NCBI GenBank assembly: GCA_017987115.1
Contig: JAGNUG010000025.1
Coordinates: 1-36,653 of the forward strand
Direction of reading: 5' to 3'
Length of the DNA: 36,653 nt
Source: Flavobacteriales bacterium
GTDB lineage: Bacteria; Bacteroidota; Bacteroidia; Flavobacteriales_F; PHOS-HE28
In this document: in pieces, positions 1-36,653 of the stretch
Layout of the letters: each line of letters opens with the position of its first letter
Position numbering within the stretch: position 1 is the stretch's first letter
The notes under the pieces: model-generated
What the model was told of the DNA's origin: nothing
The model's input: only the letters and a program-made list of their open reading frames with translations
Database searches by the model: none
Made by a program: the position numbers and the translations under genes

Positions 1-1
1 C

Positions 2-478
2 TATGTCGATTCGCCGATCCTTCCTCGTATGGTGTCCATGTTCATAGTGCTCCTATGCTATTGGTTGGTTAGCAAGTGGGCCAGCCGGAGCCGGACAATG
101 GAAAAGTTGATCGAGGGCAGTGTGGTGCAGGTGCTTTGCAATGGCCTGGTTAATATCGAAGCACTCAAAAAGGAGGGGATGACCCCCCATGAATTCTATG
201 GGGAATTGAGAGTGCAACATGTGGAACATTTGGGACAAGTGAAAAGCGCATATATAGAGATCGATGGGGAGGTGAGTGTATTCTTCCAGCCCGATGATGC
301 GGTGCAATATGGGCTACCGATCGCACCGGAATTAATTCGTTCCAGGATCATACCCGTTCGTGGCCCTGTTGCATGTGCTGGTTGTGGTTCGGTGCACGGG
401 AACCTACAATCACTGGAGTGCACTCGCTGTGGAACGGATCACTGGATAGAAGCGAGTAATGCAAAACGTCAGAGTTGA
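2..478 (+). CDS. DUF421/YetF-family membrane protein, 3' part, with C-terminal zinc ribbon
   Basis: The frame is open from the first bases of the window, so the N-terminus, including most membrane helices, lies outside. An internal Met at 29 is probably not the true start. The visible part begins with the end of a hydrophobic segment (FIVLLCYWLV), followed by the soluble domain typical of DUF421/YetF: a 'GSVVQVLCNGLVNIEAL' strand-helix, then 'MTPHEFYGELRVQHV' and 'SAYIEIDGEVSVFFQP'. The last 40 residues add a CxxC-x11-CxxC pair (codons at 374, 383, 419 and 428), which looks like a small zinc ribbon and is not usual for the family. YetF-like proteins are membrane proteins linked to spore or stress physiology; their molecular role is not known to me. 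The gene converges on another DUF421 gene at 650-1213. Family call good; function unknown. Confidence 0.8.
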   Translation, partial: YVDSPILPRMVSMFIVLLCYWLVSKWASRSRTMEKLIEGSVVQVLCNGLVNIEALKKEGMTPHEFYGELRVQHVEHLGQVKSAYIEIDGEVSVFFQPDDAVQYGLPIAPELIRSRIIPVRGPVACAGCGSVHGNLQSLECTRCGTDHWIEASNAKRQS

Positions 479-649
479 TCGCTTCATCGATCTAAGAGGA
501 GTTGTATTGTTTGATCAGGACCTAAGAAAAAAAATGTAACCCTCGATAACTTCGGCCGCTACGTGTATTAACTTGGGTCGAACGTACGGAAGCTAAAGCG
601 CGCATCTTAGCGATCCTGCTGGAACTCCGGGATCAACGGATGCCATAAG

Positions 650-1213
650 TCATTCCAAATCCTCCAAGTTTTGTACACCGCTGAGCAACGCTGGTTCGAT
701 ATGGCTGTCCGGATCTTCTGTACGTAACACCGATACATCACCGGTAGTTTCAAAGACTACGGCCAACACCTGATCGAAGCGGTATACGTTCGCTTCACGG
801 AGCTTTGCATAAAGGTCATTACGGGTCAGGTTGACCTTGGTAAGATTATCGTCCAAAATTGTGCTGCCTTGCATTAACAATACAGGTGTATTGTCCAAGA
901 GCATTGATGCGATCGGAGCATGCGTGCGTGCCAATGCCAAGAACCATTGTGCAAGAAAAAGAAATGCAAGTGCTGCAAGTCCTGCAAACACGGTCGACCT
1001 CGGGTTTACTATGGAACTCGCGAATAAGGAGCCAATAGCAATGGTCATGGCAAAGTCAGCTGCGCTCATTTTTGAAAAGCTGCGTAAGCCGATGATGCGT
1101 GTGTACGCAATGATGCCAACGTAAACGCACGCGGTGGATAGTCCGATCAGCCCGAACTCGGTCCAGTCCAGTCGGAACCAATCCATCACGTGCGCTTCCA
1201 ATTCCATGTTCAT
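650..1213 (-). CDS. DUF421/YetF-family membrane protein
   Basis: This is a complete 187-residue protein. Three hydrophobic segments (about residues 20-38, 54-70 and 74-94) surround the family signature 'RIIGLRSFSKMSAADFAMTI'. A soluble C-terminal domain follows, with 'DNTPVLLMQGSTILDDNL', 'TRNDLYAKLREANV' and 'VLAVVFETTGDVSVL'. Start chosen at the first Met; a second Met two codons later is equally possible. The gene lies 49 bp downstream of katE on the same strand, so the two are probably co-transcribed. It is a paralogue of the protein ending at 478 but lacks the zinc ribbon. DUF421 proteins are often found among stress-regulated genes; no biochemical activity is assigned. Confidence 0.9.
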   Translation of the reverse strand: MNMELEAHVMDWFRLDWTEFGLIGLSTACVYVGIIAYTRIIGLRSFSKMSAADFAMTIAIGSLFASSIVNPRSTVFAGLAALAFLFLAQWFLALARTHAPIASMLLDNTPVLLMQGSTILDDNLTKVNLTRNDLYAKLREANVYRFDQVLAVVFETTGDVSVLRTEDPDSHIEPALLSGVQNLEDLE

Positions 1214-1262
1214 TCAATGCATATGGTAGTATGGCGATGGCTTCTCGGTGGAAGCGACCGGC

Positions 1263-3389
1263 TTATGCCTTCATGGCGGAAACCGGATCCTTCTCCCGTT
1301 CCCAATGCCTGTGGGCGGCTACCGCCGCGATGAATTCCTTGGTCACCGCTTTGCCACTGCTGCCGTGCACGATGCCCGGAACGTCCTTCGCATCGCCCAT
1401 GCCCCAGAAGTCGAAGAGCTGGTCGGCATCACCGATCAGTGCAATGGCCTTGGCATGACGGTGCGCATCGCTCACGAAGTCCTTCGCATCGGGATAGTCC
1501 TTCCATGGCGCTTTGTTCACCACTACAATGGCATCGAAGACCACCGAAGTACTCGTCATCAGGGTCTGATCCACACCCTTGGACATCTTCGGTGCGATCA
1601 CCTTCACCATGGCGCCTTCCTTTTCCAATGCGCTTTTCAGCGCTTTCGCCTCGGCCGCGCCATCGGCATCCGCAAGGATCCCGACACGTCGTGTGCGGAT
1701 GGTGTCCTTGATCGTGTTCGCCATGCTCAAGGCCTTTGAACGTTGCACCACCAGGTCCTCATCATATGGTTGCACGTCAACCGGCGGCGTATCGGCCGGG
1801 ATGCTCTGATTGATGGGACCCTTCACGTCAGGTACTTCCATATCGAAGGCGTCGGCCACACTCGTTGCCAAGTGGTGGTCCACATAAGCCAACATGCCGA
1901 TCATCCGTTCACGCACGGCCGGCGTTTCAACCTTGGCCAATTCGAAGCGCAGGGCATTGATGATGTGATCCTTCTCCGGACCGCTCTGGCTGTTGAAGAA
2001 GAGTTTCGCTTGGCTGAAGTGGTCCATGAACTTCGCACTCTTGGCTCGCACCTTCATGTCCTCCATGGGTTCGGGAAAGGAGATGAACCCACCGCTCTTC
2101 ATACCCGCCTGAAAGGGACAGCCACCACCCAGTGTGTTCGGCTCGTAGTTGATATGGCTTTTGTTGATGGTCTGCCGCATGTGACCGTCGCGCTGGTTAT
2201 TGTGCATCGGGTTCACCGGCCGGTTGATCGGGATCTCGTTGAAGTTCGGACCGCCCAAGCGCGTAAGCTGCGTGTCCGGATAGGAGAACAGACGACCTTG
2301 CAAAAGCGGGTCATTGCTGAAATCGATGCCTGGCACCAAGTGCCCCGGATCGAAAGCGACCTGCTCCGTCTCTGCGAAGAAGTTGTCCGGGTTTCTGTTG
2401 AGTGTCATCTTGCCCACACGTTGCACCGGAACCAGTTCCTCCGGGATCAACTTGGTGGGATCCAATAGGTCGAAGGGATATTTGTGCTCATCCTTGGCAG
2501 GTATGATCTGCACGCCCAATTCCCACTCCGGGTAGTCGCCGTTCTCAATCGCCTCCCACAGGTCTCGGCGGTGGAAGTCGGAGTCCTTGCCGCTGATCTT
2601 CGTGGCCTCGTCCCACGCCACGGAGTGCACGCCCAAGAGCGGCTTCCAATGGAACTTCACGAAGCAGCTCTCCCCTTTCTCATTCACGAAACGGAACGTG
2701 TGCACGCCGAAACCTTCCATCATGCGCAAGCTGCGCGGTATGGCGCGGTCGCTCATGGCCCACATGATCATGTGCATGCTCTCAGGCATCAGGCTGATGA
2801 AATCCCAGAATGTTTCATGCGCGCTGGCCGCCTGAGGTATTTCATTGTGTGCCTCTGGCTTTACACTATGTATAAGATCGGGGAACTTCATTGCATCTTG
2901 AATGAAGAAGACCGGAATATTGTTTCCTACCAGATCATAGATCCCCTCCTCAGTATAGAACTTCACTGCGAAACCGCGAACATCCCTTGCCAGGTCCGTG
3001 CTTCCTTTGAAACCAGCCACAGTGCTGAACCGCACGAAGACCGGCGTGCGTCGCGCTGGGTCATTCAGGAAGCCTGCCTTGGTCCACTTGCTAAGTGACT
3101 TGTATACTTGAAATATGCCATGTGCGCCGGAACCACGTGCATGTACTACACGCTCAGGGATTCGTTCATGATCGAAATGCGTGATCTTGTCGCGCAGAAT
3201 ATGGTCCTCTAATAAAGTGGGGCCACGTGACCCCGCCTTCAAACTGTTCTGGTTATCATTGATCGGGAGTCCTTGGTTCGTTGTTAGCGGTTTGCCAGTT
3301 GCATTTGATGTGTTCCGCTGAAGGTCTTCCAGTTTAACATTGGCTTTCTTATTGGTCTGTTCTTTTTTCTGGATCTTCTTCTTTGCCAT
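1263..3389 (-). CDS. katE: Large-subunit (clade 2, HPII-type) heme catalase
   Basis: This enzyme breaks hydrogen peroxide into water and oxygen in the cytoplasm. At 708 residues it matches the large-subunit catalases. The catalytic His is at residue 83 in '[13 protein letters not shown]', the catalytic Asn at 156 in '[16 protein letters not shown]', and the proximal heme Tyr at 370 in '[15 protein letters not shown]'. The catalase-related region follows ('[20 protein letters not shown]'). The last 140 residues or so, from '[11 protein letters not shown]', are the flavodoxin/DJ-1-like domain that distinguishes HPII-type from small-subunit catalases. The first 30 residues are Lys-rich and probably disordered. 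The start is the only Met before the conserved part. The gene is followed 49 bp later by a DUF421 gene on the same strand. Confidence 0.97.
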
Positions 3390-4208
3390 TTCATGAATGT
3401 TTACAACTGCTATTCCAGAAAGGTGCCATAAAATGGCTCTGACGCCTCATATAGTGATCAACTCATTTTAGTTTTACGAGAACCTAAGCAGCTCTGACAT
3501 TCTGCGTCAGCATTTTTACCTGGAATTTTTAAAAGTGGTTGTCCGAGGTGATCTCTTCGAACAGGTCGATGCACATTCAATTTCGGCACTGTGGATACGT
3601 TGCATCCTCGTACCTGAGAGCACGCATGATCTTTATTGGTTGATCTACTAAAGCATACGTTGTTATCCATCAATGATCCTGTACCACACGATCGATGTGG
3701 GTCTCATGATTGGAGCATTGTTGTTGATGAAAGATTTCATTCTCATTTGCTCAACAGTTATTCGGCACGTCGGGAATATTATTTCACAGTAGAAAGAAGG
3801 TCGACGGCCTATGCGTACCCTTTCATTGTCTACGTGAACGATAGTTTGCGGATGTTTGTGAACGCATCATGACCAGGGTAATACCGGTAATAAAAAGACC
3901 AAGCCTGAGAACCTTAATATGACCAAACAGATCAGAACTCCACCTACGACCGAATAGCTCCTATGTCTTATTGAATGAACAATGCCGATCTATCAGGTTC
4001 GGCATTGTTCGTATCGACCATTCGGCTCTGCCGGAGGAAATGATGGAGTGTGTATCTCACTCTACAACTAACCGCATGATCGGGAAAATGATCACACACT
4101 TAGGTCCCAGTTGAACGTCTTGCGCAGTTCCACGATCCAAGGTTTCTTGGACCTGGCGCTTAGGTTGTGTAATTATTCTCGTCAAAGAATGCACTTGAAT
4201 ACGATCAT
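3390..4208. other. Long intergenic region upstream of katE
   Basis: About 820 bases with no convincing gene on either strand; the short open frames here have no recognisable domains and mixed composition. It should contain the katE promoter on the minus strand, but I could not pick out a clear Bacteroidota -33/-7 pair. The one clear structure is the 12-bp hairpin at 3977-4010, listed separately. Confidence 0.6.
3977..4010. other. Perfect 12-bp inverted repeat (RNA hairpin candidate)
   Basis: GAACAATGCCGA (3977-3988) pairs perfectly with TCGGCATTGTTC (3999-4010) across a 10-base loop. No T-run follows on either side, so it is not a textbook intrinsic terminator. It sits alone in a gene-free stretch and could be a terminator, the end of a small RNA, or an operator. 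Confidence 0.5.
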
Positions 4209-4418
4209 ATGCACAGAGAGATGACTGTGAAGAAGAAAGCAAGACCCACTGTTCAGCGCCAAAGATCAATTGGGCAAGAGAACAATACGGTCAAGGAATT
4301 AAAAATAAATATTATGGGCCCCAACGACGATGAAAGCGATGGAGCAGAGCATCGTCGGATTACAGATCAAGGAACAGGGGCGTACGTCCATACGGACAGT
4401 AATAGGGAGGGCGATTGA
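4209..4418 (+). CDS. Small charged hypothetical protein (uncertain)
   Basis: This is a 69-residue open frame, rich in Lys/Arg in its first third and in Asp/Glu/Gly in the rest, with no hydrophobic segment or known domain. A second Met four codons in (4221) is an equally good start. It may be a small disordered cytoplasmic protein like others in this window, or a chance open frame in an intergenic region. I cannot assign a function, and the only support is frame length and hydrophilic composition. Confidence 0.3.
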   Translation: MHREMTVKKKARPTVQRQRSIGQENNTVKELKINIMGPNDDESDGAEHRRITDQGTGAYVHTDSNREGD

Positions 4419-4599
4419 ACGGGGTGTTCTGATCTGACATTCCGCTGTGATCCGTGCAGCTTAAGTTGTTCATTGGAAGGGTCATATTCTTTTGATGGAG
4501 TTTCTTGCTTTCCGAATGCGACTGGTACCATGTGTAATTTATTGGTGTTGATCTGTCGTTATAAGTTATAGTGCGTGTGAGGTGATCATAATTCGCGCT

Positions 4600-5040
4600 T
4601 CATCCATTTGGGGTCCGGATATAGGGGATCAATAATCGGCGAGCTGAAGGTCTTAATAGATAGGATGCGATCACCGGCACCAGAAAAAGCAACGGAGGCG
4701 CTATCATGTTCGGACCGAAGCTGAACAATGGGTCGCCCGCAAGTGCATGTAACGCTGCCGATCCGGTCAGTTCGAAAATGAACCCTGCGTATGCCCATTC
4801 CTTCAACAGTAGCATATTTGGAGCTATACAGACCATCGCACCAAGGATATTCCAAACGCCCACTATGGTAAGCAGGTCCGGTGAAAGACCCATGTGGTCC
4901 ATTGCCAACACTAAACGGTCTGCGTGGGTCAGGAACATGATGCCGCCAATGATGAAACTTCCTGGACCCAGTATTGTGGCGATCCAATAGGCTTTCAGGT
5001 GTCTGTTGGTTCCTTGCGTATGGCACATGGGGATTTTCAT
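4600..5040 (-). CDS. DoxX-like family membrane protein
   Basis: This is a 146-residue integral membrane protein with four predicted helices (about residues 17-36, 53-73, 82-100 and 108-128). The pattern fits the DoxX_2 type: 'YWIATILGPGSFIIGGIMFL' in the first helix, 'LLTIVGVWNILGAMVCIAP', then 'LLLKEWAYAGFIFELTGSAA' and a final 'SYLLRPSARRLL'. Proteins of this fold are common in Bacteroidota and have been linked to redox or thiol stress, but their activity is unclear. The start is the first Met at 5040, preceded directly by an A/G-rich stretch (TTAAAGGA). An alternative frame over the same bases (4586-5026) lacks any membrane pattern and is rejected. Confidence 0.9.
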   Translation of the reverse strand: MKIPMCHTQGTNRHLKAYWIATILGPGSFIIGGIMFLTHADRLVLAMDHMGLSPDLLTIVGVWNILGAMVCIAPNMLLLKEWAYAGFIFELTGSAALHALAGDPLFSFGPNMIAPPLLFLVPVIASYLLRPSARRLLIPYIRTPNG

Positions 5041-5464
5041 TCCTTTAAGGTTTTTTGCTGGAGCGATCGCTGATCACAACCTATAATGCGTCCGAATAGC
5101 GAAAGGCAATAACCGTTGGTCACTGCCTTTCTGGTCCCGATCCGCTCGTGAGGGTCGAACAGTTGAACGGATCGATACTGCGATCATCATGAGAAAAAGG
5201 TGTGCCGATCAATTTCAACTTTAGCTTGTAGAATGTACTGTGGTCCTACCTCCCCGTTGATCTCATTACCATGTAGATGAAATACCTCTATTTTAGTCCT
5301 TCCCTTTCAAATGGTCCGTCTTAGCACAGGCGCATATAAGATCAAGCTGTTATTCATATCGTTGCACGCATGCAACATCGCTATGCTATGAGCACACCGC
5401 CTGATCTCTGGCATTCGTGTTCTCACCTCCGAACTAGCATGAGCAAGAACCACCACCTGTACCA
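5041..5464. other. Gene-free stretch upstream of the DoxX-like gene
   Basis: I see no gene here. It contains copy 1 of the hairpin repeat (5091-5200) and must hold the promoters for the divergent DoxX-like gene and the small membrane protein starting at 5465. Confidence 0.6.
5091..5200. repeat. Dispersed hairpin repeat, copy 1
   Basis: It shares an ordered set of blocks with 6211-6310: 'AATAGCGAAAGGCA', 'TAACC', 'GGTCACTGCCTTTCT', 'TCCGATCC' (here CCCGATCC), then a less conserved 'GAACnGTTGAnnGGATCG'. The core at 5101-5131 folds as GAAAGGCAAT...CACTGCCTTTC with one mismatch. By eye the tail is about 70% conserved. The copies are in the same orientation and flank the 5465-5806 gene. Confidence 0.65.
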
Positions 5465-5806
5465 TTGGGCTATGGCCTCATAGCTATCTTTGCTTTTCTT
5501 GTTCTACGTGGTTGGATCGGGATGTGGCGTGGTAAGTTCCGCAAACCTGCTGGTTATTCGCAACCCGTTCTCCGGTTGTCTTCACGGTTGGTCATAGAAC
5601 GGTTTCGCACATCTCACGGTATGGATCTTGTATGGCACATTGGTATGGCAACGGATGAACATTATAACGAACCTGGTGAATTGATCGAACCATTGGAGGA
5701 TCCGCAACCAACGGATATGCCCGCAACCAAGGGTATGTTCGTTGCGATCATTATCGTAGCAGCCATCGGAATGGTCACCTTGATGGTATTGGTTTGGGTG
5801 TTATAG
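5465..5806 (+). CDS. Small two-helix membrane protein, hypothetical
   Basis: About 113 residues, starting with TTG at 5465; an in-frame stop lies at 5435 and there is no in-frame ATG until codon 20. An N-terminal hydrophobic segment (GLIAIFAFLVLRGWI) is followed by a basic region ('MWRGKFRKPAGYS'), an acidic Pro-containing stretch (residues 70-85), and a strong C-terminal helix ('MFVAIIIVAAIGMVTLMVLV') at the very end. The layout suggests a small inner-membrane protein with both ends in the membrane. No family recognised. It is bracketed by the two copies of the hairpin repeat. The start is weakly supported. Confidence 0.55.
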   Translation: MGYGLIAIFAFLVLRGWIGMWRGKFRKPAGYSQPVLRLSSRLVIERFRTSHGMDLVWHIGMATDEHYNEPGELIEPLEDPQPTDMPATKGMFVAIIIVAAIGMVTLMVLVWVL

Positions 5807-6348
5807 TTCCCGAACAGGTTCATGGTTCGCGAACGGCAGATATGCCGTGCAGGTCACCGAATGCACAGCTTTACTTACTTACGAGATGTTGGCCTTACTT
5901 TTCCCGGGGTCGCTCGAAGGCGTGCCGTTGCCATTGCTCAACTTCAAATATCATTTCTATCCTATACCTTGGAACCTGCGGTCCACATAGCCTGCACTTT
6001 GTCGGAGGCTAGAGTTAATTCGAATAACCCTCGTTCGCTCTCGTTGCAGAAGCCACAGGACCATGATCCTGCACGTACGTAAAAGACTTGGAATGATCTC
6101 TTGCAAAGTTTGGGCAACATAAGTTGGGGATCCAACCCTAACGATACTTGGCCGTGATTGAGCAAAATGTCCCGTTTATGCGAAGCCGTGGATGACCATT
6201 TTTCCTGGTTCCAAAATAGCGAAAGGCAGTAACCAGGGTCACTGCCTTTCTAATTCCGATCCAAAGCAAAAGTGTTGAACCGTTGATTGGATCGCAACTA
6301 CACTGAGACACATGCGCAGGTCACTGATCGGTGCCAGCGGATATGCCC
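5807..6348. other. Gene-free stretch
   Basis: About 540 bases. The short open frames here (for example 5822-6082) have no membrane, signal or domain pattern and many rare-looking codons. The only structure I find is copy 2 of the hairpin repeat at 6211-6310. Confidence 0.55.
6211..6310. repeat. Dispersed hairpin repeat, copy 2
   Basis: This is the second copy of the element at 5091-5200. The core at 6221-6250 is a perfect 10-bp stem, GAAAGGCAGT and ACTGCCTTTC, around the loop AACCAGGGTC. Blocks downstream of the stem ('TTCCGATCC', 'GAACCGTTGATTGGATCG') match copy 1 in order and spacing. Sequence upstream of AATAGC does not match, so the left boundary is sharp. Confidence 0.65.
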
Positions 6349-6537
6349 TTATTTCTTTTTGGTGCGGCCATCTCCGCTGCCACCTTTCTTGCCACCACCA
6401 TCTTGTTTGTTCACAGTAGCATAAGCAATGCGTTGAGCGGTCTTCTTGCTCTTGCCGCTTTCCATTTCGCTTTCTTCAATATGCTGAGCTTGGCGCTTTT
6501 GCTTATCGGTGTATTTGCTTTTGTCTCCTTGAGGCAT
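6349..6537 (-). CDS. Small Lys/Gly-rich 'GDKSKYTDKQKR' protein (annotated elsewhere as plasmid stabilization protein)
   Basis: This 62-residue protein opens with 'MPQGDKSKYTDKQKRQAQHI', continues 'AQRIAYATVNKQDGGGKKGG' and ends 'GRTKKK'. This matches a widespread short family with the pattern GDKSKYTDKQKRKAxHIxESY...A..AWATVNKxxGGGKKSGSG. The name plasmid stabilization protein is often attached without experimental support. It is very basic and probably binds nucleic acid or is disordered. It lies just downstream of the DUF892 gene on the same strand, separated by a long hairpin. In other bacteria it often occurs among stress-induced genes. Confidence 0.85.
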   Translation of the reverse strand: MPQGDKSKYTDKQKRQAQHIEESEMESGKSKKTAQRIAYATVNKQDGGGKKGGSGDGRTKKK

Positions 6538-6562
6538 AGTCGGGGTTTTGGGGTTTCTTGAT

Positions 6563-6606
6563 ACATGATAGGGCCTTGGAACTCCTGCTCCAAGGCCCGT
6601 TCATGT
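6563..6606. terminator. Long intergenic hairpin (possible attenuator or terminator)
   Basis: GGGCCTTGGA (6571-6580) pairs with TCCAAGGCCC (6589-6598). After a 2x2 internal loop the stem extends with ACATGA (6563-6568) and TCATGT (6601-6606). It lies between the DUF892 gene (ends 6613) and the small gene at 6349-6537, both on the minus strand. There is no U-run on the minus strand, so it may be a partial terminator or an mRNA-stabilising processing stem. Confidence 0.55.
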
Positions 6607-6612
6607 GTGTAC

Positions 6613-7272
6613 TTAATGTGTAGAGAACTGCTTCCTATGTTGTTCGTTCCCGTCCATGTCACCTTCCGCCTCAAGGTTCAATACCTCTTCTGCTAAAGCG
6701 CTCAGTTTCCGGTCCGCATCTTTCTCTTCATCCAAGATGGCTTCGACCTCATCGCAGACGTCCGATAGGCCCAATTGCTCCGCGAAGGCGCAAAGGCTAC
6801 CGTAGGAGGTGATCTCGTAGTGCTCCACTTTTTGGGCAGCGAGTACGAGTGCTGCATCCAATGCGGGATCATCCGAGAATTCTTCCATCAACTCCTTCGC
6901 TTCGGCTAAGATGCCATCGATGGCTTTGCATTGCTCCCCTTTCGCAGGACGATCAATGATCTTGAAGATGGTCTTCAAGCGTTTTACTTGACCTTTGGTT
7001 TCCTCCAAGTGATCTTCGAATGCTTTGGCGAGCTGTTCGTTCTGCGCTTTGTCTTTCATCTTCGGTAGCTCCTTGACCAATTGGTTCTCTGCATAAAAAA
7101 GATCAGCCAATTGATGTTCGAAGAGTTTCCGCAAGCCTTCCGTGCTGTTGGAACGCGTCCTCGCAGATGAGGTGCTATCCTGATCCTTGTTCGTGTTTTC
7201 GTTATCCGTACCCTTGGATGTAGGGTCCGAAGTTGTCTTGGACTTCTTCTGTGCTTGTGCTGTAGTTGCCAT
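6613..7272 (-). CDS. YciE/YciF-type ferroxidase-like protein (DUF892)
   Basis: This 219-residue protein has a disordered N-terminal tail (residues 1-43, rich in Thr, Ser, Lys and Asp). A ferritin-like four-helix domain follows, beginning 'LRKLFEHQLADLFYAENQLV', the hallmark of the DUF892/YciE-YciF family. Later helices carry 'HLEETKGQVKRLKTIF', 'AQKVEHYEITSYGSL' and 'LDEEKDADRKLSALAEEV', with the Glu/His residues expected for a di-metal site. The family is stress-induced in many bacteria and is thought to oxidise or store iron. The tail before the domain is longer than usual. The gene starts 23 bp after the stop of the Arg/Tyr-rich protein at 7296-8201, so the pair is probably an operon. Confidence 0.93.
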   Translation of the reverse strand: MATTAQAQKKSKTTSDPTSKGTDNENTNKDQDSTSSARTRSNSTEGLRKLFEHQLADLFYAENQLVKELPKMKDKAQNEQLAKAFEDHLEETKGQVKRLKTIFKIIDRPAKGEQCKAIDGILAEAKELMEEFSDDPALDAALVLAAQKVEHYEITSYGSLCAFAEQLGLSDVCDEVEAILDEEKDADRKLSALAEEVLNLEAEGDMDGNEQHRKQFSTH

Positions 7273-7295
7273 TTTCTTTAGGTCCTAAGTGATGA

Positions 7296-8201
7296 TCAAT
7301 AACGATCGTATGAACGTTCCTGTTGACCATACCGGTCCTCATTTTGGAATCTATCATTGCGCCGGTCCTCATTGGTTGGGTACCGATCGTTGTTCCAGTG
7401 GTTTCGGCCGCGGTCGTAGTTCTCATCATTGGTATCGTAACGCTCATATCCGTCGCGATGCTGCATCCTTTGGTTTTCTCCGTAGTCGCCACTATCATGT
7501 CGGGAGGAATCTTGTCCGCGATATCCATCACGCCGCTGGTCGAACCCTTGATTACGGTAATCTTGGTCGTTGCCGTTGCTGCGATAACCATATCCACGCT
7601 CTTGACTGCCATAACTTCCGCGTTGGTCACTTTCGGAGTTACGATAGCCTCTCTGCTGTGAGCGATCACTGTTCCCATATCCGGTGTATTCATTCCGGTA
7701 CCCACCGCGCTGGTCACGGTCGCTATATTCTCTTCGTTCACTGTGGAAATCCGCGTTGCGGTCATTACGATAGCTATGCTGCTGTTCGCCTCTGCGATAG
7801 CTATCACTGCCACGGTTGCCGTAATATCGGTCGTGATCCCCATCACGTTGTCCATAACTGTGAGGGTCTCCTTGGCCGAAACGGGAATGTTCATAGCGGC
7901 CACTTTCATAGCGATCATTGGTTCGGCTTTCACGGTAACGATCCATATCACCTTCATTAGGGGTGTAACTATTCGGTTCTAGGCCGTAAGACCGATCAGT
8001 ACTTAAGCCACTCAGCGGCGTGCGATAACGTCCACGCGTCAATCGGCCGCGCTGTGAATTTTCGTCATATCCTCGTTCAGTACGATGATCATTTTGTACA
8101 CTGCTTTGTGTGCTTGTGTTACTGTCCGTCCGTCCGGATCGATAGGAAGTTGTACTAGGCCGATCGCTTCGGGTTTGCTCATCTGATGTTCTTGTTCCCA
8201 T
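7296..8201 (-). CDS. Intrinsically disordered Arg/Tyr/Gly/Asp/Asn/Gln-rich protein
   Basis: I place the start at the ATG at 8201 (MGTRTSDEQTRSDR), which follows an A/T-rich leader (CATTTAAAA); longer versions up to 8345 begin with a stretch of different composition. The 301-residue product has no Lys and no Cys. Its last 190 residues or so have no Ile, Leu or Val, being built from Arg, Tyr, Gly, Asp, Asn, Gln, Ser and Glu in units such as 'RGGYRNEYTGYGNSDR' and 'NDRYPTNEDRRNDRF'. This resembles RGG/RGY-type RNA-binding or phase-separating proteins in composition, not in a specific domain. There is no signal peptide or membrane segment. The biased composition keeps other frames open over the same bases. 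It is probably co-transcribed with the DUF892 gene. Function unknown. Confidence 0.75.
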   Translation of the reverse strand: MGTRTSDEQTRSDRPSTTSYRSGRTDSNTSTQSSVQNDHRTERGYDENSQRGRLTRGRYRTPLSGLSTDRSYGLEPNSYTPNEGDMDRYRESRTNDRYESGRYEHSRFGQGDPHSYGQRDGDHDRYYGNRGSDSYRRGEQQHSYRNDRNADFHSERREYSDRDQRGGYRNEYTGYGNSDRSQQRGYRNSESDQRGSYGSQERGYGYRSNGNDQDYRNQGFDQRRDGYRGQDSSRHDSGDYGENQRMQHRDGYERYDTNDENYDRGRNHWNNDRYPTNEDRRNDRFQNEDRYGQQERSYDRY

Positions 8202-8362
8202 TTTTAAATGATTTATGGTTAGGTCCATGGTTGACCAAACTCCTTTCCGAATTCTTGCTTTCTGCGACGGTCCTGCAATGGGCAAATTTCCCCACGCAGT
8301 GCTGTGTGGTGAACTACCCCCAAGTGTGTGGAGTGGGTGTAACAATTGAGCACATGTTCTGA

Positions 8363-8920
8363 TTAGCTGCGAGTTTGAGGATATTCTCCATCCGATGATA
8401 ACTCGCTTGTTGAGGTAACGTCCAACTGGCCGTGTACGGATCCCGTGTTCTTCATATTACCGGTGATCGCAACGCCTGTGATCTTCAGCATCTGTGCAAC
8501 TTTCCCATCTGTTGTATCCCAATACTTGGCTTCCGTTGGTCGTAGACATAATAATGTCAATTCCTTGTCTTCCGCACCATCTGGGAACCATGCTTTTGCC
8601 AATAATGTGAACAATGCTCGCTTTTTCTCAAGGTCATCACTGATGGTTACATCGCCCTGGAGCCATAAATATTCGGAATGTGAATTGTCACCGACCGTGA
8701 TCATTGCGCAAGGGTTTTTTCTGATCCGCGCATTTTTTTCGCTGAGGCGATTGCTTAAGAACCAAAGGTTACCATCGTCATCTACTTCTTGGATCATCAT
8801 AGGGCAGGCCTCGGGCAGTTTGCCCATTACCGTGTGGAACATGCAGATCGCATTGTGCCCAATGATCTCTCTTAATTTCTCGATGGCCGGGCCATCCTTC
8901 AGGTTCTGAGTATTTGCCAT
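8363..8920 (-). CDS. Pyridoxamine 5'-phosphate oxidase-like protein, general stress protein 26 type
   Basis: This 185-residue protein has the split beta-barrel FMN-binding fold. Recognisable blocks are 'LREIIGHNAICMFHTVMGKL' (first strands), 'DDDGNLWFLSNRLSEKNARI' (the Gsp26 pattern of 'WFxSxxxSxKxxxI'), 'MITVGDNSHSEYLWLQGDVT' and 'PTEAKYWDTTDGKV' near the C-terminus. The family binds flavin or related cofactors and is induced by general stress in Bacillus; substrates are not well known. The last 25 residues (after 'NMKNTGSVHG') extend beyond the domain. The first Met at 8920 is the natural start. It sits upstream of the disordered-protein/DUF892 pair on the same strand, 161 bp away. Confidence 0.92.
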   Translation of the reverse strand: MANTQNLKDGPAIEKLREIIGHNAICMFHTVMGKLPEACPMMIQEVDDDGNLWFLSNRLSEKNARIRKNPCAMITVGDNSHSEYLWLQGDVTISDDLEKKRALFTLLAKAWFPDGAEDKELTLLCLRPTEAKYWDTTDGKVAQMLKITGVAITGNMKNTGSVHGQLDVTSTSELSSDGEYPQTRS

Positions 8921-9055
8921 TGTTCTTGTTTTTCATGGGGTAATGCTGATCGTGTACCATCCAGATCATCACGTGATCATGTCCTTGGGATGACTATTAT
9001 CAACTCCATCATTGTGGTATGGATCACCCTGTTCGTGGAGGTATAGCCTCGTTCG

Positions 9056-9430
9056 CTACGTGGTCTCGATCACGGACAGAATATTTCCTGCAGGATCCTT
9101 GAACCAAGCGATAGCAGGCCCACCATTGTCCGCGATGCCGTCCTCATCGGTTCGGTGATCCGCATACTGCTCCATTTTAACACCTTTGCTGCGTAGTGCT
9201 TTCACGGTTTTACGAATGTCCGTCACCGGAAAATTGAGAACAGTGAATGTTGCAGGTTGATGATCTTCTTTCGGGTAAAGGATGGTGGGTGTGCCGCCTT
9301 CAGTTTGCAAGGTCAACATGCCCATGCTGTCTTTTTCTACCGATAGTCCTAACAGGCCCTGATAGAATTCCTGAGCTGCTTGTAGGTCGTTCACGGAATA
9401 TCCGCCGAATGCTTTCGATCTGTTCAACAT
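9056..9430 (-). CDS. VOC-superfamily (glyoxalase/bleomycin-resistance-like) protein
   Basis: About 124 residues from the ATG at 9430 ('MLNRSKAFGGYSVNDLQAAQ'), the usual start of the fold. A start at 9475 would add 15 residues with no counterpart in the family. Both halves of a single VOC module are visible: 'AFGGYSVNDLQAAQEFYQGL' then 'GTPTILYPKEDHQPATFTVL', and 'FPVTDIRKTVKALRSKGVKM' then 'GPAIAWFKDPAGNILSVIET'. The closing 'FKDPAGNxLxxxE' carries the conserved metal-site Glu. Such small VOC proteins act as dimers in detoxification or ring-cleavage chemistry; the substrate cannot be read from sequence. Confidence 0.9.
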   Translation of the reverse strand: MLNRSKAFGGYSVNDLQAAQEFYQGLLGLSVEKDSMGMLTLQTEGGTPTILYPKEDHQPATFTVLNFPVTDIRKTVKALRSKGVKMEQYADHRTDEDGIADNGGPAIAWFKDPAGNILSVIETT

Positions 9431-9556
9431 GGTAATGGGGCTTTGCCGTGCACCTTTTCGCGGCACAATGTTCAAACCACGGCTTCGTTGGGTGAAAATC
9501 TTTTAGTGCTGTGCATGGTATGACTGTTGCGATCTTGAACGCAAAACCAAAAGACC

Positions 9557-9911
9557 ATGAAAAGTGAATATAAAAAGTGTATTGAAGCCTGTCAGGATTG
9601 CGCGAATGCATGTGAGCAGTGTGCTACCGCATGCCTGCATGAAGATGATGTTAAAGCGATGGGTTGCGTGCATTGAACTGGACCGCTATTGTGCGGACAT
9701 CTGCCGGTTGGCGGTTGCGTTCATGGCAAGGGCCGATCAACATACAGATCGCTTTGCTCACCAACTCTGTGCGTTGTGTGCGGAGATATGCGAAGCCTGT
9801 GCGGAGGAATGTCGCCAACACGATATCGAGCATTGCCAGAACTGTGCGGATGCCTGTGAAGCATGCGCTAAAGCGTGTCAGGAAATGGTGAAGGACGGCA
9901 GTGCTGTTTGA
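9557..9911 (+). pseudogene. DUF326/Csp four-helix-bundle copper-binding protein, frameshifted by one base
   Basis: From the ATG at 9557 the frame reads 'MKSEYKKCIEACQDCANACE', then 'CATACLHEDDVKAMG', and stops at a TGA near 9677. The remainder, 'CIELDRYCADICRLAVAFMA' to 'ACEACAKACQEMVKDGSAV', lies in the next frame and ends at 9911. Dropping one G from GGG at 9661-9663 joins them as '...DVKAMVACIELDRYCADIC', exactly the family pattern. The repaired protein has about 117 residues and 19 Cys, mostly in CxxC/CxxxC spacing, as in cytosolic copper storage proteins that line a helix bundle with thiolates. Everything else is intact, so this is either a very recent mutation or a homopolymer sequencing error. 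An ATG at 9564 in the second frame gives a poor N-terminus and is unlikely to be native. Confidence 0.8.
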
Positions 9912-10257
9912 TCATGCTACGAATTCCCACTGAATGGTGGAGCACGCATTGGTTCAACGATCACAATGGGTACAGATTCCTGGCAGTTGGGCTCCATTCG
10001 CGGCCAGCACGGCACGTATCATTGATGCGGAACCGGGTTTCGGGAATGATGATGAGCATTGCGAGAGAGCATCATTTCACTGTGCCCGTTATGCATGTGA
10101 TCTCGATCGGATCGTATTGGTGTTAGTACAGTAACTTTTGTTCGAGGGGGATCATCGCATTGGTCTTTCAACAGTGGTCGGGCTCAGCGAGCATGTTCCA
10201 CATGGATGTTCTGGTCGATCTTCAGTGGATATTATTGTTAGCCGGTAGGTACATGGA
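9912..10257. other. Gene-free stretch
   Basis: About 350 bases between the DUF326 gene and the convergent MgtC gene. Two short plus-strand frames (9934-10134 and 9875-10126) overlap each other and show no family pattern. I see nothing else. Confidence 0.5.
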
Positions 10258-10764
10258 CTAAACTTCGTTCTTCACCTGTTCTATTCGGGTGAGCTCTTTT
10301 GCTCCTCCTTTTTGTAACCTTGCCCGCCACCGCGCATACCATTTGTAACGGTGCATGCTGAGCAGGAAATACAATGCTAAGGAAGCAAGCAAGGCAATTA
10401 GGTATAGGTCCAGACCAATGGATACCCCGACTCCTGCCGTGGCCCAAACTGTCGCCGCTGTTGTGAGCCCTTGAGCTTCCTTTTCATCCTTGTCCTTGAA
10501 GATGATACCGGCGCCAAGAAAACCGATCCCTTCTATGATCGCTGCGATCACACGTGCCTCGCTTGTGGGGTCGTTGATCAAGTCCGCTACCGTTCCAAAA
10601 AGGGCCGCTCCCATGGCCACGGCAGCATATGTGCGGATGCCCGCACTGTGTCCGGATCGTTCACGATCATAGCCAATGAACGCACCTAATGCAAATGCAA
10701 AGCACAACTTCAATGCGATCAATAATTCAAGTTCCAGGTCAATATGCATGTGGCATATCACCAT
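10258..10764 (-). CDS. MgtC/SapB-family membrane protein
   Basis: This 168-residue protein carries the MgtC/SapB membrane domain. It begins 'LIALKLCFAFALGAFIGYDR' with the conserved 'GxxxGxxRE/D-R' turn, then 'RSGHSAGIRTYAAVAMGAAL', 'EGIGFLGAGIIFKDK' and 'QGLTTAATVWATAGVGVSIG', all family hallmarks. About five helices are visible. A short basic C-terminal tail ('RYKWYARWRARLQKGG') replaces the larger C-terminal domain of Salmonella MgtC. The likely start is Met-1 at 10764 or Met-7 at 10746. MgtC-like proteins are linked to growth at low magnesium and to modulation of ATP synthase in some pathogens; here a housekeeping or stress role is more likely. Confidence 0.93.
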   Translation of the reverse strand: MVICHMHIDLELELLIALKLCFAFALGAFIGYDRERSGHSAGIRTYAAVAMGAALFGTVADLINDPTSEARVIAAIIEGIGFLGAGIIFKDKDEKEAQGLTTAATVWATAGVGVSIGLDLYLIALLASLALYFLLSMHRYKWYARWRARLQKGGAKELTRIEQVKNEV

Positions 10765-10952
10765 ATTACACTATCCATGCCGCGCACAGATCGACGCGGA
10801 ACATGTTCGCGATAATTGTGCGCTAATTACACATTATGGTGTTGGGGCTTGCACAATTGGCAACAGCGAAGTATTCTTTCCCAACTGGTGGTGTTCAATA
10901 CGGGAGCGTAAAGTGGTAATACGATATCGATGCACGATCGGATGAATGTGCC

Positions 10953-11693
10953 ATGATCTTCAGGACGTATCACGGATTGACATCTCCCGATCGCCGCAAG
11001 AGGGAGTCCTTTGTTGCTCAGGCCGCTAAGAAAGGAGCGCAACTCGTAGTTTTTCCTGAAGATGCCGTTACTGGTCCCCTGACCGGACAAACGGCTTTTA
11101 TTGACAACGCACCTGTTTATTTAAGGCACTTCCAAAAATTGGCGATCAAGTTCAACATCGATATTGTTCCTGGCTCCTGGACCGTTCTGGATGAAGGTCT
11201 TCTATACAATACGTCCTACTATATAAACAAAGATGGCTGTGTTGCCGGAAGTTACAGTAAGATCAATCTGTGGGAAACAGAGAAATTATCACATGCACCA
11301 GGTAGAGCGGTTCTGTATTACCGACCGCACATGGTTTAATGGGTCAGATCATTTGCTGGGATCTGTCATTCCCAATGTGCTTTGAAGCAATGAATGGACT
11401 TGGTGTTGAAATAGTGATCTCACCTACATGTTGGGTCGTTCACGATGCCAGAGCATCACGTTGAGGATGTGGTTGATGACGCAGTGCTATTGAGAGATTC
11501 ATTGTGTCTAGCGCGTGTGTTCGCGAACAATATCATTTTCGCGTAATGCAATGCAGCAGGTGAACTGGATGTGAATGGTGTGGTTACTGTCCTTAGTGGT
11601 AGGAGCCAAGTAACACATCCGGTCGAAAAAGTGATCTACAAAGCGCAGGGTAACGAGGAAGAGCTCCTATTGACACGTGTCCAACTACGCTGA
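10953..11693 (+). pseudogene. Carbon-nitrogen hydrolase (nitrilase/amidase family), degraded
   Basis: Three reading frames together spell one nitrilase-family protein. Frame one (10953-11339) has the catalytic Glu in 'GAQLVVFPEDAVTGPL' and the catalytic Lys in 'GSYSKINLWETEKLSHAPG'. From about 11339 the next frame gives 'GQIICWDLSFPMCFEAMNG' with the catalytic Cys, then 'VEIVISPTCWVVHDARAS'. From about 11450 the third frame runs 'EHHVEDVVDDAVLLRDSL', 'ARVFANNIIFA', an in-frame TAA near 11546, then 'CNAAGELDVNGVVTVLSG' to a stop at 11691-11693. All three catalytic residues remain but the protein cannot be made. The N-terminal strand before 'PDRRKRE' is also not recognisable in frame. With two frameshifts and a stop, true decay is more likely than sequencing error. 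Confidence 0.88.
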
Positions 11694-11727
11694 ACTTCTG
11701 GCTCAATTATCAAGGGTACAAATATTA

Positions 11728-11756
11728 AAAGGCCGGTCCAGTTAGGACCGACCTTT
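11728..11756. terminator. Hairpin between the nitrilase remnant and the DUF1328 gene
   Basis: AAAGGCCGGTCC (11728-11739) pairs with GGACCGACCTTT (11745-11756), with a single C/A mismatch, around the loop AGTTA. A-rich and T-rich arms at both ends suit termination from both directions; it sits between the plus-strand remnant and the minus-strand DUF1328 gene. Confidence 0.65.
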
Positions 11757-11824
11757 AATGCGCCGGTGACTTTCCACCATGCTCGCGAACGAGACTCCAC
11801 CGACCATCAATGCCTGGACGGCGC

Positions 11825-11998
11825 CTAGGTATTCTTAGGCCAGATCCGTCCTCCGAAGATCAGTGACAAGACGAAAAGCACAAGGAAGATATAGAAAATG
11901 ATCTTCGCGATCTCCGCTGCTCCAGCGGCAAGTCCTCCGAATCCCAAGAATGCCGCGATAAGCGCGATAACTAAAAAGGTAATTACATAACGTAGCAT
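11825..11998 (-). CDS. DUF1328-family small membrane protein
   Basis: From the ATG at 11998 the product has 57 residues, '[20 protein letters not shown]', then '[20 protein letters not shown]' and '[17 protein letters not shown]'. Two hydrophobic helices joined by '[14 protein letters not shown]' are the exact DUF1328 pattern (E. coli YtjA is a member). A start at 12031 would add 11 polar residues not found in the family. These proteins are commonly expressed in stress or stationary phase; no activity is known. It is a single gene, with convergent and divergent neighbours. Confidence 0.92.
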
Positions 11999-12384
11999 GG
12001 TAATGTGGTTTAGTTGGTTCGTTGTGATCATAGCACGTTACATACCATTGTCGTTTGAGCACGATCTTTAGTGAGAACTGTGGAAATAATTCCCCCGGTA
12101 GCGGATAGTAGTGGGGAAGGATCTTCGACCCTGAGCTACGCGCATCATATCCGGAATGTTAGGATAATTTAGAATGCGATCGTGTTCGTTCATAGGGCAG
12201 TTCAAGGTGCTAAAAAATGCTCTGGATGGTGGTGATATGAGCTTGAAATGGATTCTTTGAGCATACGTTCACCACATGTTGTTCGTGGCCCGGCGATCAA
12301 AGCTGCAATTCGAATTTTATCAATGATTTTGACTTATGGCATGCAATTGGAAAATGTGAGTTCTTCAAAAACACATGAAATAAA
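11999..12384. other. Divergent intergenic region (DUF1328 / OmpA lipoprotein)
   Basis: About 390 bases that must carry promoters for both divergent genes. The 90 bases before 12385 are strongly A/T-rich ('ATTTTATCAATGATTTTGAC', 'AAAACACATGAAATAAA'), consistent with a promoter and leader for the OmpA gene, but I cannot identify an exact -33/-7 pair. Confidence 0.4.
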
Positions 12385-13074
12385 ATGAGAACCTTTAACC
12401 TCAATACCACGAATTCGATCACAGTACTTTTTTCTTTATCCTTGGCTTTCTGTTCAATAAGCTGTAATACATCCCGCGCCGTGCGTGGAGGTGCCGTAGG
12501 AACCGGGGTAGGAGCTGGCGCTGGAGCAGTGATCGGAAATCAATTCGGTGATAATGGCTCTGTTGTAGGTGCCATCATTGGAGCGGCTGTTGGTGGTACT
12601 ACCGGTGCTTTGATCGGCAGGCACATGGATAAGCAAGCTGAAGAACTCCGAAATGATCTTGAAGGGGCCGAAGTTACCCGAGTGGGTGAGGGGATCAAGA
12701 TCACATTTGACAGCGGCTTGCTCTTCGCAGTTAATCAGAGCTCACTCAGTCCTGCTGCTCAGAACAACTTAGGCAGTTTGGCTTCCACACTTTTGAAGTA
12801 TGATGACACCGAGGTTCTGATCGAAGGCCACACGGATGCAGATGGAAGTGACGCATTGAACCAGCAACTTTCAGAGGAGCGAGCAAAAAGTGTTGATCGG
12901 TTCCTGATCCAAAAGGGTTTGAAGCCTTCTCGTATGAGCACCGTGGGCTACGGAGAGACTCAGCCGGTGGCCGATAATACATCCGACCAAGGGAAGGCAC
13001 AGAACCGTCGCGTGGAGATCGCGATATACGCCAATGACCGAATGAAGAAAGCTGCAGAGAAAGGACAGTTGTAG
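12385..13074 (+). CDS. OmpA-family outer-membrane lipoprotein with glycine-zipper domain
   Basis: This 229-residue protein has a signal peptide ending in the lipobox 'CSISC' with Cys27 as the lipidated residue. A glycine-zipper stretch follows (residues 36-80: 'GGAVGTGVGAGAGAVIG', 'VVGAIIGAAVGGTTGALIG'), as in YMGG/YiaD-type proteins that insert in or span the outer membrane. The OmpA domain (about 105-225) binds peptidoglycan, with 'VLIEGHTDADGSDALNQQLS', 'ERAKSVDRFLIQKGL', 'VGYGETQPVADN' and 'AQNRRVEIAI' holding the expected Asp and Arg contacts. It resembles E. coli YiaD in layout. Its role is to tie outer membrane to cell wall. A strong terminator follows at 13102. Confidence 0.95.
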   Translation: MRTFNLNTTNSITVLFSLSLAFCSISCNTSRAVRGGAVGTGVGAGAGAVIGNQFGDNGSVVGAIIGAAVGGTTGALIGRHMDKQAEELRNDLEGAEVTRVGEGIKITFDSGLLFAVNQSSLSPAAQNNLGSLASTLLKYDDTEVLIEGHTDADGSDALNQQLSEERAKSVDRFLIQKGLKPSRMSTVGYGETQPVADNTSDQGKAQNRRVEIAIYANDRMKKAAEKGQL

Positions 13075-13101
13075 GTCCATTAAAGTAGAACCCGTTCCTG
13101 G

Positions 13102-13130
13102 AAGGACCATGCATTCCGCATGGTCCTTTT
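13102..13130 (+). terminator. Rho-independent terminator of the OmpA lipoprotein gene
   Basis: AAGGACCATGC (13102-13112) pairs perfectly with GCATGGTCCTT (13118-13128) around ATTCC and is followed by further T residues. It lies 27 bases after the stop codon. Confidence 0.85.
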
Positions 13131-13583
13131 ATTGTGGAATACTGTGTGGAACCCATGTTCGGCGATGCAAATCCGATGGATAGGGTTTAGGTGCCAGCAT
13201 AGTGGGAAACTGACAGGTCATTGTTTCTCCGGATGAACTGCGATTTTCTACCAGCATGATATGCTGACGTTTACTGAAGTGCAAGACTGGATACACCTGC
13301 TTCAAGACCGCGAATGGTTAGGTTTTCAGCTGATACTGAGATCCATAGTGCTAAAACATATCTAAGCACAGCATAGCGGTGAAGAACAATTGGTTCACCA
13401 CATACTATTGCCTTTAGACTTACATAGAAAGAACAATAGCATTAGCAACGCTGATTCCTGCTCAGAGAATGAGCCATAGGATCCAATACAACATGCGAGC
13501 ACCCAATTGAGCAGAACCTCAAGATGTGCATAGGGGGTTATTTTATCGGTCGAATTTTATTGATCTGTAACTCACGTTCGGAG
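13131..13583. other. Gene-free stretch
   Basis: About 450 bases between the OmpA terminator and the convergent DksA-like gene. I found no coding frame with a family pattern, no strong hairpin and no repeat. Confidence 0.5.
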
Positions 13584-13964
13584 CTAACGGGCTTCTTGCT
13601 GTTTAGCCTCCACGCGTGTGGTTGCATGCGGCACGGAAAGCAACCGTGCTTTGGGGATCAATTCACCCGTGATACGACAAACTCCGTAGCTGCCATTCCT
13701 TATTCGTGCAAGAGCATTCATTAACTGCTCAATGAATTTTTCCTGCCGTACAGCTAACATCATGAGTTCTTCTCTTTGTAAAGATGAATTTCCTTCTTCC
13801 ATGTTGTGGGATGCGAATGACGTATCATCTGTACCATTTCCAGAGTTATTCGTCAGTGAGGAACGCAATTCGTCCAGGTCATTCTGTGCAGCGGTCAGTT
13901 TGCGCGTGATGACCTCCTTGAATTCCTGTAGATCGGTCTTGTTATATCGTTTATTCTCTTCCAT
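13584..13964 (-). CDS. TraR/DksA-family protein, cysteine-poor Bacteroidota type
   Basis: About 126 residues from the ATG at 13964 ('MEENKRYNKTDLQEFKEVIT'). A longer GTG start at 14033 would fall inside the terminator hairpin of the upstream gene, so I reject it. The N-terminal half is a long coiled-coil helix pair ('LQEFKEVITRKLTAAQNDLD'). The C-terminal half has 'LARIRNGSYGVCRITGELIP' and 'KARLLSVPHATTRVEAKQ', the DksA zinc-finger region, in which only one of four Cys remains. This is a common Bacteroidota variant and does not imply a broken gene. DksA proteins enter the RNA polymerase secondary channel and adjust transcription in stress or starvation. Confidence 0.9.
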   Translation of the reverse strand: MEENKRYNKTDLQEFKEVITRKLTAAQNDLDELRSSLTNNSGNGTDDTSFASHNMEEGNSSLQREELMMLAVRQEKFIEQLMNALARIRNGSYGVCRITGELIPKARLLSVPHATTRVEAKQQEAR

Positions 13965-14013
13965 GCTCTTTAACGGGTTCGAATTTATGTGATCATTTTT
14001 GGTTCTAATGCGA

Positions 14014-14043
14014 AAAAAACCCGTGCGGAACACGGGTCTTTTT
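14014..14043 (-). terminator. Rho-independent terminator downstream of the DUF2383 gene
   Basis: On the minus strand CCCGTG (14036-14031) and CACGGG (14025-14020) form the stem, followed by seven T. The other strand also ends in a T-rich run, so it may work both ways. It lies 29 bases past the DUF2383 stop and separates that gene from the DksA-like gene. Confidence 0.85.
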
Positions 14044-14071
14044 CACATTTACGGATCAGCTGTTTATCTGC

Positions 14072-14533
14072 TCACTCTTCAACAGCTTCAAATGTTTTCC
14101 TTAGATCAATAACCCTGTTGAGATCCGATTGCACCTCGGCTCGCTGCTTCATCAATGGTTCACGCAAGCTCATAGCAAGGTCCGCGTCGGACAATACATC
14201 ATCGTACTGTTCCAGCAGGTATTTCTCACCCCGTTCGCATTCCTTTAGAACATTTGCGTTATCAGAAGTGCTTAATGCATCACGAACATCGATCCATGCA
14301 CGATGAAGATCACCTTTGATCGTTCCATCGTGATGTGCTCTTCCGGGTTCGAGAGTTTGAAGTCCTGCATCCAGGTCCGCTTCCAGGGGTACACGATGCA
14401 ATGCCATCGTTTCTAGAAGTGCTTTCACTCGAATGTCCTCGGCACGATTACTAGCTTCCTGATAACCTTTCTTACTGTCCACGATAAGATCATGGATGCT
14501 TTGTAGTTTGTTCACTTGTTCTTTAATGTCCAT
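14072..14533 (-). CDS. DUF2383 (PA2169-family) four-helix-bundle protein
   Basis: This 153-residue soluble helical protein begins 'MDIKEQVNKLQSIHDLIVDS', followed by 'KKGYQEASNRAEDIRVKALL', the typical opening of the PA2169/DUF2383 family ('LN.LI.T..DG..GY..AA'). The middle has 'GRAHHDGTIKGDLHRAWIDV' and 'LKECERGEKYLLEQYDDVL', again matching family blocks. The fold is ferritin-like, though metal ligands are not clear. Members are often found with DUF892, CsbD and catalase genes in stress-associated sets, as here. Transcribed alone, with its own terminator. Function unknown. Confidence 0.9.
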   Translation of the reverse strand: MDIKEQVNKLQSIHDLIVDSKKGYQEASNRAEDIRVKALLETMALHRVPLEADLDAGLQTLEPGRAHHDGTIKGDLHRAWIDVRDALSTSDNANVLKECERGEKYLLEQYDDVLSDADLAMSLREPLMKQRAEVQSDLNRVIDLRKTFEAVEE

Positions 14534-14682
14534 TTTCGATCGTTTTTACTCAATTGGTGGCAACACATATGCCAAGCCAGTGAACCATGATCCCTAGTGC
14601 ATGAACTATTTTCAGGTGGGGAATCTTTGACGCGACCTAAGTACTGATCGTGGAGATCATGCCCACATGTCGTGCGCCATGA

Positions 14683-15264
14683 TCAATCCCGCTCCGCAGC
14701 CTCCTTGATCTTGCGGATACGGGCGAAACCATTGGCCCACAACTCTAACTGGTCGCATAATTCGGCGATTTTTTTCTTATGCTGTGCACGAGGTTGGAAC
14801 TTAGTGAACTTTTCGAAGTCCTCATAGAGAGAAAGAGCGAGCTGCGTTCTGATGGATGCCATTTGTAATTCGACGATCACCTGCCGCAACTGTTCCACCG
14901 CTCGGGTTCCATTATCCGACCCGTAGCTCACGAATCCTACAGGCTTGTTGTTCCATTCCTTGTAGAGAAAGTCCAACGCGTTCTTCAAGGCAGCACTAGT
15001 GCCGTGGTTGTATTCCGGCGTTACCAGAATGAATGCATCGAATGGATCGATCTTTTTCGACCACTTCTTGGTATGTGGTTGCTGGTAGTTACCCTGCATT
15101 GGCGACTTTGGCTCGTCCAAGAACGGTAGATCGAATTCCTGTATGTCGACCAATTCATAGCTCACATCCTTTCGCTTCTTTACTTGCTCGTGAAACCATT
15201 TGCCCACGGCAATACCATTACGGCCCGGCCTCGTACTACCAACAATGATCGCGATCTTCATCAT
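14683..15264 (-). CDS. NAD(P)H-dependent FMN reductase (flavodoxin-like)
   Basis: This 193-residue enzyme of the NADPH-dependent FMN reductase family has the flavin phosphate-binding loop 'IIVGSTRPGRNGIAVGKW' at the N-terminus and the second flavin motif 'LVTPEYNHGTSAALKNALDF' near residue 90, then 'KPVGFVSYGSDNGTRAVEQL'. It reduces flavins, quinones or azo compounds with NAD(P)H in the cytoplasm. An extended Lys/Arg-rich C-terminal helix ('RAQHKKKIAELCDQLELW') is visible. Start at 15264 or at the adjacent Met at 15261. The gene begins only 2 bases after the stop of the lipoprotein gene at 15267, so it is the last gene of a three-gene operon. Confidence 0.93.
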   Translation of the reverse strand: MMKIAIIVGSTRPGRNGIAVGKWFHEQVKKRKDVSYELVDIQEFDLPFLDEPKSPMQGNYQQPHTKKWSKKIDPFDAFILVTPEYNHGTSAALKNALDFLYKEWNNKPVGFVSYGSDNGTRAVEQLRQVIVELQMASIRTQLALSLYEDFEKFTKFQPRAQHKKKIAELCDQLELWANGFARIRKIKEAAERD

Positions 15265-15266
15265 GA

Positions 15267-15698
15267 CTATCGTGGGACCAAGTGCAATTCAAGATCATCA
15301 CCTTTTTCACGCAACCACAATTCATCTTCCTTCAATCGCAGGATCTCATAGGTGCGGTCCGCGGCACCGTTCTCAAAGTCCAACCGCAGATCCTCCTTGC
15401 TGTCCTCCAAGCTCCAAGTGCCATCGGTCTGGAATTCGAAGCTTAGACTCCCTAAATTGTACAGTGCAGCCAGTGTTGCATTTCCATTATGCAACATCTG
15501 AAGTTCATATTGATCGAAGTCAGAAGTAACGGTCTGCCCGTTGTTGATAGCTTGCTCCACGCGCCATGTATTTGCGATCCGCTCTTTCTTGGACCGTAAG
15601 CTGACTAGCGGGCCATCCTCGTACTTCTTGCAGCTTGTGGTCAATAGACCGATCGCTAGGGTAAGGAGAAATGTTCTTCTTAATGTTTTCATGTTCAT
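15267..15698 (-). CDS. Lipoprotein, lipocalin-like, paralogue of the upstream gene
   Basis: About 143 residues from the ATG at 15698, with a second Met two codons later. The signal peptide ends in the lipobox 'LLTTSC', followed by 'KKYEDGPLVSLRSKKERIAN'. The mature part is a small beta-rich domain: 'TWRVEQAINNGQTVTSDF', 'YELQMLHNGNATLAALYN', 'FEFQTDGTWSLEDSKEDL', 'DRTYEILRLKEDELWLRE', 'GDDLELHLVPR'. This looks like the lipocalin-like domain of many Bacteroidota lipoproteins, in which a loss-of-function-style alternating beta pattern makes an eight-strand barrel. It is clearly homologous to the next gene upstream. Ligand unknown. Operon with 15737-16171 and the FMN reductase. Confidence 0.85.
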   Translation of the reverse strand: MNMKTLRRTFLLTLAIGLLTTSCKKYEDGPLVSLRSKKERIANTWRVEQAINNGQTVTSDFDQYELQMLHNGNATLAALYNLGSLSFEFQTDGTWSLEDSKEDLRLDFENGAADRTYEILRLKEDELWLREKGDDLELHLVPR

Positions 15699-15736
15699 AT
15701 TCGTGTTAAGGTCGTGCGTGTAGGTAGTTTCGGATC

Positions 15737-16171
15737 TCACTGGGTCTTCAGATGTAGCTCCAGATCGTCACCGACTTGGCGCAACCAAAGCTGCGTTTCC
15801 GTTAACCTGCGTATTTGGTAGGTACCGTCTGCAGCATCATTCTCGAAATCCATCACCAGTTCTTCATCGCTATTCTGAAAATTCCACGTTCCATTCGTAT
15901 CGAACGTGAAGTCTGCTCCGAACACAGTGTAAGTTGCGAGTAGCGTTGCATCGCCATCGCTCGTTAGCGTAAGAACATAATTGTCAAAGTCGCTGGTCAC
16001 ATTGTTACCGTCAGCAGTGGCTTGGTCGATCACCCACGTGTTGGCTACACGTTCAGTGCGCGACGTAAGAGAGATAGCAGGGCCATCGTCGTATTTTTTG
16101 CATGCGGTGACGGCAAGTAGAAGGATCAGAGAGAATAGAGCAAGAAGGGGAAGATTGTATTTGGTAGTCAT
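15737..16171 (-). CDS. Lipoprotein, lipocalin-like, first gene of the operon
   Basis: This 144-residue protein has a signal peptide 'LLALFSLILLLAVTACKKYD', lipidated at Cys24. It then follows its neighbour block for block: 'DGPAISLTSRTERVANTW', 'NNVTSDFDNYVLTLTSDG', 'DATLLATYTVFGADFTF', 'TNGTWNFQNSDEELVMDF', 'TQLWLRQVGDDLELHL'. Conserved Trp and the 'VTSDFDxY' block are shared by both. The two genes arose by tandem duplication. The Lys residues right after the Cys (CKKY) suggest periplasmic or surface lipoproteins, but sorting cannot be settled from sequence. No enzyme motif is seen. It heads the operon that ends with the FMN reductase. Confidence 0.85.
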   Translation of the reverse strand: MTTKYNLPLLALFSLILLLAVTACKKYDDGPAISLTSRTERVANTWVIDQATADGNNVTSDFDNYVLTLTSDGDATLLATYTVFGADFTFDTNGTWNFQNSDEELVMDFENDAADGTYQIRRLTETQLWLRQVGDDLELHLKTQ

Positions 16172-16795
16172 AATTGCTTGTTTAGATCAACTCATTCTAT
16201 ATAGACCATGCCATAGCGGTTCATGTATCATGAATATCCAGTGAACATCGGGCTTCTAGGGCTATGATAGAAAACACCGGATCCTCTAAAAGGGCTCTGA
16301 TCGTGGAAATATGTACCAGGTTCTTACCGGATATGGGGTGATCGATTCACAGGACAGTTGTTATATGTGATGATGCCCTTTCGATAACAATGGCGAATTG
16401 TTCCTGTCGAGTGAACTTTGATGAAGAACATGATTTTAATGAGCTACACTTTCGGTCTTTTGCGTTGCTTGCTGATCGTGAAGAAAAGTTCTATCCTAAT
16501 AATGTCGTGCCTAGAAAATTGAGGGTCCTGATTTGATACAAGGTCATACTTGTTCGTTCGAGATCCGTGGCATTGATCAGCTGTTTTCCGCAGATCAACA
16601 AGCATTTTGAATTTCTGAAGATTGAATTTCTGCGGAAGTTTTTCCCCAAAATTCTACACTCGGTCCGTGTTGATCAAAAGCCTTTTTATCCCTCCTAGTA
16701 TTGGAGTACTACAGCGGCGCGGAAAAGGGTAGGACATCCTTGAGCAGCTCTCCCATGACCGTGCCGAATTCCTCTTGTGAAGAACGTCGGAAGCA
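16172..16795. other. Long divergent intergenic region upstream of the giant hybrid sensor
   Basis: About 620 bases with no gene. It separates the lipoprotein operon (minus) from the giant signalling gene (plus) and must carry both promoters. It holds the inverted/direct repeat structure at 16586-16637. Confidence 0.5.
16586..16637. promoter_or_regulatory. Inverted repeat enclosing a tandem 11-mer, upstream of the giant sensor
   Basis: TTCCGCAGA (16586-16594) and TCTGCGGAA (16629-16637) are perfect 9-bp inverted repeats. Inside and overlapping the right arm, TTGAATTTCTG occurs twice (16607-16617 and 16622-16632), 15 bases apart. The right arm is followed by GTTTTT. It could be an operator, or a terminator-like attenuator about 160-210 bases before the gene start. 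Confidence 0.4.
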
Positions 16796-16849
16796 ATGCA
16801 TTCCAACAATTATCTTGGTGCTCCGAAATGCCCTATCCACTTACTAATT

Positions 16850-19800
16850 ATGCCGAAGAGTCGTGAAATGAAGGAACCCGAAATGCTTACCATTCCGGAA
16901 ACCGCTTCCCTATTGCATGTCCATCCGAACACCATCCGTGCTTGGATGCGAAAAGGGAAGTTGGTCGCGGTGAAAATGGGCAAGGAAGAAGTAGACATGT
17001 TCCACAAGGCCGATGTACAAAAATTGATCAAACCATTGGAGAAACAGGGCGCGATCGTGAAAGAGGACCTACAGGCATTTCCGGTGGTGGGGATCGGCGC
17101 ATCGGCCGGTGGTATGGATGCCATGGGCAAGTTGCTTTCCAAGTTGCCAACGGACCTTGGTCTCGCTTACATCTTCGTTACACACATGGAAGATGATCGA
17201 GAGGAAATGGTAGTGGAATTGCTGCAAAAGAAAACAGCCCTACCCGTTGTGATCTCAGAGAATGGTGCACGTTTGAAACCAGATCAACTCTACGTTGCGG
17301 CAGCAGGAATGCATGTTTCCGTTGTGAACAATTCGATCACATTACAGCGTCCTGGGAATTTGCCTCAAGCCATGATACGCCCCATAGATGCATTGTTCAG
17401 GGGACTGGCGAATGAATACCAGAATAATGCCATCGGTATTTTATTGAGCGGTGGAGGTATGGATGGTACGCAAGGATTGCGAGCGATCAAAGCCGAAGAT
17501 GGATTGGCAATTGTGCAAGATGGCTCAGCGCTTGACCCAGCCATGCCACGGAATGCACAAGAGGCAGGGGTTGTCGATCTTGTATTGGCGCCAGAAGCGA
17601 TCGGTCCGCAACTCACCGAACTGGTAGAGCGCCTTTTCCCTTCGGGGGATACGCGTTTGCCTGCTAAACATGAAAATGAACTGCACCGGATCTTACGCCT
17701 CATGCGCGAACTACGTGGTGTTGATTTTACGCAGTACAAGGAAACGACGATCCATCGGCGTATCATTCGACGCATGGTACTGAGCAAGTGTACCAAGTTG
17801 AGCGACTACCTGAAATTATTGCGTGAAGTCCCTGCCGAAGTGGATACGCTCTTCACTGAGTTGTTGATCAACGTGACCAGTTTCTTTCGTGATCCCGATT
17901 TCCACAAAGCCCTTAATGAGCATGTATTCCCGGAATTGTTCAAGGATCGAGCAGGGAATGATACACTGCGTATCTGGATCCCGGCATGCGCTGGTGGTGA
18001 GGAAGTAGTTTCAGTAGCGATCGATCTCTTGGAATTCCTCCGGAAGCAGTCCATCACGACCACTGTGCAGATATTCGCTACCGACCTGAATGAACGCAAC
18101 ATTGACAAGGCGCGTTTGGGGATCTACAAGAAAACCGCGTTGCAGGATATCGAGCCTGAACGATTGCGTCAATTCTTCCAACCGGTGGATGGGCACTATC
18201 AAGTAATCAAGAGCATTCGCGATATGTGCGTATTCGCGAAGCATGACCTTCTTAAGGATCCACCATTCTCTCGGGTGGACCTGATCAGTTGCCAGAATAT
18301 GTTGATCTATATGGAGAACGCGTCACAAGGTCGCATCCTGAAGAATTTCCATTATGCATTGACACCGAATGGATTCTTGGCTCTAGGGAAAAGTGAGACC
18401 GTTGCCAATGCTCCGGACCTATTCGTGCAACCGGAACGCGGTCATAAGGTATTTCAAAAGAAGAATGCAGGGGCTGCTACAATACCGTTGGATCTTAATT
18501 TCAAACCATCCTTGTTACAACCGTTATCAACGATGGTGCCCAATGGTCCGCGTCCTGCCGTGAACTCTGTGGAACTGGAACGCGATCTCGAGCATGTTCT
18601 TTTGGAACGGCATGTACCCGCCAGTGTTCTGGTGAACAAACACTTTGAGATCGTTCGGTTCATGGGCCCTGCTTCCAAATACATTCTCCCGCGAAGTGGA
18701 AGAGCAACATTGAACCTATTGAAGATGGTGCGTGAGGACCTCGTCTTTGAAGTGCGTACGCTATTGCAGCGCGCCCGTAGGGACAAGTCATCAGCTCAAA
18801 AAGCAGGCATACCTGTGAAGTTCAACAACGTATTGTATGACCTGACCATTGAAGTTGAACCGATCGGAGGAATACGTGACCCCCATTTCTTAGTGGTCTT
18901 TAAAGACCAAGTGGCCGCAGCATTTGAACCGATCGATAAGGATGCACTTAAGTCAAAACAGCGCGATGCTCGCGATAAGCGCATTGCCATGCTTGAGCGG
19001 GACCTGAGGGATGCACGCGAACAATTACGTATTATCAGCGAGGAAAGTGAACTTGGTACACAAGAACTCCAAGCGGCGAATGAGGAAGTGGTCTCTTCTA
19101 ATGAAGAGCTGCAAAGCATCAATGAAGAATTGGAGACCAGTAAAGAGGAACTCCAAAGCATTAATGAGGAGTATGCTACGATCAATGAGGAATTGCGATT
19201 ACGTAATGACTCATTGAAGGAAAGCCAGGACCGCTTGGAACTGGCCACTCGTACTGGCAAAGTGGGGATATGGGATTGGGATATTGTCGCTGATCACATT
19301 ACGTGGAGCGAATCGCATTATGCCCTCCATGGCGTGAAACCCGGAATCTTTGAACCGACAGTGAAAGGATTTGCCGAACTGGTGCATCCAGAGGATCGGG
19401 ACCGTATTGTTGCGGCCATTGATGCAGCGTTGAAACATAATGCTAAGTACGAACTCGAGTTCCGTTCAGTGCGGCCGGACGGAAAAGTGATCTGGCTTTT
19501 CTCGAACGCGTCGGTGATCCGGGCTAACGGAAAGCCCGTGCGCATGCTGGGCGCAACGCTGGACATCACTGATCTCAAGGTAGCGGAAAGCGCTTTACAG
19601 GAACGCACCCGCGCACTCGAGGTGATGAACACAGTTGGGGCCTCGTTGATCGCCGAGGTCGATACCGAGACGATCATTCAGGCTGTTACCGACGCGGCGC
19701 GGCTGGTGAGCGGTGCCGAATTCGGCGCCTTCTTCCACAACCGGATCGACGAGAAAGGAGAGTCCTATATGCTCTACACGCTCAGCGGGGTTCCGCACGA

Positions 19801-22800
19801 GGCGTTCGAAAAATTCCCCATGCCCCGGGCCACGCAACTGTTCGGACCCACCTTCCGGGGCGAAGGCGTGATCCGGATCGACGACGTGCGCAAGGACCCG
19901 CGGTACGGCAAAATGGCACCTCACTACGGCATGCCCAAGGGGCACCTGCCCGTATGCAGCTATCTGGCGGTGCCGGTGGTATCCCGGAACGGTCAGGTGC
20001 TCGGCGGGCTTTTCTTCGGTCACAAGGAGCCGGGTCGATTCAACAAGGAAGGGGAGGAAATGGTCACCACCCTTGCCTCTCAAGCGGCCATGGCCCTGGA
20101 CAATGCAGGCTTGCACGATGCGCTACAGAAGGAGTTGGAGCAGCAGCGGATCGCGGAGGTAGCGCTGCGCGAGAGCGAGCAGCGCTATCGGGAGTTGTTG
20201 ACATCACTGCCAGCTGCGGTGTTTGCTTGTGACGCCGAAGGCCACTTGGGTGTGTACAACGAAGCCGCCGTACAGCTTTGGGGACGGCAACCGGAAACGG
20301 ACGAGCGATGGACCGGAGCCTTGGGGCTGTTCGACAAGGATGGCCATGCGATCGCGAAGGCCCAGAGCCCCATTGCACGCGCGATCGGGGAAGAGAAGTC
20401 CATCCGGGATGAGGTCATCATCGCACGCCCCGATGGCTCCCGGCGCAATGCTATGGCTTATGCTGAGCCGATGCGGGACGCCTCAGGAAAGGTGATCGGT
20501 GGACATTGCGTGTTGATCGACATCACCGAACGGAAAGAAGCTGAGGCTGAACGGGAGCAGCTTTCCGGCATGCTCGAACGCAGCCTGAACGAGATCTTCA
20601 TCTTCGATCTGGACAGTTTGAATTTCGAGTACGTGAACCACGGCGCATTGCGCAATCTGGGGTACACGCTCGAGCAGATGCGGAGCATGACTCCGTTGGA
20701 CATCAAGCCCGGAATGAACGCGCGGCAGTTCGATGAAATTGTAAAACCTCTTCGCAAGGGCGAAGAGGAAATGATCGAGTTCTATACGGTGCACCGCCGT
20801 GCAGACGGAAGTGACTACCCTGTGGAGGTGCATCTGCAGGTCTTGCAGAACGGCCCCAAGCGCTTGTTCATGGCCATGATCCTCGACATCACGGAAAGGA
20901 AATTGGACGAGGAGCGGATGCTCGATCTAGGTGCGCGCTTGGACCTTGCGTTGGATTCGGCCGATCTGGGAACATGGAACATCGATGGCAAGGTTGAGCA
21001 GATGACCACCGATGGTCGGTTCAAGTCCATTTTCGGATGGCAGGAGGATACGATCTCCGTTGCACAAGCGTTCGGAGTGCTCCATCCCGATGATCGCGAA
21101 CGGGTATCGGCCGCCATTGCCGGGGCCACCAGACCAGAGGACACCGTGCCCTACGAGATCGAATACCGCGTCATCCATCCTGATGGCTCCATCCATTGGG
21201 TGTTGGCCAAGGGCCGGTCGACCTTTACGGTGGGAGCCGCAGGCAAGGAACTCCTGAGTTTCGACGGAACGGTTCTGGACATTACAGAGCGTAAGGCCTC
21301 CGATGCTGCGGAACGCCGGTTGGCGGCCATCGTGGAATCATCCGAAGATGCGATCATCGGGGTGGATCTGGAAGGGGTCATCTCCGACTGGAACGACGGG
21401 GCAGAGATTCTATTCGGGTACGCTGAGGAAGAAGTGATCGGCCGATCGATCACGGTCCTGCTGCCCGACGATCGTAAAGAAGAGGAATCAAACCTGCTCA
21501 CACGGATCGCGAATGGCGAACGGGTAGAACATTTCGAGACCAAACGACAACGGAAAAATGGCTCGTTGGTGGATGTGGCGTTGAGCATTTCAGCGATCAA
21601 GGACGAGCTGGGTGTCGTTGTCGGGGCCGCCAAGATCGCCCGCGACATTACCATTGCTAAACGAGCGGAAGAAGAACTTCGCACCAGCGAGCAACGGTTC
21701 CATCTATTGGCGGACAATGTTTCGCAGTTGATCTGGATGGCCGAAGCGGATGGAAGCAACATCTGGTTCAACAAGCGCTGGTATGAATTCACCGGTATGA
21801 CCAACGAGGAGATACAAGCCAACCCCAAAGCCCTGTATCATCCGGATCATTTCGCAAGGGCCACCACCTCCATGTATGAACGAATGGGGAAAGGGGAGCA
21901 ATGGGATGACGTGTACCCGTTGAAGGGAAAGGATGGGAAGTACCATTGGTTCTTGGCCAATGCAATGCCCGTGAAGGATGGGGATGGCACGGTGCTCCGG
22001 TGGTTCGGTACGTGTACCGATATCACCGACCAGCGCTTAGCACAAGAGAAGATGCGAGAGAGCGAGGAACGGTTCCGCTTATTGGCGGACAACATCGCCC
22101 AGCTCGCTTGGATCGCTGAGCCGAATGGGGACATCCATTGGTACAATAAACGGTGGTTCGATTATTCCGGCACCACACCGGAAGAAATGGATGGATGGGG
22201 ATGGACGAAGATCCACCATCCGGACCATGTGGAACGCGTGACCGAGAAATTCAAGAAGCACATACAGGAAGAGCGCGATTGGGAGGATACCTTCCCGATC
22301 CGTGGTGCGGATGGCCAGTATCGTTGGTTCCTTTCCCGGGCGTTCCCGGTGCGCGATGGCCAAGGTGTGGTGCAGCGGTGGTTCGGTACAAATACGGATG
22401 TGACCAAGGAACGTGAAGCAAGGAGATTACTCCAGGAGAGCGAGGAACGCATGCGTTTGTTGGCGGAGAACATGTCGCAGATGGCCTATATCGCTTCCAC
22501 CGACATGAAGATACAATGGGTGAATAAGCGTTGGTTGGATTATACAGGCTTGGATGCTCAGGACATGAACAACGGTGGTTGGGAGCGTGCGGTTCATCCC
22601 GAAGACCTGTCGAAGATCACAGCCACTTTCGCGGAAGCAATTTCTTCCAAACGGCCATGGGAACATGTCTTTAAATTGAAGAACAAAGAAGGAGAATATC
22701 GATGGTTCCTTTCGATCAGCGTCCCGATCATCAATGAAAAGGGTGAGATTGAAAAGTGGTTCGGTACCAATACCGACATTACGGATCGCAAAGCCGTGGA

Positions 22801-23923
22801 AGAAGAACTGGCAACGATCGCGACGAACAAGGACAACTTCCTGGCAACTCTTGCACATGAACTCAGAGGTCCTTTGGCCCCGCTGAAGAACGGGTTACAA
22901 CTGATGGAAATGGCAACCGATGACCCAGCAGTGCAAGAGAACACACGCGGGATGATGGTGCGCCAACTGGACCACATGGTGCGCTTGGTGGACGACCTGA
23001 TGGACCTTAGCCGGATCAACACCGGCAAGTTCAAACTCAACATGGACGAAGTAGATATCAGTGATGTGGTGGCCACAGCCATGGAGGCCAGCAGACCCGA
23101 GATCGATCGTAACGGACACACATTGAGTGTTGACGTGAGCAGCGAAATGCTCTTGGTGAAAGGTGATCGTGATCGGCTGGTACAGGTGGTTTCCAACCTT
23201 TTGAACAATGCGGCCAAATACACACCAGAAAAAGGCAGGATCAGTGTGGTCGTTGAACATAGAGCGAATGATGTATTGATCCGTGTAAAGGACAACGGCA
23301 TCGGTATAGCGCCGGAACACATCAATAATGTGTTCGACATGTTCGCGCAAGTGGATATGCAACAGAAATCAAGATCGGGAGGTGGGTTGGGTATTGGACT
23401 GAACATTGTACAGCGAATGATGGAAAATCATAACGGGTCTGTGCATGCCTATAGTGAAGGCCTAGGAAAAGGCAGTGAATTCACCTTAAGGATACCGCGC
23501 ATGACAGATAAGATCGTACCGGCCGCCATCCCGGTGAACACAGTCAGCGAGCAAGGTGCCAAGCGGCGCGTACTGATCGTGGATGATAATGAAGATGCGG
23601 CCCTTTCCATGTCCATGATCCTGAAGAAACGCGGACATACTGTCAATGTAGCGCACGATGGGCAAGCTGCAGTTGCGGCAGGAGCGGAGTTCAAACCCGA
23701 ATTGGTGATCATGGATATCGGCATGCCCAAGATGAACGGCTACGAAGCATGCGCGGCAATGCGCAACACCAATTGGGGAAAGAATTGCCTGATCTTCGCA
23801 CTAAGCGGTTGGGGTCAAGAAGAGGATCGGCAGAAAAGCAAGGAGGCGGGTTTTGATCGACATGTGGTCAAACCCATAGATCGCGCTACGTTGGAGTGGA
23901 TCGTATTGCAAGAAAAAGGATGA
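16850..23923 (+). CDS. Giant hybrid signalling protein: HTH-CheB-CheR-PAS/GAF array-histidine kinase-receiver
   Basis: About 2,357 residues counted from the ATG at 16850; starts at 16796, 16868 or 16883 are also possible. Order: excisionase/MerR-like HTH (12-60: 'LTIPETASLLHVHPNTIRAW'); CheB methylesterase (79-265) with Ser85 in 'GIGASAGG', His112 and Asp205, spaced as in CheB; CheR methyltransferase (278-537; 'TELLINVTSFFRDP', 'ACAGGEEVVSVAI'); divergent PAS (574-686); coiled coil (704-790, 'SSNEELQSINEELETSKEEL'); PAS (792-914); GAF (921-1087); seven PAS domains (1111-1979); HisKA with His2003 in 'LAHELRGPL'; HATPase (2101-2217; 'NLLNNAAKYT', 'DNGIGIAPEH', 'GGGLGIGLNI'); receiver with Asp2289 in 'VIMDIGMP'. 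There is no membrane segment, so it is cytoplasmic. CheB-CheR-PAS-kinase fusions are known; the N-terminal HTH is unusual. It probably senses several signals and phosphorylates its own receiver. Confidence 0.95.
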   Translation: MPKSREMKEPEMLTIPETASLLHVHPNTIRAWMRKGKLVAVKMGKEEVDMFHKADVQKLIKPLEKQGAIVKEDLQAFPVVGIGASAGGMDAMGKLLSKLPTDLGLAYIFVTHMEDDREEMVVELLQKKTALPVVISENGARLKPDQLYVAAAGMHVSVVNNSITLQRPGNLPQAMIRPIDALFRGLANEYQNNAIGILLSGGGMDGTQGLRAIKAEDGLAIVQDGSALDPAMPRNAQEAGVVDLVLAPEAIGPQLTELVERLFPSGDTRLPAKHENELHRILRLMRELRGVDFTQYKETTIHRRIIRRMVLSKCTKLSDYLKLLREVPAEVDTLFTELLINVTSFFRDPDFHKALNEHVFPELFKDRAGNDTLRIWIPACAGGEEVVSVAIDLLEFLRKQSITTTVQIFATDLNERNIDKARLGIYKKTALQDIEPERLRQFFQPVDGHYQVIKSIRDMCVFAKHDLLKDPPFSRVDLISCQNMLIYMENASQGRILKNFHYALTPNGFLALGKSETVANAPDLFVQPERGHKVFQKKNAGAATIPLDLNFKPSLLQPLSTMVPNGPRPAVNSVELERDLEHVLLERHVPASVLVNKHFEIVRFMGPASKYILPRSGRATLNLLKMVREDLVFEVRTLLQRARRDKSSAQKAGIPVKFNNVLYDLTIEVEPIGGIRDPHFLVVFKDQVAAAFEPIDKDALKSKQRDARDKRIAMLERDLRDAREQLRIISEESELGTQELQAANEEVVSSNEELQSINEELETSKEELQSINEEYATINEELRLRNDSLKESQDRLELATRTGKVGIWDWDIVADHITWSESHYALHGVKPGIFEPTVKGFAELVHPEDRDRIVAAIDAALKHNAKYELEFRSVRPDGKVIWLFSNASVIRANGKPVRMLGATLDITDLKVAESALQERTRALEVMNTVGASLIAEVDTETIIQAVTDAARLVSGAEFGAFFHNRIDEKGESYMLYTLSGVPHEAFEKFPMPRATQLFGPTFRGEGVIRIDDVRKDPRYGKMAPHYGMPKGHLPVCSYLAVPVVSRNGQVLGGLFFGHKEPGRFNKEGEEMVTTLASQAAMALDNAGLHDALQKELEQQRIAEVALRESEQRYRELLTSLPAAVFACDAEGHLGVYNEAAVQLWGRQPETDERWTGALGLFDKDGHAIAKAQSPIARAIGEEKSIRDEVIIARPDGSRRNAMAYAEPMRDASGKVIGGHCVLIDITERKEAEAEREQLSGMLERSLNEIFIFDLDSLNFEYVNHGALRNLGYTLEQMRSMTPLDIKPGMNARQFDEIVKPLRKGEEEMIEFYTVHRRADGSDYPVEVHLQVLQNGPKRLFMAMILDITERKLDEERMLDLGARLDLALDSADLGTWNIDGKVEQMTTDGRFKSIFGWQEDTISVAQAFGVLHPDDRERVSAAIAGATRPEDTVPYEIEYRVIHPDGSIHWVLAKGRSTFTVGAAGKELLSFDGTVLDITERKASDAAERRLAAIVESSEDAIIGVDLEGVISDWNDGAEILFGYAEEEVIGRSITVLLPDDRKEEESNLLTRIANGERVEHFETKRQRKNGSLVDVALSISAIKDELGVVVGAAKIARDITIAKRAEEELRTSEQRFHLLADNVSQLIWMAEADGSNIWFNKRWYEFTGMTNEEIQANPKALYHPDHFARATTSMYERMGKGEQWDDVYPLKGKDGKYHWFLANAMPVKDGDGTVLRWFGTCTDITDQRLAQEKMRESEERFRLLADNIAQLAWIAEPNGDIHWYNKRWFDYSGTTPEEMDGWGWTKIHHPDHVERVTEKFKKHIQEERDWEDTFPIRGADGQYRWFLSRAFPVRDGQGVVQRWFGTNTDVTKEREARRLLQESEERMRLLAENMSQMAYIASTDMKIQWVNKRWLDYTGLDAQDMNNGGWERAVHPEDLSKITATFAEAISSKRPWEHVFKLKNKEGEYRWFLSISVPIINEKGEIEKWFGTNTDITDRKAVEEELATIATNKDNFLATLAHELRGPLAPLKNGLQLMEMATDDPAVQENTRGMMVRQLDHMVRLVDDLMDLSRINTGKFKLNMDEVDISDVVATAMEASRPEIDRNGHTLSVDVSSEMLLVKGDRDRLVQVVSNLLNNAAKYTPEKGRISVVVEHRANDVLIRVKDNGIGIAPEHINNVFDMFAQVDMQQKSRSGGGLGIGLNIVQRMMENHNGSVHAYSEGLGKGSEFTLRIPRMTDKIVPAAIPVNTVSEQGAKRRVLIVDDNEDAALSMSMILKKRGHTVNVAHDGQAAVAAGAEFKPELVIMDIGMPKMNGYEACAAMRNTNWGKNCLIFALSGWGQEEDRQKSKEAGFDRHVVKPIDRATLEWIVLQEKG

Positions 23924-24007
23924 TGCAATTTCGGGGGTAGAGAATGGTTATACAGTAAGTACGGAATGGTTTTCGCATTCCTGTGGTTGAAGTTATACTA
24001 CAAGAAC

Positions 24008-24244
24008 ATGTTGAACACGAAAAACCAGAAGCCATCACCCGAAAAACCCCGTGTACCAGTTAAGGAACCCGGTCAACCGCCATTACCGGTGCGTGAACCG
24101 GACCAACCGATAAAACCGGTCCCTGACCCTGTGCCCGGTACACCCACTCGGACTCCGCACGAAGTGCCGCCGAACCCAGGTCAACCTGCGCCAGCAACAC
24201 CGCATCACCCTACGGATCCGAACCCACCACAACCGCAAGGCTGA
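24008..24244 (+). CDS. Short proline-rich disordered protein
   Basis: 78 residues from the ATG at 24008; an upstream Met at 23966 adds 14 residues of hydrophobic character that fit poorly. The sequence is dominated by Pro with Glu, Lys, Gly and Thr in repeated 'P-V-[KR]-E-P-[GD]-Q-P' units ('VPVKEPGQPPLPVREPDQP', 'IKPVPDPVPGTPTRTPHEV') and ends 'PNPPQPQG'. There is no domain, signal or membrane helix in the shorter form. It follows the giant sensor gene by 84 bases and is closed by a strong terminator, so it may be co-transcribed. Function unknown. Confidence 0.6.
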   Translation: MLNTKNQKPSPEKPRVPVKEPGQPPLPVREPDQPIKPVPDPVPGTPTRTPHEVPPNPGQPAPATPHHPTDPNPPQPQG

Positions 24245-24260
24245 TTCTTTGTAGTTGACC

Positions 24261-24304
24261 AATGCGAACACCCAAAGCGGTACTCCACTTTGGGTGTTCG
24301 CATT
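24261..24304. terminator. Strong bidirectional intrinsic terminator
   Basis: AATGCGAACACCCAAAG (24261-24277) pairs perfectly over 17 bp with CTTTGGGTGTTCGCATT (24288-24304) around a 10-base loop, then TAAATA. It lies between the stop of the Pro-rich gene (24244) and the stop of the convergent gene at 24329. Confidence 0.85.
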
Positions 24305-24328
24305 TAAATATTCACACTCCTGCAGTTC

Positions 24329-24556
24329 TCAATGAATGCCTTGGGGGCCGGGGTTCAATGGAGGTTGTGGTGCTCCATGGTCTCCTTGCACACTATTGGG
24401 GATACTTGCCTCTTGCTTTTCTTCATTGGCCTCGATTCCTTCAGCACCTTCCTTGTCCTTGCTTGGACCGGGTGTTGGAACCTCCTCACCCTTTGAAGTT
24501 GGTTTCTTGGGTTTAGGGTCTTCAGATAGTCGTTTCTTGGAGGATTCGTTCTTCAT
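24329..24556 (-). CDS. Short charged, Pro/Glu/Lys-rich disordered protein
   Basis: 75 residues from the ATG at 24556 ('MKNESSKKRLSEDPKPKKP'); a longer frame to 24667 adds 37 residues of different character. The body has 'TSKGEEVPTPGPSKDKEGAE' and ends 'GAPQPPLNPGPQGIH'. It has no Trp, Tyr, Phe or Cys and should be unfolded. It converges with the Pro-rich gene at 24008-24244, and both share the 17-bp terminator. Such small charged proteins are often tail-like or stress-protective, but nothing here proves this. Reality as a gene is supported by composition and the shared terminator only. Confidence 0.5.
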   Translation of the reverse strand: MKNESSKKRLSEDPKPKKPTSKGEEVPTPGPSKDKEGAEGIEANEEKQEASIPNSVQGDHGAPQPPLNPGPQGIH

Positions 24557-25232
24557 TTGACTGGTTATTGAGATTTTGTTCTGGTGCACCTCCGTGGGGT
24601 GGAGGACTATGTGGAATGCAACCATTGGGCCGAACATCCACACTACAGCGTAATGAAGTTTTTTCAAACAGTTGGGGAGATCCAGAGTACCAGGATAGTG
24701 CCCAATGTCGGGAACGGGTACCCCAGTTCCTCCTCAAACCGGAAGCGAATAGGTCATGGCCAGTATGATCAGAAAGGTATTCGATGGCCGGCTCGAGAAG
24801 ATCGGACATGACCCTGTACATTCTGTTCCAGCTTTATCCAGTACTGGTCAGGCTCTGGTGTCAGGAATTCGTAAAACACTTTGTCGCTACGGTTCCACTG
24901 GACACGCTTTTCAAGGTCGATGTTCCGTACTTTTTGAAGGTCATTATTTTCGCTTTGGAAACGCTCATCCAGCGTTGGCCAACACAGTAATTGCGCAGGA
25001 GATGGACCGATGAGTGTGGTCGCACAAACACCTAGCAACTGTTTATTTGGAGCAAAGTCCTGGTCTTGACCCGGCCCTGTCTATTAGCAAAAAGCGCTAA
25101 ATTACATTAAGTTTTACTGGGGTGAAAAGGGCGATAACGTTCAACTCCTTTGTGTCTTTGTTGTCGTAATAATATCGCATGGTTTTGGAAATGCTCAGCA
25201 ATTTGTGTTGCAAACAGTTGTGAAGTAGTGCC
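24557..25232. other. Long stretch without a recognisable gene
   Basis: About 680 bases. A minus-strand frame at 24769-25038 reads plausibly in part ('WNRSDKVFYEFLTPEPDQYW') but stops, and the frames downstream of it are interrupted. It may be a decayed gene or noise; I cannot name a family. Confidence 0.35.
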
Positions 25233-25272
25233 AAAAAGAAACGGGATCCATGTGGATCCCTGCTTCTTTTTA
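25233..25272. terminator. Terminator downstream of csbD-like gene
   Basis: GGGATCC (25243-25249) and GGATCCC (25254-25260) form the core stem around ATGT, extended by AAGAA and TTCTT on the outside. On the minus strand the outer arm ends in TTTTTGG. It starts 13 bases after the CsbD stop. Confidence 0.75.
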
Positions 25273-25285
25273 ATTGTGAAATGAA

Positions 25286-25471
25286 CTAGAGCTCGCTCAC
25301 CAATTTCCGCACTTCATCCTTCGTCTTGCCTATTTTGGATTGTAAGCGACCATAAAGCTCATCTTCATTTCCTTCAATGAAAGCGAGATCATCATCGGTG
25401 AGTTCGGCATATTTCTGCTTCAACTTTCCTTTTGTCTCATTCCACTTGCCTTTTAATGTTAGTTCGTTCAT
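25286..25471 (-). CDS. CsbD-family stress protein
   Basis: This 61-residue hydrophilic helical protein opens '[20 protein letters not shown]', has '[20 protein letters not shown]' and closes '[18 protein letters not shown]'. This is the complete CsbD pattern (GKWNQxKGKxKxxxxxLTDDDLxxIxGxxDxLxGxLQxxYG) and the normal family length. CsbD proteins are strongly induced in general stress in Bacillus and many other bacteria, with unknown molecular function. Monocistronic with its own terminator, and divergent from the coiled-coil lipoprotein. Confidence 0.95.
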
Positions 25472-25824
25472 TTTCTTCTGTATTGGTTCCGTAATAACTT
25501 ATTGGAATATCGGGCCTGATCTCCACCACTCGTTTCAGCACGACTCCACTCATGGAGCGGTATTCATCCAATAATTGGATCAATGGTCCAAAAGCGCATT
25601 GGGTAAGTATTACCACAGAACATGCATTTACTGCTCACTAATTTCCACACGCACAGGATAGCGTGTGTATCGATCCTTTGGTTTTGGAACCACTGTATTC
25701 AATACGTGATCCCTAATGGCATGCTTGATTGTTCAGCCTAAAGTGAACAGCGCTCGCTTTGCGGAGTTGTCCTGTGGAAATTGAACGGCATGGCAATTGT
25801 CCGTTGAGCGTAAAATTGAACATC
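25472..25824. other. Divergent intergenic region (CsbD / coiled-coil lipoprotein)
   Basis: About 350 bases that must hold both divergent promoters. The only structure noticed is TGTTCA...TGAACA (6-bp inverted repeat with an 8-base spacer, near 25730-25749). No coding frame is convincing. Confidence 0.4.
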
Positions 25825-26310
25825 ATGAAGAACCTGAAAAAGCATACGACCGCATTAGCACTGGTAGCCGTCGTTGGATGTGCGCTCGCCGCATGCGGAA
25901 CCGGTCCAAGCGAAGAACGCATGGACCAGAAGGTCGATAACAAGATCGAGGAAATGAACGACGATATGCAACGCAATATGGATAAGTCCAGAGCGGAGCT
26001 AACGGAGAATCTGCGTGAACTGGGTGAGAAGATCAATAAGCATATCGCTGAAATGGATGAAAAGCTCGCCGATACGAAGTTGAGCGCACAGGAAAGAGTT
26101 GAATTGGAAAAGAAGAGGCTCGAGTATAAAGAGCAGCATGCGAGGATAGAAGCGGCAACAAGTAAAGTGGGTATGGCCACAAAGGAAACGTGGAATGATG
26201 TGGAACGTGAGGGCCTTGAAGTAAAGAATGATCTTTCTACTTGGTGGGATCGCCAGAAAGAGAACGTTGACCAAAAGACGGATGCCGACCATGATATGGA
26301 TGGTCATTGA
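25825..26310 (+). CDS. Lipoprotein with long coiled coil
   Basis: 161 residues from the ATG at 25825; a start at 25759 would put 22 polar residues before the signal peptide. The signal 'LALVAVVGCALAACGTGPSE' has the lipobox 'ALAAC' with Cys24 lipidated. The mature chain is almost entirely a charged alpha-helix with heptad character ('MDQKVDNKIEEMNDDMQRNM', 'LRELGEKINKHIAEMDEKL', 'RVELEKKRLEYKEQHARIE'), then 'WNDVEREGLEVKNDLSTWWD' and an acidic tail ending 'HDMDGH'. It probably extends from a membrane into the periplasm. No family name is certain. A terminator follows at 26351. Confidence 0.85.
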   Translation: MKNLKKHTTALALVAVVGCALAACGTGPSEERMDQKVDNKIEEMNDDMQRNMDKSRAELTENLRELGEKINKHIAEMDEKLADTKLSAQERVELEKKRLEYKEQHARIEAATSKVGMATKETWNDVEREGLEVKNDLSTWWDRQKENVDQKTDADHDMDGH

Positions 26311-26350
26311 CCGGTAAGCGTTCAGAAAGAGAAGATCTGCATACATTGAG

Positions 26351-26384
26351 AAGCGATCTTGGAGCAATCCAAGGTCGCTTTTTG
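26351..26384 (+). terminator. Rho-independent terminator of the coiled-coil lipoprotein gene
   Basis: AAGCGATCTTGGA (26351-26363) pairs with TCCAAGGTCGCTT (26368-26380), one G-T wobble, around GCAA, followed by TTT. It lies 41 bases after the stop codon. Confidence 0.85.
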
Positions 26385-26476
26385 CTTTATGACCATCATT
26401 AAGGAAAGAATCTTGTTCAATTATTACTCATATCGGTTGAACAGAATGGGCATCAGAGGTGATTTGCGTACATTAC

Positions 26477-26518
26477 ACCACTCTTTTCATCGACAAAACC
26501 ACTCTTTTCATCGATAAA
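26477..26518. repeat. Tandem 21-bp direct repeat upstream of the repeat-protein gene
   Basis: Two adjacent copies of ACCACTCTTTTCATCGAYAAA (26477-26497 and 26498-26518) differ by one base (C/T), and the first bases of a third copy (ACC) follow. The second copy ends 17 bases before the ATG at 26535, so the repeat lies in the leader or promoter of that gene. Confidence 0.8.
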
Positions 26519-26534
26519 ACCTAATAACTACATC

Positions 26535-29500
26535 ATGGACAACAATGCACGATCCCGTTACGCGGAGCCGTTGGCGCTACCCTCGAAAGTGAAGTTTGCA
26601 CTCTTAGCATGTTGCATGGTCCTGAGCAGTTTGGTCGTTGCTCAAGGAGGCTCTGAGTGTGATGCATTTGCGGGAACCTTAACCGGTTTCAAGCCAACTG
26701 ATTGTTTATTGGACGGTGGCACGGCCATTGGTGGAATTCCCAATGGTGATGCGGTGGTGCCTGCTGGTTATTCCAAGGTATATGTGCTTACCACAAGCCC
26801 TGGAGCGATCATTCAACAAGTTCGTACCGTGCCGATCTTCGATGTAACCACCGAGGCGACCTACACGATCCATACATTGGTGTATGATCCTGCTACATTG
26901 GACCTTACTATCGTTGTTCCCGGAGTTACTTCCGCCAGCACGGTGAATGGTCTGTTGGTGCAAGGTGGTGGGTCCATCTGCGCTGGTCTGGATCTCGTGG
27001 GCACACAGATACTAGTGGCCAACCCAAGTACGGGCAGCATTACTGCAGTAATGGATGAAGTTTGCATTACCGGAGGGTCGGCAACCGTAGCGGCCTCTTC
27101 TGCGGCGGGCACGGTGGTTCCGGAAGGATACAATGTCCTCTATGTACTTACGAACGGAGCGGGTCTTGTGATTGAAGACGCATCAGCTACACCGGAATTT
27201 GAGGTGAACGCGGTGGGCTCCTATACGATACATACGTTGGTCTATGATCCTGCAACTTTGGACCTGGATGTTGTTCAATTCGGAATTACCACCGGGTTCG
27301 ATGTCAACAGCCTGCTGTTCCAAGGTGGAGGTAATATATGCGGTGTTCTTGATGTTGGCGGTGCACCCGTGAATGTGGTGGAGTGCAATACCGATTGCAC
27401 GGCTTACGCTGGTACGCTCTCCGGTTTCAAACCAACTGACTGCTTGCAGGAAGGTGGTACAGCGATCGGTGGAATTTCCAATGGCGACAAGGTGGTACCC
27501 GCGGGGTATGAAGTGCTCTATGTTCTCACCAGCGCTCCTGGTGCTATAATAGAGCAAGTTAGTAACGTGCCGATCTTTGATGTGTTGGAAGAAGCGGTCT
27601 TCACAGTTCATACGTTGGTTTATGATCCTGCAACACTTGATCTGAGCACAGTGCAACTCGGTGTTACAAGTGCAGCCGCAATTCACGATCTTCTTATTGA
27701 AGGTGGCGGTTCCATCTGCGGGTCACTGGATCTTGTTGGTACTACCATTCAGGTCGAGAATCCGGAATCCGGTGGACTCACCGCAGTGGAAGCACAGGTC
27801 TGTATTGTTGCTGGTTCCGCAATTATTAGCGCTACGCCGAGCGGTGGGCTATACGTGCCGAACAGCTACAGTGTATTGTATGTGCTTACTCAAGGTCCCG
27901 GACTTGTGATCTTGGATACGAGCAGCGAACCAATGTTCTCAGTTACCGAGTTGGGTGACTATACCATACACACGCTGGTTTACGACCCAGCGACATTGCC
28001 ATTGGGCGGTGTGGTGCCTGGAACTACAACAGGTTTCGATGTGAACGGTATGCTGCTCCAAGGTGGCGGCGGGATCTGTGCAGTACTGGATGTTGCAGGT
28101 GCACCGATCGAAGTGATCGAATGCAATGTTCCTTGTCTCACGGATGCGGGTTCATTGTCGATAGGTTCGTTCGAGACCTGCTTGGTGGATGGACAAGCTG
28201 TTGTTACGGCTTTCGTTGAAGATGCTCCGACCGTACCAACTGGATATGAAGTGATCTACGTTCTTACATCCGGAACGGACCTTGTTCTTCAGCAAGTCTC
28301 CGAAGACCCCAACTTCTTCGTTTCGAATGATGGTACGTTCACCGTTCATACGTTGGTGTATGATCCTGGCACCCTGGATCTATCAATTGTGAATCTGGGA
28401 GTTACAACAGCTGCGGCTGTCAATGCGCTATTGATTCAAGGTGGTGGTCTCATTTGTGGGTCGCTTGATCTGGTCGGTGCTACCACGCTTGTTATTGATT
28501 GCAATATCGAGTGCTTTACACATGCGGGATCGTTGACCGGTAACGAGACTCCTTGCTTATTGGATGGAATGGCAACGATCTCTGCCACACCAAATGGTGA
28601 TGCCGTGGAGCCATCAGGTTACACCACCATCCATGTGCTCACAAGCGGTGCAGGGTTGATCATTCAACAGACCTCTACAACGCCAAGTTTCGCCATATCC
28701 AATACGGGTCTTTACACCATTCATACATTGGTGTATGATGCCAACACGCTGGATCTTGGCATTGTGGTGTTCGGTTCAACTCCTGCGAGTGCGGTCAACG
28801 AGTTGCTTCTTCAAGGAGGAGGAGATATCTGTGGTAGTTTGGATGTTACCGGTGCATCATTCGTTATTGAGGAATGCACGACCGATTGCATAGCTGATGC
28901 TGGAACACTGACAGGAAATGATGCTCCTTGTCTTGAAGTAAGCCCTGTTCTTGTTACAGCGGTTGCAAATGGCGATGCACTGGAGCCTGCAGGTTATTCT
29001 ACGCTTTTTGTTCTGACCAGCGGAGATGATCTGGTGATCGAAGCTGTTAGTGCCGACCCATCGTTTGCCGTAGATATGATAGGTGTTTATACCATCCATA
29101 CGTTGGTGTATGACCCGAGTTCCCTCGACCTGACGATAGTTGAATTCGGGGTGACCACTGCGTCTGAGGTGAATGCCATGTTGATCCAAGGTGGTGGTGA
29201 TATCTGTGCTGCGTTGGATGTGGACGGTGCGTCCTTTACGATCGAACCATGTTCCACGGAATGCATCATTTCTGCTGGGTCCATAACAGGTGTGAATCCT
29301 CTGGGTTGTCTGTCGGATGGGGCCTCTACGTTGATCGCTACGCCAAATGGAGATGCGATCATACCTCCGGGTTTTGTTCAGAACTACGTGTTGGCATACG
29401 GCCCGGATCTGGTGATCATGCAGGTCGGTCCCAACCCATCATTCCTAATTACAACACCGGGCGTGTACTCCATGCATTCCATTGTGTACAACCCAGCAAC

Positions 29501-30287
29501 GCTTGATCTGTCGATCATCGAACTGGGGGTATCCACAGCGGCAGAAGTTGTTACATACATCCTTTTGAACGGCGGCAATATTTGCGCTGCCCTCGATCAG
29601 ACCGGTGCTCAATATGCCATTGGTAATTGCTTGGAACCGTGCTTAGCAAAGGTTCACCTGATCGCCAATGGAAGTGGCGGTTGCTTGGTGAATGGAGAGA
29701 TCACATTGTCCGCAACGCCGAATGCCAGCATGATGGTGCCTCCTGGGTACACTGTGGCGTATATCCTAGCAAGTGGTGCAAGCGCAGTGATCGAGGAGAT
29801 CAGCCCAACGGCGAGCTTTACGGTGACCACTCCCGGTGCATATTCGATACACGGTCTGGTCTATGACCCGTTGACATTGGACCTTTCGTTGATCACCCCG
29901 GGGATGTCCACCATGGATGCCGTTCATATCCTGCTTACTCAAAGCGATGAACCTTTCTGTGCAGGTATAGATATTCCTGGAGTACCGTTCATTGTGACCG
30001 ATTGCGGAAATATTATCACCCAACCTACCACTGCTATCTGGCCTGTACCCGTTGTGGACCAATTGAATGTGCAGGTCAGCGAGCGGATAACGGGTCACAA
30101 CTCCCAAGTTGTACTTACTATCCTTGATGCCATGGGTCATCAGCTCCTAAGTGAGAAAGTGACCGGTAATGCAACAGTGCCATTGTCGTTGAATGTGCTA
30201 GGGCTTACTCCGGGCACCTACACTTTGCGTGTTCAAAGTGTCCATGGCGTTGAATCGCAGCGGTTCGTTAAGATCGGTCAGAAATAG
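26535..30287 (+). CDS. T9SS-exported surface protein of nine ~125-residue repeats
   Basis: This 1,250-residue protein has a signal peptide with a long n-region ('KVKFALLACCMVLSSLVVAQ'). Nine copies of an unrecognised beta-rich domain follow, marked by '[VL]P-x-GY-x3-YVLT', 'YTIHTLVYDPATLDL' and 'LLxQGGGxICGxLD', plus conserved Cys at the repeat start, about residue 15 and in 'ICG'. The end (about residue 1165 on: 'IWPVPVVDQLNVQV', 'VVLTILDAMGHQLLSEKV', 'LGLTPGTYTLRVQS') is a type A T9SS sorting domain, so it should cross the outer membrane by type IX secretion and be released or attached to A-LPS. The repeats resemble stacked Ig-like modules in length and pattern, suggesting an adhesin or surface filament. 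No enzyme motif seen. A 21-bp tandem repeat lies just upstream. Confidence 0.9.
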   Translation: MDNNARSRYAEPLALPSKVKFALLACCMVLSSLVVAQGGSECDAFAGTLTGFKPTDCLLDGGTAIGGIPNGDAVVPAGYSKVYVLTTSPGAIIQQVRTVPIFDVTTEATYTIHTLVYDPATLDLTIVVPGVTSASTVNGLLVQGGGSICAGLDLVGTQILVANPSTGSITAVMDEVCITGGSATVAASSAAGTVVPEGYNVLYVLTNGAGLVIEDASATPEFEVNAVGSYTIHTLVYDPATLDLDVVQFGITTGFDVNSLLFQGGGNICGVLDVGGAPVNVVECNTDCTAYAGTLSGFKPTDCLQEGGTAIGGISNGDKVVPAGYEVLYVLTSAPGAIIEQVSNVPIFDVLEEAVFTVHTLVYDPATLDLSTVQLGVTSAAAIHDLLIEGGGSICGSLDLVGTTIQVENPESGGLTAVEAQVCIVAGSAIISATPSGGLYVPNSYSVLYVLTQGPGLVILDTSSEPMFSVTELGDYTIHTLVYDPATLPLGGVVPGTTTGFDVNGMLLQGGGGICAVLDVAGAPIEVIECNVPCLTDAGSLSIGSFETCLVDGQAVVTAFVEDAPTVPTGYEVIYVLTSGTDLVLQQVSEDPNFFVSNDGTFTVHTLVYDPGTLDLSIVNLGVTTAAAVNALLIQGGGLICGSLDLVGATTLVIDCNIECFTHAGSLTGNETPCLLDGMATISATPNGDAVEPSGYTTIHVLTSGAGLIIQQTSTTPSFAISNTGLYTIHTLVYDANTLDLGIVVFGSTPASAVNELLLQGGGDICGSLDVTGASFVIEECTTDCIADAGTLTGNDAPCLEVSPVLVTAVANGDALEPAGYSTLFVLTSGDDLVIEAVSADPSFAVDMIGVYTIHTLVYDPSSLDLTIVEFGVTTASEVNAMLIQGGGDICAALDVDGASFTIEPCSTECIISAGSITGVNPLGCLSDGASTLIATPNGDAIIPPGFVQNYVLAYGPDLVIMQVGPNPSFLITTPGVYSMHSIVYNPATLDLSIIELGVSTAAEVVTYILLNGGNICAALDQTGAQYAIGNCLEPCLAKVHLIANGSGGCLVNGEITLSATPNASMMVPPGYTVAYILASGASAVIEEISPTASFTVTTPGAYSIHGLVYDPLTLDLSLITPGMSTMDAVHILLTQSDEPFCAGIDIPGVPFIVTDCGNIITQPTTAIWPVPVVDQLNVQVSERITGHNSQVVLTILDAMGHQLLSEKVTGNATVPLSLNVLGLTPGTYTLRVQSVHGVESQRFVKIGQK
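26658..30010 (+). repeat. Nine-fold tandem protein-domain repeat within the T9SS protein
   Basis: Repeat starts, taken at the first conserved Cys codon, fall at 26658, 27396, 28134, 28512, 28887, 29262 and 29640. The first two intervals are exactly 738 bases and each holds two 'HTLVYDP' units; the second unit of each pair lacks the N-terminal 'AGTLxGF' part. Later intervals are 375 or 378 bases with one unit each. Copies 8 and 9 are the most diverged ('MHSIVYNP', 'IHGLVYDP'). Confidence 0.85.
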
Positions 30288-30302
30288 TCTTTCTGTTAGT
30301 GT

Positions 30303-30346
30303 AAGAAGCCCGCATCTGCCGTTCGGCAAATGCGGGCTTCTTGTTT
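30303..30346 (+). terminator. Rho-independent terminator of the repeat-protein gene
   Basis: AAGAAGCCCGCAT (30303-30315) pairs with ATGCGGGCTTCTT (30330-30342), with an inner TGCC/GGCA stem, followed by GTTTT. It lies 15 bases after the stop codon and separates this gene from the heme-uptake locus. Confidence 0.9.
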
Positions 30347-30491
30347 TGGACCGGATCTAGTACTGGTAAATGGGATCATGATCCATTCTCTTGACAATTC
30401 CATGACCGAAACGGCTTGAGAAGACCATCCTTGGGTTGTGCGCTCAACGTTCCGGTAGTTGCTTTGTACCCGCAAAACAGCAACACATTTC

Positions 30492-31739
30492 ATGAGGATC
30501 TTTACACTGTGCGCCACCGCACTTATATCATATTCCACAATTGCTCAAACAACCGTAGTTGTTAACACAAGTGCCGGTAACTCCGGACAGGAATACTACA
30601 GTTTACAGAACGGTACCATCAGCAACCCATCGTTGGCCCAGTGGGATCTGGCCTTCGAAACTTCCGGGATAACGGGAAGCATTCTGGTCAATACGGCCAA
30701 AGGCATTCAGGTTCATAAAGCTCCTTACGCGCTCGCTGATTGGGCAATATTGGATACGACAGGGCTCGCCGCATCCTGGACACCGCAACAGAACAGTGAA
30801 ACGAACTGGAGTTCAGGTGCACTCAATCAAGGCCTTACGAGCAACCCCTTCGATCTGGGATGGGGCATCTACAACATGGTGACCCACAATATAACTGGGG
30901 ATAGTTTGTTCGTACTGAAACTCGCCGATGGTTCATGGAAGAAGTTGCGCATTGATGGATACGCTTCGGCAACCAATGCATTCACGTTCACATGGGCCAA
31001 CCTTGATGGCGGTGCAGAACAGGTGGGCAGCATTGTTCGCGGTGATTATTCTACAATGAATTTCGGATATTACTCGCTTGAGTCGAATAGCCCATTGGCC
31101 CAAGAACCGGATGCTTCCACATGGGACCTTGTCTTCACGAAATACCTCGGGTTCGTAACGCAACCTGCTGAAGGGTTTTATCCGGTTGTAGGATGCTTTC
31201 AGAATCGCGATATACAAACACTCCAAGTGGATGGTGTGCCTTCAGCATCGGCATCATGGAGCGACGGAACGTTCAGTGAAGATATCAATGTGATCGGTTT
31301 TGATTGGAAGAGCTTCAACATGACCACCTTCATGTGGGAGTACGCACAGGACCGCACCTATTTCGTGCAGGATCGCGATGGCAACATCTGGAAATTGATC
31401 TTTTCGGAATATGGCGGTAGCGCTGCTGGTACCATCACCTTTACGCAAGAGCTCGTAAGTGCGACCGGTGTGAACGAATATGGCACGAACGGATCGGCGA
31501 CCGTATTCCCGAATCCTTCAAATGGAGGCGACGTGAATGTGTTGTTGGATATTCCGGCGAACGAAGCACAGCTCACCATCACAGCAATTAATGGCAAATT
31601 GGTGCAAAGTCAAAAATTGACGGGGATCAACCCCTTAACAGTTCGATCATTGGACGTATCATCGTTGACATCAGGTGTGTACTTGCTCCGTATCGCTCAC
31701 ACGAGCGGCGTAACAAATACCAAATTGGTCATTGAATAG
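30492..31739 (+). CDS. HmuY-like heme-binding protein with T9SS sorting domain
   Basis: 415 residues from the ATG at 30492 ('MRIFTLCATALISYSTIAQT', a clean signal peptide); an earlier Met at 30459 spoils the signal. The body has the HmuY pattern of two related halves, each with 'WDLAFETSGITGSILVN' or 'WDLVFTKYLGFV', plus 'FVLKLADGSWKKLRIDGY' and 'TYFVQDRDGNIWKLIFSEY'. HmuY proteins take heme from host or environmental hemoproteins and pass it to a TonB-dependent receptor. The last 75 residues or so ('VFPNPSNGGDVNVLLDI', 'LDVSSLTSGVYLLRIAHT') form a type A T9SS sorting domain, so this copy should be secreted or surface-attached. First gene of the locus; the receptor follows. Confidence 0.85.
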   Translation: MRIFTLCATALISYSTIAQTTVVVNTSAGNSGQEYYSLQNGTISNPSLAQWDLAFETSGITGSILVNTAKGIQVHKAPYALADWAILDTTGLAASWTPQQNSETNWSSGALNQGLTSNPFDLGWGIYNMVTHNITGDSLFVLKLADGSWKKLRIDGYASATNAFTFTWANLDGGAEQVGSIVRGDYSTMNFGYYSLESNSPLAQEPDASTWDLVFTKYLGFVTQPAEGFYPVVGCFQNRDIQTLQVDGVPSASASWSDGTFSEDINVIGFDWKSFNMTTFMWEYAQDRTYFVQDRDGNIWKLIFSEYGGSAAGTITFTQELVSATGVNEYGTNGSATVFPNPSNGGDVNVLLDIPANEAQLTITAINGKLVQSQKLTGINPLTVRSLDVSSLTSGVYLLRIAHTSGVTNTKLVIE

Positions 31740-31758
31740 AAGAGCCCCTCGTTGCGTA

Positions 31759-31802
31759 GAACGCTCTGTGTCTTGGTTGGCATGGGGCGTTCAATGTTTT
31801 TT
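31759..31802 (+). terminator. Weak terminator candidate
   Basis: GAACGC (31759-31764) and GCGTTC (31787-31792) can pair across a long loop, and a run of six T follows at 31797-31802. It may partly end transcription between the HmuY-like gene and the receptor gene. The short stem makes this doubtful. Confidence 0.3.
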
Positions 31803-31923
31803 GGGTGATCACTCGCTCTTGTGAATTGTGAATTGATCATCCGGATCTACCGAACTGTGACAGTATCCTACGGTAGCTGGCCGACCTTCGCGCAGCGAAA
31901 GGAAATAAGCGACTTCGCCTCGC

Positions 31924-34206
31924 GTGAGCATCGATCCGTACATAATTCATTTGAGATCGTTATGGATCGCGCTACTCCTGCTTTCCGGAGCTCTTTCCGC
32001 ACAGACCTCCGTTGAGGTACTCGACAATATCGATGGTAAGCCGGTTCCTTTCGCAGTGGTACGTCCAGAGACAGAGGATCACACGGGTATTGCATCGAAG
32101 AGCACTGATCTGAACGGTAGAGCTGTTTTCAGTGATGATGAACTTTTTGGCAAGGATCCTGCTTTCATTCGAATTGAAGCGCTCGGTTACGAGGTGGCAA
32201 CAATTCCCGCGCTGATGCATGTCACGTTCGCCCTGAAGCGGGATCCACAACAATTGAAGGACGCTGTGGTTACCGGTCAATATGGGCCAACTTCCGCTGA
32301 TAATGCCGTACACAAAGTGCGTGTGATCAATGAAGCACAACTTCAAGCACGCGCTTCGAACACGCTTGCCGATGCCTTGCAGAATGAATTGAATATTCAG
32401 CTTTCACAAGACAATATCCTTGGTACTTCCATGTCCATGCAAGGGCTCAGCGGGCAGAACGTTAAGATCTTGATCGATGGTGTGCCTGTTATCGGAAGGC
32501 AGAACGGGAATATCGATCTGGCTCAAATGGACCTGAACGGCATAGCGCATGTGGAGATCGTGGAAGGGCCGTTGAGCGTCAGCTATGGAACCAATGCATT
32601 GGCCGGAACGATCAACTTGATCACCAAGAAGAATGCAAGTGAAGCACCTACCTTTAAATTCAGTTCGTATGCTGAACATATCGGTCGGCTTAACCTTTGG
32701 GGAACCGCCGCAAAACGGTGGGGAAAGCATAATGTGAACATCAACCTTGGGCGCGATTATTTCAACGGCTGGAACCCAGGTCAGACCGGTATTCCCAACT
32801 TCGGACCTGCATTGGCCGACACCCTGCGCTACCAGCAATGGAAGCCACGTGAACAGTATACAGGCCGACTCAATTATCGATGGAACAGCAGTTCTTGGCA
32901 GCTCGGATACAAGGCCGAGGTCAGCAACGAGCTCATAACCGCGCGCGGTAGACCACGAGCCCCATACTACGTTTCAGCATTCGATGAGGAGTACAGAACA
33001 CAACGCATCGATAACGCTTTGTTTGCCGATCACTTCTGGAACCATGGGCGCAAACTGAACCTGATCATTGCGCACGATCGATACAAGCGCACACGCAATA
33101 CATGGGTCCGTGATCTCACGAACCTCGGAGAACAATTGGTGGTCGGTGAAGATGTACAGGACACCTCGCGTTTCACTTTGACCAATGCTCGATTGGTCTA
33201 CTTTTCTGCGGGGGAAGACGCACGGTTGCGATACGAGTTCGGGACGGATATTAATTATGAGACCGGCTCCGGTCAACGCATTGTGAATGAGAATGGTGCC
33301 TCGATCGGTGACTACGCCTTGTATTCCAGCATCGAATACAAGCCATGGAAGCAGGTCATAGTAAGGCCTGCGGTCCGGTATTCGTACAACACCATCTACG
33401 ATGCTCCGTTGGTGCCGTCGCTCAACATCCGATGGCAATTGGATACGGCGTTCACCGTCCGAGCTAGTTATGCACGAGGGTTCCGTACGCCGTCGTTGAA
33501 GGAACTCTATTTCTATTTCGTGGATGTGAACCATGACATACGGGGAAACGAGGATCTCAATGCCGAACACTCCAACAATTTCAGTGCATCACTTACCTGG
33601 AACGAACCACGCGAACACGGTGCATGGCGCGCTGAGCTTAGTGGTTTTTACAATACCATCAACGACCTGATCACCTTGGCGCAGGTGGATGCGACATTAT
33701 ACACGTACGTCAATATTGGTCAGTACCGGACAGCCGGAGGGAATCTCGGCGTGTCGTGGGAGGGTGAGCAATGGGCCATCAGTGCGGGTGGTAATGTCAC
33801 AGGTCGAAAGGATGATCTCGTAAGGGATGGAGCTAATGACTTCCTGTGGTCCCATGAAGCGCGTGGTTCCATTACGCGCACATGGGCAAAGCATGGTTTA
33901 TCAGCACAAGCATTCTTCAAATACCAAGGTTTGGTCTCCAACTACGCCGTGGCCGATGATAATACTGTGCAACGATCGATGATCGAAGCGTATAGCATGG
34001 CCGACGTATCGCTGACAAAAGAGCTATTCAAAAAGCAACTTGGCCTAACAGTGGGGTGCAAGAACCTATTGGATGTGCAGAACCTGAATGCCTCGAGCTC
34101 CGGTGTTGGTGGAGTTCACGTTAACGGCGGATCCAGCGTACCTATGATGAATGGTCGCCTTTTCTTTCTGCGCTTGAACCTTGAATTATCAGCTCTGAAA
34201 AAATGA
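31924..34206 (+). CDS. TonB-dependent outer-membrane receptor, probable heme/HmuY partner
   Basis: 760 residues from GTG at 31924; TTG at 31951 is an alternative start directly before the signal 'LRSLWIALLLLSGALSAQT'. A carboxypeptidase-regulatory-like domain (about 28-108, 'KSTDLNGRAVF', 'FIRIEALGYEV') precedes a TonB-box-like 'DAVVTGQY' (113-120). The plug domain (about 125-235) has 'MQGLSGQNVKILIDGVPV' and 'VEIVEGPLSVSYGTNALAG', and the barrel fills the rest. The barrel has 'GFRTPSLKELYFYF' (from about residue 519) and then 'NEDLNAEHSNN', equivalents of the FRAP/NPNL loop that marks heme receptors such as HmuR. It imports a ligand across the outer membrane using TonB energy. Its stop overlaps the start of the HmuY-like lipoprotein by 4 bases (ATGA). 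Confidence 0.93.
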   Translation: MSIDPYIIHLRSLWIALLLLSGALSAQTSVEVLDNIDGKPVPFAVVRPETEDHTGIASKSTDLNGRAVFSDDELFGKDPAFIRIEALGYEVATIPALMHVTFALKRDPQQLKDAVVTGQYGPTSADNAVHKVRVINEAQLQARASNTLADALQNELNIQLSQDNILGTSMSMQGLSGQNVKILIDGVPVIGRQNGNIDLAQMDLNGIAHVEIVEGPLSVSYGTNALAGTINLITKKNASEAPTFKFSSYAEHIGRLNLWGTAAKRWGKHNVNINLGRDYFNGWNPGQTGIPNFGPALADTLRYQQWKPREQYTGRLNYRWNSSSWQLGYKAEVSNELITARGRPRAPYYVSAFDEEYRTQRIDNALFADHFWNHGRKLNLIIAHDRYKRTRNTWVRDLTNLGEQLVVGEDVQDTSRFTLTNARLVYFSAGEDARLRYEFGTDINYETGSGQRIVNENGASIGDYALYSSIEYKPWKQVIVRPAVRYSYNTIYDAPLVPSLNIRWQLDTAFTVRASYARGFRTPSLKELYFYFVDVNHDIRGNEDLNAEHSNNFSASLTWNEPREHGAWRAELSGFYNTINDLITLAQVDATLYTYVNIGQYRTAGGNLGVSWEGEQWAISAGGNVTGRKDDLVRDGANDFLWSHEARGSITRTWAKHGLSAQAFFKYQGLVSNYAVADDNTVQRSMIEAYSMADVSLTKELFKKQLGLTVGCKNLLDVQNLNASSSGVGGVHVNGGSSVPMMNGRLFFLRLNLELSALKK

Positions 34207-35180
34207 GGAAGCTCGGCACGTTCATTCTTTCGGTGGCGACCATGTCGTTGCTTTCTTCATGTCTAAAGGATGAGTTGCCAGTGATCCCGGCAGAACGAGG
34301 CGATGTGATCGAAGTTCAGTTGACCATGGGCAATGGCTACAATGAGCAATTGTGGTTCGACCTTGGAACGAATACCGTTGTTGCCCAGAACAGTAAGACG
34401 GATTGGGATCTGGCCTTTGAGTGTGGCGCTGCCGGCTGGCAGGTACGGGTGAACCCAGCGCGCTTCATGCGAGCCAATAGGACCAATACGAGCGATATCA
34501 CCTTGGCGACCGATACCAACGGGTTCGGCGTACAATGGGAATATGATCACAGTGAAGGCATGGCCGATAGTCTTGCGTTCGGTGACTGGCGCACGAATGA
34601 TAACGTGTACGTGCTGGACCTTGGTCTTGACGCTGAGGGTACGTTACTCGGTATCCGTAGAGTGCGGGTGTTGGAGTCAACAACTGCGCAATACACCTTC
34701 GAGGTTGCAGCGATGAACGGTAGCAACGTGCAACAATTCACAGTGCAAAAGGATCCGTCACGTGCGTATGTGCATTTCAGTATTCTGAATGGACAACAGG
34801 TATTGATCGCTCCACCGCATGGTGCGTATGACCTGGTATTTTCGCAATACACCTACCAATTCTATGACCCTTATCTGGCCTATCTGGTAACTGGGGCTGT
34901 CAGTGGTTTCAGCGGCTGCAGGATAAGCGAATTCTTTACGGATGATTTCGCCTCGGTCTCCTTAGCTGATACTACCGCGAACCCATTCAGTACGAACGAG
35001 GATGTGATCGGATACGATTGGAAGGAATACGATTTCGATACCGGTATCTATGCGATCTTTCCGGATCATGTATTCATTGTTCAGGATACCGAAGGGTACT
35101 TCTACAAATTGCATTTCACCGATTGGTATAACGCCGCTGGCCAGCGCGGTAACCCACGGTTTGAAGTGGTCGGGTTGTAG
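34203..35180 (+). CDS. HmuY-family lipoprotein
   Basis: 325 residues. The signal 'LGTFILSVATMSLLSSC' has lipobox 'LLSSC' with Cys20 lipidated, so this copy is membrane-anchored. HmuY-like blocks are 'NEQLWFDLGTNTVVAQN', 'TDWDLAFECGAAGWQVRVN', 'YDLVFSQYTYQFYD', 'DVIGYDWKEYDFDTGI' and 'HVFIVQDTEGYFYKLHFTDW'. The last two align with 'NVIGFDWKSFNM' and 'TYFVQDRDGNIWKLIFSEY' of the T9SS version at 30492-31739. It has no sorting domain. The ATG overlaps the receptor stop codon, so translation is probably coupled. Heme-binding residues cannot be assigned from sequence alone; other ligands for this fold cannot be ruled out. Confidence 0.88.
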   Translation: MRKLGTFILSVATMSLLSSCLKDELPVIPAERGDVIEVQLTMGNGYNEQLWFDLGTNTVVAQNSKTDWDLAFECGAAGWQVRVNPARFMRANRTNTSDITLATDTNGFGVQWEYDHSEGMADSLAFGDWRTNDNVYVLDLGLDAEGTLLGIRRVRVLESTTAQYTFEVAAMNGSNVQQFTVQKDPSRAYVHFSILNGQQVLIAPPHGAYDLVFSQYTYQFYDPYLAYLVTGAVSGFSGCRISEFFTDDFASVSLADTTANPFSTNEDVIGYDWKEYDFDTGIYAIFPDHVFIVQDTEGYFYKLHFTDWYNAAGQRGNPRFEVVGL

Positions 35181-35195
35181 TTGGATCAGGGGGCG

Positions 35196-36653
35196 TTAGA
35201 AATCCATTTCCCCTCCGCCACCGTCACCCGCAGGGCGTTGACCTTTCTTGCGGAACAACGAGGCATCACTCTCACCGAACTTCCATGTTAGCGTGAAACG
35301 CACATAGCGTTGCTCACGACGACCGAAGCTTTCCTGATATAAGTACGGCGTATTGATCGTGTTACCACGACGGTTAGTAAAGAACACATCATTCACGGAA
35401 ACAACACCGGTCAAGCTCTTGTTGAAGTCGTAACCTAAGGACGCATCCATGCTGTACTGGGAAAGGGATCGACCCTGCGCCTGTACTTCCGGACTTTCGT
35501 ATTCGCCGTTCAACTGAATACTCCACGCTTTGTTGAACTTGTATTGTACCAGTGCTTTTGCCTCCCAGTTCGTGCCTTGGTTGCGCAAGCCGCCTTGGTC
35601 ATTACCTAATGTGAGTTCCGTGTATTGCAACGTGCCACTGAGCGTTACTTGAAGGTCTTGCCAAAAGCGGAACTTGAAAATATTCTCCCAGCCTGCGCGC
35701 GTGCTGTTCGCCCCATTCACGAATGTGTTCCGTAGGATCGTGCTATCTGATGGCAGGGGAGAACTGTAGCTGGTGATCACGTTCTCCGTGAACCGCCCAT
35801 AAACAGAGGTGAGCCACGTAGCCTTTCCGTCCATGAACGGGGTAAGATGATTCACTTCGGCTATGTTGCTGAACTGCGGTGCCAGTGCCGGATTGCCAAT
35901 ACGGATATTCCGGCTGTCCGCACTCCAGATCACGGGCATGATCTGCCAGAACCTTGGCCGGTCTATCTTGCGTGAAAAGTTGAACTGCAGTTCGCGTTCA
36001 CTTCCTTCCCAATTCCGCACCAGATAGATCGCAGGAAAGAGCGCTTTCCCGAAATTCGATGAGCCATCCGGATATTCGTAACGGTATTCAACATCCTTGC
36101 CGCGCAATTCTACAATGAACGCTGTCTGTTCGAAGCGAAGGCCCGCTTGAGCACTCCAACGGTCATTCAATTTGCGCATCCAATTGAGATAGACCGCATT
36201 GGTATTGTCAGTGACCAAATAATCGTTCGTCAATGAAGTGTCAATGACCGCTTCACCAAAGGTCGGTGATGTTTCGAATACATTCAAGAACGTATTCTCC
36301 AAGGAGTAGGCCACCTTCGCACCCCATTCCAATTTTGTCCGCTCGCCGATCGGGTTCTTCCAATCGGTCTGGAACGTGTAGCTGTCGGATGAACTCCCTC
36401 CCAGGTTTTTTTGTAGCCGAGGGCTGAAAGACAACTGACTTCCGTCCTGTCCAAAGGTGTAACGATCGAAATCGGACTCGGTATCACGTTGCCAACGGTT
36501 ATAGTTAACATCCATGGTCCATTCCTTACCGGGTTTCGACGAAGTGTGCTTGTACATGAGCTGGGTACTGTAGCTCTGCATGTCATTATCCGTAGTGTTG
36601 ATCTGGTCACCGGATTCAAATAAGGTACCTGACCCGTTCCGGGAAATGAATGC
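35196..36653 (-). CDS. Outer-membrane beta-barrel family protein (TonB-receptor-like), C-terminal part
   Basis: The reading frame stays open to the right edge, so the N-terminus (signal, carboxypeptidase-like and plug domains) is outside; an internal Met at 36581 is not the true start. The visible 480 residues or so are alternating barrel strands of the OMP_b-brl_3 type: 'NAVYLNWMRKLNDRWSAQAG', 'LRFEQTAFIVEL', 'LFPAIYLVRNW', 'ELQFNFSRKIDRPRFWQIMP', 'RIGNPALAPQFSNIAEVNH'. The 'RPRFWQxMP...NPxLxPQ' block is typical. It ends 'GDGGGGEMDF' after a basic 'FRKKGQRPAG', a Gly-rich tail often seen in this family. It converges with the HmuY-like lipoprotein with a gap of 15 bases and no visible terminator. 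Confidence 0.92.
   Translation of the reverse strand, partial: AFISRNGSGTLFESGDQINTTDNDMQSYSTQLMYKHTSSKPGKEWTMDVNYNRWQRDTESDFDRYTFGQDGSQLSFSPRLQKNLGGSSSDSYTFQTDWKNPIGERTKLEWGAKVAYSLENTFLNVFETSPTFGEAVIDTSLTNDYLVTDNTNAVYLNWMRKLNDRWSAQAGLRFEQTAFIVELRGKDVEYRYEYPDGSSNFGKALFPAIYLVRNWEGSERELQFNFSRKIDRPRFWQIMPVIWSADSRNIRIGNPALAPQFSNIAEVNHLTPFMDGKATWLTSVYGRFTENVITSYSSPLPSDSTILRNTFVNGANSTRAGWENIFKFRFWQDLQVTLSGTLQYTELTLGNDQGGLRNQGTNWEAKALVQYKFNKAWSIQLNGEYESPEVQAQGRSLSQYSMDASLGYDFNKSLTGVVSVNDVFFTNRRGNTINTPYLYQESFGRREQRYVRFTLTWKFGESDASLFRKKGQRPAGDGGGGEMDF

Follow-up and report, generated by a model that had tools for sequence, protein, structure and literature searches.

A single open reading frame in the window, the 36,653 bp stretch of Flavobacteriales DNA analyzed here, spans positions 16796-23923 of the forward strand in the window's ORF list (2375 aa) and encodes a CheB-CheR-PAS hybrid histidine kinase headed by a helix-turn-helix (HTH) domain. 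The locus raises the question of whether this DNA-binding-type fold is a genuine part of the protein and, if so, whether it connects the kinase to DNA or serves another purpose.

Architecture of the fusion protein

The order of HTH, CheB with its catalytic triad, CheR, at least eight PAS domains, GAF, HisKA, HATPase and receiver put forward in the preliminary description was borne out by Pfam and NCBIfam searches and by alignment to the structure 1chd (Table 1), with HTH_17 scoring above the family cut-off by Pfam as well as by the genome scan. CheB is followed by CheR in one chain and then by PAS domains and a kinase core, the arrangement of CheB-CheR-PAS hybrid kinases, and the same order is present in the related proteins of two other species of the same genus (G005 and G022; the window's own genome is G000). 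On sequence, the phosphoacceptor, ATP-binding and receiver domains are all recognisable. The protein had also been described as free of membrane segments, in agreement with a maximum 19-residue hydropathy of 1.51, for a membrane-segment threshold of 1.6 over 19 residues.

Table 1. Features of the HTH-CheB-CheR kinase locus (window positions; residues in the numbering of the 2375-aa frame)
Feature	Position	Strand	Residues (Pfam)	Evidence
Candidate operator, intergenic repeat element	16586..16637	.		inverted repeat TTCCGCAGA/TCTGCGGAA around two direct TTGAATTTCTG copies
HTH_17-CheB-CheR-PAS(8+)-GAF-HisKA-HATPase-REC protein, probable start	16850..23923	+		open reading frame; Pfam; NCBIfam; relatives' starts
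HTH_17 / MerR-BldC-like winged helix-turn-helix	16883..17029	+	30-77	PF12728 36.9 bits, above cut-off; Pfam 30.5 bits vs cut-off 27; structure model; BldC-DNA matches
CheB methylesterase, catalytic Ser/His/Asp present	17087..17614	+	CheB_methylest 98-273	PF01339 152.9 bits; alignment to 1chd
CheR N-terminal and SAM-binding domains, SAM motif altered	17678..18427	+	CheR_N 295-344; CheR 359-544	PF03705, PF01739; alignment to 5ftw
Coiled-coil stretch, then tandem PAS and one GAF	19190..22730 (approximate limits)	+	GAF 956-1102	sensory_box model (TIGR00229, NCBIfam), 8 stretches; several Pfam PAS models; GAF model
HisKA and HATPase_c kinase core	22829..23500	+	HisKA 2012-2077; HATPase_c 2123-2235	PF00512, PF02518, all above cut-off
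C-terminal receiver domain	23570..23896	+	Response_reg 2259-2367	PF00072 82 bits, above cut-off

Translation probably starts at 16850 rather than at the first ATG of the frame (16796), 18 codons before the start that the relatives point to; the start codons of both relatives sit 13-14 residues ahead of the HTH, in agreement with position 16850. Numbered from this start, the CheB residues S85, H112 and D205 align with the Ser/His/Asp of 1chd and are invariant in all three relatives. The SAM motif of CheR departs from that of 5ftw (ACAGGEEVVS vs ACSTGEEPYT), so that the domain is recognisable and its predicted activity not assured. The same motif (17972-18013, aa 393-406) is shared by the window and G005 and reads GCSSGEEAVS in G022, and methyltransferase activity may therefore differ inside the clade.

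The winged helix-turn-helix and the upstream region

The HTH was modeled alone, because modeling it together with CheB gave too low an overall confidence (pLDDT 50). The predicted topology is helix-helix-strand-strand-helix (H15-22, H26-35, E41-43, E48-52, H53-65; core pLDDT 81-86), and the best PDB matches, by sequence and by fold, are BldC-DNA complexes and the Pukovnik phage excisionase. By its profile match and modeled topology, the domain is a MerR/BldC-type winged HTH (wHTH).

BldC reads bases through Arg30 and Lys26 and docks its wing through His46, Arg47 and Arg48; either R30A or H46E abolishes DNA binding (PMC5859096). This BldC/excisionase contact set (Arg30 and the basic wing His46/Arg47/Arg48) is not retained in the fusion proteins: the corresponding positions hold Asn26, Ala30, Glu46 and Glu47 in the window, with a wing free of Arg, then Asn26, Ala30 and Glu46 in G005, and Asp26, Glu30 and Glu46 in G022, with Glu at the minor-groove His46 position throughout. 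Net wing charge is -2, 0 and -2 in the window, G005 and G022, respectively. A comparison set of 34 HTH_17 domains, with 18 distinct wings among them, spans 0 to +4 and includes no acidic wing (0/34). The recognition helices of the window (HPNTIRAWMRKGK, net +4) and G005 (+3) are basic, as in the compared domains, versus -1 in G022, whose HTH has a net charge of -5. An Arg is kept in the window and G005 at BldC position 29, a site occupied by a conserved Arg in MerR proteins, and the BldC head-to-tail oligomer-interface positions are mostly still apolar in the HTH, with W31 and G44 identical. Judged by these residues, DNA binding appears weakened rather than excluded, because the window recognition helix is still basic, and other basic helix residues may contact DNA. 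Of the earlier proposal that the HTH binds DNA directly, the fold has held up, and the Ala at Arg30, the Glu at His46 and the lost wing arginines speak against the rest; these residues do not favor direct DNA control by the kinase, which is possible rather than likely.

A DNA-bound HTH could anchor the kinase at a promoter, so that one soluble protein would sense, phosphorylate and regulate transcription. The above-cut-off HTH_17 match, the MerR/BldC fold and the basic recognition helix are consistent with such a role, as is the candidate operator located in the 624-bp divergent intergenic region ahead of the kinase gene, a 9-bp inverted repeat enclosing two TTGAATTTCTG copies 15 bp apart. The direct repeat, which was chosen after looking, arose in 2/1000 shuffles, the inverted repeat in 125/1000 and the two together in 0/1000, making the direct repeat, and not the inverted repeat alone, unlikely to be due to chance. 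However, even with up to 3 mismatches allowed, the element has no other occurrence in the genome, and it is absent upstream of the G005 and G022 genes, and the autoregulation through 16172-16795 suggested in the preliminary description was not upheld. Ala30, the shared Glu46, the acidic or neutral wings and the negatively charged HTH of G022 likewise argue against promoter anchoring, and with a receiver already in the kinase a DNA output is not needed. A search for a Bacteroidota-type promoter pattern returned none. We regard promoter anchoring as unlikely, if well within reach; of similarly low probability is a promoter-binding sensor kinase in which stimulus, phosphorylation and possibly methylation would set the DNA occupancy of one soluble protein, a design that, if true, would combine one-component with two-component regulation in the same polypeptide.

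Divergent to the kinase gene, positions 15267-16171 of the window hold two tandem, related, small lipoprotein-like genes (~145-157 aa); the one searched against Pfam has no match. In G005 (L015, 14588-14719), the gap between a MEDS gene and the HTH-CheB gene contains a perfect, operator-like palindrome, TGTGGAAA-TG-TTTCCACA, unlike the window's element.

Distribution and origin of the fusion

An HTH-CheB query matched only three of 45 genus genomes (G000, G005 and G022), the only ones with any matching CheB, and all three proteins start with the HTH; the same fusion is present, in other words, in 2/44 other species of the genus. An order-level search gave the same 45 genomes. The G005 protein (2351 aa) shows 65% identity over HTH and CheB, and the G022 protein (1530 aa, with fewer PAS domains and no GAF) 40%, with a diverged HTH slightly under the Pfam cut-off (26.0 bits vs 27). 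The nonsynonymous/synonymous ratio of change in the HTH is 0.44 against G005 (95% interval 0.27-0.72, Fisher p 0.0007) and 0.58 against G022 (0.41-0.84). Because of these ratios, the HTH is to be read from its sequence as translated coding DNA under purifying selection and not as a chance extension of the frame; its placement in frame ahead of CheB, as first described, is corroborated by the coding-type substitutions, the above-cut-off score and its retention in both relatives.

To place the fusion among related proteins, we examined 395 class and 395 phylum genomes, in which CheB-CheR kinases are numerous. None of ~55 other CheB-CheR kinase N-termini read in these samples carries an HTH; these proteins have a short, mostly Lys-rich tail and then CheB directly. 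Likewise, when the 395 class genomes were searched with a profile covering HTH and linker, no other CheB or kinase frame was found to carry the domain. In a CheB-CheR tree inferred without the HTH columns, the three HTH proteins form one clade (100/97), and the window CheB-CheR falls among such fusions, within a starred group of 26 rows (100/100). Long branches meet at G022, which leaves the grouping surer than the exact placement. One change on this tree accounts for the HTH label. Together, the HTH-free N-termini and the single clade look like one fusion event: as shown by the tree, and within the sample, the HTH was apparently joined to the kinase N-terminus once, in an ancestor of the genus. 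The fusion is real and rare, phyla beyond Bacteroidota having been sampled through plasmids only and the whole-collection scan reaching close relatives only.

The preliminary description had asked whether orthologues lose the HTH. No member of the clade has lost it, but beyond the genus the nearest CheB-CheR kinases are without exception HTH-free, so the HTH is dispensable for core function. The domain could then be a decaying leftover of the gene fusion with no present function, as its faster evolution relative to CheB (59% vs 68% identity to G005, 23% vs 46% to G022) and the abundance of sister kinases without it would allow, but ratios significantly below 1 in both comparisons and a fold predicted intact and kept in all three members make this improbable. 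An artefact of assembly or annotation, with the HTH drawn from a neighboring gene or from a wrong upstream start, might be suspected in a draft contig with an early first ATG, but is refuted for practical purposes by the coding-type substitutions and by the same stop-free fusion in two other genomes, one of them matched to a public MAG contig (JAGNSU010000006.1).

Several further candidates were discarded. A Spirosoma plasmid match (query 2-248) is a stand-alone CheB behind stops, its HTH part being a chance extension, and plasmid matches from Novosphingobium and Hymenobacter lack the HTH. Descent of the HTH from an HTH-MEDS gene was also rejected, none of nine MEDS frames read in the class having an HTH. 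Separately, HTH_17-type domains occur N-terminally on apparent C5- or N6-type DNA methyltransferases of Bacteroidia (L121, L123, L127 and L128); among the matches to the HTH-plus-linker profile, two larger frames resemble, by eye, N6-type and two ~440-aa frames C5 methyltransferases. The wings of two tabulated C5 methyltransferase HTH_17 cases are basic.

Genomic context and proposed function

MCPsignal chemoreceptors were not found in G000 (96% complete), G005 or G022, and were detected in 7 of 14 control genomes. The chemoreceptor substrate expected of CheB and CheR in chemotactic adaptation is thus missing from all three fusion genomes, and the kinase therefore works outside chemotaxis, as had been anticipated. 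Neighboring genes in the window encode a catalase and DksA/TraR-type, DUF2383, FMN reductase, PNPOx-like, MgtC and CsbD proteins. Several recur near the G005 and G022 kinase genes, with ferritin-like and topoisomerase IB genes also near the latter. Such a neighborhood points to stress physiology but does not prove it. The HTH-CheB gene of G005 is preceded, at a distance of 132 bp and in the same orientation, by a MEDS gene whose product is a possible partner of the kinase; MEDS genes are absent from G000 and G022, and no MEDS remnant was found upstream of the window gene. Elsewhere in the window, a nitrilase-like frame (10953-11339, 128 aa) looks truncated or frameshifted in view of its 257-aa relative in G022 (L016, 7439-8212), and positions 26535-30287 encode a 1250-aa secreted-looking protein with many similar repeats of ~110-130 aa and a C-terminal sorting-type end.

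The reading that we favor, to which we give an even chance, is a soluble multi-sensor CheB-CheR-PAS hybrid kinase with a non-chemotaxis role, probably in stress, whose once-fused wHTH would serve mainly in oligomerization or docking. The PAS/GAF array would sense soluble or redox cues and drive HisKA autophosphorylation, with transfer to the fused receiver and on to an unlinked partner; no cognate response regulator was identified for this kinase. CheB and CheR, if active, might tune either the kinase itself or some non-chemoreceptor partner. Because much of its DNA-contact chemistry is lost, with fold and hydrophobic faces kept, the HTH would act mainly in head-to-tail oligomerization or protein docking, residual non-specific DNA contact being possible in the window species. 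CbpM, with a MerR-like fold without DNA-binding residues, binds a J-domain (PMC4063869), a precedent suggesting by analogy that such a fold can act through protein binding.

CheB-CheR-PAS kinases are common in the Bacteroidota genomes sampled, and our literature search found no paper on their substrates and none naming a studied CheB-CheR hybrid kinase. A natural fusion of apparently single origin in genomes without chemoreceptors offers a clean case for CheB/CheR roles outside chemotaxis. The DNA-binding-type fold grafted onto the kinase either gives it a direct output on DNA or is a domain shifting from contacts with DNA to contacts with proteins, and the three fusion proteins provide graded HTH divergence for testing.

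What is new here is the wHTH tip on an already known type of kinase. The CheB-CheR-PAS hybrid kinases of many Bacteroidota likewise have CheB first, CheR next and then a long sensor-kinase frame; in the class as a whole, the best homologues with an open frame share 35-42% identity with the window protein in the CheB region. These kinases start at CheB after a short tail, whereas the window protein places a wHTH before CheB and is unusually long (2357 aa vs about 1000-1450 in most relatives). In DcmR-type regulators, described for Methylohalobius (PMC11507031), an HTH is joined to a MEDS small-molecule sensor in one protein, whereas in G005 MEDS is a separate gene beside the HTH-CheB gene. BldC and the Pukovnik phage Xis, the top PDB matches, resemble the window HTH in fold and length, but are small free-standing DNA-binders with basic wings, in contrast with its kinase-fused position and acidic wing. 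CbpM, likened through a fold match (3ucs_B, Z 7.1), also has a wHTH-type fold without DNA-binding residues, but regulates a chaperone as a stand-alone protein that contains a coiled coil.

Follow-up and report, generated by a model that had tools for sequence, protein, structure and literature searches.

A tandem Ig/FN3-like module, new to the domain libraries searched, in a predicted T9SS stalk protein of a Flavobacteriales bacterium

In the window, i.e. the whole stretch of 36,653 nucleotides analysed here, the coding sequence at 26535..30287 on the forward strand (ATG start, 1250 aa) begins with a probable signal peptide, continues with nine modules in tandem and ends in a type A C-terminal sorting domain (CTD) of the T9SS. 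Judged by sequence searches of Pfam, NCBIfam, PHROGs and PDB sequences, the module is a domain family that these libraries lack. We consider it fairly probable that the protein serves as a surface stalk or fibre braced by disulfides, with either an adhesive or a structural role. This kind of object is already known, and the module is a new brick for it.

The nine-module array and its export signals

The motif [YF][TS][IVM]H[TSG][LI]VY[DN] occurs nine times in the protein, at residues 110, 230, 356, 476, 602, 727, 852, 978 and 1103, so that the copies of the 'YTIHTLVYD' core are spaced by 120-126 residues. The modules are about 119-125 aa long and align over about 120-125 columns with a mean column identity of 60%; thirteen columns of the nine-copy alignment (A1, whose numbering is used for these residues) are invariant, namely C14, P33, L42, F59, H70, V73, Y74, L79, L81, G87, C106, D110 and G113. 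The module profile places modules 1 to 4 on the forward strand at 26667..27026, 27027..27398, 27405..27761 and 27765..28136, where modules 1 and 3 have no C120 and modules 2 and 4 no leading border cysteine, followed on the same strand by modules 5 to 8 at 28143..28514, 28521..28889, 28896..29264 and 29271..29642, and by the divergent module 9 at 29646..30014. The sequence-only reading had described nine repeats of a regular length of about 125 residues, with conserved cysteines and several motifs, in an ORF of the T9SS type. The nine copies are borne out by the core motifs and by the alignment, but the length is less regular than supposed, as the repeats switch between periods of about 120 and about 125 aa because the borders 1/2 and 3/4 have no cysteine-containing linker, and the GGG motif is not kept in modules 8 and 9.

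At the DNA level, modules 1-2 and 3-4 share 72% identity over 176 nt at a spacing of 738 nt, and one pair looks like an ancient copy of the other; 72% over shared blocks is also the highest identity found among the nine copies of the window. In two other loci, L134 and L132, modules inside one protein are nearly identical (94-99% DNA identity), which indicates recent tandem amplification there. By this comparison the window's own copies are the older ones, and the sequences suggest that it is through tandem duplication that array length changes.

As for export, the N-terminus is hydrophobic and signal-peptide-like when read by eye and ends in ...LSSLVVAQ, which gives a probable Sec signal peptide at 26535..26645 on the forward strand. 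The sorting domain claimed earlier for the other end, at 30036..30266 on the same strand, was confirmed by profile matches: PF18962 scores 27.1 bits in the whole protein against a cut-off of 27 in the Pfam search and 32.8 bits on the isolated C-terminal tail, and TIGR04183 scores 26.4 bits against a cut-off of 23 in the NCBIfam search. Besides the CTD, the Pfam search of the whole protein found no domain. Moreover, the source genome has SprA (SprA_N PF14349, E 2.6e-159, in a 2100-aa frame) and at least 150 PF18962 matches, and T9SS export of the protein is therefore plausible. By its sorting domain and the genomic T9SS together, the assignment as a T9SS type A cargo, which had been proposed from the sequence, is supported.

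Predicted fold and place among known families

The AlphaFold2 model of module 6, built with an alignment of 117 modules, has a mean pLDDT of 93.7 and a pTM of 0.85. It has strands at residues 5-7, 17-24, 35-42, 47-52, 56-59 and 63-72 and a last strand at 112-116, the latter preceded by an insert of about 40 residues in which a short helix spans 89-93 and a strand 105-107. For modules 5-7 the prediction gives three beads with a mean pLDDT of 94.2 and a pTM of 0.51, a value that leaves the relative orientation of the beads uncertain. In comparisons with VIA-align, the best match of module 6 is CD45 (Z 7.9, rmsd 2.5, 84 aligned), the others being FN3 or Ig domains at Z of about 7-8, and the structural matches cover about 84 of the 123 residues of the module; for modules 5-7 the best match is tandem titin FnIII (Z 9.3, 263 aligned, rmsd 12.5). 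The module is confidently modelled, and its strand order and these matches point to an Ig/FN3-like beta-sandwich with an insert of about 40 residues before strand G. A close structural twin was considered and rejected, with best Foldseek E-values of 0.033 against the PDB and 0.014 against a viral library and with VIA rows that are all generic Ig/FN3 domains. Since the fold matches are generic (Foldseek E 0.03, VIA Z below 8 for the single module), the fold is uninformative about function. The repeat had been imagined as a disulfide-pinned beta-sandwich; the models of module 6 and of modules 5-7 and the Ig/FN3 matches uphold the sandwich, and the cysteine pattern is consistent with the disulfides.

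Sequence searches of Pfam, NCBIfam, PHROGs and PDB sequences with the protein, the nine-copy profile and 117 diverse members gave only CTD or chance-level matches, save weak PKD matches for 3 of the 117 modules (best E 6e-4). The first impression that the module is no named family therefore holds for Pfam, NCBIfam and PDB sequences, and the profile of the nine copies in particular matched no family in Pfam. An entry of PHROGs, phrog_14972, reached E 8e-4 yet spans merely 21 residues and was rejected as the module's family, and among open-licence papers we found none on the module.

Several known domains nevertheless resemble the module in part. The PKD domain (PF00801/PF18911) has an Ig-like sandwich too, and the module strand 'GxYTIHTLVYD' is similar to the PKD strand 'GxYTVTLTV'; the module differs by its insert of about 40 residues with an invariant cysteine before strand G, and a search of the window protein for PF00801 gave no match in any module. 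The SprB repeat (PF13573) and other repeats of T9SS adhesins and gliding proteins are likewise tandem repeats in T9SS-exported surface proteins and share hosts with the module (for example in locus L046), but the SprB repeat is unlike it in sequence and in length (a model of 37 positions), and its model matched no module of the window. At the level of the generic Ig fold there is also some likeness to a fragment of the Aureispira grappling-hook protein GhpA (9fls), another surface protein with Ig-like domains from the T9SS phylum: it matches the module model weakly (Z 6.8, rmsd 2.8, 80 aligned), and the PDB sequence searches found no sequence relation between the two. A second unnamed module of 110 aa (alignment A4), found in several hosts and without a Pfam match, shares its N-terminal half with the main module in profile-profile comparison (probability 80.6%, E 1.3e-5), though it is shorter and has a different insert. 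It is probably a distant sister family, and the similarity hints that Ig-like modules associated with the T9SS make up a wider superfamily.

Relatives, cysteines and the stalk reading

With a profile of the nine copies and one peptide pattern, 165 related stretches were obtained from the genome collection, and 379 distinct full-length modules were extracted from the retained loci, where the arrays have 1-19 modules. By record name the hosts belong to Flavobacteriales, Flavobacteriaceae (Bizionia, Lacinutrix, Xanthomarina), Saprospiraceae and Chitinophagales. The source genome, an assembly of 202 contigs, has the module in a single gene, that at 26535-30287. As the module is present in 28 of the 35 genomes of the source genus but, of 395 genomes sampled from the whole phylum, in only 5 (the source genome among the five), its distribution is patchy.

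The architecture of these relatives carries most of the argument for a stalk. T9SS sorting domains end 57 of 60 distinct host C-termini (PF18962 in 53, CHU_C in 4). Where at least 110 residues lie ahead of the array (45 hosts), GEVED occurs in 15 and a T9SS-associated galactose-binding-like domain in 9; other host domains are SprB repeats (L046), subtilase (L041) and HYR. In fibrillar adhesins, GEVED follows the adhesive NR2 tip and precedes the stalk (Barringer et al., PMC10952558), and the stalk domains begin 12-17 residues past the GEVED motif (PMC10952558). In 13 host proteins strand A of the module lies 10-15 residues downstream of the GEVED motif, a spacing close to the published one, and these relatives therefore place the module where known adhesins have their stalk domains. 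The window protein itself is of an all-module type, with the array directly behind the signal peptide and fewer than 100 residues ahead of the modules, as in 23 of 68 relatives with a complete N-terminus. Like the fibrillar adhesins with CshA_NR2/GEVED heads (PF20009; PMC10952558), it is one polypeptide with a probable signal peptide, an array of domains of about 100-125 aa and a C-terminal sorting domain, but it has no GEVED or NR2 tip, its stalk module is outside Pfam and its sorting signal is a T9SS CTD instead of LPXTG. Since an adhesive tip (e.g. CshA_NR2, with GEVED) was looked for in the protein with Pfam and none is recognisable, we liken the protein to the stalk of a fibrillar adhesin and do not class it as one. 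The stacking into a fibre or the role as an adhesin, already suggested from the sequence, can be proposed from the architecture, that is, from the GEVED heads in relatives and the stalk-like arrays.

The cysteines fit this picture. In the 379 modules C105 is invariant and C13 is conserved at 90%, so the two occur in nearly all modules and probably form the natural internal disulfide pair, pinning the insert. Two more cysteines lie at the borders, C120 ending the last strand and another just ahead of the first strand of the next module, the gap between them ranging from none (adjacent) to several residues. At all eight borders of the window they are both present or both missing (missing at 1/2 and 3/4), and over 304 borders of all loci two are found at 173, none at 101 and one at 30, compared with about 116, 44 and 143 expected under independence, though the sequences are related and these figures make no formal test. 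This covariation supports, short of proof, an inter-module disulfide at many borders, and the invariant cysteine together with the covarying pairs fits a disulfide-stiffened rod.

Taken in this way, the protein would be exported by the Sec pathway and T9SS and displayed on the cell surface, where we infer some anchoring, or released from it. Its nine Ig/FN3-like sandwiches, each of strands A-F, the insert of about 40 residues and strand G, would follow one another as beads on a string, with the insert of each module probably pinned by the internal C13-C105 disulfide and many borders probably stiffened by a bond from the last cysteine of one module to the first of the next. Such a braced array may hold cells to one another, to a matrix or to surfaces, and the length of the stalk or fibre would be altered by tandem duplication of modules. 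Whole surface proteins of environmental Flavobacteriales and Saprospiraceae are made of the module, which reaches 19 copies, and with a curated model many 'hypothetical T9SS proteins' could receive the annotation of likely stalk or adhesin protein; the cysteine rules of the module moreover provide a testable picture for stiff extracellular rods of Bacteroidota.

A further pattern concerns the ends of the arrays. Of 12 complete all-module proteins, 10 have both a lone cysteine ahead of the first module and a lone cysteine behind the last (C42 and C1157 in the window protein), at the two positions whose cysteines covary across internal borders. One could imagine from this that all-module proteins are joined head to tail by a border-type disulfide after T9SS export, giving covalent surface fibres with neither sortase nor chaperone-usher, a scheme that we regard as very unlikely.

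Strong conservation outside the cysteines raises another question. In the 379 modules H69, P32, L41, F58, D109 and G112 are each conserved at about 99% and D79 at 90%, where for H69 it should be noted that the peptide pattern used in the search spans this residue, a match being demanded of just one module per locus. The conservation of H69 and D109, a point against the stalk reading, could mark a ligand or metal site instead of a purely structural role. In an alternative reading, the modules would bind a ligand (carbohydrate, Ca2+ or another metal) through conserved His and Asp, and the array would be no passive stalk but a multivalent lectin-like surface protein or one stiffened by metal. The conservation of H69, D109, G112 and D79 seems to go beyond the need of a bare Ig stalk, and Ca2+-binding Ig-like repeats are known in adhesins, for example in an ice-binding adhesin (discussed in PMC10619420); the structure 5irb also matches modules 5-7 (Z 7.0, rmsd 8.8, 247 aligned). 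Yet no known ligand-binding family was matched in the Pfam and PDB-type sequence searches, and the invariant residues are equally explicable as structural, in the packing of the insert, so that we hold this alternative to be rather unlikely.

The downstream HmuY-TonB genes

The module gene is followed, 204 bp downstream and on the same strand, by a trio of genes identified by Pfam and locus comparison: an HmuY-like protein with a T9SS CTD (30492..31739), a TonB-dependent receptor (31924..34206) and an HmuY-like protein without a T9SS CTD (34203..35180). With its HmuY-like proteins and TonB receptor, the trio resembles the heme uptake loci HmuY/HmuR and Hfp (PMC9331221), and the whole could be read as one system, in which the module protein captures heme or hemoproteins through its repeated modules, with their invariant His, and passes the heme on to its HmuY-like neighbours and the TonB receptor. 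The synteny looked strong at first, for the same neighbour order recurs in eight fetched loci and the module gene stands beside the trio in 9 of the 35 genomes of the genus (a count that overlaps with the eight loci), and H69 is nearly always kept.

Against this, the gap between the module gene and the trio looks like a boundary. Just behind the stop codon, at 30302..30343 on the forward strand, lies an intrinsic-terminator-like hairpin (-31.3 kcal/mol, z -6.9) with a T-rich tract behind it, and strong GC-rich hairpins right after the stop of the module gene are found in 11 of 11 such gaps (157-205 bp), the window included. Read by eye, GTTGCTTTG at 30458..30466 on the forward strand resembles the -7 element of a promoter for the downstream HmuY gene; it lies about 30-35 bp ahead of the HmuY start and is kept in loci with and without a module gene upstream. 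A palindrome found upstream of HmuY in relatives, ATACCnnGATCnnGGTAT, is not above chance in the window. Moreover, the trio occurs without the module gene in most members of the genus and in five other genera fetched, with its order or strand altered in two, while module genes elsewhere have no HmuY nearby and are combined with GEVED, subtilase, SprB or HYR domains. On the HmuY tree, adjacency of the module gene costs 5 changes, of which the starred branches force at least 4, and the site has therefore gained or lost module genes repeatedly. The module gene and the trio look like separate transcription units with a positional link, which, with the absence of the module gene from most such loci, sets the window apart from the HmuY/HmuR and Hfp systems. 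On the terminators, the separate promoter-like element and the widespread trio-only loci, a common heme-uptake operon was set aside, and heme capture by the modules is judged improbable.

The surface stalk stays the preferred reading also beside a last one, in which the array would bind nothing and act as an accessory or spacer that keeps other secreted functions apart or stabilises them, or would be a matrix protein secreted in soluble form. The subtilase joined to the module in L041, the unrelated domains found with it in other hosts and the release that is also possible for type A CTD cargo would agree with this. It nevertheless appears quite improbable, as in the window protein and in about a third of the relatives (23 of 68 with a complete N-terminus) the short stretch ahead of the array leaves little N-terminal cargo to space.

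Trio of HmuY-like proteins and TonB receptor, and its DNA elements

At 30492-35180 of the window, an HmuY-like protein with a C-terminal T9SS sorting domain (CTD), a TonB-dependent receptor and a second HmuY-like protein are encoded as a trio, which is kept across the genus as well as in the five other genera examined (loci L142-L146). The single TonB receptor is flanked by two HmuY-like proteins, one of them without a CTD and the other predicted to be exported by T9SS. A terminator-like hairpin (31759-31792; 14 pairs followed by a T-run), possibly an attenuator, separates the first HmuY gene from that of the receptor.

Many trio loci that lack the module gene carry the palindrome ATACCnnGATCnnGGTAT about 40-60 bp 5' of the HmuY start. 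Found upstream of HmuY in L114, L116, L117, L118, L128 and L140, it is a candidate operator; in the window it has no above-chance occurrence.

Module genes in other loci

In L132 (1700-12938), a tandem pair of module genes is located directly 5' of the trio; one encodes a product of 1950 aa in which just 3 modules are recognised, and in the other two adjacent modules share 99% DNA identity. In L041 (5634-8945), a subtilase domain (PF00082) is followed by at least three modules, which would serve there as an accessory domain of the peptidase.

Another module family, for which Pfam has no model, is found at L016:9519-9848, L046:7356-7985 and others (alignment A4). Its modules adjoin T9SS CTDs or SprB repeats, and the family appears to be a distant relative of the module in the window protein.

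Hybrid signalling protein

A single ORF of the window (16796-23923) encodes a hybrid signalling protein of 2375 aa, with HTH_17, CheB, CheR, several PAS, GAF, histidine kinase and receiver domains.
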